Positions 1 through 64,000 of a stretch of 64,000 nt of DNA are shown one piece after another. The DNA is from Isoetes taiwanensis (Eukaryota > Streptophyta > Lycopodiopsida > Isoetales > Isoetaceae). The DNA is taken from positions 13,231,463 through 13,295,462 of the forward strand of contig JAJEKV010000025.1 of assembly GCA_021234155.1 (NCBI GenBank). Direction: 5' to 3'. The translations under genes were made by a program, and so were the position numbers. The notes under the pieces were generated by a model that was not told where the DNA came from, ran no database searches, and saw only the letters and a program-made list of their open reading frames with translations. The stretch's first letter is position 1; every line of letters starts with the position of its first letter.

Positions 1-655
1 AAGAGGAAAGGGAAGAGGAAATGTAAAGGAGGAAAAGGGGCACATAAAAAAATGTATACAAAAGGGAATGGAAAGAGGCATAAGGAAAGAGAAAATGAAA
101 AAAAAAGGGGAAAGGAAAGGGAAAAAGGGTACTGGAAAAAGCGAAAGGGTGGCGAAAGAATAAAAAGGGAAAGGAAAGGAAAAGAAAGGCAGAATGGGGG
201 GGAAGGGAAGGTAAAATGGGCACGAGAAAAAGGGGAGAGGGAAATGGGAAAAGAGAAGCGAAAAAGGGCAAGGGATAAAGAGGAAGAGGATGGGGAAAGG
301 AAGAAAAGGGGCACATGAAAAGATAAGGAAAAGAGATCGAAAAAAGTGCATGGGAAAAGGGAAAGTGAAAAGGAAAATGAAAAGGAAAGGGAAAGATGGG
401 AAGGGCGGGGAAAGGATGAAAAGGGAAGGGAAAAAGTCCGTCAGAAAAAAAAGGAAGGGAAAAAAGGAAGGGAAATAAGGAAAGGGAAGAGAAGGAAGAA
501 GGGGATAAAAAAGAAAAAAAAGAGAGAAGAAAAAAAAAGGACGTGTAGGGGAAAAATGAGAAAAAAGAGGAAAAGAAAAAGGAAAGTGTGTAGGAAGGAA
601 AAATAGAAATGTAGGATAGAGCAAAGGCAAAGGGAAGAGGAAGGGTGTTGAATGC
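1..655. repeat. Long purine-rich (GA) low-complexity tract
   Basis: The plus strand is almost entirely A and G for about 650 bases, built from irregular AAGGGA/GAAAAGG units, with few pyrimidines. The Lys/Arg/Glu-rich open frames that run through it on the plus strand, and the Phe/Leu/Ser-rich one on the minus strand, follow from composition and are not genes. The tract continues beyond the left edge of the window. Confidence 0.9.
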
Positions 656-866
656 ACAAAAACATCATAAAGCTCAGTAATGATGGGCATGGTTTATTAT
701 ATTAGACTTATGAAAAGGAGTCTGAGCTGAATAGGTTTTCGTCCACACAAATTCCCAACTTATGCCCAACAATGCGGGGCACCATTACTAGTATTATTTT
801 AAAGTTTTTAAGTTGGATACTAGATAGAGGTTACTTACGAGATTGGCTAGAAATCTAAAGAAGTCT

Positions 867-967
867 TATAAAGTCTGGTCAGAGACACCATACCTATTCT
901 TTAATGACTGGTATGCCGGACGATGTAGGATGAAATGGGCTTCGTCTTCTTTACCGCAGACCCTGCA
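867..967 (-). pseudogene. LINE ORF2 C-terminal zinc-finger remnant
   Basis: Read on the minus strand this gives a 33-residue open frame starting CRVCGKEDEAHFIL and ending at a stop. The C-x2-C, acidic stretch, H and P-A-Y order matches the zinc-finger-like (zf-RVT) segment at the C terminus of plant LINE ORF2 proteins. The expected final Cys is replaced (HRPAY instead of CPAY). No reverse transcriptase is found upstream on this strand, so it is an isolated scrap. Confidence 0.5.
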
Positions 968-1622
968 AATTCTTTATTCTTATGGGATTTTCATCCATCT
1001 GCCAATTTTGATCTCAAGATGATCGTTTTACTCAAGCCTTAAGTAAACACCCACTCATTTCCTATTCTTGATTCATGGTTTCGTAGAGTGTATTCATACT
1101 AATTTAGTTTTTTGTTTATCATTCTAGTGACATGGAATTATACTTGCGTTTATTCACAAAGTCCGCCCGAGAAAATGTGATTCTTTGTGTTTCCCTTTCG
1201 TCTTTTTATGATGAAGATATTGTATCCTGCCCCCAAATGCTCTTGCGGTTGCCAATCAAATATATGGCGATTTTAGTACGGAAGAAATGCGAAACTCACC
1301 TTTGCGGTCCTTGGATCCGGTGGTCGTGACCGGTGAGCCCAAAGGTCGTTTAACAAAAATGGTAGCCCTGCTTTGCTCCTATTGTCGAACCCAATAGTAG
1401 CTCCTTCTCTTCATAAGCTTCATTACATGAATCATAGTTGCTCCTGCATTTTAGCTTGCTCTTGCATTGCCCTCCCGTGATGTTTTTGCCGAAACCTAGT
1501 TGGTTCACGTTTGCAGAAACAGGGGAGGATAATAGCCTGGCCTCCATAGCCATAAAAGTGAGAACTTGGCCTGGGTTTGTGTGTTAAAGTAAGATGGATT
1601 TATAGGAGGCAAGGTGGGTAAG
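968..1622. other. No supported gene; two short open frames
   Basis: Two short ORFs lie here: 1132-1329 plus and 1350-1553 minus. The minus frame begins MAMEARLLSSPVSANVNQLG, rich in Ser/Ala and short of acidic residues like a plastid transit peptide, but no mature domain follows and I see no clear splice donor. Neither is recognised. Confidence 0.3.
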
Positions 1623-1742
1623 TTCTCGACTACCGAGTCGAGAATGAAGCAAATCAAGCCCATGTTTATGGAAGTATCAAAGGATGTTTAGGGCAAAAGC
1701 TTCAGAAAAGGATGCTTCATTCTCGACTACCGAGTCGAGAAT
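1623..1742. repeat. Nested palindromes: two hairpins forming a larger inverted repeat
   Basis: TTCTCGACT-ACCG-AGTCGAGAA is a perfect 9-bp stem with a 4-base loop at 1623-1644. The same hairpin, with a 10-bp stem, recurs at 1719-1742. The flanks also pair: the 28 bases from 1623 are the reverse complement of the 28 bases ending at 1741, except in the loop. The result is a cruciform-capable structure of two small hairpins at the ends of a larger stem with a loop of about 63 bases. Confidence 0.85.
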
Positions 1743-1831
1743 GGAGGCAGTTGTGTTGTGTGTTTGGCGGAGTTAAGACGGTCTGTGCCATTAGTTTCTA
1801 TATTTGGACAAGTCTAGACATAGATCAGTGG

Positions 1832-1905
1832 CCAAACACTCACACAGTGCACGAGAGCCATTTTTAAAACGTTTAGAAATGCTCCTGGTGCACTCTGTGA
1901 GGGGT
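1832..1905. repeat. ~75-bp hairpin repeat, copy 1 of 3
   Basis: A short element with imperfect inverted ends: CACACAGTGC near the left end and GTGCACTCTGTGAGG near the right. The middle reads AAAACGTTTAGAAATGC. Related copies lie at 2568-2637 and 2777-2850 in the same orientation, so this is a local repeat family. No target duplication is evident. Confidence 0.75.
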
Positions 1906-2108
1906 GGGGCCTAAAACAATGATCTTTTATCCAAATTAACTAATTCCAAATGCACATACCATTATTACAAACTTATTAAATACAATCTTACACTTTATAA
2001 CTTGATCAAAACACTTTTTATATTTACAAAAAAATTTCATAATTACATTATATTAGCAATCCTCCTTCTTTATGAACCTAGCTAACTTCATCATACCTTG
2101 AGTACGCC

Positions 2109-2570
2109 TCATACATCTTCATGTACTCCTAGTACTCCTGCTACTCCTTCAATTTTTCTTGTACTCCCGCTCATGTTTGAGTACATAAGATTTCTGTGCC
2201 GGTCTGCCCTTCTTGGGGTCAGTTGTTGGCTTTGCCCATTTTGATAGGGAGGTGGTGTTGCGGCTTCTTCATTGTTTGGGTTGGAAGGTCCCGAAGCTTC
2301 TGTTGGGCGGGGAATTCTCTGCGCCTCATCGTCCAACTCTGTCTCTGATGAAGAAGATGGTGGCTTATCGGGCTCCCCCTCCCTTATGCTAACCCTTTTG
2401 CTTGGTGTTGTCTTTGTTTTCCTCCGGGGCTTCTTTGGCAGTTCTGGGTCCTTCCCTTTGGCCTCCTTCTGCCTCTTGCGCTCCTCCTTCTTTGCAAGTC
2501 TCTTCCTCTTTGCCGCTTTCTTCCTCTTGATCATTTTCCTTTGTCGACGCGCTAGCTTTTCTGGTAGCAC
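2109..2570 (-). CDS. Lys/Arg-rich protein of 153 aa, possibly Gag of the minus-strand LTR element
   Basis: The N-terminal 50 residues are extremely basic (runs of RKK, KRKR, KKEERKR). They are followed by a Ser/Glu/Asp-rich linker (about 70-85) and a Pro-rich segment containing PPPY (about 107-110). No CCHC knuckle or other domain is visible. It begins about 490 bases downstream, on the minus strand, of the tRNA-Met primer site at 3056-3067, which is where gag lies in an LTR retrotransposon. That position is the main argument for a Gag-like identity; low-complexity coding by chance remains possible. The hairpin repeat at 2568-2637 overlaps its start. Confidence 0.3.
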   Translation of the reverse strand: MLPEKLARRQRKMIKRKKAAKRKRLAKKEERKRQKEAKGKDPELPKKPRRKTKTTPSKRVSIREGEPDKPPSSSSETELDDEAQRIPRPTEASGPSNPNNEEAATPPPYQNGQSQQLTPRRADRHRNLMYSNMSGSTRKIEGVAGVLGVHEDV

Positions 2571-2637
2571 CGCACACAGTGCGCGAGAGCCATTCTCAAA
2601 ACTTTTGGAAATGCCCAGGGCGCACTCTGTGAGGGGT
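2568..2637. repeat. ~75-bp hairpin repeat, copy 2 of 3
   Basis: Same structure as the copy at 1832: CACACAGTGCGC on the left pairs with GCGCACTCTGTGAG on the right, around AAAACTTTTGGAAATGCCC. It overlaps the first codon of the basic ORF at 2109-2570. Confidence 0.75.
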
Positions 2638-2776
2638 CACTCCTTTTCTGCTCTAACTTTAGTTTTCTAAACAGTTTTTTAGTGTTAGAATATACATTCC
2701 TAGCTTAAATTTAAATTCTAAGCTATCATGAGCTATCAGATTACTCCAATTATGCATCTATCTAGGTCAAAATTGG

Positions 2777-2850
2777 TCAAACACTCACACAGTGCATGAG
2801 AAGCACTTTCAAAACTTTTGGAAATGCTCTGGGCGCACTCTGTGGGGGGT
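2777..2850. repeat. ~75-bp hairpin repeat, copy 3 of 3
   Basis: Third copy, with ACTCACACAGTGCATGAG on the left and GGGCGCACTCTGTGGGG on the right. It shares AAAACTTTTGGAAATGC with copy 2, its closest relative. Confidence 0.75.
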
Positions 2851-3055
2851 TACTTCCTAATGGCCAGAATTTATCAGGGTTTCTACTATTTCTTCCTAAC
2901 TTAACATTATTCTACTTTACTGTTCTAAGGATTGGAAAAAAATTTCCCAATTTTCGAGGTTCATGCTTGGGGTTTCAACTCCAAGACTGAAGATCTAGAC
3001 TGTTAGTACTACTAGGGAAATGGCCAGTGCTCGATCCTGATCCTCCAAGATCATT

Positions 3056-3067
3056 GCTCTGATACCA
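3056..3067 (-). other. tRNA-iMet primer binding site of a minus-strand LTR retrotransposon
   Basis: The minus strand reads TGGTATCAGAGC, the standard plant initiator-tRNA-Met primer binding site. One base separates it from an upstream GATGTTACA, a normal 3' end for an LTR. The internal region of the element therefore runs toward lower coordinates. Confidence 0.75.
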
Positions 3068-3068
3068 C

Positions 3069-4440
3069 TGTAACATCCCCTGCTCATATACGATGCTCCC
3101 CATCGTACAAAACCGGAGTTCATCCCTCCTGCCAACGCCTTGGCTAACATGAGGCCGTCCACCTAACGTCAGATCCTTAACAGTCAAGAATCCAATGGGG
3201 AAGAATGGACGTGTCATTTCCCGTCTCCCTCGGGATCTACCTAGCTGCCGAAGACATCAAACATGAGCACATAGCATCAAATAACGTACATATCCACCTC
3301 GAAGGGCGGCTCACCATAACATAACATATGTAACAACAACATCAGTAATATCAACATAAGGGGAATCCTACCCAAGGCTCAGACTCATGGGGGATCGACT
3401 GACGACTTGGGTCTCCAGAAGTCAATGCAGACAGAATTCACGGCAAATGGATTGGGTTGGCATAAGAACATGGCCATTGGGTAGTCCACTCCATCCGCCC
3501 CTCTTGTGCATACTTTGCAGAATAGGCTGATAAGTCTTGGGACTCGACCGTAGCATGCCGGGTGCATAGCCAAGGGGGTTACTTCTGGGTTGCATCTCCC
3601 CAGTCCCGATGAGGCAGGAGGAGATCACGCCCTCCAGAGGGGCCACTGCCCGTCTACGACTTGAACCCTATGGAAGGTGACGCATCACCCCAAAAGGTGT
3701 CGAGCCCATGCCTTGCCCACACGCAGTGGCAAACCATCAGGCCTAGCCCGCTAAGATCCCTGGTAGGCTTTACACACCAGAGGGATCAATCTGCAATGGG
3801 ACAAGTCCCCCCTATCTGCCGGTCTAGTCCCGCCACTCACAGCCAGGCGGGCTCTTATGCACAGGCCGCATTAATTGGGAATTAATGAGGCTATCTAGAT
3901 ACATCAACTACTGTTCAGAGTCTCTACTCCCCTTCCCAATACACAAGAGAGCATAGAATGGAACATCATCATCATCAAAGAACTGAAACATATCATCTAA
4001 TCTATCTATCTATCTAAACATACATGGTTAGGTTCCTTTGTTAGGGCTTGTGATCTCAGAATCTATAAGGCCTCTAAGGCTGAACTAACATGCTAAACCA
4101 GCTCATTGCTGGGCTAAGAGTCGGCTTTGCACAACAGAATCGCAGGTTACCTGATCCTTGGCTTGCTCCAGCTACCCGAATCGCGTCCATACCTTCGTTC
4201 TTGCTGAAGACAGCTGCTCCTGATGAATCTAACGTGCAAAGGCGGCTCAGCGGTGCCTGGCAATGCGGAATGGCAGCTTGCCTTGGTCGAAATGGCTCAG
4301 GGAAGCCAAAATACGAAAATGGGAAAGGTTTAGGGTTTCCCCTTTTGTTCCTTATACATGAACTTTTAGGGTTAGATTAGAAGGGACCAAATGGGGTATT
4401 GCCACTTGGCAAGGGGGTTTTAATTGCATATGTTTAATAT
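3069..4440 (-). mobile_element. Probable 5' LTR of the minus-strand element (far end uncertain)
   Basis: The boundary next to the primer site is clear: on the plus strand the LTR starts TGTAACATCCCC at 3069. On the minus strand a TATA-like GTATAAGG lies near 4350. The distal LTR end is not identified, so the coordinate given is approximate; a second LTR is not seen, and it would lie beyond the left edge or be lost. No coding sequence is recognised inside; the short ORFs here are incidental. Confidence 0.4.
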
Positions 4441-4441
4441 A

Positions 4442-4796
4442 GATGTGCAACATACGAGGTTGCCCCCTAGGCACAACCCTTTACGGCTCTCAAGTACTTG
4501 TCATGGTGACATGTACGCGTGACGTGGCAGTATAATATACGTATTGGACCGTATATTATGCTGGAACGTCACAGCATTGAAGGTAAAATGCATAATGTTC
4601 AGGAAGAAGAGAAGAGCAAATTGAAGATCGAATACCATTTGCCTGGTAAATAGTAGCATGACTAAGGATTCAGTTTAGAATTTAGATATCTTATCCTATA
4701 TTATAATGTTTTGTTGTAATTCCTGGATTTGGATCCAGCCCTAGATTGGATGGCTGGGATCCCTCTTCTTGATTTGGACGGTGAGGATTTCTACAT
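4442..4796 (+). mobile_element. Probable plus-strand LTR end followed by degenerate primer site
   Basis: TTCTACA ends at about 4796 and is followed directly by TGGTATCAAGG, a decayed version of the tRNA-iMet primer site in the usual Copia arrangement. The 5' limit is guessed at a TGTGCAACAT near 4450. The interval also holds an inverted repeat, CAGTATAATATACG at about 4527 against CGTATATTATGCTG at about 4550, flanked by GACGTGGC and AACGTCAC. No matching second LTR was found. Confidence 0.35.
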
Positions 4797-5190
4797 GGTA
4801 TCAAGGTAAGTTTTTAGGGCGGCATCGTTTTGGGATTTACTGGCTTGCCCGCAGCTAGAACTCTCTGCTGCTTTTAGGATGCAAAACGGGTGTAGGGCCG
4901 ACTGTTTAATCCGGAGACTCAGAATCAAGGTAACAGTTGATTTTTGTTTGTTTTTTAAACCAAACTCACCCTCAGGCCACGATTCCAGCGATGGTAGGAG
5001 TCATGCGGCCAAAAACTTCACAGGGGATAACAAACATTTAGTATAACTACAGGAAGCACCAATAGATTCGTGGAAGGAAATTGGCTTCTCAAGCTTCAGC
5101 ATCCATAGATCACCTTTTTTATAGAGGATGCATTGGCATCTATCTTCTGTGCGGGTGCCCAGATGCAGATTGGTCAAACAAACAAAGGGC

Positions 5191-5340
5191 TTTGGCGACT
5201 ATGGCATTTACAGATCAGATCTGGCGGAACTTCTTCTGCTTGGCAATGGTAGCTCAGGCCCCAGCTTTGGCGACTGTGGCATCTATAGATCTAGCAGAAC
5301 TCCTACTTGGCGATGGTAGCTCATGCTCCAGTTGGTGGCT
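5191..5340 (+). repeat. Imperfect ~75-bp tandem repeat
   Basis: Two diverged units each begin TTTGGCGACT and end TGGTAGCTCA-rich, at about 5191-5265 and 5266-5340. A weaker third unit may start near 5090. A 117-aa open frame (5081-5434) passes through them, with repeated LATVASIDLAELL-like text. No family is recognised and the frame probably reflects the repeat. Confidence 0.6.
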
Positions 5341-5629
5341 TCAACTTCTTCCTAGATCCCTAGCCATATTTTTGAAACACGGATTGTTTTGTTTTGTCAC
5401 TGCAAAACTGTATTGCTCTGTCTTGCCACTATAAAAGGATGTTTGGGTTGAAGTGTAAAACTATCAACTATATGGTGAAGATAAGCAGCTAATATACTAC
5501 CGCCACTATATTTTTTGACGTATTTGCTAGGTATGAGTTTTGATTGCATATAGCATGATTACAGTAAAGCCATAAAATGGCGATGCCATACAATAATATC
5601 TCAAGACTTGATATTTTGGGTTCTAACAG

Positions 5630-6089
5630 GTGAACTTTGATGCAAAGAACAATTATGAAATGATCCAGAATTACAAAGTCCTACAAGATGCGTTCAACAA
5701 GCTCCAGCTCAGCAAGGTTGGCATTGCATTACACTTTTGATCCCAGTCTATTATAGGTAATTTCTTTTCTCAACGCCTGTTTTTCTACATAGCACATTGA
5801 GGTGAAACTGGTGAAAGGCAGGGCATTAGATAACTTAGAGCTTATGCAAAAAGAGATATTGTGCTTCCATCAACAGTGGCATCGGAAGTGCAAGGTAAGC
5901 ACAACTTTTTTTCCACTGTAGTGAAATGGATATCTAAATAACAAAGAAATTTACAGTTACAATGCCATGGAAAAAAGGCGCATGTAAGGGTGAGAAGAGA
6001 GACAAACAAGAGGGCATGTAAAGGCGGAAAAAGAGACAAACAAGAAGCCTGACTCACCAAGTGCCCCAAGGCCAACAACACCTGCCCCA
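5630..6089 (+). pseudogene. EB1-like: EB1-type microtubule plus-end protein, pseudogene fragment
   Basis: Three splice-bounded exons match the calponin-homology region of EB1 (MAPRE) proteins, which bind growing microtubule ends in the cytoplasm. Exon 5630-5716 encodes 29 aa including [17 protein letters not shown]. Exon 5793-5894 begins HIEVKLVKGRALDNLELMQ, lacking one residue of the family pattern, then shifts frame: RYCASINSG is only readable one frame over. Exon 5957-6089 begins YNAMEKRRM and meets a stop at once, then continues in a Lys/Ser/Pro-rich linker resembling the region after the CH domain. The N-terminal exon and the C-terminal EB1 domain are not found. Intact splice sites show a decaying genomic copy, not a retrocopy. 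The TRIM element lies just downstream. Confidence 0.8.
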
Positions 6090-6276
6090 GTAAGTAATCT
6101 TTTAATTTAGGTTCTTGATATGTCGGTGATACAAGGCATCTCCATCCACAAATTCAGTCCAGTTTTCATTTGAAAACTCTAGCACCAAATTTCCACACAT
6201 TTGCATGGTTAATTTCATGTAAGTATTTACCTATAAATTAAGCTCAAAAGAATACATTTTTTTGAATGCTGCTAAT

Positions 6277-6420
6277 TGTAACGGGCCCATGGTAGACCAC
6301 TCGAGTATTCGAACCTTGAATGTGCCTGTGGGGCATTCCCGAGGGGTAGAAGCGACTACTCATAAACGTCTAGAAGGTTTTGTCCAGTTGGTTAAGGGCA
6401 TGTCGGTTAGGAACGTCACA
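6277..6420 (+). repeat. Left LTR of the TRIM
   Basis: 144 bases, from TGTAACGGGC to GAACGTCACA. Against the right LTR it has about 23 extra bases near its start (around 6292-6315) and lacks about 14 bases after CCCGAG. It contains CCAGTTGGTTAAGG, similar to a tRNA A box. Confidence 0.93.
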
Positions 6421-6574
6421 CTTGGTATCAGAGCAGGTCTCGAGTTCGAGTCTCCATGGGTGCCTATATGCATAGGTAATTTGCAAAGACTTGGTAATCA
6501 TTGTGACATGGTATGACATAGACATGGTATAGCTTTGGATGCTCGAGGACGAGCAATGGTTCTAGTGGGAAGAC

Positions 6575-6709
6575 TGTAACGGGCCTATGGTTGAATGTGC
6601 CTGTGGGGCGTTCCCGAGACACCGGCATAAATGGGTAGAAGCGACTACTCATAAACGTCTAGACGGTTTTGCCCAGTTGGTTAAGGGCATGTCGGTTAGG
6701 AACGTTACA
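6575..6709 (+). repeat. Right LTR of the TRIM
   Basis: 135 bases, from TGTAACGGGC to GAACGTTACA, closely matching the left LTR apart from the two indels. Confidence 0.93.
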
Positions 6710-6714
6710 CTAAT

Positions 6715-7323
6715 TGCCACTTTCACATGGTCTTTGGGTGATATTTTGAATTGCACTCTGAAGCAGGCCTGATGTGCTTAGGAGCAATGTGACAGATGGC
6801 AAATTTACACATTCTCATGCCCATCCAAATGTTTAGTTGGATCATCTCATTCCATTGAAGGCATATGCGTTTAATTAATATTTGGAAATCTATATAGTTG
6901 GCTTTGCTTACATATTGACTTATAGTCTTTTGTTTCAGGTCACCGCAACTTATGTTGTATTAAGCAATCATTTGGGTCTGCTATTTGCTCTAACAGCTCA
7001 TAAGCTGATGTAGATATAACCACATGTATGGCCTGCTGTAAAAAACATCCCTTCTAGCTATAGCAACAGATTTAAGCTTCTGAATCCTAAAGGAAAGATC
7101 TACTGTAGATAGATTTAGCTTTGTACATGTATATTTGAAGATGCTTAGATATTCTAAACTAGACAGATTATATTCTGGTGCATCCTAATATAGATGGAGC
7201 TTAGAAGTCAGAAAAATACAGAATTCAGTTGAAAAGATTAGGTCCAATCATTGTGGTTGTCTCATAAATACTTCCAAGTATATCCTAATATAGATTGCTC
7301 CACGAAATATTCAAGAATCCCTC
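6715..7323. other. No recognisable gene
   Basis: AT-rich sequence after the TRIM. If the EB1 copy continued here its last exons are no longer readable. Confidence 0.5.
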
Positions 7324-7352
7324 TTCTATTCTATTCTATTCTATTCTATTCT
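7324..7352 (+). repeat. (TTCTA)n pentanucleotide microsatellite
   Basis: Nearly six uninterrupted TTCTA units. The same unit occurs at 42122-42139 at the end of a LINE, at 59311-59327, and reversed at 13980-14001. Confidence 0.9.
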
Positions 7353-9541
7353 TCTAGACTTTGAGGTTACATTATTTTGTTAAAAAAATATATCTGCGCT
7401 TCAACTGCTTTTAAATAAGATTTGACAAAATGCTTTTGAAAATGAAGGGTATTGTTATCTTTGGGAAGACAATAGCTTAGTTTTTATGCTATTTTCATAT
7501 CTCTGTATTCATTCAAAGCCCAAAGGAGTAACTTCTACTATTGGCAAGATAACTTATTGTTTATGCCATTTTCTTTCCATATCCATTTATTCATTCAAAG
7601 CCCACAAAAGCATTCCACATTATTTTCTATTGGTTCAATTAGATATGAAAATAAAAAGAGCGTTGGCTTAAAATAGAACCCATATGTCACTCCCATGCAA
7701 CGTAACAACACTTCTTGGAAAGAAATTTTAAGATAATTTTAAGATACGCATTAAAAGGTATGAATAATTGTGCTACTACACTCTCTATGTCTAACTTTGT
7801 TAAATTTCATGTTAAAGTACTTTGTTAAAATTCTATGAACCTAATTTACAAAGTTCTTATCTAGACCTCCCACAAAATGCAATTATATTCCACCAACATA
7901 TGAAAAATAATTGCAAGGTATGCTTTAAAAGGTATGAGAATGAGACAATTTAATTGTCCAATAAAAAGAGGTTGGCTTGGTCCTTATCAGCTTTCCTAAG
8001 TTCAAAGGTTTCAATATAAGTCGAGTTTCACAAACTTCAACATGCTATAATACTTACAAGACAGTTACACTCACATGGCAAAGGGTGCATCGGATCTTGC
8101 AGGGAGTTCTACACCAGCGATCATCACCAGCCGTTTCTTCTCCACCTTTTGATGCCTGCAACAGCCTCTTCCTACCGGATTTCCCAATGACAAGCCTCCA
8201 TCCTCTTACAGTTCATCGTTTGAATCCTGGTTGGAATCTGAAGACCTGTTGGACGAATTGCCTTGCCTCCTGCCTTGCTGTTAATTCTGCCAGTTCTTGC
8301 CACCGGTAGGCCGGGTTGGGTGGAGAATTGCCATTTATTGTCTTGTTATTGGATCTTCCTTTAGTTTGGATGAACTAGAGCCAGATCAAACCGAGTTATT
8401 GGTGTAACTCGTATCACTGCCACTGCAAGGAAATCACTCTAGTTATGAGCCAGAAAGCAATTTTCTAAATCTGGAGAATTGTTTTTATCATTCCAGTAGC
8501 ACAAAGATCAACCAAATGAAGACCTTGGAATGTAGGTTTCAAAAAAAAAAAAAAAAAAAAAAAAAGAACAACCTGGTTCTACAATGCTAAGAAACATGTA
8601 TTCTGGACCCTTTACAGTGTTCAACAGACATATATGTAGGAATAGTTTTAAGAGATGAGGACATGCCCACAACTGTAAACAGATAGTCCTATAGAAAGAA
8701 GAGTCATACTTTAGGGTCAAACTGCAACTGAAAAGCCTTGGAAGGATTTGTATCCCGGGTTGAAACAGTAGCAATCACCTGATTGGCAGTGTCTTGCTTT
8801 ATTGGATAGTGCTGCTATATTGCACCTAACAGCACTTGAGCCCCAAAGCTTAAATTGGATACCTTTTAATTTGGGATATATCAGCTCACAAAATAGCCAC
8901 AAATATCAAATTTAGGTTGGGAGAAAAGCAAAAGCTACAATGTTGGAATATGTCTTGGCCACAATGATATTAGAAGAGATATGAAGGATGTTAGTTGGTG
9001 GGGTAATAGGGCCATGACCTTAGCTTATAAGGATGGATGTGTATATCTCTACCCAATGCACTTTCCCAGAGATCTCTGATGTTTGTGTTTTTAGATATCT
9101 ATATTAGTAATATATCACGTGTTTTTGCTACAATTATGAACATAATTACAGTAAGAAGAATGGGCTTGAAAAGGGCTTTTTGTTAGTTTTGGCAGATAAA
9201 CTAGATTGGAGGATGATATCTCTAGTGGAATGTCGAATGTCACAGATGTATAGAATCTTGCTTGATGGTGGTTCTTACATTAATTTTGCCTCTAAATATA
9301 TGCTAAAGTATTCTATGTTAAATACTTATTATGCAATTATTATTCATCTTAAATTACATTCTTAGTTGGGCTTTCCATTTCTAAAGCTGTAGATATACAC
9401 ACCAAATGAGAGCTTTGTTATATGGCTTCATGATCATGCCTTGCTCTGTCATGCCAAATATCATAACTCATATATCACTAATAAAGATGACTTGGTATAT
9501 ATGTGCTACTACGATGTCCTTCCTTACCTGCAACTATTAAT
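7353..9541. other. AT-rich intergenic DNA with a 25-base poly-A run
   Basis: A pure run of 25 A lies at 8541-8565; it could be the tail of a retrotransposed sequence, but nothing recognisable precedes it. The open frame at 7977-8309 matches no family I know. The rest shows nothing. Confidence 0.5.
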
Positions 9542-9580
9542 ACTACAAGAAATTTATCGCGGCGGCCTTGCGGCCGTCGC
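9542..9580 (+). mobile_element. CACTA (En/Spm) terminal fragment, solitary
   Basis: ACTACAAGAAATTTATCGCG is followed by a hairpin, GCGGCGGCC-TTGC-GGCCGTCGC. The ACTACAAGAAA start and CGGCCGTCGC subterminal motif are typical of plant CACTA ends. No opposing end is found in the window. A related piece in the same orientation lies at 24129-24170. Confidence 0.6.
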
Positions 9581-10317
9581 AAACATTTCTCTTCTCCAAT
9601 GAAGGAAACCAAGTGCCTAGCTCCAAAACCAAGTGCCTAGCTCCATTCAGTCGAGTCATGCCCTAGACGTCATCTCTGAAATTCTTCCAAGATTCCCTTA
9701 GATTCTGTGCAAATTCTCTTCATATTCTATTAGATTCCTTCAAAATCCATAACATTTCAAAAGATAGGGGCCTACTTGGAATTTGAGCTTGATTCACTAG
9801 CCATCATAGTTAATTATCCCGTTTTATCTTTATCTTATTTAGTTTGTAATACACATATTTATCTCACATCTTGAAATACATATGCAATGCACTCTTATAA
9901 AGAAAAATCTATACGTATTTTAAAGTTCATAGATAATTTGGAATGTTCAGTTTTGTTACAGATTATATTGCTTACAGGAAACAAGTCGCACTATCGCAAA
10001 TGCCCAAAACCTTGAGTTCCTCAGTTATATCTTTGAACTTGACATTTAATGAGAAGCTTGGCAAGACTTGAAGCAAGCAGTGTGAAACATGGTGGACATT
10101 AAAAGTACCCCAACAGCTGCAGCAAGTTCTGTGCCAGAGCTTTTGTAACTGGGTGCATGTGCATAAATGACTCAGTACATTTTTAGACTAATTTTAGACT
10201 AAGAATGATGCTGCAGAATATAATAGTTTATATATATGTATTTGATACAAATAGATTACAGTGTATACAAATTTGCAAATAATTACTGATGGGCGGTTCA
10301 AAAGTTAGCTCCAAAAG
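9581..10317. other. No recognisable gene
   Basis: AT-rich sequence. A small direct repeat, CCAAGTGCCTAGCTCCA, occurs twice at about 9610-9645. Nothing else is supported. Confidence 0.5.
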
Positions 10318-10654
10318 ATAAATAGTTCTCCCATTAGTTCTCCCATTGAGTTTTCCTCTCATCAGCGTTATCTTGTAGTATAATCTTCCATTGCATACAA
10401 AAATACTGCACATTCTCATTTGGAATTCTACATCGTTGCCCATTAGATACAATAGTAGCATCTCAAGACTTTACCCAAACACTGAACTAAGTTGGTAGAT
10501 AAATAGTTCTACCATTGAGTAAGCTCGTAAGCTCGTAGTATATCTGCCATTGCATACAAAAATACTGCACATTCTCATTTGGAATTCTATATCGTTGCCC
10601 ATTAGATACAATAGTAGCATCTCAAGACTTTACTCAACACTGGACTAAGTTGGT
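10318..10654 (+). repeat. Tandem duplication, ~180-bp unit, two copies
   Basis: Copies at 10318-10497 and 10498-10654 share GATAAATAGTTCT and a long block around CATTGCATACAAAAATACTG. The second copy is shorter because of a deletion near its start. No coding potential is apparent. Confidence 0.85.
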
Positions 10655-10980
10655 AAACGGAAATGGCAAGGTCCAAAATATATCTCAAATAAGAAAGCAA
10701 AATCCATACTCGATCTACTTGGCAATGGAAATAAAACTTGTAACTCTTTAAGGTTGTTCAAAGCTTTTGCTAAGAGCCTGAGGTAATTTTTTGCAGATGA
10801 GGTAGTTGTTGTGCAGGAACACAAGGCTAAGTAATGTCAACAAAAAAGCTACTTGTAAACCCAAGTGGATGATCATAAATATATACAAATGATGCATCTC
10901 CATTGTCCATAGATTAAATAGCTGGATGCTTTAAAAGATTACACAGTTCTAGGTTTGATGTGCCATTTTAGGGGCCAAAA
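10655..10980. other. No recognisable gene
   Basis: Non-coding AT-rich DNA between two tandem duplications; nothing recognisable. Confidence 0.5.
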
Positions 10981-11736
10981 TTACAGAAAAGTTGGCTTCT
11001 TATTAATTTGACATCCCTAATTTAGGTATAAAATAAAAATCTAATTTAGGTGGTTTTGGGACACACATGGAAAGTGGGAAAATGAATGAACCATCAGAAT
11101 CTCGACGAATAGTGAAAGCTAAAATGTGGAAATGAAGTCGTGTGCATTTCCTATTGCTCAAGGAGAACCACAACAGGCTATGCACGCATAGGCAAGCCAC
11201 AAAATTATAAAACACAACTAAAACAAAAAATTGCAAAATGCTATGCCTGTGTCTTGTGCACGCATAACATAAAATAAAATCTTGTTGCCTATGTCTATGC
11301 GCACATAGCATAACCTAAAATCTTGTTGCCTGTGTCTCTGTGCGCACATCATAAATTAAAATCTTGTTGCCTGTGTCTATTGTCGAATCGAGCATAGCAT
11401 AAAATTTCTTGTTGGGAGGCCACATATAATATAAGAATCCTTTTTTTGTGGTATTTATTCATTCTCTTTGTAAGAGAACTCACTGAAAAAAAGGGCATGC
11501 ATAGAGCATGAAAATTTTCGTTCCAACTCTGGCTTTTATGGCATGTCTCTAGCTTATTGAATTTAGGCTTATTACAGGTTAAAAATAAAGGTTGAGCATA
11601 GGCACATCCTATTTGAAGAAACAAGGGTTTTGCTGAAGAACGGCTGCATTTTGCTGGTCGATTCTGGTCTTTGCTGGCCGAATCTAATCTTCCTGAAAGG
11701 CTGGTGGAAGCGTCTAGATACAACGGTGAATGCATG
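10981..11736 (+). repeat. 756-bp tandem duplication, upstream copy
   Basis: Starts TTACAGAAAAGTTGGC and repeats at 11737. It holds several TATGCRCGCATA-type palindromes. Minus-strand open frames read through it (11003-11311, 11349-11735) with repeated HRHRQQDF text created by those palindromic repeats, and are not convincing genes. The DNA just past 12494 continues from the second copy, showing a head-to-tail duplication. Confidence 0.93.
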
Positions 11737-12494
11737 TTACAGAAAAGTTGGCTTCTTATTAATTTGACATCCCTAATTTAGGTATAAAATAAAAATCTAA
11801 TTTAGGTGGTTTTGGGACACACATGGAAAGTGGGAAAATGAATGAACCATCAGAATCTCGACGAATAGTGAAAGCTAAAATGTGGAAATGAAGTCGTGTG
11901 CATTTCCTATTGCTCAAGGAGAACCACCACAGGCTATGCGCGCATAGGCAAGCCACAAAATTATAAAACACAACTAAAACAAAAAATTGCAAAATGCTAT
12001 GCCTGTGTCTTGTGCACGCATAACATAAAATAAAATCTTGTTGCCTATGTCTATGCGCACATAGCATAACATAAAATCTTGTTGCCTGTGTCTCTGTGCG
12101 CACATCATAAATTAAAATCTTGTTGCCTGTGTCTATTGTCGAATCGAGCATAACATAAAATTTCTTGTTGGGAGGCCACATATAATATAAGAATCCTTTT
12201 TTTGTGGTATTTATTCATTCTCTTTGTAAGAGAACTCACTGAAAAAAAGGGCATGCATAGAGCATGAAAATTTTCGTTCCAACTCTGGCTTTTATGGCAT
12301 GTCTCTAGCTTATTGAATTTAGGCTTATTACAGGTTAAAAATAAAGGTTCAGCATAGGCACATCCTATTTGAAGAAACAAGGGGTTTTTTTTTGAAGAAA
12401 CGGCGCATTTTTTGGTCGATTCGGTCTTTCTTTGGCGAATCTAATCTTCTGAAAAATTTGGTGGGCGTCTAGATACAACGGTGAATGCATGTTG
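11737..12494 (+). repeat. 756-bp tandem duplication, downstream copy
   Basis: Nearly identical to the upstream copy over its first ~640 bases (a handful of substitutions). In the last ~100 bases (about 12380-12475) every CTG of the upstream copy is altered, for example GATTCTGGTC becoming GATTCGGTC and TTTGCTGGCC becoming TTTCTTTGGC. Such a cluster suggests base-calling or assembly error instead of ordinary drift. Confidence 0.93.
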
Positions 12495-13120
12495 CATATT
12501 TTCAATCGCGAGGGGTTTAGGGTGGTGCACGTAAGTAAGCGATCTGAGAAATCTGAAGCCGTTCTCGAATAATCATTCTTGAATAGTGAAGCCATGGCGC
12601 CAGAACATCTCTGCATCTCTTAGCGGCATCTTTTAGCAGCATCCTAGCGGTATCTCTGCTCATCTCTGACAATCAGGGTTTTATGGTATTCAGAAAAGCG
12701 AGGGGGACAGAAAGAGGATTTCGTCCATTTTGATAGGCGCAAAAGCGACCTTATTGCTTTCGGATAAAGATCTTAGAAAACTGACAAAGGCCGGAATGAG
12801 TGCTCATAATTTCTTCAATCTCAAACTTAAGGCTTGTTTCGAACTATCGGCTCCGAGGATGCCTTAATCAGGCTATCTGGCAAAATATTGCCCCATTTTG
12901 GAATAAATCTGAACCCAAAGCTGCAAAATCCAACCTCAATCCTGTTTTTTCGTCACAAATCAAAGCCACAAAAAATTTACAAAAGCCCCTTTTTTCCACA
13001 GATTTTACCTCCTCCTTCTTCTTTTTAACTGCCAGGAATGCATTGTAACAGAAAAGCTGCCGAAAATTGCTGTGAAGATTGAAGATAAGAAGAAAATTGT
13101 GAGGAAAAAAAAAGTCTTTT
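12495..13120. other. No recognisable gene
   Basis: Overlapping short ORFs at 12800-13048 match nothing known. T-rich runs near 13000 are low-complexity. Confidence 0.5.
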
Positions 13121-13166
13121 CCTATGCGCGCATAGCATAAGACTTTTGTCTATGCGCGCATAGACA
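13121..13166. repeat. Pair of TATGCGCGCATA palindromes
   Basis: CCTATGCGCGCATAG and TCTATGCGCGCATAGA lie 26 bases apart. Similar sequences (TATGCACGCATA, TATGCGCACATA, TATGCGTGCATA) recur in both 756-bp repeats and at about 13966, next to a microsatellite. Confidence 0.85.
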
Positions 13167-13201
13167 CTACCTACCAGCTAAACTTCTACCTACCCATTTT
13201 T

Positions 13202-13432
13202 TTAACAACCTACTAATTTTGTACTGGCCACATCCCACCCCCTAGATACTAGATATTTTACTCCTAACCTAGTCATTGGATGCCACATCCTTTTTAATTC
13301 TGGTTCTAACTTGTCTACATACATTTCAATTATTTCTTTTTTGCATTTATGGTTTGAAAAGGTCCTAACGTAGTCGACAACCTTTGCCCTAGCTATATCC
13401 TTTTCTTTTTTCTCAACGTTGGTTATGTGCAC
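13202..13432 (-). CDS. Hypothetical 76-aa open frame
   Basis: A charged protein with alternating Lys/Glu, including KKEKDIARAKVVDYV and YVDKLEPELKRMW, which looks more protein-like than the shadow frames around it. No family is recognised, and no splice sites or promoter are evident. It may be a gene scrap. Confidence 0.2.
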   Translation of the reverse strand: MHITNVEKKEKDIARAKVVDYVRTFSNHKCKKEIIEMYVDKLEPELKRMWHPMTRLGVKYLVSRGWDVASTKLVGC

Positions 13433-15284
13433 AAAGCTTGGCTATATTCTTTTCCACCTGTAGGTTTTGCACGCTTAGCTTGGCAATTTTTTTATCCTTA
13501 AAGGCAATAACATGACAACCTTTTCATCTTCTAGTTGGCTCTATGTGCATAGCTCACCAACATTTCCTCCTCAACCATAGCTAGCAGCGTTTTTTTCCAT
13601 GTCTTTGGTTGTGTTGTGACTAATTTGTTTGTGGCTTTTGTTTCCTATTTGCTCACACATTCCACAGACATCTCATAAAGTATTATTTGTGAAGGGACCA
13701 TTGTTCAACTTGCTAAGCATCATTCAACTGGGTTGTGTAATGTTATGAATACACATTTAAGAATTTCTATAGCTAGTGCATGCCCTAAATTTTTGGCACC
13801 TGAGGAAGTTATTCCTGATGTCTCTACTAAGGTTCCCTCTCTTACGAATTCAGATGAAGAACTTGTTGAGGAGGACGTCCCCCTTGATATTTAATGTGTG
13901 TAAAAGAAGTTTATTATTATGTGTGCCTATATTACTCTGTTCAATTATTGAAATATAACTTTAAAGTCTATGCGTGCATAGAATAGAATAGAATAGAATA
14001 GACACATTCTTACTTTCCTTTGCATTTCTGTATGTGTATTTTTTAGTGTGACTTAAAGCAAAATGTATCCTTCGCTTTTAATATTGCCCTATTTGAACTG
14101 CTGCACCTTTGTTTGGTACTTGTTTTTATAAAAATAGGTCAAATGTGCCGAATTTTTGGGTTTTTGAAAAAGGAATCTGCAATTGCACCACAGGTCATTA
14201 GTGCGTTTGCACCTTCACCTTGTTTTGTATGCGCTTTCTATACAGCCACTTGTTATTCTCTTTAACAAATTGGCTCTTCTCTATTAAATATTTTCTCTCC
14301 CCTCTGCTACCCTTCGCTATGGAATAGCTCACTCTGAAGGAAATATATGCCTGCAATTTACACAGTTTTTTGTCTCAAGCTGCATAAATATGGGAAAAGT
14401 CACAGTTTCAGTTAGTTTACCTCCTCACTTGAACTTGTCTATGTTTCTAAAATTTCCAGCCTCAAAAATCTTAAAGCCCTGTATTGCCAAGACTAAAACA
14501 AAACAATTAACATGAAGAAACAAACTGTACGAATTTGTGTAACCTTTTCAATAAGATCATAGAAGAAAAGCATAGAGAAAGATAAACTTACCCATGAAAA
14601 AACTTCATCTACTAAGAACTGTAGCTACATCTGCAACAAATCTTAACTAATCCAACGAAACCTCTTCAGCAACAAACTGGCGCCATCTAGAGCCTTCAAA
14701 AATCCGCTGGTTTTCTCTGCCGGCTTTTGCTGACGTAGCTTCAATCTGCCAGTTTTTGCTAAGTCCTCTGCTTCCTCACGCCGATTTTTTGAGCTAGAAT
14801 GGACGATCATCAGATTCTGTCTGCGGCAGACCCACCTGCCCACCGGAACAGGGCAGAACAGGGCCGCCCCTTTTTTTTCTTCGATTTCATTTTCTCTGGC
14901 ATTTTTTTTGTTTCCCTATTTCCCCCCCCCGGAAATACGTGGCGGGAATCAACTGAATATGCCAAAGGCATCTTACCCATAAGAATTATATATGTTAAGA
15001 AAATACTAGAGTTAGCTCCATGTCTCATATTGTCTATCATGCAAATAAAAAATATTTGTCGCTTTCTAGATCGAGTTGACGCTTGGGGATCTGGATCTAC
15101 TTTGTATGTAAAACCACCAACCATCTCTTCAAATAAAAATCCAATGCCCAGATCTTTGATGGAGCATATCATCTATATATGACCATCTCTTGTAATTATA
15201 GATTTGAACAAATGATAGTCCCGAATATAGAACATCACTTGCATTCATATGTGTTGCATGGCCAACATATCCACAACATAAGAA
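13433..15284. other. AT-rich DNA with a microsatellite; no supported gene
   Basis: (ATAGA)n occupies 13980-14001 directly after a TATGCGTGCATA palindrome. Overlapping frames on both strands at 14799-15182 are not recognised. A C-run lies near 14920. Confidence 0.5.
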
Positions 15285-15395
15285 CAGGTGTACAAATTTT
15301 AACAACACCTTCTATATCATACCCTAAAGTATGGTGTACAAATTTTAACAACACCATCAATCATAATACTTCTATATCATACCCTAAAGTATGCT
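15285..15395 (+). repeat. Short direct repeats
   Basis: GTGTACAAATTTTAACAACACC and TTCTATATCATACCCTAAAGT both occur twice, about 45-70 bases apart, in an interleaved arrangement suggesting replication slippage. Confidence 0.75.
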
Positions 15396-15520
15396 TTATC
15401 TGTACTAACAAATGCTTGACAATTTGATCCCTTTGCTAGAGAGGACCTAGAAACAACCAACCAAAAAACATGAAAAGTCACTGTCGGGTCAACAGAGGGC
15501 AACCCCCCATGCGTAGCAAC

Positions 15521-15780
15521 TTTTTTTTTTTTTTGGAAGAATGCAAAACTATATTAAACAGAAAACAACAATATGTACAAGTGCTACGGAAGGTGGAGAT
15601 AATCCCAAACTTCAACCTTAACATCAAGACGTAATCCAGACGTCAAACACTGGTCATGCAAACGAGACTTAATCTCTTGATAAAGCTTTACAGTAGGAGT
15701 GTGTTCATCCAAAAAGACTATCACATTTGTGCTTCCATACCACCCAGCAAACCACACTTGATATCCTATTGTTTAAGTTT
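15521..15780 (-). mobile_element. 3' end of a LINE (poly-A tail on minus strand)
   Basis: A 14-base T run at 15521-15534 is a minus-strand poly-A tail. Upstream on the minus strand a 56-residue open stretch contains VWFAGWYGSTNVIVFLDEH and QEIKSRLHDQC and ends in a stop, in the position and style of the C-terminal tail of plant LINE ORF2 (compare the minus-strand LINE at 34312-36321). The rest of ORF2 is missing, so this is a severely 5'-truncated copy. The flanking duplication was not identified. Confidence 0.45.
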
Positions 15781-16176
15781 GGTTTTTCCGATGTTCCGAA
15801 AACTTTTTGGATTTTTTTTCCAGGTTAGTTTTCTAAGGTCTACAAGCTTTTAGCTGCCGGGAAATTTTTCAGGCATTCCAAAAATCGGATTGGGTTTTCG
15901 TATGATTTTTTACTAGGTTTTTGTCCCGAATTCTTCTTCTGTCTTTTGGCTGAGACGCGTGTAGAAGACAGAAATAGGAGTTTGTGTTCTGATCATCTTT
16001 GTGCCATTCCGGTTGGATTTTTTTAGACCCATCTCATCTCGGAGCAGAGACGTCTTCTGTGCAGGTATATTCATCCGAGGAAGAATATGAGGTAAAGCTT
16101 TTTCTAAATTTCCCCTGTTTCTTTGAACTTTGTATTTGCCCTGTGTTGCATTGTCTTGACACATTTCGGTTTTGCA

Positions 16177-16592
16177 GGCGGAAAAGAAAGAGGAGCGAGC
16201 AATTTGTTAAAGCGGCAGGAAGCGAAGCTCACCATCGGATTGAGGTTGTGGAAGAGCTAATCAAGGATGTCACAGGTCATAGGAAGAGCACAAATGAAGC
16301 TTTTGCCGAGCTTGCCGCTCCAAAATTTGATCCGGTGGTGCCAGATGTCGAGAATACTGAAAAAGCTGCCGCAGAAAGGGCAATCCAGCAGCTTGAGATG
16401 GAAATAGAGAACAAAATATTGATTTCTGCTTCAGAAACAGAATCAGAAAAAGAAACAGAAACAGGGAAGGAAGACAAAATGGAGAAAGAAGAGAAGGCAC
16501 GACATCACTGCTGGATAGGACGTAGGACAGAAATAGGAGTCTTCCTTCTGTGTGCCTCAAGATCCTATGGTTGTTTCAGGTTTTCCTCTTGA
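16177..16592 (+). CDS. Unrecognised charged coding-like exon
   Basis: After a plausible acceptor (TTTTGCAG at about 16176) an open frame encodes a basic start (RRKRKRSEQFVKAAG), a helical Glu/Ala-rich middle (EELIKDVTGHRKSTNEAFAE, AAAERAIQQLEMEIENK) and a Glu/Lys-rich tail. An upstream exon-like stretch with SSVQVYSSEEEYE ends in a GTAAAG donor at about 16092. The heptad-like spacing suggests a coiled coil. I do not recognise the family; the correct phase across the intron is uncertain, so it may be a broken gene. Confidence 0.3.
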
Positions 16593-17416
16593 ATTTGTCT
16601 TCTTTTTTACTTCGATTTACTTAGGATTGAAAAAGTCAGGCTCCGAATATTTTAGGGAATACGTATGGAGCATATATGTCTGCCTATGCCATGCCATGAT
16701 TGCTCATACTCGGCGTTTTTCTGTGGTGTTCTAACAGATTATGTATTTAGCCCTAGCAGATCATGTATTAGCTGAGCTCTATATATCACATGTATTAATT
16801 TTGTTGTGCTTTCTGAATCCTTTGCTTTATGCAAATCCTTTCATGTTGAATGGATCTCAATAGATAGCATTTTGCTATTCTCACCTCTCTTCATCTTTAA
16901 TCATTTGTATTTTAACTTAGAGACTGCAGTGCATTATATGGTGACTCTTTTTCCAGTTACCTACATGTGGAGCAGATCATCTAGCCCTGGTACTTGGTCT
17001 GCTGCATTATCAGAATTCAATCAGGTATTGTGGAGGATTATTCGTGATATGCTATCTTTGGTTTGACAAGAAGACATCAAAGCACATTTACTTCCATTTA
17101 TTCTCTTGCTCAACAGATCAAAATGTGACATTGTCTGAGGTAAGCCCTGGGTTCTTTTGTGAAGAGACCTGTTTATTTAATCGTATTTTCTTTTGTCTTA
17201 GGTATACAGTGTGTGGTGTTTGTTCAATAGACCTACATGCTATTATCTGTTGTCTAAGAAATATTATGCATGCATATATGTTCTGCTTCACATTGTTATT
17301 TTTAATCCATGAACTAGACAGATTCTTACTAAAGCTTTATATATAGTAATGTCCCATTGAAATGTGTGAATTTTAGCAAGCTTAATTAGTGCGTTACCTA
17401 AATATTTCTCTTGCAG
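16593..17416. other. Possible small exons; no recognisable gene
   Basis: GT-AG bounded segments at 16957-17024 and 17117-17139, then one at 17417-17525, have good splice consensus. Joined frames meet stops, and no family is recognised. They could be remains of the gene suggested by the exon at 16177-16592. Confidence 0.25.
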
Positions 17417-17525
17417 AGAATATGAGGGCAGCACTGCATCTCTTATGTTCTGGTATAAACATTACTCCATTGGAGTTGGCGTCAAGTTGAAGGCATATCC
17501 AGCTAACTCGGGCAAATTAAGACAG

Positions 17526-19460
17526 GTGGGAAATATGTTCACAAAGATGGTTAGTGTAATTTCTAGCATTGTATATATTTAAACAATAGATAGCGAAATA
17601 CGGTCATTCTCCACTAGCTTTACGTAATAGCCATAAAATGGCACATGAAGTTGCAGTAAAATGGACAATTAATGTTGTTACTATACACTAACACTGAGCA
17701 TAGTTTCACAACTTCAGTGGCCTTTGCTGAACTTCAGCATTTTAGATCTCTTATATATAGTTTAATCTCTGATATTGGAGTGTAGAAAACTGCCTGTGGC
17801 AATTACTTACTTTATACCCATGCTTATGTAAAAGGATCTTATGGAATGGCTTATTCCAGACTTCTTCCAGATTGTTTTGGCAGGTCCTACATGCAATACA
17901 AAGCAGTTCATTTGTTGGATTTCTGAGCTAGATTGGATAACGATTTAGAAGCTTACGGAATGAGAAGTGCTGGAGCTTACTGTAAGGCCAAACACTGATT
18001 TAAAACCTTGCAGAACAGGAAGTACTGTATCTTACTGTAAGGCTGGATAATGATCTAGAAGTTTGCAGAATAGAAAGTCCTGGAATGAGTTCTCCATATT
18101 GCATAAAGAAGGCACTTTGAAATACGGTATCTAGGTTATAAATGTAGATAATCTGCTAACCTTTTTGTCCACGCACAACTCATTGCTCACTACCAAGTGT
18201 AGAGACCTTGAAATATGGCGAAGGTTATAAATGTAGAAGGCCTGCAAACAATTTTCTTCATTCACAACTCATTGTTCACTTCCATAAGTGTGTGAAGGTT
18301 AAGGCTTCAGCTTTTTCCAATAAAAAGAATGGAAACTAGGCATCATATGATGTGATTTCCTTCAAGGTTTGCAGTTTCAACAAGTCATGGACCAGGTTTT
18401 TACATGGGGATATGCGCATCTGTGAAGCTTAACATTTGAGGGTTTCTTCTTGGAGCCATCATTTAGTTCCAAATAATGTAAGTAATGTCTGATTTAAATC
18501 CTAGAGTTGTGTCACTTGCTTCAAACTCTGTATCTGCATGCCTGGGCATATGGAGGGTGGCTTGAGGGGAGCTGCTGAATAACCAGGTTTGAGGCAGATC
18601 AGTAGGACAAGAGTTTTATCATTTCCTTTGAATCTACATCTGCATGCCTGTGCATATGGACAACACCGCTGAATAACCAGGTATGAGGTTTGTGTTATAT
18701 CCTGCCATGTCAAATTTAAAGTAGTTAAATGGTTTACCTAATGGAGCACACAGCTATTATTTTCTTCGACGTGAAAATCAGTTTTTGCCATCCCACTTAG
18801 CATCGATGTGGAAGATGGAGATCATGCCTTGAATTCTGAATTCGATGTTGAGTCTGGTGTTAGCAACATAGATTCTGATAGGCAATTCAATGAAAGACAT
18901 ATTCGTACACATATAAGGTACAAATTGTTCCTTTTCTGTATTATTATTCATGTCCAAGAGCAAATTGTTATTTTTTTATCTTACAATCTTATGACACTAG
19001 AGGGGTTGGCATAATTGTCTGTAAGATATATCCCTATTAACTGTCAGGCTATACTCATTAGCGCCGTTGTATGACCAATGTCAGATGAAGTTGTACAATG
19101 GCAAAGAAGTAACATATTTTTCGATTGTCACAGGTGGTCTCCTAAGCATGGTGGTTGAGTCACTTGAAGAACTTTGCTGCTGAAACTCATGGCAAGAGGC
19201 CAGTAACTCGGAAAAATAACAGGATCAATCATCGTATTTTTTATACTCTTCTCACATCATAGGTTATACGGTTGGATACGCCTCAATCTCTGGCAGTTCA
19301 TCCTTCCAAATATAGTGGAAGTTGATTGCAAGAAAAATAGTGCATATGCCAATAGAAATAGTTTTTCTCTGGGTTACCTCAAATCGTTACCTCAAATCGT
19401 TAAATCTAATTGAATCAACTGATTACCATTTTGATTGCATGTTATTTGTCGAATCCTCTT
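17526..19460. other. Locally duplicated non-coding DNA
   Basis: Diverged direct repeats occur at 17935-18085 (units with CTTACTGTAAGGC), 18115-18260 (GGTTATAAATGTAGA) and 18525-18690 (CTGCATGCCTG..CATATGGA and GCTGAATAACCAGGT). A short acidic exon-like stretch at 18808-18920, ending at a GTACAA donor, is unrecognised. Confidence 0.5.
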
Positions 19461-19660
19461 ATGTTAACATGGCGTCAAAGCCAACAACAAAACATGCCAA
19501 TGATTGCTTTTGAAAAATGGAGGAAACATTTTATGGCATAAAGTACAATGCTCTCTTAAATACAACATGTTAACATGGCGTCAAAGCCAACAACGGAAGA
19601 TGCCAAATGATTGCTTTTGAAAAATGGAGGAAACATTTTATGGCCACAAAATACAATACC
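19461..19660 (+). repeat. ~106-bp tandem duplication
   Basis: ATGTTAACATGGCGTCAAAG starts both copies (19461 and 19567). The copies share GATTGCTTTTGAAAAATGGA and TTTTATGGC and differ by a few indels. Confidence 0.85.
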
Positions 19661-20729
19661 TAGCTTTAACCCATGGTCGGAAATCTGGATAAAACTAGGA
19701 AGTTGCATGAAAGTGGTTTACACTAGCGACTATTAACGTCTCTTTAACTAAGGCATTAATGCTTGATGGAGTTATCTTTTCAGCCCCAAAACTCTTAATT
19801 TTGGCCCACTGTCAATTACCCAGAACTACTAGGAAAATTAAATCAATACAACTATAAAGCCATGCCCTCTAAAGCAAACAATACTTAATAGTTGAAAATG
19901 CACAATTCAAATTAAGGCTACTGTTGCTTTCACATTGTAACACAAATTTCTATAGGTTCCTAAAAGCCTACCAATGCCCGACAATAAAATCATTTCAATA
20001 TCCTAATGAAGGGCCCCTGAGCAAAATCATTACTCTTATGCAAAATTATCAGGCATGAAGCACACTAATCCTTAAATGATACAAGCTAAAATCATCTCCC
20101 TTCTCTCATTTTCATTCTTCAAATTTTAATAACATGTTCACAACATGCCCACCTATAACATAATCAGATTATTTATGCGAACGGGCACCCGCGGTCTATA
20201 ACTCAAGGTAATTATTTACAAATAGCCAAAATCCTATTTCTATATGACCAACATATTAAAATATGGTGGAATTACATGTATTGATACTTTTTCAAATGAC
20301 TCAAGGTAATTATTCACAAAACCCTTTAGCGTGACACCCTTTACCTAACTATAGCTAATAGGTATAAACAACTTCATATGCTGATTGCTATTTAGAAAAG
20401 CCAATCGATTGAACATTTTCATTTGTAGTTATAAGCCAAACAAGCAAACACTTGCATTGGCATACACATGGCATTCCAATGTAGCACAATGTACTTCCCT
20501 AAACAAAAAGAACAATCAAACTTCACAATTGCTAAACCTCACATATAAACAGAAGCAATATCATGTAACATTTGTACAGTTTAACCCAAGATCAAATCCA
20601 TAATTTTTTGCACAATGGTTCTTTCTCTTTGAATCTTAAAGCCTGCTCTATATTACACTTACCATTTGAAAGCCACATTTTTCACTCTAGCCAACACCGG
20701 AACAACCACCTCCTCAAATTGTTACTAAA
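19661..20729. other. AT-rich DNA, probably the body of a Helitron
   Basis: No gene. The sequence precedes the Helitron-like 3' terminus at 20730-20757; the 5' TC end could not be placed. Confidence 0.3.
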
Positions 20730-20757
20730 GCCCGGCAACGCCGGGCACCATAACTAG
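20730..20757 (+). mobile_element. Helitron-like 3' terminus
   Basis: GCCCGGC-AAC-GCCGGGC forms a 7-bp GC hairpin, followed seven bases later by CTAG and then T. A subterminal hairpin, short spacer, CTRR end and T as next host base are the hallmarks of a Helitron 3' end. A sister terminus is at 57795-57823 on the minus strand. Confidence 0.6.
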
Positions 20758-21301
20758 TAGAAATAGTTTTAGGAACGACAAGCCTCAAGAAACGGTTACG
20801 GCTAGCTCATTTGCATGGAACGGAACGGAACGGAACGACATTGTTTAAAAAACTACTTAAAATGATCAGAAACATTGAAATCTTTCGGAATATGACCTGC
20901 AAATATGTTAATTCGTAACAACAAGCTGTCAAACTGCATAAAAAGCTTGAATATAGTTAAACAATGTATATGATCTTTTATCACAAATAAATAGATGTAC
21001 TTCGATCAAAAGAGATTTTGTTATGCAATAAGCCTAAACATATAAATGTACTCAATATTGAAATCCCTAAGCCTAACTCTAATATATAGCCTAATATATA
21101 CAGATCTGAGAAAATGATTGGGTTTGCTCCAGCTTACCAAAACAAGCTTGTTCACAGCAGGAATGGCCCGATTTGCTTTGCTATGTGATAGATTTTTGTC
21201 AAAATAAGTTTGCTTATAGCAAAAAATGTCTGGTTTGCTTTGCTATCTAATAAAATTTTTCAAAGAAGATTGAGAAATGAAATGCATAGTTCTGCTTACC
21301 T
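20758..21301. other. No recognisable gene
   Basis: Includes four (GGAAC) units at about 20817-20836. Otherwise AT-rich non-coding DNA. Confidence 0.5.
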
Positions 21302-21635
21302 CAGGCGCTGAAACTCGAGCAGTAGATGCATATGCGGAAGTCTTGATGCCAGCAAATGCTATCGCAAGTCCAATTAACGGCGGGAGCAAAAACTTCCCAA
21401 AGAATCATGAGCAAATGGTCGGACCACGTTCAATTTTGGCGGCAATTCTTAATTTGGCATTCTTTGCCCTGAGAACGGTAGATTGGGCAGAACGGCTATT
21501 CCGCACGGCGTTCTTGCCAACAACAAAAAATCCAAACTTTTTATCATGTACACGGCGCGATAGCACGGTTGCTGTCTCGACAAACCGTTTTGCCATTCTA
21601 ATGGTATAGAACGCCATTCTATGCCAACTATGCAA
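21302..21635 (-). pseudogene. First exon of an organelle-type membrane protein, one stop codon
   Basis: On the minus strand the frame starts MHSWHRMAFYTIRMAKRFVE, is basic and poor in acidic residues like an organelle presequence, and meets a TGA at about 21405. It then continues in the same frame with a hydrophobic segment, LLPPLIGLAIAFAGIK, and ends VSAPE at a good donor, GTAAGC. One stop separates presequence and membrane segment, so this is either a recent pseudogene or the stop is a sequencing error. I do not recognise the family, and no second exon is found. Confidence 0.35.
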
Positions 21636-22382
21636 CAGACTAGGCTCTGCAAATATTAAATGCCCACTTCTTTAGGCATGGCCAACTCAGAGGAAGAAGG
21701 CCAAAGGAGGATTTTTTAGCTTGTGATACGCGTGCAGAAAGACACGTGAATTACAATGCTCTATTGACTCAGGACAAAACAATGCTCTATTGACTTAAAA
21801 ACAATGCTCTATTGACTTAGGAGTGCCTCTACAGAAGAATGACATAGAAGGATGACAGCTGGCTTAAGAGAGTGAACTCTTGGCTAAATTTGTGCCAGAT
21901 ATGGCCAATAATGCTCTGCTGCGTTCAAACTAATAAATGAATTGCAGAATGCTAATTATGCAAAGAGCCATTTCGTCCTCCATAAGCCATGTTCGATCTT
22001 CCAACAAAGCGCGTAAGTAAGAAAATGACTCTATGGAAGTTTCTTCAAGCTGGCTAAAATACTGATCGTAGGCCTTCTAATCTCTTCACGTGGGCGCAAT
22101 GAATGTCGACAAAGACCAAATACAGAAATGAAGGTGTCGACAAAGACTATCTACAGGAAAAAGAGATGCCCTCTAACGTTATGCAAACTGGGGTCTTGAT
22201 TCTGGAGAGGGAATGGGCCGGTCTTTCCGGACAATCCACACAAAATGCCATAACCCAAGTCAAAGAAAACCAGCCAAAAAAAAAGAAAAAAAAAAGAGAG
22301 GAAGAAACATAGTTTTTTACTGCACATCATGGATGTTCATCTAAACGCAGGAAATTTCCACGTTAGAAACCCTTCTCTGCTG
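21636..22382. other. Region upstream of the Cys-rich gene
   Basis: Contains a triplicated short motif (ATGCTCTATTGACT at about 21759-21815) and an unconvincing Lys-rich ORF at 22103-22312 ending in an A-rich run. No other gene is seen. Confidence 0.5.
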
Positions 22383-22390
22383 TATATATT
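22383..22390 (+). promoter_or_regulatory. TATA box of the Cys-rich secreted protein gene
   Basis: TATATATT lies 58 bases before the ATG at 22448, allowing a 5' leader of about 30 bases, short but usual for a plant gene. Confidence 0.6.
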
Positions 22391-22447
22391 GCACCACCTT
22401 CTCTGCTACAAATTGTACTCAGTTCTCCTATCCAATCACAGAGAAAA

Positions 22448-23925
22448 ATGGCAAGCCCAGTGCTGGTATTTGCAGCCATAGCTAGCCTGCTGGCACTTGG
22501 GGTTACGGCATTCAACGTGTCAAAGATCGAACCGCTAAGTAAGTCTAAGTGTGGTTATTAGATAGAGCAAAATTCAAGAATGTTACTTATAACTTTTCAA
22601 TTGGTTTGTTTGTTGCAGAGGGAGAAGATCTTATGGTGGTCACCACCACAACAGCCTGCTTTGCTGATTTATTGTACAGGGGATTTGGAGTGCGCCCTTA
22701 TCTGTGCCCGGAGGGGTTCGAAAAGGATGGGCAGATGTGTTTCAGACGCTGCAACTTTGGTTACAGTGGAGAGGGAGATCAGTGCGTTATGAACTGCCCT
22801 CCCGGATTTTCCACCACCGGAGATTTCTGCACCAAAATGTGGGCCAAAGGCTGCTGCTGCATAGGATGCTGTAATGGCTGCCCCGACGGATCTACAGACA
22901 TTGGTTGTTTCTGCGCTCAATCCATCCATCGCCATTTCTATCCTCGTGGCCCCTCATCAGCCATGGTCTGCGCTCCAGGACAGGTAAAGTCTATTATTTC
23001 ATTGCTGTTTTCTTCACAATGCATAGAATTATAGATAGATAGATAGATAGATGGTATTTTTACGTCAATTGTCAATTATAATTGTCAATTATAAGGGTGC
23101 AACTACTCTAGAGTCTACACTAAACACTAAGAAAGATCAATCAATTATTAGTTAGTAAGTCGGTGCAACTACTCTAGACTAAGAAAAGATCAATCAATTA
23201 TTAGTTAGTGAGTGACTTCTACACCATACCACTTGACGCCATCCTATTAGTTACTAGCTTATATCCTTATCCCACTTGGCAGTATCCCTTAGGACATATG
23301 ACTGACGCTTACCACATATAGCGACTGTGGTATAAACTCATCATGCTTTGTTTTGTCACAGGATTTGTACGAGGGATTATGCTACCCCTCATGCCCCAAT
23401 GGGTACATTGGAATGGGCCCAATGTGCTGGGGAGGGAATCACAAAACCCATGTATTTCAGTGTAGTCCATTTCTATATACCACGGAGGCCAGCGCATGCG
23501 AAATGGTGGAGAAACGGCTCCATTTCATAGAGAAAGGATTGCGAAATGGCTGTCTTGCTGCTTTGTTGGGATCTACAGTATTACCAGTGCTGACCATGGA
23601 GGGGGCTGCAAGGATTTGCAAGGATAATATGCTCCAAGGTGTGACTGCCATCAATATGATTATGCAACTGACCAATGCTAAAATTTGCAACCCAATTGCT
23701 CCTACAATGTGTCTCATGCAAACCTCTAATATTGGAAACATCGGAAGTATCACAGGAAGCATTATGGTAACTGGAAGTTCAACCCAAACAATCACTGAAA
23801 GTATTAGTGCTACCCAAAGTTTCACAGAAAGTAGCAGTTTCACCCAAAGCCAACAGGTCACTAGAGACTTTGACAGGAGTGTTAGCGCCAACACTATCCT
23901 TGACAGGGATGAATTTGACTTATAG
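22448..23925 (+). CDS. Secreted cysteine-rich protein, 339 aa, three exons
   Basis: Exons 22448-22538, 22619-22983 and 23362-23925 join through GT-AG introns with continuous frame. The start is set by an N-terminal signal peptide (MASPVLVFAAIASLLALGV, cleavage near residue 21) and the TATA box upstream. Residues about 45-180 hold about 20 Cys in a repeated CP-x-GF ... C ... C pattern (LCPEGFEKDGQMCFRRC, MNCPPGFSTTGDFC) and a cluster, GCCCIGCCNGC. After a Cys-poorer middle domain the C terminus (about 285-325) is Ser/Thr-rich with quasi-repeats such as SITGSI, TITESISATQS and SFTQS, probably O-glycosylated. It is likely extracellular or cell-wall associated. I do not recognise the family and assign no function. 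Intron 2 carries a GATA microsatellite and a duplicated block, but the exons show no breaks, so it looks functional. Confidence 0.8.
23033..23215 (+). repeat. Intron 2 microsatellite and ~65-bp duplication
   Basis: About five AGAT units at 23033-23054, then GGTGCAACTACTCTAGA and AAGATCAATCAATTATTAG each repeated (about 23096 and 23162). All lies within intron 2 of the Cys-rich gene. Confidence 0.85.
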
Positions 23926-24128
23926 GCCTATGACATATTTCATTCAGTCTCATAGGACTTGGGATCTATAATAAACATCTACTCAATGTCTATGTTATTT
24001 AGTCGTTTGGGACCTATAATAAACATCTACTCATATCGATTTTACTTAGTTACGATCGTCTATGCGTTGCAAATGTTAAATTAAATGGCGTATGTATGCT
24101 GTATTTTTTGGAAGGACATGTTTTAAAC

Positions 24129-24170
24129 ATACAAGAAATTTATCGCGGTGGCCAAGGCCGTCGCGAACAT
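24129..24170 (+). mobile_element. CACTA (En/Spm) terminal fragment, second
   Basis: ACAAGAAATTTATCGCGG and GGCCGTCGCGAACATTTCTT match the end at 9542, same orientation, with a shorter central loop. It lies about 200 bases after the Cys-rich gene. No partner end is found. Confidence 0.55.
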
Positions 24171-24224
24171 TTCTTCAGTTCTAAACCTGTGGGGTTGAAC
24201 CCACTATTAACGTCCAACCTCGTG

Positions 24225-24352
24225 TCAGCAATTTATGTAGCAATTCATGTATTTGTAGTTGTGGAGTTGTATTAACATTCAATCTAGTGTCAGCAATTTA
24301 TGTAGCAATTCATGTATCTGTATTTGTGGAGTTGCAGGTATTTCACTTAAGA
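24225..24352 (+). repeat. ~67-bp tandem duplication
   Basis: GTCAGCAATTTATGTAGCAA occurs at about 24224 and 24291, each followed by TTCATGTAT and GTGGAGTTG. Confidence 0.85.
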
Positions 24353-25186
24353 GACTAGAATAGGAAATGAAATAGTATTTTAACGTCCACTTGAGAATTA
24401 GTTGGTTTAGAAGACACAATTGGAGGCAATACGAGACAATTGAACTGACTTGATGCCGGGACAATATCTTGTTCTAGCTCTAATTAGCCACTCTCGACTA
24501 GCCGATTGGTCACTTAGGTAATGCATGTACTATCTATTCCACGTGAATCTAAGCAGACATCTCACCAAATGTGTTTACGTTTTGCTTCATTATTGAAACT
24601 GGATCAAATGGCAAATACATTCTCTATATTGAAAAAAGAGACGTATGAAGCCTCATAGACAAAATTGTATCACACTTTTACAATACACTTGCTTTGTAAG
24701 CAATGTCAGATGGAATGCTCTGCACTGACCTAGAGCCTGCAAGCTAATGGAGAAGACAAGTCACTTCCACACTCTCCTGCAATAAAAGAACTATCTATAT
24801 TACTTGTCTTGGTAACACTATGGCACTAGTCCTTAGCAGGACGTCTTGTTAATTTTTAAGACCAGATTTCGCACTGATTTGATAAGATTTATATTGGCAT
24901 ATCTAAGATGCTTCTTAACTTAAGATTACTAATATTGACACCCAAGTTTTATGGTGAGAAGATGATTTACGGGGGTTGTTTGAGTTTCCGTTGCAAGCCA
25001 GAATAAACTGTTGCATATCAATAGATGGCTTTGTATGACTAAAACTTTCTCATAAAAGATTTAGGAGATTGGAAATAGGAGGTTAGCATCTTCGTCTTGT
25101 CCTAATGGCTAGAATGTGAGTCTAAAAAGTGGCAAGTTCTATCTCCTTAACACACTGCTCCTTGGGTTTTTATAGCTAAAACAGTC
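24353..25186. other. No recognisable gene
   Basis: AT-rich sequence leading into the foldback; nothing supported. Confidence 0.5.
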
Positions 25187-25443
25187 ATAATGCCCTAGGG
25201 CGTTATCACAAAGGCTCATAACGCCGTAGGGCGTTATCACGAAGGCTCATAACACCCTCGGAGCAGGGTGTTAAGGAAGATAACGCCCTGGCCCTTGGGC
25301 GTTAATGGGAATAAAATTCTCGGGCAATATGGCCATGGCCAAAATGGCGAGGGCGTGCTGCTCCCGCACGCCCTCGCCATTTTGGCCATGGCCATATTGA
25401 CCTTGAAGTTTATTCCCATAACGCCCTCTGACCAGGGCGTTAT
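25187..25443. repeat. Long foldback built of TAACGCCC/GGGCGTTA modules
   Basis: The core is a perfect 34-bp stem (25325-25358 with 25366-25399) around a 7-base loop, TGCTCCC. The pairing extends imperfectly outward to arms at 25280-25358 and 25366-25443. Each arm's outer part is itself a small hairpin of the form ATAACGCCC-N-GGGCGTTA. Three more such modules precede it at 25187-25206, 25218-25237 and 25249-25273, joined by the spacer TCAC(A/G)AAGGCTC. A transcript would form one long double-stranded RNA hairpin. Open frames on both strands mirror each other and are not genes. Confidence 0.9.
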
Positions 25444-26885
25444 CTACCCCATAATTATCAACTTCTCCTTTCACCTCTTAGCTAAAAGTATTTTGCATTT
25501 GATAACAAATGTGCATTTTTGACAAAGGCCAAAGTTTCCCATAAAATATAAAATATTCAGCATGAATATGTGTCTATCATAAAAGAGGGTCTGCATGTTG
25601 CAGCCCCGGAATCCACTCAAAATGATCGAAGAAATTAAATGACAAAAGACAATGCAATGCACACACATTGCATTCCTTCCTAAATTGAAAAATTGAAAAT
25701 AGATAGAAGGAATTATGATGTCAAAGACAATGCAATATCAGGGAGAAAGGCTGGGGAACTTTGATCTACCTTGAGTTGGCCTTGAGCTTTCTCTCATTAA
25801 TTCCACTTGATTTTTTTGCTTTAAAGAGAGATTGCTTGCATTTACATTTAAGAGTTTCATTTGTTCCCCAACACTTCCTATTTAGCTCATTCTATAACAG
25901 GAATACAGACCAAAATTTTTACTGGAGAAGCATAGGGAATTTGACACAGATATCCATACCCAAGCTTTGGAACTGATACAACTTTGCTAAAGAAATATCA
26001 TGGTGACCAAGGCAAAAAGGAAGAATCCGTTTCATGCTCCCTAATTCTGCAGCCACCAGAATGGTATTAATAAATCTTCAATTAGCAAGATGGCGGTCGT
26101 GAGCAGTGCTATGTTCAAGTTCTTCCCTAAAATCTGATGCAGCATCCATTGCAATGGAGTATCTCAGAAGGGCATTGAAAATTCCACTCGAACATTTCTT
26201 TGATCCATTGGAAGAAGGAGAATAATGCACCTTAAGAGAAAAATGGCATATCCATTGTAAGATTTAAAACACAGTTTCTGTTAAATAGCCATATTTCTAA
26301 ATATTTCTCACATAATCATCCAACTAACAATTTTTTCATCTAGCACAGACCTACGGTAAAGACTTATAATGCATGCAAAAGCTGAATGATTCTTCTTCAT
26401 TTGGACATGGCCAATTTGTGCCCTAGCCAAGGATGCTAATGATTCTCGACATCTATTCGGTATTAACTCTTTGGAACATGCCACTCTTTGACAATTTGTT
26501 AAAACCTTTGGGTGTACATCAATCTGTGCTAACATGTTCTTCCAAATGCCAATCTGTGCAGACATGTTCTTCCAAATATCCCTATGTTTTAAAATTAAAG
26601 AAGAACCATTATTGGTCGGGATACCACATCCCATCCAAAATTTTGGACAAATTGTCGGCCATCTGATAGCCCTTTTAGATCCAACGTGGCATGGTTTTAG
26701 TCCATTGTTGGACGTTTTTTAGTGCTATTGAAGGCGGCAAATCAGAGACCCCCAAAATGGATTGTGCAGTGTATCCCGATGGTTCAACACGTGGCCTTGT
26801 ATAGTTCAGCTCTTTCCTTATTCGAAACGAACACTCTCTATTTTTAGAGCAACTGTGTTCCGTTGTGAACAAGGATCTTTCCATA
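25444..26885. other. No supported gene
   Basis: AT-rich DNA. The minus frame at 26308-26634 contains a small internal repeat (TTGGAAGAACATGT twice) but no recognised domain. Confidence 0.45.
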
Positions 26886-27113
26886 GTTAGTTCACTCCCT
26901 GTGGTAAGACGTTAAACTGCCATACCCAAGGTCACGGGTTCAACGCCTCGTTGTGAAAGTGGCCATGCAATGTAAAGTTGGTGGGGGAAGGACCCACTTC
27001 AGCAATGTAAAGTGGTGGGGGCAGGACCCATCTGGGTGTGTTGTAAAGTGTCACATGTCCGATAGGACGCTGCCTTGTGGCGTGACGTTAAAATCTCTTC
27101 TTCTTCTTCTTAT
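26886..27113 (+). mobile_element. tRNA-related SINE-like element
   Basis: The first ~70 bases resemble a tRNA: CTGTGGTAAGACGTT in the A-box position and CACGGGTTCAACGCC as a B box, about 35 bases apart. A body with a repeated GTAAAGTGGTGGGGG motif follows, ending in GTGACGTTAAAATC and a (CTT)n tail. That is the layout of a plant SINE transcribed by RNA polymerase III. Target-site duplications are not clear. Confidence 0.5.
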
Positions 27114-27655
27114 CCTATAATTTTTCTCCCTTTTTTTTATTTCTTTTCGGTTCTATGGTTGGAAATCATGCCTGGAAATTATGCTTTTTGCTAGATGCAT
27201 GCAAACAGTACCTCTGCAAGAATTAGCCTGATATTTCGGTCTTGAAAGCTGGTCCATCTACTTTTCCCACACAAAATCTTTTGCCTCCCCCAAATATGAA
27301 TGATCCAGATTTCTCTCCTCGGGATTGATGTTGTGGCATGCAATCCAACCTTCTGCTTGCTGATTGATCCATGTAATTCATTGACAACCAAATGCAACAC
27401 TTCACTTCTTTATAAATCAGAATATTTCTATGCATCTCTCGTGCACCAAATTTTCTTGCCTTTCTGCTTTCATTTAGAATGCTATTCAGGGCTCTTAAAA
27501 CTCGTTTCAATTTCCATCCATCGAAATCCCTTGCTCCTTCTCATGTTGGAGATGAAGATTCTGCTGTTACACTCCTTCCTCAGTGGCCTCGATTTGCTTG
27601 CCCTTCCTCCTGGGATGTAGAAAGGTAAGAAATTGAGAAATATGAAGAGAGGGTC
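27114..27655. other. No supported gene
   Basis: Frames on both strands (27223-27510 minus, 27300-27620 plus) overlap and are unrecognised. The 5' terminus of the pogo-like element probably lies in this interval. Confidence 0.4.
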
Positions 27656-28293
27656 ATGGACAAAAGAACAGATGGATGCTGCTTGGAAGAAGTAGAAGAG
27701 ATTTATTCTAACATTCGTAAGATTGCTAGAAAACATGACATCCCTCATACAACCCTAAGAAACTATCTGTTTGATATTTTTAAGGTGAAAAATGGGAAGA
27801 AGCCCAAGGTCTTCACCACAAAGGAGGAGGAGGATATTGTTGTTTGGTGCTTGCAGATGGCTGCTGATGGAACTGGAGTTACTATTCGGATGCTTAGAGA
27901 TAGGGTTGCAGAAATTGTTGCTGGCAGGCCAGCTCCTTTCACTGATGGCATTGTTGACATGAAATGGTGGAATTGTTTCAAGTGTAGACATCCAGAATTA
28001 GCTTTGAGGAAAGCACAGGTTGTTGATAATGCCCGAGCAATTGCAATCTCTGCCCCAAATTTAGATGCTTTTTATTCTGGTCATACAATTTGATGCAAAT
28101 CACATATAAATTGTGATGAATCTGGGGTGCAGGCAAGAAAAGAATCTGGCCTTAGGGTCATCTCAAGGAAGGGTGCAAAGAAGATTTCTGAAAGAACATT
28201 GAAGAATAGGGAGTGGCTGACTGTGCTCTGCTATGTTTCAACTTCAGGTACAAAACTTAGTGGTAGAGACTTTTATATTCCAAGAAAACAGGG
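27656..28293 (+). pseudogene. pogo/Tigger-like transposase, N-terminal half
   Basis: Residues 1-145 give a helix-turn-helix (IRKIARKHDIPHTTLRNYL) and a CENP-B/pogo-type second DNA-binding part (FTTKEEEDIVVWCLQMAA ... WWNCFKCRHPELALRKAQ). A TGA at 28091 interrupts the frame, which then continues in phase: INCDESGVQA, in the position of the first catalytic Asp of the DDE domain (NxDExG in relatives), then KGAKK and WLTVLCYVSTSG. It stops at 28290. The family normally has about 200 more residues with the other two catalytic acids, and these are missing. The protein would have cut and moved its own DNA in the nucleus, but this copy is inactive. Confidence 0.75.
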
Positions 28294-29205
28294 CTGATAC
28301 ACCTCTGGATCAACTTGTTGATGTTGTGAATGAGGTTGTAGGAAACGTAGATCAGAATGTTGCAGATAATGAGGGACAGCAGGAGAGTGCACAAATTTAG
28401 ATTAGGCAAAGAGGTAGGAGAACTTTTATGCCCAGAGATATCAAGGGCACATTTCTTGTGACTATAGATATTATAGCTAGGCTAGAGCAAGAAGAAATAG
28501 AGAAGAAAGAAAAGAAGAAGGCAAGGGAGGAAGCTACTAAGGCAAAGAAGGCAACTCAGGAAGAGAAGAAAATAAAAGAAGCAAAATTCAGGGAGAAAGA
28601 GGAGAGTAAAAAGCAAAGGGCTTAAGGAGGCAAAATTACAAGGAAAGGAGGCAAGAAAGGCAAAGGGAAAGAAGAGAAAGAAGGTAATTATAATTTGTAT
28701 TTTATATTTTGATGTTCTATGTTTATTTTCTTTCCTTCTTTATTTGCTTTATTTAAAGTTCATCTAACAACTCAAATTGCAAGCTGAAGATTCAGATTCA
28801 GTTTCTGAATCTGATACAAATCTAGATTTGAATGATGTTAGTGATGAGGATGATAAATTAGATCAGGAAGAGGAAGATGAAATTCTAGAAATACCAAACC
28901 TTGATAATTATAATAAACTTGATGCACATGAAGCTAATCTTGAAATTTATGTACATATTCCAATAGCAAATACTGACAAATGCTTTGATGAAGCTGTAGA
29001 TCATTTTGATGATGAGAATGATCATGAAAATTCAGTAAATAGAGAAGAAGGGACTGAAAATCCAGATTTGGAACAAACCAATTGGCAGATTGATTGTAGC
29101 CTTGAAGATACTCATGAATGTGATCATGGGCAAGATGATTCAATTGTTAATAGACCAGCAAAGAGATTAAAATCTCTGAATTCTTTGTATTCTCAAGATA
29201 TATAA
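28294..29205 (+). pseudogene. pogo-like transposase, C-terminal remnant with acidic exon
   Basis: Immediately after the break comes a Lys/Glu-rich coil (EQEEIEKKEKKKAREEATK) ending at a stop near 28623. A GT-AG intron-like gap (about 28685-28780) leads to an acidic exon, 28777-29205 (DSDSVSESDTNLDLNDV, DEDDKLDQEEEDEIL) ending KRLKSLNSLYSQDI. Basic and acidic tails are common downstream of pogo DDE domains. Together with the upstream half this indicates one element with an internal deletion of the catalytic core. The acidic exon could belong to another gene. Confidence 0.5.
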
Positions 29206-29744
29206 TGTAAATGTGTCTTTATTTCTGCTATTGGATCTTATTTACTCATTGCAACTTTAATCTGAAATCTTGTTTGTTTGTTGCATGTACAATGGAATTG
29301 GTAATTTTAGCATTACCTATGTGTGCAACTCTAATTTTTGCTTGTGTGTGCAGGCTGATCTCTGCAAATTGATGCACCAACAGGAGTTCAAATTCCCTAG
29401 ACCTTTGCATGAACTGCTCTAGAAATTAAGAGCGTAGGTATACATTGTGAATTTCTTAAGTTATTTATATGCTTAATATTAGGTTACTGGCTGAATATGT
29501 TGGCTAACTTGTGGAACAATATAGGAATTGATCTGAACCAAAATTGAACCATATTAGGATGAGATATGAACCACAAAAGTGGCCAAATTTTGAACCAAAG
29601 TAGTCTTGAAATAGACAAAGTTTGGGACAATGTAGCTTTGTCTACAAGTGATAGATTGAACCAAAAAGTCTATTTTTCGGATACCTTGAGATATCATCTT
29701 TCCAATGATATATTTTTTAGCTTTATTGGACATTGATTAGAAGA
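29206..29744. other. No recognisable gene
   Basis: AT-rich DNA after the pogo-like element; no terminal inverted repeat was identified by eye. Confidence 0.4.
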
Positions 29745-30335
29745 TTGCGAATCGATCCACTCCGTAGGGTCGAGATTCTTGGGAGGAGGTGCATGGATGC
29801 ATATATGCATGTTTTGCATGCAATTTTGGACCTTTGCTTTAGGTTTTTTATAGCAGGAGTCTTCTTCAACTTCTCAAATTGGCGTTTCTTCTTCGTCTCG
29901 ACAGTCTTTTCTCTTCCTCGTGAACCATGCAGGGGAGGGGCTTCTTTCTATATGGATAGACAATTCTGACGTTTTTCATTCTCCTCTTTTCATCCTGGCC
30001 TGGTTGTTTGGATTGAGTCAATTCTCTTTCGTCCTTCGCGATTCTTAAACGTTAAGCAGAGTTCTCTTCTTATCGGCAGTTTCGGATGCATGATGCGAGT
30101 CCTCATGAGAATGGGGATCAATCCACTTTGTAGGATCGAGATTCTCAGGAGGAGGAGCATGCATGCATGCACGTTGTGCATACAGTTTTGGACCTCTGGT
30201 TTAGGTTTTTATAGCATGGGTCTTCTTCAGCTTCTCAAATCGGCGTCTTTGTCTCAACAATTTTCTTTTCTCTTTATTTATGTTTTGTTTATTATTTCGC
30301 GTGGCAGACGTGACCAGCCCTTTTTATTTTGAAGT
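29745..30335 (+). repeat. Two diverged copies of a ~230-bp segment
   Basis: Copies at about 29745-29980 and 30103-30335 share AATCRATCCACTYYGTAGG, TCGAGATTCT, ATTTTGGACCT, TAGGTTTTTTATAGCA and TCTTCTTCARCTTCTCAAAT. Each has an RY-type CATGCATG-like run and a TATA-like TTTATAGCA about 60-80 bases on, so it may be a duplicated promoter or 5' leader. No downstream ORF is recognised. Confidence 0.7.
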
Positions 30336-32939
30336 TTTTTTTAGTGTTTATGTTGTGCAGGGATTTAGTTAACACGCACTTTCTGGCTTTGTCGATATTC
30401 ATATTTTTTGGGAACCTTTCTAGTAGCCTGAAGATTGTCCAAGCCCCTTGCTGCGAGCTTATCACTAGGTTTTTTTCTTGAAAATCCAAAAGGACAGGGT
30501 TTTTTAATCCAACTCATGTGAACTCAATTGCAGCACCTTACATTGGTCATTCATCAAGTTAGTTTCATCAAGGTCATTATCTTCTTTTGTATTTTTTGTT
30601 GATGTCTTGCTGCAAATTGCCTCTTCCTCAAGTCTGGCTTCGAAAATGTTAGGTTTTCAGAAGCATTGTATGGTTTCTAAAAGAAAGGTAAGAAATTCCT
30701 TATGTTTTCTAGCTTTGGTCTAGGAAATTAACACTAAATTCTTACTAGCTAAAACACTTACATAAGCTAACATTCTTTGCATGGATTGTTGTTGCAGAGA
30801 TTCTTAAAGTTCCATACCATGGCAATCACCTTCTTTAAAGCTTGCAGCCGCTAATAGATTTGTGCCAAATTCTAGTTTCTACTTTAAGATTTACGGAATA
30901 AAAAAAGGGGTTTTTTAGCCACAGCCATAGCCTGTACATGCACATACAGCTTGTTCATAAAGACAGATAGTTCCGTGCCAAATTTGCACTTACACTGGAT
31001 GTGTTTACTCTGAATGTCCAAGTCAAGCTCCTTTAGTGGATTCGGGAACTTGGCTTATTTAAATTCTTCAAAAACATTGTAGGTTAGTTTAACATTATGC
31101 TCCAATGATTTTTTGGAGTCGTCTAGGGTTCAAATCCCTAGGGAGATACAATAAATATCTCCAACAAATTGCAGAAGCTTAAATATGATATTTTAAGCTG
31201 ATAATTTATTATGTGATATATTATCCATTATCTGCAAAATATATTAGTTATTGATTATGTCATTCATGGAACCCTACTATACTTGGACTATGGCTTTGAG
31301 ATATTGTGAATGCTAGAGATATGCTTTATTTGAGCGCTTTCAATAAATGTGTGTTTTTTAGTGTATGGGTCTTTCCTTTAATGTTCTTTATCGGTATCAA
31401 ACAGTTCAATTGGGACTCCTACAAAATCAAGAGATTGCACATATGCTCCCATTGATACATATGTCATGCACATATGCTCCCATTGATACCTATATCATGC
31501 TCTGACAATTGTTTATCTCTACGATGCTCATGCAATTGCTTATGTTCATTACAATCGTTTCACCTATTAAATTGAAAAAATAATTATAACCTAAATTTTT
31601 GTGATTTATGATCCCTTATTATTGTATTTCTATATTTATTCTCTTTTTTTGGGATCATTTCTTAAAGGGCCCCAAAGAAGCCCAAAACTTTTGAATCATT
31701 TGAACACAAGCCATTACGTCCAACATTTTTTAATTAAAATCCGTCTGAAATCCCCTTTAGTTTGGTGCATATTCGCACAGCGGGTGAGGTATGACAATGA
31801 GAACCCCTTTTGTACTCTCTAAAACCATATAATACATGTATAAAATCAACATCATTTTATACATTGGCTTAAAATTTATAGTATTTTGCAAACCTCGTTA
31901 TACAGTATACCAAAACTTATACCGCATATGCCAGAAATGAGGATCACTATCTACGGTCTAGATCTAGGAATAACTGGCAAATATTTCCATCCAATAGCTC
32001 TTAATGCCTTGAGTCACTCCCGTGCGAATATGCACCCAAACCAAAGGGGGTTTCAAGGGGGTAAGAGCATGCTAGGGTCTACATGTTTTGGAAACTACCT
32101 GGAAAATACTCTGGGTAGTCAAAGATGATGATATATTTGAGTTCTTAACATCTTCTTGACATCATAAGGTACCTTACAACATGTATGTACTATTACTCTT
32201 GAATATAACACAATTTCTTTTAGTCAATCTTGTAGTCTAGGTACTTTAAAATACAATTATGTACTTGCACAGAAGTACACAGAAAAGTACCTTTTTGGTA
32301 ATTTTTTATGTAGGCCCTAGCATGCTTTCACCCAAGGGGATTTTAATTGTGAAATAATTTCAACCGCCTTCCTTTCACATATTTATCCATATATGTCACA
32401 ATAACTGGGGGTTTTAAGGGGTTTAATATGGATGCATAAATCACCATTCTAGAGACCATAGATCATACCCATAAAACAATTGATTGGGTTATCATTAAAA
32501 AAATAAAATAAAAAATATATAGGTTCAATTTAAAAAATAAGCATGTTAGCTCGTTCTTGCATTAGTTAAAGCATTTTCAAAAGGATATTGAATTATTTTG
32601 GTAGAGGTCCAAATCTCCCTATTTCGTATTCTCGAGATGTCTATGTATTTCATATTCCAAAACTTTAAGTGAACGTGTAGATCATCCAATACAAACAATT
32701 TTCTAATGGCATAAGTATTCAAATGAAATACAAACATCCCTGTTTCTAGATGCTGCTAAGCATTGCTTCATGTCACAATGCAAATCTATGATTTGCATGA
32801 CTGCACCTTGTTGGTGGATTCCCCTGGGTGACAATGCACCACTTTTGTCTTATTGTGCATCTATTGACTCAAAGATATTGGAAAACGACTGAAGTCTCAA
32901 CCATTGCAGCATAATATTACTCAGGCCATTTGTTCACGT
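30336..32939. other. AT-rich non-coding DNA
   Basis: A 32-bp tandem repeat, GCACATATGCTCCCATTGAT, occurs twice at 31437-31500. No gene is recognised in the 2.6 kb. Confidence 0.5.
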
Positions 32940-33640
32940 GGGAGGCTTTTCAGTTAACGCTTTTGTTGGGGCGATGGGACAGAGCTCTTTGGCAGACAGT
33001 TGTTGATTATCTACAGCCTATTCTGTCACAATAAGGAGATATTTTGGTGTGGGTGTGTCATTACAAGGTTAAGGAATACAGATTTGTGAACTCTATTTAT
33101 AAAATGCTTCTTGATACTAAGCCCTTTCAATTCCCTCCTCATAATGGTTGCAGATGTGGACTTGGGCATTAGGTAAGCTATTTCATCCTAAAGTGGCAGT
33201 ACTTGGTGGCAGATTCTTCACAGATGTCTTCGGGTTCATGTGCTTAAGAGGTTGGCCCTAGAATGTCAGATCTGTGTCCAGTATGTATGCAGTTCTGAGA
33301 CCATTAAGCATTGATTTTTCATGTGTGACCACCTTAGATATGTATGGGATTGATTGTTCTCTCTTTTTCAAGTCTCACTATCAAGTCAACAAGTGCTTTT
33401 AGCAATTTATCCAAATACTTAGAGGAAGTTACAAAGATAAGCTTTCATTTAGCAGTAGGTTGGTTGTTATGGACTATCAGAGAAAAGATGGAGACTGGTA
33501 GTCTTCAAAGGTTTGTATGTGGCAGATGATCGTGTTTTCTAAGATGCGCAAGGTATCATTGCTAAGCCATTCCATTGTTCTTTACTTGTCCCTCGTACGA
33601 GGCGCTTGATCTTTGAGGAGTATTTGGATGTGTAGTCTTA
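32940..33640 (+). pseudogene. Degenerate LINE ORF2 C-terminal region
   Basis: Broken frames give a zf-RVT-like segment (DRALWQTVVDYLQPILSQ, then YRFVNSIYKMLLDTKPF), a Cys/His part near 33270-33330 and ISFHLAVGWLLWTIREKME near 33440. The last matches FHLGFGWLLWSIWERCR in the minus-strand LINE at 34312-36321, so both belong to one family. Many stops and frameshifts; no reverse transcriptase upstream. Confidence 0.6.
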
Positions 33641-34311
33641 TGCATAGATAGGTAGTTTCACTCAGTGGGTCCATGCTTATCCTCTGAGATTTTATTCTCG
33701 TCCTTGCATCTTTGCTTGTGCTTGACTTCTGATTAAATAACTTCAACAAAAAAAGCAATGCAAATCCAAGGGATTACCATGCAATGGTTGGTATGATGGA
33801 GAATGCAATGCTAAAAGGAAAGAGCTACACAATGCAAGCAATGAAGCGAGTATATGCTTTAGAAAGGAATACTGCAAGCTTGTCAAGATAAAAAAAAAGA
33901 GTTACTTGCAAGAGGCAAGAAATTTTGGATGAGATGGTTGAAACCCAAAGAGATTTTAGGCACGCGTAAAGCCTAGGAAGCACCAAACATGTGACCTGGA
34001 TATAGGTGACATCGTGGAGCAGCTACATAGATTGTATCGCATAAATGATATTGATGGAACCATGCCTAAGAATGAGGCAAAGCTAGAAATAACATATGAT
34101 AAGATCATCTCAGAATAAAGAAACTTTTCAATGGAAAGGCTATAGATACCATATGTTTAGTTGCAAAGATGACCAAATGGACCGATTTCACGATTTTTAG
34201 CAAAATCACAAAGATGTTAAATGATGCATTGATGAGTGGCCTTCCTACCATTTGGAAAGTGAATAGAATGACTCTAATTCATAAGTCAGGAGATACACAT
34301 AATTCTGGCAA

Positions 34312-36321
34312 ATTTTTTTTTTTTTTTAAGGACAAAAGCCAAAACGTTTATTAATCAGATAAAAAGTACAAAATTTACATGTCTCATCTAACTGTGCAAG
34401 CACAAAAAGATGCTACAAGAATACGAGCTTGGAGCACAATGTGCTTACTCTAGAATAGGATACTAACGATAAGAATCAATTCGAAGATACTGAATCCAGA
34501 TGCGTTCTATCATTTCAGATTCAAGGGAGGAACACTCGTAGGCTGTCAAGATCTTTTTCTGGGCCACTGTAATAACACCACGTGCAGATGAATTAATGCC
34601 CTGAAAGATGTGGTGTCTGCAACGCTCCCATATCGACCATAGGAGCCACCCGAAACCAAGATGGAATGCCTTTTGTTTAGCTGGAGGCCATGCGTTGGGA
34701 TAGGACGCCAAGAGGATGCATCGGCAGTCCAATGTACTGTTAAACAAACCTTGTAGCCAGGACTACGCTGGTTGAACCTCAGGACAATCAAAGAGACAAT
34801 ACTCAAGAATTTCAACGTCTGAAAGACAGAGCGGGCATACTGCAGATATGCGAGGATGATAGCAATGTCAGAAGGCATTAACCTGCAGGCACCTGTGGAT
34901 AACCTGCCACCACAGTACAGAGACTTTAGGGTGGAGCAACCTATCCCAAAGCCATCGCCATATACGACACAAAGCGGGCTGTGAAATCTGTAAGTGCCAC
35001 CCATCTGGCAACTGGAGGGGTTATGGTGCTAAAAGAAGGCGATATACTGATCTGACAAAGTGCTTGCCTTTGTGAATATTTTCATGACAGTCCCATGGCA
35101 CCCTTTCAGCAACACCAACTTGCACTATAAGAGGCAAATTTTCTGCAACCTTCTCCCATAGAGACACATCCCGACGAGAGAGCAGGAACTTTGCCTGAAG
35201 TTCAGGTCAAGACAGTAGGCGACCCGCTTCATATCATGCTTGAATAGAGACAACACCTGCAAGAACCCATCGTCTCTATGTAAGGGGATGAACTGATCTG
35301 CCAATGGAGGTGCTGAGGGGTCTAAAGGCAGTGATGCCCACCACCATGGAGTCTCCAATAGGGTGTGGATAGAGGGGCATGGCCAGAAAAGATATCCGGC
35401 TGCCTCCCATACTGTCAACAAGCCACGCAAAAATGGAGAAGCACTTGGAAAAGGCTGCAAAGTATGAAATAAAGCCCAAGGGAGGACTGGTTTGACAGCC
35501 TTCTTGCCTAGAGGGATACAGTGACCAAGAGCTTGTCTAAGAGGGTGTGAACCAGGAGAGTCATCCTCACCATTCAGGAGTCTCCACATGAACTTTGAAA
35601 TAAGAATTTTGCTTTGCAGTAAGAAGTCCATCATACCCAGACCACTTGCCCATTTTGGAAGGATGCACTTCGACCAAGCCACCTTAACCACAACACCTTC
35701 CTCGGTACCCGTCCAACTAAAGTTCTGAACTATTGCAATGAGCTCACGCACTTTGATCTGTGGTGCTAGCAGTAAGGACGCCATATAAACATGGTTACTA
35801 CTAAGGACTGACTTGGCCACTGCAATGCGACCCGCAAGAGACAACTTTGCGGTTGGCAGGCTGCGACTTGATCTTGTCATCTCCACCAAGAGAGGGGTGC
35901 CAAAGTTTCAGAGCTAAACCGTCTTTCCCAACAGGCCAATCTCTGAAAAGGTTAAGCACCACTAGATGGAATGCTCAAAGAGCTTTCCAACAAGCCCAAA
36001 CATGCCCAAGACTGCCACCAGATGCAGAAGTTATGGCCAAAAGAAAACTGCAGCCAAACCCTAGCACCGCCAAAAGAGGGCCGGGACTGTCAAGTGGATT
36101 CCTCCGACTAAAACAGAGGAAACACCATATAAATCATAAGCGATGAAAAGGTCATTCGACAAGCTTTCCAACGAGCCCAAGAACACCTGAATCTGACACC
36201 GAAATCCCGGGTTATGAGCAAAAGAGCAGGGTTGAAACCCTAAACGCCAGCATGAGCGCTTGTAACGTGCAGAGGCCTTATACAAGAAGGATCGGGGTCC
36301 AAGATAATGCTTATTTAAGAT
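34312..36321 (-). mobile_element. 5'-truncated/deleted LINE inserted with 16-bp target duplication
   Basis: A 15-base T run at the left edge is the minus-strand poly-A tail. The element is flanked by CACATAATTCTGGCAA at 34296-34311 and 36322-36337. The paralogue at 57115-57131 shows the unoccupied site. Reading down the minus strand, a ~420-base leader with two ~85-base repeats (each containing GCTTTCCAAC(A/G)AGCCCAA on the plus strand) joins directly to the post-RT part of ORF2. The endonuclease and reverse transcriptase are absent, so the copy moved as an internally deleted or template-switched transcript. Confidence 0.9.
34463..35889 (-). pseudogene. LINE ORF2 C-terminal part
   Basis: The main frame (35125-35889) opens with LSLAGRIAVAKSVLSSNHVY and FSWTGTEEG, followed by KVAWSKCILPKWASGLGMMD and SKFMWRLLNGEDD: the standard segment after the reverse transcriptase of plant L1-like ORF2. 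The zinc-finger tail follows in other frames, with FHLGFGWLLWSIWERCR at about 34640. Frameshifts separate the parts. No catalytic domain is encoded. Confidence 0.85.
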
Positions 36322-38429
36322 CACATAATTCTGGCAATTACAGAAGGATCTTGGTAGGTCACGATTTTGCTAAATATCTAGCATAATAACAAGAGATTAT
36401 GTTAGTATTTTTGTACACTTTTCAATATGGTTCTTCTATGATGCCATATCACCAAAATTAAAGCCAGTTCACATGTAATAGTGGCTAGAGAGGGTCCTGT
36501 TAGACCATATGCAATTTGATGCACATAAAATATTGTTAGAAGGTGGTAAACATGGGAGACACTCGTCTTTCAAACCTCGTCTATACATTGATTTAAGTCC
36601 ATAACATGTTAAATGTTGCGGAAGGAAAAGCGAGTTGGTTCTCTACATGGAATGTGCAAGAACAGGGGTGCATATAGATGCCAAGCAATGAGGTACACAA
36701 TTGCCTCAAGTAGTACAATTGCCGAAGAAAATTCCCGTTTACGGAGACACATGGCGGTAGTATAGGCCATCCACGACGACATAGCGTAACCATATAGACG
36801 AGCGTAAGAGGATTTAGCTGGGAAGCACTAATATGACATTAAATAGATGAGGGTACGATAATTAATGAGGAAGCAAACGGAGTTAGCCGTTAAGGACTCT
36901 ATCTGCCCCAAAAAGGGCACGAAGTCAATGACGGCATAAAATATTTCCCGATGAATACGCCGCATTACGCTAGCGCCCGAATAAGAATAAATGATAGCGG
37001 CCTTGAACCACGGCGAAAGTGAAGGCAATTGTCCAGGGGAAACGTAACGAAAAGAAACGGGGAAAAGGCTTAAAAAATATCACAAGCGGTCACGATCGAG
37101 CGGGATGGATAAAGGAAAGAGAGTTGGGCATGAGGCGCATGATGAAACTGACAAAAAAGAAGAAAATCCGCACGGGTAACCCGGGGAACCTCACGGTGCC
37201 ATATAATCCCGAAGTTGGAAGATCCCCAACCCGGGTGCATCCCGCGGGAGGCTGGATTGTCTCTGTTTAGAGAAAGGTCTCACTTCATGCCTAAATTGTG
37301 GCAAAAGTACATTGTCTATTCTCATGACAAGGGATCCTGCGCCTTTCGGTCGATGAAAGATCTTGGATACAAACCCAACTTGTTAGAGTATTACGGGGTT
37401 CTAGCCGTCGAATGATCTGATGAGGAGGCGGGACAAGGAAAGGGTAATGAAATGTTTTCGTGTGTGCGCAAATGCATGCGTCAATCCAGAAATCAGAAAG
37501 CTATAAGCATGATTTGTTAATAGAAGACTTCGGGAAAATCTGTGTGCAATGCTGTGAAAAGAATCCGCTAGAGTATACTTGTCGGGCACTAGTAGCTAGG
37601 AATACAGAAAAAATAAAAAAGGATGGAGAAACATCGACAAAAAAAGGGAAGAATTAGCAAACCAAATGAAGAAAGAAGCTTCAAGTGACAACTGCAGAGG
37701 GCGGAAAACGGGTAGCGAACAACGGGGAGGCGCCTGCTCTTGTCTGCTCCAGACCGCTCCTGCTATACCTCTGTGATGTATTTGCTGTGTTCTATCTGCC
37801 TTGCTCTATTTGCTTTGTTTATGTTTTTGCTCTTAGTTTTTGCTCCTAGTAGTAAGTTCTAGTTCAAATTTTGATCACCTGGTTCTAGAATTTTTAACAC
37901 CCTCATATCATACTCTCTGCTATGATATTGCAGAAATTTTCATCTTACGATATGGACTACACCGGGACATGGAACCGGGAAGAATGCATTGTAATTATAT
38001 TAACAAGGAAATATAATACCGAGAAGTTTTTGGTTTTCAGCACTGTGTTTGGATAGTTAAACAGCAACAAAATTTAGACGAAAACAATAGAGATGATGGC
38101 AGGCAAAAAGCAGTCGGGAGATTGGCAGACAAATGGGGAACACAGAAAAACACAGGAGGCAGTCAGGGAATGTAACAAATCTAGGGGGATACAAGCGGCA
38201 AAGATGACCAAACAGAAGTTAACGAGATACTACACAACGGGAAAACAACAACGGGAAAAAGGGTGGCAGACAATAAGAACCCGAGACAAGCCCATAACAG
38301 AGAAAAGTCAACAGATACACAGCTGAACAGTAAAGATACACGCACGCGACGAAGACAACAAAAAGGAATGGGATTTGGAGATACATGGAAAAGTTCAGAG
38401 TAAAAGTGTACAGAAAAGCTGCGGGTCAG

Positions 38430-38800
38430 AGAGATACAACCTCCGCCGCACACCAGTATAGCGAGGGCCAGACCCACCAACTGGTCAAGTGTACTAATGC
38501 AAACCCAAATCATGAGTAACAGAGGGTCGCAAGACTCAAAGAGTAAAAGGTGGACGGAATAAGATACGGGACAGAGAGGCTCAGCCTCCACCGTACACCA
38601 GGATAGCGAGGGCTAGACCCACCAACTGGTAAATCCGGATCACTATAAACTTGACAAATCGTGAAGAATCTGAAAGAAGACGATGTCTTTGCTTTTGTAA
38701 AAAGTATAATTTATAAAAAAGTTACGGTGGAGAGGTTTCACCTCCAGCCAAGACACCAGGATAGCGAGGGCCAAAAACCAACCAACTGGTATCCGGACCA
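38430..38800 (+). repeat. Three spaced copies of a ~58-bp motif
   Basis: CACACCAGTATAGCGAGGGC, CACCAGGATAGCGAGGGC and again CACCAGGATAGCGAGGGC, each followed by a stretch ending CCAACTGGT, at about 38430-38484, 38574-38628 and 38730-38790. Each is preceded by GAG-x-C(A/C)CCTCC-like pairing bases. The spacing is about 145-155 bases. They lie inside the 5.4-kb LINE-like block, possibly in its 5' region. Confidence 0.75.
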
Positions 38801-39989
38801 CTATACACTCAACAAATGCATAGAGGTACAGCAAAATACAACGAAAGGGCGACCTGAAATAGGGACCAAAGATCCGGGCCAAGGAAGTGCGATTTTCCAA
38901 CTAACTCCACGGAACACCCGAATAAAGGCATAAAGGCAACTACAGAATCCTATCTTGATGCAGTGGAGATCACTCATAGCCAAATCATCATAGAAAGATG
39001 TGATGTGGAAGGGACCCTTGGCTTAAAGCGAAAATAAATGATGGGGCGGAATAATTAAGGAGGACCACCCCAATATTAATTCAAATTAGGATTAACGGTG
39101 AAAATTTTGAATTAGAGGACCGTTTAATAAGCAATATATAGACTCAACAGAATAAGGATACCAATTCCTCCCCACGGATTTGGTAGCGGCTACTCAGGCA
39201 TAGCAGCACTCTGCAAACTCAAGAGCAATGGCGGAAAGCACCAGTCTCAGTCAGCAAAGGAAAGCAGATATGGCAAGGATACCAGCAAGTCACAAGACCT
39301 CAAAGATTTCCTAAGCCTTGAGATGGATAAGCATTTGGAGTCTAGGATCCCTCGCATGGATGCTCTCAACACACCGCGTAAACGGTCAACCGTAATGCAA
39401 GAGCCATCTCCAGTATGGACGGAGGATAGAGGGGGGTGGAGAAGACATGAGGAGATGCAATAAGGATGAACGAAATTGAGGAGGAAAAAGCCAAGATCTG
39501 GCCATCAAAGAAGAAATGGGAAAATGGAAGTGGGAGGAGCACCTGGGGCAAATGAAAATGGGATGCGCCACAATGACCAAATGAAAAGTGGCATTAGAAA
39601 TTTTAGGGAGAAGAAGGAAGAGAAAGGGAAACAATGCCTTTAAGGCCTCAATCCCAATACGACAATGAATGCAGGGGAACAGAAGGAAAGTCAAACCTTT
39701 CGCAGAGGCAAGAAACATATGAGAATGAAAAGCGACATATACGGGGTTGAAAGCAAAGAGAAACAAAACGATGCAACACCAATGGGGGAGCCAAACTAAT
39801 CAAAAACAACCCCATAAATTTTGGGGTGGATTTAAAGGGAAGGGATTGGGGAATAGGGGAAGTGAAAACACATAAGGCGACATTGGAACAGCCGAATTGG
39901 GAGAGTTATCTTGAAAAAATTATATAAGGCAGGGGCATCTCCGCACCAATACCGGAACTGAGATGATGATGGACCCGGTAGTGTTTCAA

Positions 39990-41910
39990 TATCACGGAAG
40001 TGGATGATAGCTAAATGGGATGGCCAATAACAAAGCCCCAGACCTATATGGATTAACTGTGGAAGTACTAAAATGCGAGATACCATGATAGGAAAACAAG
40101 TGACAGATATATTCAATGGTATAATACACCATGGGGCTCCGGGAGATGGGCGCATACAACAGGGGTCATACCCTACACAAAGGGGGAGTAAACAGGAAAC
40201 ACGGAAACTACAGGACAATAATGGTAAGCTCCATTTTCGCCAAAGTGGTAGAACTGCAGGGAAGGTCTTAGACAATAAATTAAAGCAATGGGCGAGGCAT
40301 GGAAATTTGAGAGCCTGAGGCGGGCGGGTTTCAGACAGAACACTCAACAACGGACCACCCTAGTAACCCTCAGGATACGGATAGAACATAATAGAGGCCA
40401 CGAGAAAGAAAGTAATATCTTTGTTTCGTGGACTTGAAAGGCTTTGACACGGTACCAATGGAAAAGCTCATCTGAGACTCATAGACATGCGTGCTGCAGA
40501 GACATGGTAGGGGCAATTGCAAGGTTATACTACAATGTATATGCAAAAATAGAAGAAGAAGGAAAGGCAATAAAGCTGCGACCGCGGGGAGTCAAGCAGG
40601 GATGTCCTTTATCCCCAACATTGTTTGGAATATACATAGATGCCCTCTGAGGATTTCATAAGCCCGGAACAACAAAGGGGATGTGGATGGGCTCCCATAC
40701 TTTGGGAAACCAAGGTACCTATCATGTTATAAGTCCGATGATTTGGGCATGATGGCCACAAAGAACAAAGGGAATGCCGCAGGGCTAACATTGAATCTTA
40801 CAAAAACAAAAATAGTCTTTTTTGGTAGCAGGAACAATCACAAGCCGTTCAAATACTTGGGGGCCAATTAGAAGAAACAGCAGTACAAATATCTAGGGTA
40901 TGATACACCACGGCTTTGGAAATGGGCGAAAGGGGCAGATGCTAGATTCCAATCAGCCATTGGGAGCTACTACAACATGAAAAATTTCTGCAATAGAAAG
41001 CGAGAATCATAGACTTCGAAATCAAATGCTACCTATTTAGTGCAATGAGTATGTGACAACGCCTTGACTATATGGGAGCGGAAGCTTGGGGACCGGGGCT
41101 AACGGAGACAAAAAAATGGGAAAAGCAAGAAGGAATTTTGGGCGGTTGCATAAAGGGGAATTCAAAGCGAGAGCAAACACACCGTGACACCATAGTATAT
41201 GAGGCAATTCGAGAAACCTATGGAGGTGAGAGCATGGGAAAAAGACCATCGGATACATCATAAGAAATAATGCGGGCGGGAAGTCGGATAAATTAGCGAG
41301 CATCGCGATCAACGAATCAAACAAAGTCACACATCCGAAAGCGGCCGGATGGTTTGAGGATGTAGCAATATGGACCGAGAAATGGGGATGATCGGCGGCG
41401 AACTAATCGATGAAGGCCAATGGAATGAGGACTGGGCAAGCAAAGCTACGCGAGCATGGTTGCAAAAACCATATGAGGACCTAAAACACTCGGCTTATGG
41501 CGGGTCTTCAACCCAGGCGGATGATAGAACAACAGATGTACCAAGATAACATGCTCAAAAACGAGAAAGAAGAGACATCCTAGCAAAATTTAGGATGGGA
41601 TGCCATGATTTAAGAATTGAAAAGGACAGGTGGAGGAAAATAGAAAAACACGATGAATATCATGATCCGTGGCCGAAGGGGAAGTGGAGGGACGAAAACC
41701 ACATGCTCAATGAGTGCCCGATTATCTGAGAGACATCGGGGACAAGTGAGAAAGGTAAGATGGGGACAACCCGGTACATGCCATGATGGCAAAGACAGAA
41801 ACAATGAGGGAACTGGCAGAGGCAATACGAGAAATGTTGACCAGACACCGGGAAGTGCACGAACGAAAAGGGCTTACGATATGAGTCGCTCAAGAGGCGA
41901 ATCATAGATG
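39990..41910 (+). pseudogene. Degenerate LINE reverse transcriptase and C-terminal zinc region
   Basis: Pieces in changing frames follow RT order: NKAPDLYGLTVEVLK (about 40030), NYRTIMVSSIFAKV (about 40205), a DFKxxFDTVP equivalent (about 40430), RGVKQGCPLSPTLFGIYIDA (about 40580-40645), a damaged YxDD as MLYKSDDLG (about 40725) and LNLTKTKIVFFG (about 40790). Then come MGAEAWGPG (about 41073) and FRMGCHDLRIEKDRW ... ENHMLNECP (about 41590-41730), the C-terminal zinc-like segment. Just upstream, KQPHKFWGGFKGKG fits the pre-RT linker. Frameshifts and stops throughout make it inactive. Confidence 0.8.
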
Positions 41911-42121
41911 CCCATTAAATGTACAGCTTAAAGCTGTTTGATATAGACGCATACCTGCACGGCCTAGACGCCGAATCAAAGTAGGGTGCCGGCATTAATA
42001 GAAAAAAGTGAGCCTTCAGAAAAGGCTATAATAAAACAGCGTGATGAGCTAGTAGCCCCCGTCAGGGAGCTCGCCCATGCTACACAAGTCCAGTGGCCTC
42101 AGGGCACAAGGGACGATAATG

Positions 42122-42139
42122 TATTCTATTCTATTCTAT
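42122..42139 (+). repeat. (TATTC)n tail of the LINE
   Basis: TATTCTATTCTATTCTAT ends exactly where homology to segment B resumes. Confidence 0.8.
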
Positions 42140-42484
42140 CTAGACACTTGCTTTCTTACTAAGCTACAAAATGTTAGTGCTCTTGAGCTGGTAAAGACAT
42201 CACATTATAAAAGCCAAATCACTACCACGCTTGCCAGAGGTCCAAAGCATTGAGCAGTACCCATTAACACATTTGTCTATAAAGAACCGCACGAGGATTG
42301 CGTCAATTCGAATTGTGGCACAAGGCGGACAGATGGGCCGAGATAAGCGAGAAAAATAGAATCTACCTATGCTTCCAAATGAAGGTAATTGAAAATAAGT
42401 GACACACGCCATTTAGAATTACTTAGCATTTGAAACTGTAGGCACGATATACAAGGTTGGTTACACGTAATCAGCCACTATATG

Positions 42485-42817
42485 TGATATTGTGTATACC
42501 TTCGCTAATGACTAGCGTCATATAGCCAAGAGATGCTAGACATACAAGCACAATTGTGTCCCTCACTACACTAACATGCACATCTATACAGCTTATCAAC
42601 GAGCTTATTACTACTTTCGAACTTATTACTACTTTAGTTTTCTCTCGAAAACCTTTCCAGGCGGGGCTTTTTAAATCCTTGATATTAGTAGGGTTATTGT
42701 ACTCTTGCTTTCTTTTGATGGGTCCCATACGTCTCTTGGTCTTCTGGACGATAACATTTAATCCAGTTCACTCCAATTCAATTCTCTTGCAAACCTAACA
42801 TCTCAATATAAACATCA
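42485..42817 (+). repeat. ~330-bp repeat, possible solo LTR, copy 1
   Basis: Matches 63224-63526 over its length. It begins TGATATTGT and ends AACATCA, ends that are loosely inverted (TGAT...ATCA) like LTR termini. Shared blocks include CATATAGCCAAG(A/G)GATGCTAGACAT and TTTTCTCTCGAAAACCTTTC. Target duplications are not clear. Confidence 0.55.
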
Positions 42818-42950
42818 ATGACGTTCTTTTGGGTGTTGCTCTGGGTGTTGCTCCAAGGTTTGTGCGTTGCCTACGGTGCATCGGATTTAAATATTGAAGG
42901 TGACTCAAAGCTGCAATTCATCCTAGAAGGAGGAATCTATTCTCCCGTCA
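42818..42950 (+). pseudogene. RNase H fragment of a retroelement
   Basis: The frame from 42818 reads LLQGLCVAYGASDLNIEGDS, followed by KLQFILEGG. This matches the helix plus beta strand of plant retrotransposon RNase H (AL-x-GL-x-A ... L-x-IEGDSKL), including the catalytic-site Asp of EGDS. The first ten residues look like a signal peptide, but that is the hydrophobic RNase H helix. Nothing of the domain is seen upstream; the 330-bp repeat abuts it. Confidence 0.5.
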
Positions 42951-45321
42951 TTATATGTATGCACATCAGACTTTTCCACATAATCTTACGAGAACGGCAG
43001 GATTTTTTGGGATCCGCAGAAGCCGATTTGGATGAAGAAGGAACTGAAGCCAATGCTAAAGGAACCTCCTCCAGATGTGGCTCCATTAGGGTATGGCATT
43101 TTCATTTCAGTTTTGATTTCCTTTTATCCCTACATCAAAAGAGCTTCTTTCTGCATCCTAGGTCTTCCCCTCTGCATCTTAACTCAAAGCATTTTTAGCA
43201 AGCCTAGGCCTAATATCCTTTTGCTTAATAGTTAGATCGTGAATTCTAGCCTCACCACCAATGACAAAACAATTTGAGTGTTTGTTTCGTGATTGGGACA
43301 ATTTTGTTTGTTTTGTTTTGAGGGGGATCTATAGGATTTTGCTCTAATAAGTTGAATGATGGTCTTTTAGAGTTTTGGATGGCAATAGATGGTTCCTATC
43401 TGTTGTGCTATGTTGGATATGATGAATCAGGAGCAACTTATTCTAATGATGGGATCTAAACCAATTCTCAGCAATAACTGCTCTAAATCTTGGAACCTCT
43501 GTTGATAACAATTTGCATTAAAAGGTAAGACTATCTTCATCCCTTGCACTATCATCAGGAATAAGGGACTTATAAATACATTTAAGATTTTTAATATCCA
43601 AGTTATTGTTGTAAGACACTGAGTTGGTAAGCTACCTCCTTATAATTTACGTTTGTTATGTTTCTAAATGCTGAAAGTTATTATGACATTAACCAAGCTA
43701 ATTGATATTTTGGTAGTATTTGGTTGCATGCATTCTAATTGTTTTGATGAAATTATCCTTTTGGTATGACAGAAAAAATATCACTCAAAAATGGTTTAAC
43801 AACCTCCTATGTTCTAATAGGCATGACACAGTATGGGAAAGACATGGTTTGGTGTGCATGGTTATGCTTCTTTTGCATGCATCGTGAACTTTGCCAATGA
43901 AGCTAGAATGTTATGTAGACTCATCGTTCAAAGTCCAAGATTTGCAAGCAACATTCCATTGGACCTCCTATATCGTTAGTTTTTTATTCTACAGAGGCAT
44001 CATCTTGTCCGTTCAGAAGCCATACTTTGTCAATGCTATGAGCTGGTTCAAATATTAACATTAGCATGGTTTTATCCCCAGTTGTTGTTAGTTGCAGCCG
44101 TCCAATCACATGATTCTATTCTTCTCTTTTTTAGTGATCACATATGCTCTTAAATTAAGCGTGCTCCTAGATAACATATTAGTTGTTTATGCGGTTAGAT
44201 TCTGGCTGAAAGAAATAGTATGAACTATACAAATCAGTTTGATTCTACTTTGAATTAAAACATTGGTTCAATGTGGGGCCTTTTTAACAGAGGAATAACC
44301 ACAAGAATTCCAAAATTTGAATGCAACAATGCCATACCCAACTTTTATATTATAGAGGAAAGAAAACTAGTTCAATGTTCCTAGTTTGCCAGTGACTCGT
44401 TTCTAGGTACTGCTGCTTTCATCTATACATAATATACACCTGTGAGCAACATGTTAGGACAGTCAACATAGTATCAATGCTTGCCATAAGAGTGTTTGTC
44501 ATTGTATTTTTTTCCCCGTGGGTGAAACATTTCCCCATGGGTGAAACATGTAAAGGAGTAAAATTAAACTAAAGTGAATGCTTAAAACAAAAATGACTCT
44601 AAGAAAAAAAAAACGTGTGAAAAGCCAATTGATACAAGAACCATGCTCTCCATATATGAGAAGAAGATGTACTTTGCATAGGGAAATTTTGATGTAATGC
44701 TTTTAAATTCAATTCAAACAAAAAGAGATAACGTAAAGTACATGAAGGAATTTTCACTTGATGTCATTCAAGTACATTATGTATAATGTCAAAAACCTTT
44801 ACACAAGTGTGGCTCTTACAAAGTGACAAACCTAAATATGGTTGACCAAAGATGTGACCTCCACTACATGTTATTTGAAACTTTATGTATTGAAACCTCT
44901 CGTCTATTCTCTCCATTTTAACAAATATAACATAAATGGAAACAAAATTCATGTCTTCCGGCCTACAAGGACAAACTAATTCACCCTGAATGGCTTGTAT
45001 GATGTTTTCTTCGGCCCTATGAGATGAATGGAATTCTCATGTGGAGTGGTGTCTTTGAAAGTATTATTATTGAATAGAAAAAGAAAGATAATCTCAAAAT
45101 GAATGGTGGTATTCACATCTTTGTATGTACAATAGCGAGCTACAACTAGCTCATCAAAGAATATAGAAAGTCAATAACATTGGAGAAAGAAATAATACTT
45201 CTCCAAGAGTCCCCTTAAGCAAAAGGGAAAAAATCATGTACAAATAAAAATCTTAACATGTCTGAACACGTCTTGAAGATGTCTTGAACAGAAATTTTTT
45301 GTTTGGATCAAGGAACCCATG
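42951..45321. other. No supported gene
   Basis: A frame around 43330-43460 (LNDGLLEFWMAIDGSYLLCY) is unrecognised. The sequence is AT-rich up to the 3' flank of the kinase gene. Confidence 0.45.
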
Positions 45322-46419
45322 TCAGCAAACCTTTCCAAGAAGAGGAAATTTGTCATTTACAATGGGAATAGCTTGCCATTCGCCATTTAATCTTTGGAGT
45401 TTAAGGACCACATGGGGCACAGCTTGATTTTGTTCTTGACGATGACGCTTGTTCCTGCTATTTCGTTTGCTGCCCACTGATTTAGTTTGCTGCAACACCC
45501 AGGGATGGGATAAAATATGTTGCAACGATATTCTTTTTTCTGGATTAGGCTGCAACATGGCCAGAACAACATCTTTTGCTTCGGATGATACATGAGCAGG
45601 GAAATTTAAATGGGAAACTGTCAGATCCTGCCCATTAACCAGCCTGCGTTCAACTTCTGAGCATTTGAGTTTCGGAAATGCATCCCAGCCTGTAAGTGCC
45701 TCATAAAGAATAATCCCCAACCCCCAAATATCAACCTCCTTGGAGTATCTTCGACCCACAACCTCTGGGGCCAAATATCTTTGAGTTCCTAGCACTTCAG
45801 AAAAATATGGAGTATCTAAAGCACTAAAACAAGCAGAAAGACCAAAATCGCACACTTTTACATCGTAGGGTTTTCCACCGGAGCTTATCAGAATATTTGC
45901 AGGCTTCAGATCACGATGCACAACTCCATTTGCGTGCAAATCCTGTAACGTCTTTGCCAGATTTTGAATAAGAAGAGCGCATTCTGGCTCCGAGAGCTTA
46001 CCTTTTTTCTCAATTCTGTCTGCCAGGCTGCATTCACAGAGCTCCATAATAAAATGCAAATAATCGTTGTCGTTGATCACCTCTTCTAGATGCACAACGC
46101 CGGGGCAGCTGGCTAATTTTTGCATGATTTCCATCTCCGTTCTGGCATATGTGTTCTTGGAGGTGCTTTTGCAAGCAAATTTCTTACTGTCCTCCACTCT
46201 TTTGCATTGGAAAACAATAGCTTGCCCACCTTCGCCGATCTGTTTGAGCAGATCATAGTCTTCCAGCAGCTCGGGAAATTTGCTGGAGTATACAACGTTC
46301 AGATCCTTCGTCGTCTTCATCTCTAAACCCTGCAACTGTAAGTTACGCAAATGCACAGAATGCAAAGCTTCAACCCTTTTAACCCTTTTTAAGGGCCGCG
46401 TTTTCCATGACAATGGCAA
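45322..46419 (-). CDS. Ser/Thr protein kinase, CaMK/CDPK-like, 365 aa, intronless
   Basis: A complete kinase domain spans about residues 55-309: Gly loop IGEGGQAIVF (61-70), ATP lysine K84, helix-C Glu at 95, hinge MELCE, catalytic loop HRDLKPAN (168-175), DFG at 191-193, APE at 218-220, DIWGLG (230-235) and a closing Arg at 296. It would phosphorylate Ser/Thr of unknown substrates. A short basic N terminus precedes the domain, and after it comes a basic stretch (KRNSRNKRHRQ, a possible nuclear signal). EF hands are absent, so it is not a full calcium-dependent kinase. The start gives the longest frame; Met34 is an alternative. No in-frame stops and all catalytic residues are kept, so it is probably functional. 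A partial copy of its 5' part lies at 47219-47432. Confidence 0.88.
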   Translation of the reverse strand: MPLSWKTRPLKRVKRVEALHSVHLRNLQLQGLEMKTTKDLNVVYSSKFPELLEDYDLLKQIGEGGQAIVFQCKRVEDSKKFACKSTSKNTYARTEMEIMQKLASCPGVVHLEEVINDNDYLHFIMELCECSLADRIEKKGKLSEPECALLIQNLAKTLQDLHANGVVHRDLKPANILISSGGKPYDVKVCDFGLSACFSALDTPYFSEVLGTQRYLAPEVVGRRYSKEVDIWGLGIILYEALTGWDAFPKLKCSEVERRLVNGQDLTVSHLNFPAHVSSEAKDVVLAMLQPNPEKRISLQHILSHPWVLQQTKSVGSKRNSRNKRHRQEQNQAVPHVVLKLQRLNGEWQAIPIVNDKFPLLGKVC

Positions 46420-46539
46420 AACTCCTGATTTTAGGTTGCGTGTTTTGCTCTGATATTTTTAGCTTTTCCAATTGTAGTAACAGATTTTTCGCGAACTTGT
46501 CATCGGCTAAGTTGGCGGACGAACAATTTGAACATGTAA

Positions 46540-46990
46540 ACATGTAAATAAACAATTGAACAAACCTTTATCAGCAGACTAACATGTTGAGGAGTACTAG
46601 CCCCCATAGATGCTCGTGCAACGATTAGTAGTGCTGGAATTATGTCTTCAACTGCAGCTTTCTAAAATGGTTGCACTTTTCTGCAAGTAAATTTGATAGT
46701 ATTCTCAATGCTCGATTGGAATTTCCAATAGCTTGATCATTGTGTTCTATCCAAACATTCGCATTTCAAGAGCTCGAAGCCTCAGATACATTCCCCATTA
46801 CAAGAGACAAGTCTAAACATGTAAAACGTAACATACAAAATGCTTGTTAACATGTTCAACAAACTAAGACATAAAAGCCCTCTGGATGCAGATCGTTGGC
46901 AATCTGGAATCATTAACCAATGGGCAGACACAGGCATGCAATTTAAGTTCTGGATACCAGCTTTTCGCATGCCACTTAGACGAGGGAACA
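46540..46990. repeat. Segmental duplication, copy 1 (with 49075-49550)
   Basis: Shares AAATAAACAATTGAACAAAC, TTATCAGCAGACTAAC, AGTAGTGCTGGAATTATGTC and later blocks, with moderate divergence. In the second copy the minus strand reads LGDIIPALLGVEHLRRTPQQ before a GTTAGT donor, suggesting exons of an ARM/HEAT-type gene. In this copy that frame is broken. Confidence 0.8.
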
Positions 46991-47218
46991 ACACAACTAC
47001 ATTGCATACATGATTTCTCTCTGAATTTCTGCTTCCAACAGATATTTGCTCAACTTCTTTGCATAACCACCAATTTCAATTGGGAGAGCAATCGTCTTTC
47101 CCAATCCCATTTCATCTCCTATAATACCTCCTGTCCACTCTTTTGCATTCGAAAACAATTGCATGCAGAGAGGCTATGATTGGGATGGTCTTTCCCAATC
47201 CCATTTCATCTCCTATAA
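46991..47218 (+). repeat. ~100-bp local duplication
   Basis: GTCTTTCCCAATCCCATTTC followed by ATCTCCTATAATACCTCCTG occurs at about 47092 and 47190. The second copy runs into the kinase fragment. Confidence 0.75.
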
Positions 47219-47432
47219 TACCTCCTGTCCACTCTCTTGCATTGAAAAACAATTGCTTGCCCACCTTCGCCAATCTGTTTCAGCAGATTATAGTCCTTCA
47301 GCAGGTTGGCAAATTTGCTGGAGTACAAAATGTTCAGATCCGTCATCTTCTCATCTCTAATCCCTTGCAATATTGGTTATGCAAATGCACACAGAATGCC
47401 AATGCAAAATTTAACCTTTTGGAATAACCTTT
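47219..47432 (-). pseudogene. Truncated copy of the kinase 5' end
   Basis: Aligns with 46194-46390 of the intact kinase (shared CTTGCCCACCTTCGCC, TTTGCTGGAGTA and AATGTTCAGATCC on the plus strand), covering the codons around the Gly loop and N terminus. Indels break the frame and the rest of the domain is absent. It is a partial local duplication. Confidence 0.85.
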
Positions 47433-47473
47433 TAAAAATATGAGAAGCCTGATCAAGGCAATCTAAAAGTCAG

Positions 47474-48540
47474 CTGTATGCATTTGACAAATTACTCTTT
47501 GAACAAATATAGCCCTAAGTTTCAGTTCAATGAAAGCATAGAAGAAGTAGATAGAGGTAGTAAATGGACTCTAAGTGCTCTTCTAAGAGCCTTGGCAGCT
47601 AAAGGTGTTGATATCAAACGGGTTGAGAAGGACATCAAGCAAATGGTTGTGCTCACTATAGTTGCCATTGCTCCACTTCTTGCCCATAACTATAGAAGTT
47701 GTCTTATTGAAGATGACAATAAACGTTCATGATTTGAGTTGCTTGGTCTAGATGTTATGCTTGATGATGATTGCAAACCTTGTCTCTTGGAGGTATAAAG
47801 ATATATAGTCTATAAATATGTGTAACTTCATAAAAATTTTGAATTAAGAAAAACAAATAGATGCCTATCATAATAATATCAGGTGCTATAAAGCTGGAGT
47901 CCTGATTTATTGGAAGAGAGATCAGATTATGTTTTGATATATCCGGAGCAAGTGGCATACGAAGCTTTAGGCTTTGCTTCCTTTTTAATGGGCTTATAGA
48001 AATATAAGCTTAGTAGATGTCCTATTAGTAGAAAACAGTAGCGATATCTCCATCTAAATGTTTTCTTACATGATGTAAAGGGTAAATCACTCTCCATCGT
48101 TTTTCATTGACATGCCTTTGGACTGTATGGTAAAGGAAGTTCTGATCAGAATATTGATCCATCTGAAGTCTCAATGTCAAGACTGGCGCATCGTAGAAAT
48201 GCAAAAAATTGTCTTATATAGCACGGAAATTGTGGAAAGTGGAACCTCCTGGGATGTGGAAAAGTCGCAGCCCAACACAATCCAGAAGGAACCCAAGCAT
48301 GTAGTGGAAGTAAGTTGGGAAATTTCGGAAATTTTGAAAAGATTTATCCATCTGATGATCCAGACTTACAACACTTCTATAAGACATGTCTTATTGCAGC
48401 AGCTGAAGCTTTTGCTGATTCTTTTGATATGAAAATAAAAACGAATATAGCAAAAGTGCAGGAGGAGAAAAGGCAGGAGAAGCTCGATGAACAAGCCATT
48501 GAGCAGAAGAAGCTTAAGGCAAAAAAAATGAGTTAAGGAG
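47474..48540 (+). pseudogene. TTLL-like: TTLL-family tubulin polyglutamylase, pseudogene fragment
   Basis: Exon 47474-47792 encodes CMHLTNYSLNKYSPKFQFNE, GSKWTLSALLRALAAKG, LLAHNYRSC and FELLGLDVMLDDDCKPCLLE, the conserved C-terminal half of the TTL domain in TTLL polyglutamylases. These ATP-dependent ligases add glutamate chains to axonemal tubulin. A TGA (47730-47732) sits where a residue before FELLG is expected. Further pieces follow in shifting frames: DYVLIYPEQVAYEALGF (about 47925), then NFGNFEKIYPSDDP (48315 on) and a Lys/Glu-rich coil. The ATP-grasp N-terminal half is missing; upstream lies the reversed kinase scrap. The expected EVNHSPSF segment after the first exon is also absent. 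Clearly non-functional. Confidence 0.82.
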
Positions 48541-49074
48541 AAAGGCTAGAGAACTAGCCAAACACATGGCAACAACTAAAAAGCAATCTTCAGATCAAAT
48601 AGGCTCCAATGTTGAGGTGTATAACAGTGAGAAACAAAAGACTTCTAACATTCCACATTCCAGTGGAACATTCCATTCGTTGGCTGTACAACAAGTAAAG
48701 CCTAGTGTTAATGAAGAACTTCTGCAGCATCAAACTACACGTGTATCTCCATCTCATACGCTGGGACATGACTCATGAGCACACAGTAACTTATCCTATT
48801 CAAGCAACTGACACCTTTCTTATAACAAGAGGTGATATAAAAAACGTTACGGTACCAGTATCAAAATCTCCAATCTCTCATAGAACTGAAGGGGAGACAA
48901 TCTATGCGCAGTGCACAACTTTGCTACCTTCAATTCTTGAAAGAATAAAGGGCCGATTGCAGAAATAAAATAATTTACTACTTTTCCATCACAGGAGGAC
49001 TAGCCCCTCCCCTATGTTTACAGATGGCATTACTCCAGGCATGAGATTTGTGCTTAACCTGGGAAGGACTTGTT
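48541..49074. other. Region after the TTLL remnant
   Basis: Frames at 48566-48778 and 48705-48968 continue Ser/Thr/Gln-rich text that may be the tail of the TTLL gene. No domain is recognised. Confidence 0.35.
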
Positions 49075-49550
49075 AACATGCAAATAAACAATTGAACAAA
49101 CCTTTATCAGCAGACTAACCTGTTGAGGAGTCCGCCGTAAATGCTCAACACCTAGTAGTGCTGGAATTATGTCTCCAAGTGCAGCTTTCTAAACGCTTGC
49201 ACTTTGCTGCAAGTAGATTTGATAGGATTCTCCATGCTCGATTGGCATTTCCAATAGCTTGATCATTGTGTTCTATCCATAAACATTAGCATTTCAAGAG
49301 CTTGAAGCCTCAGATACATTCCCCAGGACAAGAGACAAGTCTCGACATGTAAAACGTAACATTGAATTAAATTGAATTGAAATGAATGTAAAACGTAACA
49401 TAACAAAATGCTTGTTAAAATGTTCAACAAACTAAGACATAAAGGGCCCTCTGGATGCAGATCATTGGCAATCTGGAATTATTAACCAATGGGCAGACAC
49501 AGGCATGCAATTTAAGTTCTGGATACCAGCTTTCGCATGCCACTTAGGCC
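49075..49550. repeat. Segmental duplication, copy 2 (with 46540-46990)
   Basis: Second copy of the block described at 46540. On the minus strand it keeps a longer readable stretch, AIGNANRAWRILSNLLAAKC, and then, one frame over, LGDIIPALLGVEHL before a splice donor. This suggests a decaying ARM/HEAT-repeat gene, an identification I hold only weakly. Confidence 0.75.
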
Positions 49551-49569
49551 AATCACAATATGAGATCAC

Positions 49570-49823
49570 TATGACCTTAATAAACCATAATCCAAAGCAT
49601 GTTTATGCCTTGGAGTAACATAGAAGATAAAATCTACCTGGTTAGAGTAGCAACAGCTTTTAATGTTCAGATTTTGGAATGGATGCAAGATGTGCGCCAG
49701 GGCACCACGGGCTTGTTCAATTGAAACTGCCCCGGTGCGTGAAATCATTTCCAGTTTATCAAGACTGTCATGTCTTTGACAAAACATGGTGGATGAACAA
49801 GATAACACATAATATGTATCCAT
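49570..49823 (-). pseudogene. Unrecognised exon-like stretch
   Basis: The minus strand reads LEMISRTGAVSIEQARGALA then HILHPFQNLNIK, flanked by splice-like GTAG/AG ends. It lies upstream, on the same strand, of the ARM-like pieces at 49100-49270 and may be part of the same gene. No confident family. Confidence 0.3.
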
Positions 49824-50143
49824 ATTTCACCTACTCATTCTTATACTATGACTCAACTACATGAAGATACACAGTTTCAATAGTTGGCTTATGTGCTCAA
49901 TAGTTAGTTTTTTGCTGAGATTCTGTGTCTCAGCTGCCACAGAGTAAATGACTTCTTAGCCTTACCAAAACCAGAACATCTGTGATATACTTAATTTGGC
50001 ATGCCACAAAGGGCTCCTAACATAAGACGGGCAAGTACAGTTTGCTATTATAGAAAGATCCAATATAGAATGGCAAAAGGAATGTTGTAGGCACTAAAAC
50101 CATGAATATGCCCTATGGCACAGGGCCCTCAATCGACATACAA
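49756..50143. repeat. Segmental duplication, copy 1 (with 63528-63915)
   Basis: TTATCAAGACTGTCATGTCT through CATACAACCCAACCTAA is repeated at 63528 onward with few substitutions and one ~17-base deletion near 63780. No gene is recognised in it. Confidence 0.9.
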
Positions 50144-51618
50144 CCCAACCTAACAAGGTGCTGCGCACGGAGGGTTGCCCTCCGGTGGCCTGAGGGTGTG
50201 TTTGCTTGGTTTTCATTTTGTTGTTTTTATCTTGTAAAGCATCACCAACAATAGATATGGCACCTATAGAAATCATAGCCATATATGAGCATTGATGCAG
50301 GGGGTACGATGCAGTTTCTAGAATTTCATTGATATGGTGTAAGAATGGTATCAATATGATGTAAGAGTGCTTGAGCCATAACTTATTGTCCAGATGTGTT
50401 GTTGAATTCCTATAACTTAAGTTTGAGATGTAATCACTTGCAATAGTTGTAGACGGTTGGTGTGATAGTCTAGGCGGAGGGGCTAGGTCTGTCTCAGAAA
50501 TACAAGTACGCCTAAGGCTTTATAATATGAAATATAAGGACTTGGACCTCCACCAAAATACCTAAGGTTTTATAATTTAAAAAAAATACGAGGAATCGAA
50601 CCTCTAGTAAATGATTCAATGTTCTAATAACATTGCTTTAATGAATAAACAATGAGCTAATGTGATTACTTTTTTCTATTGTATCTATTTCTCATTATAT
50701 TTTTCCTTACAACCCATTCGATTGTTGTAGGAGTATGCAAATGCAGTAAAAATGCAATCAAAGAATAACTTATGCTAGCATATCGTTTTTGTGGAACTTG
50801 GTTGCTATACTTTGCCCTAGCTTGATGCATTCTTTTTGTGTGTTACACCTTCAGGGGGTTGCTTTTAATTTGGACGTTTGATGCTTAGGTTTGAGGTGCC
50901 TGGTTTAGACATGTAATTCCTTATAAGATTACTTCCATACTTGTTGATCTTTAGCATCTGGCTCACATGTTCGGACTCAGTCTTGTTTGTTTTATTGTGG
51001 ACCCTAGCATATGCAATTGGTAAGTTATGAAGATGACCTACACTTCAAGAGTTCGTTCAACCAGCTTCAAGCTTTATGTTTATCTTCTGGAAGAACAGAA
51101 CAACTAGCATTTCTTGTTCCTTTTAGTATAACCCAACTATTGAATCAATGCAATACATAGAAAAATAATAACCAGACCGTTCTGCTCATGATGTCTTGAT
51201 CCGTCATAAGTAGTTGTTAATGGTCATAAGTAGTTGTTAATGGTCTCGCTTAATCCCATCTTCAGATTTATATGCTTAAATGTATAGCATTCTTCTTCAC
51301 TGATTTAGTATAACCCATAAAAACTATCTTCTTTTGAATCGACACATTTTAGAACATAAAAAATCATGAGTTTCAGGAACGGTAACCCCATGGCTCAATC
51401 GCGACAGAGCCATTGCCGATGATCTTCAATGAACTTAGTTTCATGTTTTTGAAGATTGGGCCTTTAGCTTGTCAAGATCCTCTGCATTGATCACAAAAAG
51501 AAAAATTGATCTGGTTTTCTTTTATACATCTTAAAAAATGACTTCAAAAAAAGTTCGTGTTAAATGGAGTATAATTCAGTGTTAGGAATTTGACAGAGTG
51601 AGGGTGCTGATTAAGGGC
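50144..51618. other. No recognisable gene
   Basis: AT-rich DNA. A 22-bp tandem duplication of CATAAGTAGTTGTTAATGGT sits at about 51205-51245. Confidence 0.5.
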
Positions 51619-51714
51619 AGTCATATTCATTTAGATCTAAAAAGTTTAGCATCTGAGGGCCGAAGCAGTCATATTCATTTAGATGTAAAACGTTTAGCAT
51701 CTGAGGGAAGAGAA
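51619..51714 (+). repeat. 48-bp tandem repeat, two units
   Basis: GCAGTCATATTCATTTAGAT begins both units. The length is a multiple of three, so a 71-aa frame reads SHIHLDLKSLASEGR then SHIHLDVKRLASEGR. The surrounding frame is not recognised. Confidence 0.85.
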
Positions 51715-52476
51715 CATACTCTGTTGGCAATCCAAGGCCGCTTTGATCTGTGTTCGAAAAAAGATGTTTCCCTATCTTCTATATACAGCCTGCATAGGAC
51801 CATGAAAATTTGAAAAACATATTTCATGTTGTAAAATATGCCAACAAAATTAACTAGTACTGACATAATTAAACAAAGAGCCTTTTAGAAAACCTGCCTG
51901 ACGGATGTGAAGGATAGACATGGTACAGAATTTAATATTAGCAGAAAAGGAACTGGCCTTTTCTGCAATAGCAACTTGTAGTGTTTCAACCTACAGAAAT
52001 TGAATTGTATTACAAAACATGTCAATACTAATAAATTTTACCATACCATTTACTATGAAAAATGGGAGCTCATTTCTCTCTGAAAAGTGACAAATATAAT
52101 CGGAGATTCAACATCACAAATCGGAGACGTACTGGTGCATCTATGGCTCCAGCAACTTGTAAGCTTTGAGATCTAGAGAAGTTGGCAAGAAAACTGTGCT
52201 CATGAGCAATAACCTGGTAAGCTTTTGCAGCATTGATCACCATTCCTACAGCAAGTGAAATGCCTTGCATGGAAGAGAGGGCCAAGAGAGCAGTCTGCAT
52301 AAGATGTTCACATGGACTACTTCTTTTAGAGATACATTACATCTTTTGAAGGTTCCATTCCTCATCACATCCCTAAGGCTAAAATGCCAAAGTAACGTAT
52401 TATTATATAGATAACCCACAAGGGCAAACCTTACAACTATTTCTGTACCCAATTGTTCTGGAAGCTAGGGAAAGAC
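51715..52476. other. Possible exon of unknown gene on minus strand
   Basis: The minus frame 52070-52300 (MQTALLALSSMQGISLAVGM, AAKAYQVIAHEHSFLANF) reads like real protein and might belong with the PDR remnant downstream in genome order, but I cannot match it. Confidence 0.3.
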
Positions 52477-52699
52477 TGGTTCACCATGAAACTCTGTTTA
52501 GCTTTTACAGCATGATAGAATGCCAAACAAAATGTCAACTTTTTGTGATGCTTTATACCTCAATTGCGTTATCATCCTTATGTTTAGCTGCAGTAGAACC
52601 GGCAGCCATCTTCGGCGAGATGTCAGGAAACCCTTATTTTAGGGTTTTTGCTTGTTTAGCAAACCAAGGGACACATTCTTGCTAAGCATAAGTGTGGTT

Positions 52700-52994
52700 T
52701 GTGAGCGTACAGTAATCAATCTGTCTACCTTTAAGTCTTCATCAAGCTTTCATCAATGGCATATCTCAGCAATGGCCAAAAGAAGAGTTGTATTTTCAGA
52801 ACTTGGCGGACCTAGCAGAAGTGTCATTCTGTAAAAGAAAGGGCAATTTGTCTTCTAATTCCTATTAACGAAACATGTATTGGTCTATTGACACAAAAAG
52901 CTAACCTTTTAGTCTTAAGGAGGCCACTGATATCCTTCAAAATTGTGAGCTTGGTTCTCTTTGTTGTGGACATGCCTACTGCATTTGACAAACC
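52700..52994 (-). pseudogene. PDR-type (ABCG) ABC transporter fragment, copy 1
   Basis: Exon 52994-52906 encodes GLSNAVGMSTTKRTKLTILK then DISGLLKTK, and after a GT-AG intron (52905-52829) the next exon opens RMTLLLGPPSS. That is the first nucleotide-binding domain of full-size plant PDR transporters, plasma-membrane ATP-driven exporters. The Walker A Gly-Lys is lost (SSENTTLLLAIA instead of SSGKTTLL), and two stops follow before KLDEDLKV. Upstream and downstream exons are absent. A non-functional gene fragment with intact splice sites. Confidence 0.8.
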
Positions 52995-53344
52995 CTGCAT
53001 GTGGCATTTTTCCAATATCAACACATTTATTTAAAATGACAAACTGTCATGATGCTTCCAGTTAAAAAGAAGTTCACGAAAGCTTGAAAGGGGCTCAAAA
53101 TTTTACCGGCGATCTCTTGCAGATTGATCAACTCCCGATACCATAAATACTGATTGCAGAAAGATTTTAGCATTGGTAGCTACGTGGGCCTGAACCCCGC
53201 ATTGCCATTGACAGACTGCAGATGATTTCTTGATTTCCTCACCTGCACCTGCGAATATCACAGCGAAATTCCAAAAAATGAGTGAAACCCAGGAAGCCCC
53301 AAATGCAGCAAACACTTGAGAAGATGGATGGCGCAGCTGAAAGA

Positions 53345-53430
53345 ACCATTTTAAGAGCCCAAATGCTACCGCATGCTTTTAAGATGCAAGAAAACGTCAT
53401 TCGGTCTGGATTAAAGCCCGCCTCTTGCAT
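53345..53430 (-). pseudogene. PPR motif fragment, copy 1
   Basis: MQEAGFNPDRMTFSCILKAC followed by GSIWALK is a textbook pentatricopeptide repeat of the kind found in organelle RNA-binding proteins. Only about one repeat survives before the frame loses similarity. It lies upstream of the PDR scrap on the same strand, but the two are unrelated families placed together by rearrangement. Confidence 0.75.
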
Positions 53431-53799
53431 CTTCTCACATATGCTTACTGTATACTACTGGTGCAGTTGCTTGGCTGGTGCTGCTGGTTCCACGATGACA
53501 AGGATTTAGGTGAGATCTCCCTACGCCGGAGCAAAAAGCGAGGGATTAGGGCACATCAGAAACTGGTACCAGCTGACCTGGTTCACCATGAAACTCTGTT
53601 TAGCTTTTACAGCATGATAGAATGCCAAACAAAATGTCAACTTTTTGTGATGCTTTATACCTCAATTGCGTTATCATCCTTCTGTTTAGCTGCAGTAGAA
53701 CCGGCAGCCATCTTCGGCGAGATGTCAGGAAACCCTTATTTTAGGGTTTTTGCTTGTTTAGCAAATCAAGGGACACATTCTTGCTAAGCATAAGTGTGG

Positions 53800-54095
53800 T
53801 TTGTGAGCGTACAGTAATCAATCTGTCTACCTTTAAGTCTTCATCAAGCTTTCATCAATGGCATATCTCAGCAATGGCCAAAAGAAGAGTTGTATTTTCA
53901 GAACTTGGCGGACCTAGCAGAAGTGTCATTCTGTAAAAGAAAGGGCAATTTGTCTTCTAATTCCTATTAACGAAACATGTATTGGTCTATTGACACAAAA
54001 AGCTAACCTTTTAGTCTTAAGGAGGCCATGATATCCTTCAAAATTGTGAGCTTGGTTCTCTTTGTTGTGGACATGCCTACTTTGCATTTGACAAA
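53800..54095 (-). pseudogene. PDR-type ABC transporter fragment, copy 2
   Basis: Same two exons as at 52700-52994. The first (about 54008-54095) now has frameshifts from the indels in GCAGTAGG and ATCAGTGG; the second keeps RMTLLLGPPSS and the same lost Walker A. Non-functional. Confidence 0.78.
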
Positions 54096-54444
54096 CCCCG
54101 CATGTGGCATTTTTCCAATATCAACAAATTTATTTAAAATGACAAACTGTCATGATGCTTCCAGTTAAAAGAAGTTCACACGAAAGTTTGAAAGGGGCTC
54201 AAAATTTTACCGGGCGATCTCTTGCAGATTGATCAACTCCGATACCATAAATACCGATTGCAAAAAGATTTTAGCATTGGTAGCTACGTGGGCCTGAACC
54301 CGCATTGCCATTGACAGACTGCAGATGATTTCTTGATTTCCTCACCTGCACTGCGAATATCACAGTGAAATTCCAAAAAATGAGTGAAACCCAGGAAGCC
54401 CCAAATCAACGGCAAACACTTGAGAAGATGGATGGCGCAGCGGT

Positions 54445-54540
54445 GAAAGAACCATTTTAAGAGCCCAAATGCTACGCATGCTTTTTAAGATGCAAGAAAA
54501 CGTCATTCGGTGCGGATTAAAGCCCTCCTCTTGCATCTTC
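54445..54540 (-). pseudogene. PPR motif fragment, copy 2
   Basis: Same PPR scrap as at 53345-53430, with base changes at the Cys-Gly-Ser codons and at the Asn-Pro-Asp segment, including indels. Confidence 0.65.
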
Positions 54541-54675
54541 TCACATATGCTTCTTGTATACTACTTTGGTGCAGTTGCTTGGCTGGTCTTCTTTGGTTCC
54601 ACGATGACAAGGATTTAGGTGAGATCTCCTATCTCTTACCAGAGCCTTAGGGCACATCGAAGCCCGGTACCCGGT

Positions 54676-55494
54676 GACCAGAGTTCTGATTTGGAAATAG
54701 GAGGTTTGGGCGGTCATCGGATATCCTAGGGATATTCTAGCATATACCTAGGATATGCCAAAACTCCCACATAAACAAGGGTTTGCCCCCCTAGGGGCAA
54801 CCCAAAAATAAGATCACAAGAACCTGGAGACCAAGTTTCGTGGGCAAAAGACCACCCTTTCTCCAAGAAGCGCCAAAGTAGCTCATGTCCAACACGTTCG
54901 TAGTCAATTGGCCTAAGAGGTGGCTGCAGAATACTGCCAAGTAGAGGGTTCGTGTTTCTTTCGTTGCCAACAATGACCGTATAACTTAATCCCTAGGGTA
55001 ATTTCATCATTCCGGATGACATGGCAAAGTTGAATCTCCATTTCGGAGCCTCTGTACTGCCCGAACGACAAAACACTTGGATTTCTACATGACGAGCGTA
55101 GGATGTTTTGTGGTTTGATAAGTTCTTCCAGGCCGATCTTGGATTTTTTTGAACCTACTCGAAGCAGGTTATTTGAACAATGGATTCAACGGTCGGATAG
55201 GGAAACCGAGCTCCGGGAGGGGGGAGGGAAGGGGGAATTGGCATTTGCCCTCCCCGAGGAGTGCTGGCAGGAAAGGCTGTCTGGGCAACCTTTCTGAGGT
55301 CCGTCTCCTGGGGTCTAGCCTCTCCCCTCTGGTGAGGAAGCTGCGCAAAGTCCTAGCCTGGTTCGATTTGGGGAAGGGTGTCAGCGCAAGATCCCTTTAT
55401 TCTATTCCTTGCCAAGCTCCTCTACCAAAAATTCCAAAGGTTATCATATTTCTTGCATAAAGTCCTAGTCATCATGTCCATGTCACCATCATCT
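54676..55494. other. Palindrome-rich DNA, possible LTR remnant
   Basis: ATATCCTAGGGATAT near 54719 and TATACCTAGGATATG near 54744 are palindromic. GGGTTTGCCCCCCTAGGGGCAACCC-like foldback at 54779-54803 resembles GGTTGCCCCCTAGG at about 4459, so it may mark one LTR family. A purine-rich GGGAGGGGGGAGGGAAGGGG stretch at about 55215 could be a polypurine tract. ORFs at 55103-55460 are unrecognised. Confidence 0.35.
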
Positions 55495-55660
55495 AGCCAT
55501 GTCATCTACCATCTAGCCATGTCGAGCCACCTTGGCATGTTTGAGCCTAGCTGGCATGTTGGAGCCTAGGTTGCATGCTGGAGACCATGTGGCATATTTG
55601 AGCCACCTTGGCAAGTTGGAGCATAGGTGGCATGTTGGAGCCCGCGTGGCATGTTTGCCC
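55495..55660 (+). repeat. Minisatellite of ~20-22-bp units
   Basis: About eight degenerate units of the type TGGCATGTTGGAGCCTAGG run in one direction, starting as CATCTAGCCATGTC variants. Confidence 0.85.
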
Positions 55661-56439
55661 CATTAATGTAAACATTCTGTAGTAAGTGCTTCCACGCCCC
55701 TGCAAAAAAGAGAGCTCCAGTTAGGCCTCCACAGATGATAAAAAACGACAAGCAATCTAACATATATTATCAAGTTTAAAAAGCTGCATGCATGAACTCC
55801 GCAAGAGTAAGATGCATTCAAACAAAAGCAGGACTCGAGACTGTGGGAATGAGAATCAATGATGAAACCCTACTTTTTTTGCTGGAAAAGCAAGATCGGT
55901 GGATTGAAATTATGAGTGGATTTGGGATCAATCGAACTTAATCTAAAGGCAAAACTTAGAACTAGGATTTGAAACACAAAAACAGGAAACAGGGACATGA
56001 GTCGATTTTGCAGTGATGTGCTGTACAACCAGAACATCTAAAGCTTTGCATTACAAAAGCAATAAAATAAAAACCCCGAAACTAGCTTTAAACCTTTATT
56101 TTGACGAAGGTAAGGAAACATAAGTCATGTAGAACCAGCACATCTTTTGCTTTAGATTACCAAACCCATAGAACAGAATATCTAGGGCACTTCTTCCACT
56201 CCCGCGCCAAGAATCTAGAGGAAAAAAGGTATGGGGTTGGATGGATATACATGCACAATGTGTTTATGCATGGTGAAAGATAACAACCGCCGGATTGTTT
56301 CATCCAATGAAAATCAGTGGCCCATAATGGGTGCACTCTAGAAATACTATTTAGTACACCTCAAAGAATACAACAACGAAATCATAGAAAAACCATGTGA
56401 AAAAACGTATAAAAAATTAAAAATAACCCCCTGTCATTA
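55661..56439. other. No recognisable gene
   Basis: AT-rich DNA between the minisatellite and segment B; nothing supported. Confidence 0.5.
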
Positions 56440-57790
56440 TGTTAGATATTGGATATGCACTCTTATGCATAGACAAGTCACTCAGTGGATCCATGCTTAT
56501 CCTCTGAGAGTTTATTCTTGTACTTGCATCTTTACTTGTGCTTGACTTCTGATTAAATAACTTCAACAAGAAAAGCAATGCAAATCTAAGGGATTATCTT
56601 GCAATGGTCAGTATGATGGAGAATGCAAAACTAAAAGGAAAGAGCTACACAATGCAAGCGATGAAGTGAGAATATGCTTTAGAAAGAAATACTGCAAGCT
56701 TGTCAGGAAGAAAAAAAGAGAATACCTGCAAGAGGCAAGAAACTTTGGATGAGATGGTTGAAACCCAGAGAGATTTTGGGCACGCTTAAAGCCTAGGAAG
56801 CACCAATCCTATGACCTGGATATAGGTGACCTAGTGGGGCAATTGCATAGATTATATCGCATAAATGGTATTGATGGAACATGCCTAAGAATGAGGCAAA
56901 GCTAGAAATAACATATGATAAGATCATCTCCAAAATAAAGAAATTTTGCAATGGAAAGGTTGTAGATGCCATATGTTTAGTTGCAAAGATGACCAAATGG
57001 GCCGATTTTACAATTTTTAGCAAAATCACAAAGATGTTAAATGATGCATAGATGAATGGCCTTCCTACCATTTGGAAAATGAATAGAGTGACTCCAATTC
57101 ACAATTCAGGAGATACACATGAGCTTGGCAATTACAGGAGGATCATGGTGGATCATGTTTTTGCTAAACATCTAGCATAATAACAAGGGGTTCTGTTAGT
57201 ATTTTTGTACACTTTACAATATGGTTCTTCTATGATGCCATATCACCAAAATTAAAGCCAGTTCACATGTAATAGTAGCCAAAGAGGGGTTCTGTTATAT
57301 CCTGTGCAATTTAATGCATATAAAATATTGTTAGAAGGTGGTAAACATGGGAGACACTCGTCTTCCAAACCTCGTCTACACAATGGTTTAAGTCCACAAC
57401 ATGTTAAAGGTTGCGCAAGGAGAAGCGGGTTGGTTCCCTACATGGAATGTGCAAGAACAGGGGTGCACATAGGTGCAGAGCAATGAGGAACACAATTGCC
57501 TCGAGTAGTACCTAAACACTTGCTTTCTTACTAAGTTACAGAATGCTAGTGCTCTTGAGCTGGTAAAGACATCATATTATAAAAGCCAAATCACTACCAC
57601 GCTTGCGAGGAGTCCAAAGCAGTGAGCAGTACCCATTAACACATTTGTCCATAAAGAACCGCACAAGTATTGCGTCCATTCGAATTATGGCACGCTCCCT
57701 CATACTGAGGTGGACAGATGGGCTGAGATAAGCGAGAAAAATAGAAATGAAGGTAATTGAAGACAAGTGCCACACCCTTTAGAATTACTT
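56440..57790 (+). repeat. Segment B: paralogue of segment A without the insertions
   Basis: Aligns with 33610-34311, 36322-36716 and 42140-42425. The unfilled LINE target is at 57115-57131 (ACACATGAGCTTGGCAATTA) and the junction TAGTACCTAAACACTT at 57506-57521 marks the unfilled site of the 5.4-kb block. It holds the same decayed reverse-transcriptase stretch (LPTIWKMNRVTPIHNSGD, then NYRRIMVDHVFAKHL). Confidence 0.88.
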
Positions 57791-57794
57791 AGCA

Positions 57795-57823
57795 CTAGAA
57801 ACGTGTGCCCGGCGATGCCGGGC
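57795..57823 (-). mobile_element. Helitron-like 3' terminus, minus strand
   Basis: On the minus strand GCCCGGC-ATC-GCCGGGC is followed eight bases later by CTAG and then T. It has the same hairpin as the terminus at 20730. It sits where segment B stops matching segment A (after TTACTTAGCA), consistent with insertion there. The element extends to higher coordinates; its 5' end is not found. Confidence 0.6.
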
Positions 57824-60508
57824 ATTAGTTGTGGTTGTGTAGAATGGCTAGATGTAATGAAGTTTGTAAGTGTGATAGAATATTCTAGATGTAGTATGTA
57901 GAGGAATGGAATGTGTATTTTCATACTTGTAATTGAAATGTGATGGGACCTGTCCCACCACTGTACATGGCTGAAGTCAACTCTGATGCGTGTCAGACGA
58001 TGTGATTTGTCTCATGTTTATATTTCTCGTGAAGTTTGTTTTAGATGGGTTCATTGTGTTAAATGGTTTAACATATGGTACAATTTATTATAAGGACCGT
58101 GCAAGAGAATGGCCATTCGTATTGGAAGTTATTTGCAGTGATCAACGTCGATGCATGTAAGAGTTGATAAGTTATGACTCATTTTGTTTTCTTTTATCTT
58201 GTCAATTCATCGTAAATTTATTGCTTAAAAAATTTCATGAAACCCTCAACCTAACCCTAACCCTAAACCTATACACATAAACTCCCATAACAACTTGGGG
58301 ATCATTGACCATTTTTTGGCGCATGTGAGAGTTAAAAGAAGGGTCATTATATTGAACGATTCATTAAACATTATGACACAAAATAATATAGATAGTTTAG
58401 AAGCTATCATAATGAACAAAGCGAATGATATGGATTCGTGTCAAAAATAAAGTGTAATAAGTAATCAGTAGTATTGATGATAAGATAAACTCAAAAAGTT
58501 GTAAATTCTAAGTTGTACTCTAAAACCAAAAGCCTAAACCCTAAACTAAATCCTAGTGGAAATTCTTGCTAATGCTGGACATTAACAGTTTAGGTGTAAT
58601 AGACTTTCATCTTATAAAAAAGTTGTTCTGTTTAGGTGTGACTTTCAGTCTTTAAAGCATTTTCGAGCACAAAAGTACCCAAGTTCATTTTCTAAAGCAT
58701 TTGGTTTAACTCGTTTGAGCACAAAAATATCTTACAAAAATCCTAGTTGTTGTCAAACACATAGTGGGAATAACGTGTTATAGCCCGGTCTTTGTCGATG
58801 TGTATAGAACAATCTTGTCCATCCTAGTAAACGCGTGTGCGGTGTTGCCGCATAAGCAAGGGTGTGTGTTTTCAGTAAACCTTCGGTATTGTCGTGCATA
58901 ATCGCGGATGATTTTGATTATCTCCGCGAAATCCCTGTGACTTCTTACCGATTGTGGCCTAATTAATATGATTTGTAACAATGCTAATGGATTGTTTTTC
59001 TTAAGCAAGGTTATTATCTCGCGTCTTTGTCATACATAAAATGCATAGGAGCCAAGTGCTTAGCTATTACATTTCATGTTATTTAGACAATAAAAAGACA
59101 TGCGTGCAGGCAAGTGGAAAATTTGGCTATTGAAGCATACGCAAAAGTGTGCAATAAATCTGTGCCTCCTGAACAGGTGATCTTAAGGTTTGTTTATTTG
59201 TGTCCACTAACAATCTATGCATCTATAACGCACACATAATAAGATGGATGCCATTGCACAATGCATTATAACTTAGAAGTGGTGTCTAACATTGTCGGGC
59301 ATGAGACCTCTATTCTATTCTATCTCTGCGTGTAGCTTACGTTGTTCAATGTCTCTAAAGAGGTATGTAAGAATGCACTATAGTAATACTTGCCCTACAC
59401 AGCATTTATGGTAGTTATCTTTTACCTCAATATTGTTTCATTTCATATAGGAGTTATATAAGCAATAGAATATAGCAAAGGGAAATTGTGTCAAATAATA
59501 GGAATCATCTTCATCAATCTGATTGCCATAATACAAATCATTAATCTTATGAAAACTATTATATAAGCCATTTGCATTCCATTCTTTAGTCTTGATTGTG
59601 GTGACATGCGATCAAGTGTAAGCCCATCAAAACACCAATATAGCAATATCACATGTTTTCTTATAGCTTATTATATTCTCTTCAGTAGCTTTGGTTTGTC
59701 TTAGTTCATTTCCTGTAAAATATCCAATCCTCATAAGCCTATATAGTATGACCATGCATGCCAAGATAGATTGAACCTTCTATGCATATGTAATGCGTGC
59801 ACTTTAGATCTGGAAAAAAATGTTGTTTCTTTGTCTAACTCTTAAGCCTGCCTGAGCAAGGTATACAACTACCATGGAATAACAGATTGATGGAAAAGTA
59901 TCTATTCATGTTCCATTAGCATGCATATATGTTTCAGACTACACCATGAGGGTAGTACTCTAACCCATGAGAGACTTCTAGCTTGATATTGTTGGAAAGC
60001 AAACACACTGTTTAGAGTTTGAACATTTTCTTCTCACCTTGATTTTTGTGAATCCAATTTGCTTGCTGTTTCTGTTGTAGTTGCTACTTTGTGAAGAAGA
60101 TTTGCGCAACTCTAAGCCCTTAAGTCCTGCAAGTTTCTGACTTTATTCTTCATCTCCTTCATAAAAAGCAAATGTTAGCAATGGTGCAATGCAATAAAAG
60201 AAGGAGCAGAGAGAGAAGATTTACTTTCGTTGCTGCCGGTGCTGCTTTATGAAGAAGATTTGTTTCCCAACACCAAGCTCCTAAGTCCTGCCGAAGCAGA
60301 GGAGCAGAATGTGTGTCCCTTGGGTGGAGGAATAAGAGGTGGGTACCCAACGGGAAAAGGAAAATGGCCTTGAGCTTTTGTTAAATGGGTCCGGCTCAAG
60401 CTAAATCTGGAATGCAAAATCATCATTTCTTGTCTCAGATCTTTTCCCTATAATACAGGACAAAATTCAACCAAAAATCAACGTACCTTCTGATTTTACA
60501 TACTCAAA
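57824..60508. other. AT-rich DNA; no recognisable gene
   Basis: Contains a telomere-like patch at 58236-58265, (TTCTA)n-like bases at 59311-59327, and a diverged ~60-bp duplication (GAAGAAGATTTG) at about 60095 and 60250. Part may be the Helitron body. Confidence 0.45.
58236..58265 (-). repeat. Short interstitial telomere-like repeat
   Basis: CCTAACCCTAACCCTAAACC is two to three degenerate CCCTAAA units; a weaker patch, CCTAAACCCTAAACTAAATC, is at about 58532. Confidence 0.7.
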
Positions 60509-61411
60509 ATGCACGCCTTGCAGTTCCAGCCTCCAAGTAGAAGTTCCAGCTCCAAGCTGCAAGTGAAAGCTCCAACCCCTATAATTCAAGCACCACCAAT
60601 TTACCCTAAAGATGGAAAGCGGAGGAGATTGGGAATGACTGCTTACAGAAATTTAGAACTTACAAAGATTTCAGTGCATACATGTGGTTGCAGAAAATTT
60701 TACCTGAAACTTTAGCCCGTTGAAGCTCCAGAGGTTGCTATGTGGGCTAATGCTCGGAAGAAACTCGGACATTGAACCATTGCTACCTCTAATGCTAAAC
60801 CCTTGCAAGACAAAGCAATAGGGAATAAATGAGCACCTTGATATAAACGGTTGTGCCAGTGTAGTGCATTGCAATAAGCATTTTGTTGTGTCAATGTAGT
60901 GCATTTCAAAACTTGCAATACCATGCAAAAAAAGAATGTATACATAAGCCAAACCTTGCATGTTTATACTTTGCATGCAGGACTTACATGAGTTCCAGCC
61001 AATACTTACATGAGTTCCAGCCAATACAAAATCTACATAAACAGGCCCAAGTGTTCAATGCAACACAGAGATACAATAAGGATCTACATGTATGAACCGT
61101 GCATTATTCTAGTGCTTCACAGCAAATGCCATACCTCTTTCCTTCATGCTATAGCATATACCTTGGCGTTATTAATAACAGAGATTGTCTAAACAACAAA
61201 ATCCCAAGGAGGATGGCCGCCTTTAACTGGAGTCAAAGCAAGAGAGGGAGCTATAGCTGGTGGCTCCCCCTTAGATTTCTTGCATTCTGTGAACTTCTTT
61301 CTTTATGTCTGAGCAGCTGGTAGCCAGCTTATAACTTCTAAGCAATCGGAAAAGCCAAGAATAAGCAGACATAAAAGTGGTATTAGAGTTGCAACCATGG
61401 TATAAAAAAAC
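60509..61411. other. Possible exons of an unknown gene
   Basis: On the minus strand 60825-60712 reads FSIRGSNGSMSEFLPSISPH ... LKFQ and ends at a GTAAAAT donor, and looks exon-like. It lies downstream of the ORF at 61412-61624. On the plus strand 60509-60715 gives a Ser/Pro-rich frame. No family is recognised. Confidence 0.3.
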
Positions 61412-61624
61412 CTAATCACTGAATTTATGACATGGAACTCTGTTGCGCTGCTTTCTAAGAGTCCAATCATAAGCTGATAGTTTGCTCTCATACACATCTA
61501 TCTTCTTCACTTCCAGCCATGGCTCACGATGGATAATTCCTTCCGTAAGGATCCACTGATGTGGAGCAGGCAGTGGCGATTCATTTGGCGATTCATGCAA
61601 GAACTTCAGGTTTTGAGATTTCAT
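61412..61624 (-). CDS. Unrecognised 70-aa exon-like frame
   Basis: MKSQNLKFLHESPNESPLPA, HQWILTEGIIHREPWLEVKK and YDWTLRKQRNRVP read as genuine, balanced protein text ending in a stop. No domain is recognised. With the exon-like piece near 60712-60825 it may be part of one minus-strand gene whose other exons I cannot place. Confidence 0.3.
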   Translation of the reverse strand: MKSQNLKFLHESPNESPLPAPHQWILTEGIIHREPWLEVKKIDVYESKLSAYDWTLRKQRNRVPCHKFSD

Positions 61625-62814
61625 TGCCGTTATCCACCTAGTTATTTAGGGAGCAGATCATTGCCAATGACTGCACATTCATGAGTGTGCTCTCAGCCTG
61701 CACTTATCTCGCCCTTTAACATGAGAGATGTCAAACAAAATCAGTATGATATAACAATGAAGCAACAATCAGCTGCCTTTGAAGCAAAAAAGCAAGCACC
61801 AGGTGTTCAATTAAGAAAAAAAGATCGGAATCATCCTTTCCCAAAAGATATTACCTTGTAAATATCATAACAGAAATCAAAGGAGGTGAGGCAAACTTTG
61901 CCCTGTAGTTAAAAAATCGTACTCAGATCAACAAAGCCCTTTCAAACAAATCCAAAGAGTTGCAAAGCCTTGAACAACAATAACAACAATTGCCTCCAAT
62001 TGAAAGAAACGTCTAAAGAAAAATGGAGCAAACCGAAATACTCTTGCACATGCAGCTAACCCAAATCAGAGCAAACCGAAATACTCTTGCACATGCAGCT
62101 CACGGAATGTCCTTTCTTGTTGTGTAAAATGGATGAATGTTTGAAGATGAATGCAAGCTGCGCATTCCTGTTCTCCGCTCCTGAAAAGAATGAGATGTTT
62201 AAGCAAACAAAAAAACAAAATCGTTACCTACAACAAAATGTGGAATTTGCTCAATCCTTCTACCTAAATCCGGCCAGTCTAAGAAAATCTAGCCGCTGGA
62301 ATCCACCTGCTTGCTGTCTTTCTCATTTTGATTTTGCTTTTGCTTTCAGTTGATGCTTCCTTGCACTGGCTGCAAACCCTAAACCGAGCATCAAATCCCA
62401 GGAGATGCGCAGCCTTTTCAGCTGCAAGAAACTGAAAGAGGTGAGTAACTGTTCAAGAAAGCATTTTGCGGAGAAGAGGTCGGATCAGAGAGAATACAAA
62501 GTAGCAGATATAGAGATGATATAGAAAGAAAGAATTAGAAATAGATCTGCATCAACCGATGGCATCTCTGGAGCCGTTAGGGGATTAAGATTCATAGAAA
62601 AAACTGGACTGGTATGTAAAAATCGCCCTTGCTTGGTACTTCCCTCCTTCGATTCTCACACCCCTTCTTGCCGTTCTTGCCCACATGTTTGATTCTCCTA
62701 GAGCTGGCTGCCTGCCAGGCATCGAGAGAAAGAGGGAAACATAAATGAAGACCAAAAGCAAAAGAAACCAAAATTTTGAAAATTTGCGTTCCACAAGAGG
62801 GGAAAAGAGGGGAA
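61625..62814. other. No supported gene
   Basis: Mixed sequence with a short direct repeat, CCGAAATACTCTTGCACATG, at about 62034 and 62077. Nothing recognised. Confidence 0.45.
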
Positions 62815-62850
62815 GGGAACGCCGCATGCGGCGTAAGATGCGGCGTTCCC
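62815..62850. repeat. GC-rich hairpin
   Basis: GGGAACGCCGCAT and ATGCGGCGTTCCC form a perfect 13-bp stem with a 10-base loop. Confidence 0.85.
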
Positions 62851-62853
62851 TGG

Positions 62854-63076
62854 CACGTAAACGCAATTTAGGTTTCATTCTGCTCAATCCACCTATCTGC
62901 AGCCGCCACGTGGCATTATTTCTCTTTCGGAACTGCAATTTAGTCCGCATTCTGTTTTTTTGCTAACATTCCGGCTTTTCATTCTGCTTTTAGTTAACAT
63001 TCTGTGTTTTCGTTCTGTTTTGGACCAATGGGGCGTTGACAACTGTGCAGAACGAAACCTAAATTGCGTCCACGTT
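62854..63076. mobile_element. 223-bp element with ~29-bp terminal inverted repeats (MITE-like)
   Basis: CGTAAACGCAATTTAGGTTT and the following CATTCTGC pair with GCAGAACGAAACCTAAATTG and CGTCCACG at the other end, with three or so mismatches. The interior repeats AACATTC and TTCTG. It is non-coding. The element follows the hairpin at 62815 directly. Target duplication is unclear. Confidence 0.55.
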
Positions 63077-63223
63077 AATAGAATCTTGGCGTTCGGGTGC
63101 ATTCGAGCGGTCAACCGCCTCCGGCGCTTGTGGCTCCGCTGCATGGTTTCCCCTGCCGGAATGCAGGGTAAACGCGCATTCTCTTATACGGAACCAACCA
63201 CCTCACAAAATAAAAAAGAAGTA
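63077..63223. other. GC-richer spacer
   Basis: No gene. Contains another short palindrome-like stretch, CTGCCGGAATGCAGG. Confidence 0.4.
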
Positions 63224-63526
63224 TGATACTGCATACTTTCACTAATGTCTAGCATCATATAGCCAAGGGATGCTAGACATGCAAGCGCAATTGTATCCCT
63301 CATTACACTGACATGCATATATGTACAACTTATCAGCGAGCTTATTACTACTTTAGTTTTCTCTCGAAAACCTTTCGAGGGGAGGCTTTTTAAATCCTTG
63401 ATATTAATAGTGATGTTGTATTCTTGCTTTTCTGTTGGGTCCCATACATCTCTTGATCTTCTTGGACGATAACATTTAATCCAATTCAAATTTTGTTACA
63501 AACCTAGCATCTCAATATAAACATCA
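63224..63526 (+). repeat. ~300-bp repeat, possible solo LTR, copy 2
   Basis: Partner of 42485-42817; begins TGATACTGCATA and ends AACATCA. It abuts directly the duplicated segment that starts at 63528. Confidence 0.55.
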
Positions 63527-63527
63527 T

Positions 63528-63915
63528 TATCAAGACTGTCATGTCTTTGACAAAACATGGTGGATGAACAAGATAACACATAATATGTATCCATATTTCA
63601 CCTACTCATTCTTATACTATGACTCAACTACATGACGATACACAGTTTCAATAGTTGGCTTATGTGCTTCAATAGTTAATTTTTTGCTGAGATTCTGTGC
63701 CTCAGCTGTCACAGAGTAAATGACTTCTTAGCCTTACCAAAACCAGAACATCCGTGGTATACTTAATTTGGCATGCCACTAAGACGAGCAAGTACACTTT
63801 GCTATTATAGAAAGATCCAGTATAGAATGGCAAAAGGAATGTTGTAGGCACTAAAACCATGAATATGCCCTATGGCACAGGGCCCTCAATTGACATACAA
63901 CCCAACCTAAAACTA
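63528..63915. repeat. Segmental duplication, copy 2 (with 49756-50143)
   Basis: Homology begins precisely after the 300-bp repeat and ends at CCCAACCTAA near 63910, after which the sequences differ. The remaining ~85 bases to the window edge show nothing. Confidence 0.9.
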
Positions 63916-64000
63916 AGATCACACTAAGAATTAGACCTGAAGCATCTGTTGTAACCTTCTCTGCAGACAACAACGAAATGTTTGGATTCCCCTGTCCATG

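What the first reader, a model, noticed from the sequence alone, without database searches (positions are those of the whole stretch)
22448..23925. Intact gene for an unrecognised secreted Cys-rich protein with a Ser/Thr-rich tail
Signal peptide, about 25 cysteines with CP-x-GF repeats and a GCCCIGCCNGC cluster, then mucin-like quasi-repeats. Clean splice sites and a TATA box suggest it is expressed. It may be a lineage-restricted extracellular protein.
Basis: partly seen in the sequence, partly recalled or inferred. Interest (0 to 1): 0.7.

Follow-up and report, generated by a model that had tools for sequence, protein, structure and literature searches.

The report
Secreted cysteine-rich quillwort protein family
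An intact quillwort gene encodes an apparently secreted, cysteine-rich protein of a multi-copy family that no curated library searched here names; its core repeat also occurs in bacteria, and the youngest copies may be diverging unusually fast.

Summary
Exons 22448-22538, 22619-22983 and 23362-23925 join in frame to 339 aa with 25 Cys and a signal peptide by eye. The genome fits Isoetes taiwanensis in size and contig count.

It is not a lone gene: tblastn finds 58 exon matches, about 27 places. Of 14 gene models fitted, 13 keep the intron 2 donor in place and 10 have a candidate signal-peptide exon.

Nor is it lineage-restricted. The Cys-rich core is two copies of a ~55-residue unit also found in bacterial proteins. 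A bacteria-only profile scores the 14 plant proteins 41-94 bits; 2,800 shuffles keeping Cys places reach 17.5 at most. Pfam, NCBIfam, PHROGs and PDB gave no match at E 0.001. The helical C-terminal domain has no detected bacterial counterpart.

In the youngest subclade nonsynonymous change exceeds synonymous (omega 1.7-2.1, P 0.02-0.03); in L006-L010 it also exceeds noncoding change. The window gene itself does not exceed noncoding. Older pairs are purified.

Best reading: a secreted recognition or defence protein with variable loops on a disulfide scaffold. Function is inferred; expression is untested.

The parts
22383..22389 (+). TATA-like element TATATAT, 65 bases before the start codon
   Evidence: same element at -64 in paralogues L006 and L010
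22448..22538 (+). exon 1: signal peptide MASPVLVFAAIASLLALGVTA (by eye) and short linker; ends in phase 1
   Evidence: a hydrophobic candidate exon 1 in the same phase was found in 10 of 14 models
22539..22618 (+). intron 1 (80 bases, GT-AG)
22619..22983 (+). exon 2: repeat unit 1 (aa 44-101), six-Cys cluster GCCCIGCCNGC (aa 108-118), DIGCFC, and the start of repeat unit 2 (aa 138-152)
   Evidence: AlphaFold model mean pLDDT 79, short strands
22984..23361 (+). intron 2 (378 bases, phase 0)
23362..23715 (+). exon 3, first part: rest of repeat unit 2 (GLCYPSC...GPMCW) and a Cys-containing three-helix domain
   Evidence: helices 43-55, 62-72, 79-104 of the exon; blocks mostly at pLDDT 64-84
23716..23925 (+). 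exon 3, last part: Ser/Thr-rich tail without Pro, low-confidence and probably disordered, and stop codon
   Evidence: (pLDDT under 50 from residue 109)
23970..24023 (+). two AATAAA polyadenylation-signal-like hexamers at 23970 and 24018

Best explanation
The gene makes a secreted, disulfide-braced protein of a multi-gene Isoetes family. After the signal peptide is removed, two copies of an ancient Cys-rich unit (about RGxGxPxxC..GxExDGxLCYPxCxxGYxGxGPxCWxxCPxGYxDxGxxC), joined by a six-Cys cluster, form a rigid rod of short beta-hairpins. A small Cys-containing helical domain, found so far only in the plant genes, and in this subclade a flexible Ser/Thr tail follow. I propose that it works outside the cell as a binding or recognition protein, most likely in defence: the Cys scaffold stays fixed while exposed loops vary, and gene duplication supplies new binding surfaces. 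Shown here: gene structure, family, homology of the repeat to bacterial proteins, conserved Cys. Moderately supported: nonsynonymous excess in the youngest subclade. Inferred only: secretion, disulfide pairing, rod shape, binding, defence.
For: Gene model and family. Homology to bacterial proteins: tblastn to two bacterial loci (E-values relative to the candidates only); 19 of 377 genomes sampled in the phylum of G002, L033's own genome included; profile-profile E 2.5e-22; Cys-preserving shuffle control, 0 of 2,800 shuffles. In L039 and L041 the unit follows a signal peptide by eye. Of 8 bacterial proteins scanned, 3 also carry extracellular-type binding domains above the Pfam cut-off: Laminin_G_3 (L039), Ricin_B_lectin (L041), PAN (L037). 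Long-term purifying selection: pN/pS WIN-L007 0.41, L007-L008 0.21, L016-L018 0.33, L023-L026 0.26, the last two with near-saturated pS. Young subclade: omega 1.72 (P 0.033), 2.14 with masking (P 0.017) for WIN, L006, L010 together; pN/pS above 1 in 13 of 18 pairs, P under 0.05 in 6 of 18; L006-L010 nonsynonymous 9.2%, synonymous 4.0%, noncoding 3.1%, N against noncoding P 1e-7; in L006-L010 0 of 26 Cys sites changed against 49 of 241 others.
Against: No expression, protein or binding data. The window gene itself does not exceed noncoding divergence: WIN-L006 N 9.1% against noncoding 12.0%, WIN-L010 9.9% against 11.0%. Of six pairwise omega tests five are at P 0.06-0.33 and one at 0.01; with another alignment the L006-L010 Fisher P is 0.07 unmasked and 0.03-0.04 masked. 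Tests share sequences and are not corrected for number. The four pairs with L014 give pN/pS 0.72-0.81. Of the 6 significant pairs 4 include L013, which is broken, and L034 has stops in its tail. One of 26 Cys sites changed in WIN-L006 and 2 of 27 in WIN-L010. The young subclade holds many broken copies, so weak constraint is part of the picture. No fold match supports a binding mechanism.
Confidence: 0.45

Rival explanations
1. Structural or adhesive extracellular protein, for example of mucilage, spore wall or cell wall: the Cys-rich rod is a cross-linked spacer and the tail a flexible linker; the apparent fast change is relaxed constraint in redundant copies.
For: In bacteria the unit can be repeated and sit beside lectin-like domains. 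Several sister copies carry stops, a frameshift or an insertion. The window gene's own divergence does not exceed noncoding.
Against: Relaxed constraint gives pN equal to pS and to introns, not above them, as seen in L006-L010 (weaker), and would not be expected to spare all 26 Cys sites of that pair.
Confidence: 0.3
2. Reproductive or signalling protein (gamete, spore or cell-cell recognition) under diversifying selection.
For: Fast change on a fixed scaffold also fits reproductive recognition.
Against: No tissue data; about 27 places seems many for a gamete recognition gene.
Confidence: 0.12
3. Metal-binding, metallothionein-like extracellular protein using the CCCxxCCxxC cluster.
For: Cluster of six Cys in 10 residues.
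Against: The cluster is optional: the paralogue L020 has lost all six cluster Cys, and the bacterial L041 lacks it, while the other Cys remain. Joint loss fits a self-contained disulfide or metal module, so this is not excluded.
Confidence: 0.06
4. Decaying pseudogene or annotation artefact.
For: Several sister copies are broken; no transcript was seen.
Against: The window copy has no stop, canonical splice sites and 25 Cys; the family is under purifying selection in older pairs.
Confidence: 0.05

Closest known systems
Uncurated bacterial Cys-rich repeat proteins (L039, L041, L043, L032, L033)
   Same: Same repeat unit; L039, L041 and L032 have unit 1, a linker and unit 2 followed by a helical-looking region; signal peptide by eye in L039 and L041.
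   Different: No introns; C-terminal region not detectably related to the plant one; some have extra lectin-like domains or more repeats.
Furin-like Cys-rich repeats of R-spondins
   Same: C..GY..G..C...CP.GF pattern; best sequence match of the family profile in the PDB, E 0.054 over 25 positions. That both are disulfide-braced hairpins is recalled for R-spondin and predicted for ours.
   Different: Not significant; not among the Foldseek rows shown for either model (15 of 15; 50 of 58).
Disulfide-rich animal toxins such as conotoxins
   Same: Conserved Cys with variable loops between them, duplicated genes; the start of the abstract of PMC3823881 (seen in the listing) says this of conotoxins.
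   Different: Analogy of evolution only; no sequence relation tested or claimed.
DUF4215 (Pfam PF13948)
   Same: Weak match of 1 of 12 family members, E 0.041. That it is a Cys-rich repeat common in myxobacteria is recalled.
   Different: Only 1 of 12, weak; not listed for the window protein nor for the bacterial relatives scanned.

Membership tests
Bacterial/plant RGxG-LCYPxC-GPxCW repeat family (unnamed) | Repeat unit with conserved Cys spacing and non-Cys residues | tested here: met
   Bacteria-only profile scores WIN 83.2 bits; best of 200 shuffles of WIN keeping Cys places 3.2; profile-profile E 2.5e-22
Bacterial/plant RGxG-LCYPxC-GPxCW repeat family (unnamed) | Two units after a signal peptide | tested here: met
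   in bacteria this order holds for L039 and L041; signal peptides judged by eye
Bacterial/plant RGxG-LCYPxC-GPxCW repeat family (unnamed) | Bacterial-type C-terminal region | tested here: not met
   hmmsearch best E 0.42, hhalign probability 0.1%; match stops soon after the CW motif
EGF-like (Pfam cEGF) | Pfam gathering score | tested here: not met
   8.5 bits against cut-off 26.6
Furin-like / R-spondin | Significant sequence or fold match | tested here: inconclusive
   E 0.054; no fold match
Metallothionein-like | Metal binding through Cys clusters | not testable with these tools
   Six-Cys cluster present, but lost as a block in L020
Mucin-like / plant arabinogalactan-type tail | Pro with Ser/Thr (recalled definition) | tested here: not met
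   0 Pro in the last 70 residues

The most novel reading that the evidence does not exclude
An unnamed Cys-rich recognition module shared by bacteria and a lycophyte has founded a rapidly diversifying secreted defence family in quillworts: a fixed disulfide scaffold whose loops, in the youngest pair, change faster than the introns beside them, as in venom-type arms races, built on a fold without a detected solved relative.
Probability: 0.25. Interest if true: 0.72.

Novelty: new variant of a known kind. Interest (0 to 1): 0.5.

Why it matters
The repeat is shared between bacteria and a plant yet matches no curated family among those searched. A family definition would let it be found, and its spread across eukaryotes or transfer from bacteria be tested. 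If the fast change of the youngest copies is real selection, lycophytes, whose defence proteins are to my knowledge little studied, would have a tractable gene family for it. In the main text of two quillwort genome papers the words 'cysteine' and 'secreted' do not occur.

Tried and rejected
Known-family searches without a match at E 0.001 for the plant family: Pfam, NCBIfam (best E 0.03, far under its cut-off), PHROGs, PDB sequences (best E 0.027, to cellobiose dehydrogenase in the tail region; 28; best E 0.054). For L032 and L033 likewise (Pfam 40, NCBIfam 41, PHROGs 42; PDB 43 for L032 only). PDB folds: Foldseek best E 3.0 for the exon 3 model and 1.1 for exon 2; VIA-align best Z 3.5 and 3.0. 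Absence there does not show a new fold; the exon 3 model is poor overall (mean pLDDT 54.4).

Viral origin: three scans of viral contigs gave no relative; phages and plasmids, queried with part of the bacterial L032 only, gave none.

Chance similarity by Cys content: rejected by Cys-preserving shuffles. Homology of the plant and bacterial C-terminal regions: not found.

Window gene as fast-evolving in its own right: not supported against noncoding DNA; the claim is restricted to the subclade, mainly L006-L010.

Literature: searches (listings only) named no such family; one search was unspecific (164,167 papers held at least one term, 5 listed); one search searched six short motif strings and one spider-silk paper held one of them. 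I recall, without any call, similar motifs in predicted proteins of bryophytes, fungi and protists; no eukaryote collection could be searched, so this is not evidence.

Full report
What the window is. The window lies in a genome of 1,658,258,908 bases in 1,110 contigs. It carries full-length rbcL that reads as a land-plant one by eye. The Isoetes taiwanensis paper PMC8566536 (passages seen) reports 1658.30 Mb in 204 scaffolds and 909 contigs.

The gene. Exons 22448-22538, 22619-22983 and 23362-23925 join in phases 1 and 0 to 339 aa with 25 Cys. A TATATAT lies at -65 and AATAAA at 23970 and 24018. The first exon is a typical signal peptide by eye; no predictor was run.

The family. tblastn in the own genome gave 58 matches at E up to 0.001 on 14 contigs, which group into 27 places at a 2-kb gap (28 at 1 kb, 23 at 4 kb). 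I modelled 14 genes, the window's included, choosing splice sites that fit the conserved frame, so the agreement is not blind. All 14 have AG acceptors for both introns; 13 have a GT donor at the conserved place of intron 2 and L008 has a TAG there; a candidate signal-peptide exon was found in 10 of 14, not in L016, L017, L018 and L020. Not modelled were fragments and broken copies, such as those with 5 to 8 stops at C1029:13.706-13.719 Mb. In an alignment of 12 of the 14 models (L008 and L024 left out), 17 of the 25 window Cys are invariant. The tree groups the window with L006 and L010 (support 1.000), then with L007 and L008 (0.997). The Ser/Thr tail is seen in this group; in L006 and L034 a stop lies inside it, in L010 it is shorter.

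Outside relatives. A scan of genome contigs with alignment A2 gave 2 relatives from 59 pattern matches: an Elusimicrobiales MAG (L032, E 2e-20) and a Deltaproteobacteria MAG (L033, E 6e-19), E-values relative to the candidates only. With alignment A3, 1 of 198 genomes sampled in the phylum of G001 matched, that one being L032's own genome, and 19 of 377 in the phylum of G002, L033's own included. Of those 19, six have E of 2e-19 or better; the other 13 are weak, E 1.5e-9 to 7.5e-4. Only the best candidates of each genome were scored. The phyla are not named by the tool; from L033's title and genome sizes up to 13 Mb I guess Myxococcota for the second. Other phyla were not sampled in this way, so the spread is a lower bound. 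The bacterial proteins read without introns and carry repeats like SYGRGxG..C...GLCYPxCxxGYxGVGPVCWxxCPxGY. L039 and L041 have the plant order: signal peptide by eye, unit 1, linker, unit 2, helical-looking region. Plant exon 2 (14 rows) against four bacterial proteins gives profile-profile E 2.5e-22. As a control, a profile of the four bacterial proteins scored the 14 plant proteins 41.3 to 93.8 bits, while 200 shuffles of each that keep every Cys in place reached at most 17.5 (0 of 2,800 reach the real score). The C-terminal regions are not related by these tests. Searching the own genome with the bacterial L041 found two plant members directly, E 3.8e-6 and 6.7e-5.

Partner domains. Of 8 bacterial proteins scanned, 3 pass Pfam cut-offs for other domains: L037 PAN, L039 Laminin_G_3 and L041 ricin-type lectin repeats; L041 also passes the cut-off of CDtoxinA over part of its lectin repeats. 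L040 and L042 have no match, L043 only a sub-threshold SseC-like one, and L032 and L033 only weak ones. The frames of L040 and L041 run off the fetched stretch. This points to an extracellular binding or spacer role for the unit; it does not prove one.

Structure. Exon 2 folds with mean pLDDT 79.0 and pTM 0.59 into short strands in pairs. Exon 3 has three helices, in blocks mostly at pLDDT 64-84, and a low-confidence tail; its mean is 54.4. No solved structure matched well. The whole protein could not be folded as one chain.

Evolution. Older pairs are under purifying selection: pN/pS 0.41 for WIN-L007, 0.21 for L007-L008, 0.33 for L016-L018, 0.26 for L023-L026; pS is near saturation in the last two. 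In the youngest subclade the ratio exceeds 1. For WIN, L006 and L010 together omega is 1.72 (P 0.033), or 2.14 (P 0.017) with codons near gaps masked; the six pairwise tests run from P 0.01 to 0.33. For L006-L010 nonsynonymous change is 67.0 of 729 sites, synonymous 8.0 of 201 (P 0.0086) and noncoding 28 of 914; nonsynonymous against noncoding P 1e-7, synonymous against noncoding P 0.51. With a different alignment and without exon 1 the same pair gives Fisher P 0.07, or 0.033 and 0.043 with masking, and bootstrap P 0.0135, 0.015 and 0.001. In that pair no Cys site changed (0 of 26) while 49 of 241 others did (P 0.003); WIN-L006 has 1 of 26 changed and WIN-L010 2 of 27. Over all 18 pairs, pN/pS is above 1 in 13 and Fisher P under 0.05 in 6, of which 4 include L013. 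Against the reading: the window gene's nonsynonymous divergence from L006 and L010 (9.1%, 9.9%) is not above noncoding (12.0%, 11.0%), the four pairs with L014 give ratios of 0.72-0.81, L034-L013b gives 0.99, and L013 is broken by a frameshift and an insertion of about 2.4 kb. Tests share sequences and were not corrected for number. Selection, gene conversion of flanks and chance are therefore not fully separated, although in L006-L010 exons and introns alternate in divergence (exon 2 9.9%, intron 2 5.6%, exon 3 core 8.4%, flanks 2.1% and 0.5%), which conversion alone would not easily give.

Reading. The anatomy (probable secretion, Cys scaffold, variable loops, duplicating genes, bacterial relatives some of which carry lectin-like domains) fits an extracellular recognition protein, most likely in defence. 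Structural use is the main rival. Neither has direct evidence; expression and localisation would separate them.

Novelty. The repeat matches no entry at E 0.001 in the curated libraries searched, and the paper searches (listings only) named no such family. In the main text of two quillwort genome papers, searched by word, 'cysteine' and 'secreted' do not occur. It is an uncatalogued family of a familiar kind, Cys-rich secreted proteins, hence 'new variant of a known kind'.

Noticed in passing
window 45325-46458 (-): 378-aa open frame with a full protein kinase domain uninterrupted by introns (Pfam Pkinase E 8.1e-62).
   Followed up: partly
window 27629-28090 (+): Open frame with a Tc5-type transposase DNA-binding domain (E 6.2e-5) and a weak Psq helix-turn-helix match: probably a transposon remnant.
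   Followed up: partly
window 25144-25448: Inverted repeats with arms of 27 to 54 nt, two of them nested, perhaps a small foldback element about 1.2 kb after the gene.
   Followed up: no
window 11244-11380 and 12000-12136: The same 41-base tandem repeat unit occurs in two arrays about 0.75 kb apart.
   Followed up: no
L013 (G000:C1068:6546300-6551300): A sister copy whose third exon is split by an insertion of about 2.4 kb, with a frameshift in exon 2.
   Followed up: partly
L022 and L024 (C1086 and C914): Two family copies with about 8 differences over 251 codons on different contigs; recent duplicates or alleles assembled apart.
   Followed up: no
L020 (G000:C909:3686700-3688900): This paralogue lost all six Cys of the GCCCxGCCxxC cluster together while keeping the other aligned Cys, which suggests that the cluster is a self-contained unit.
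   Followed up: no
L037 (genome of L033, contig C202): A PAN domain, the Cys-rich repeats and a sub-threshold eCIS_core match (E 0.0065) in one protein.
   Followed up: no
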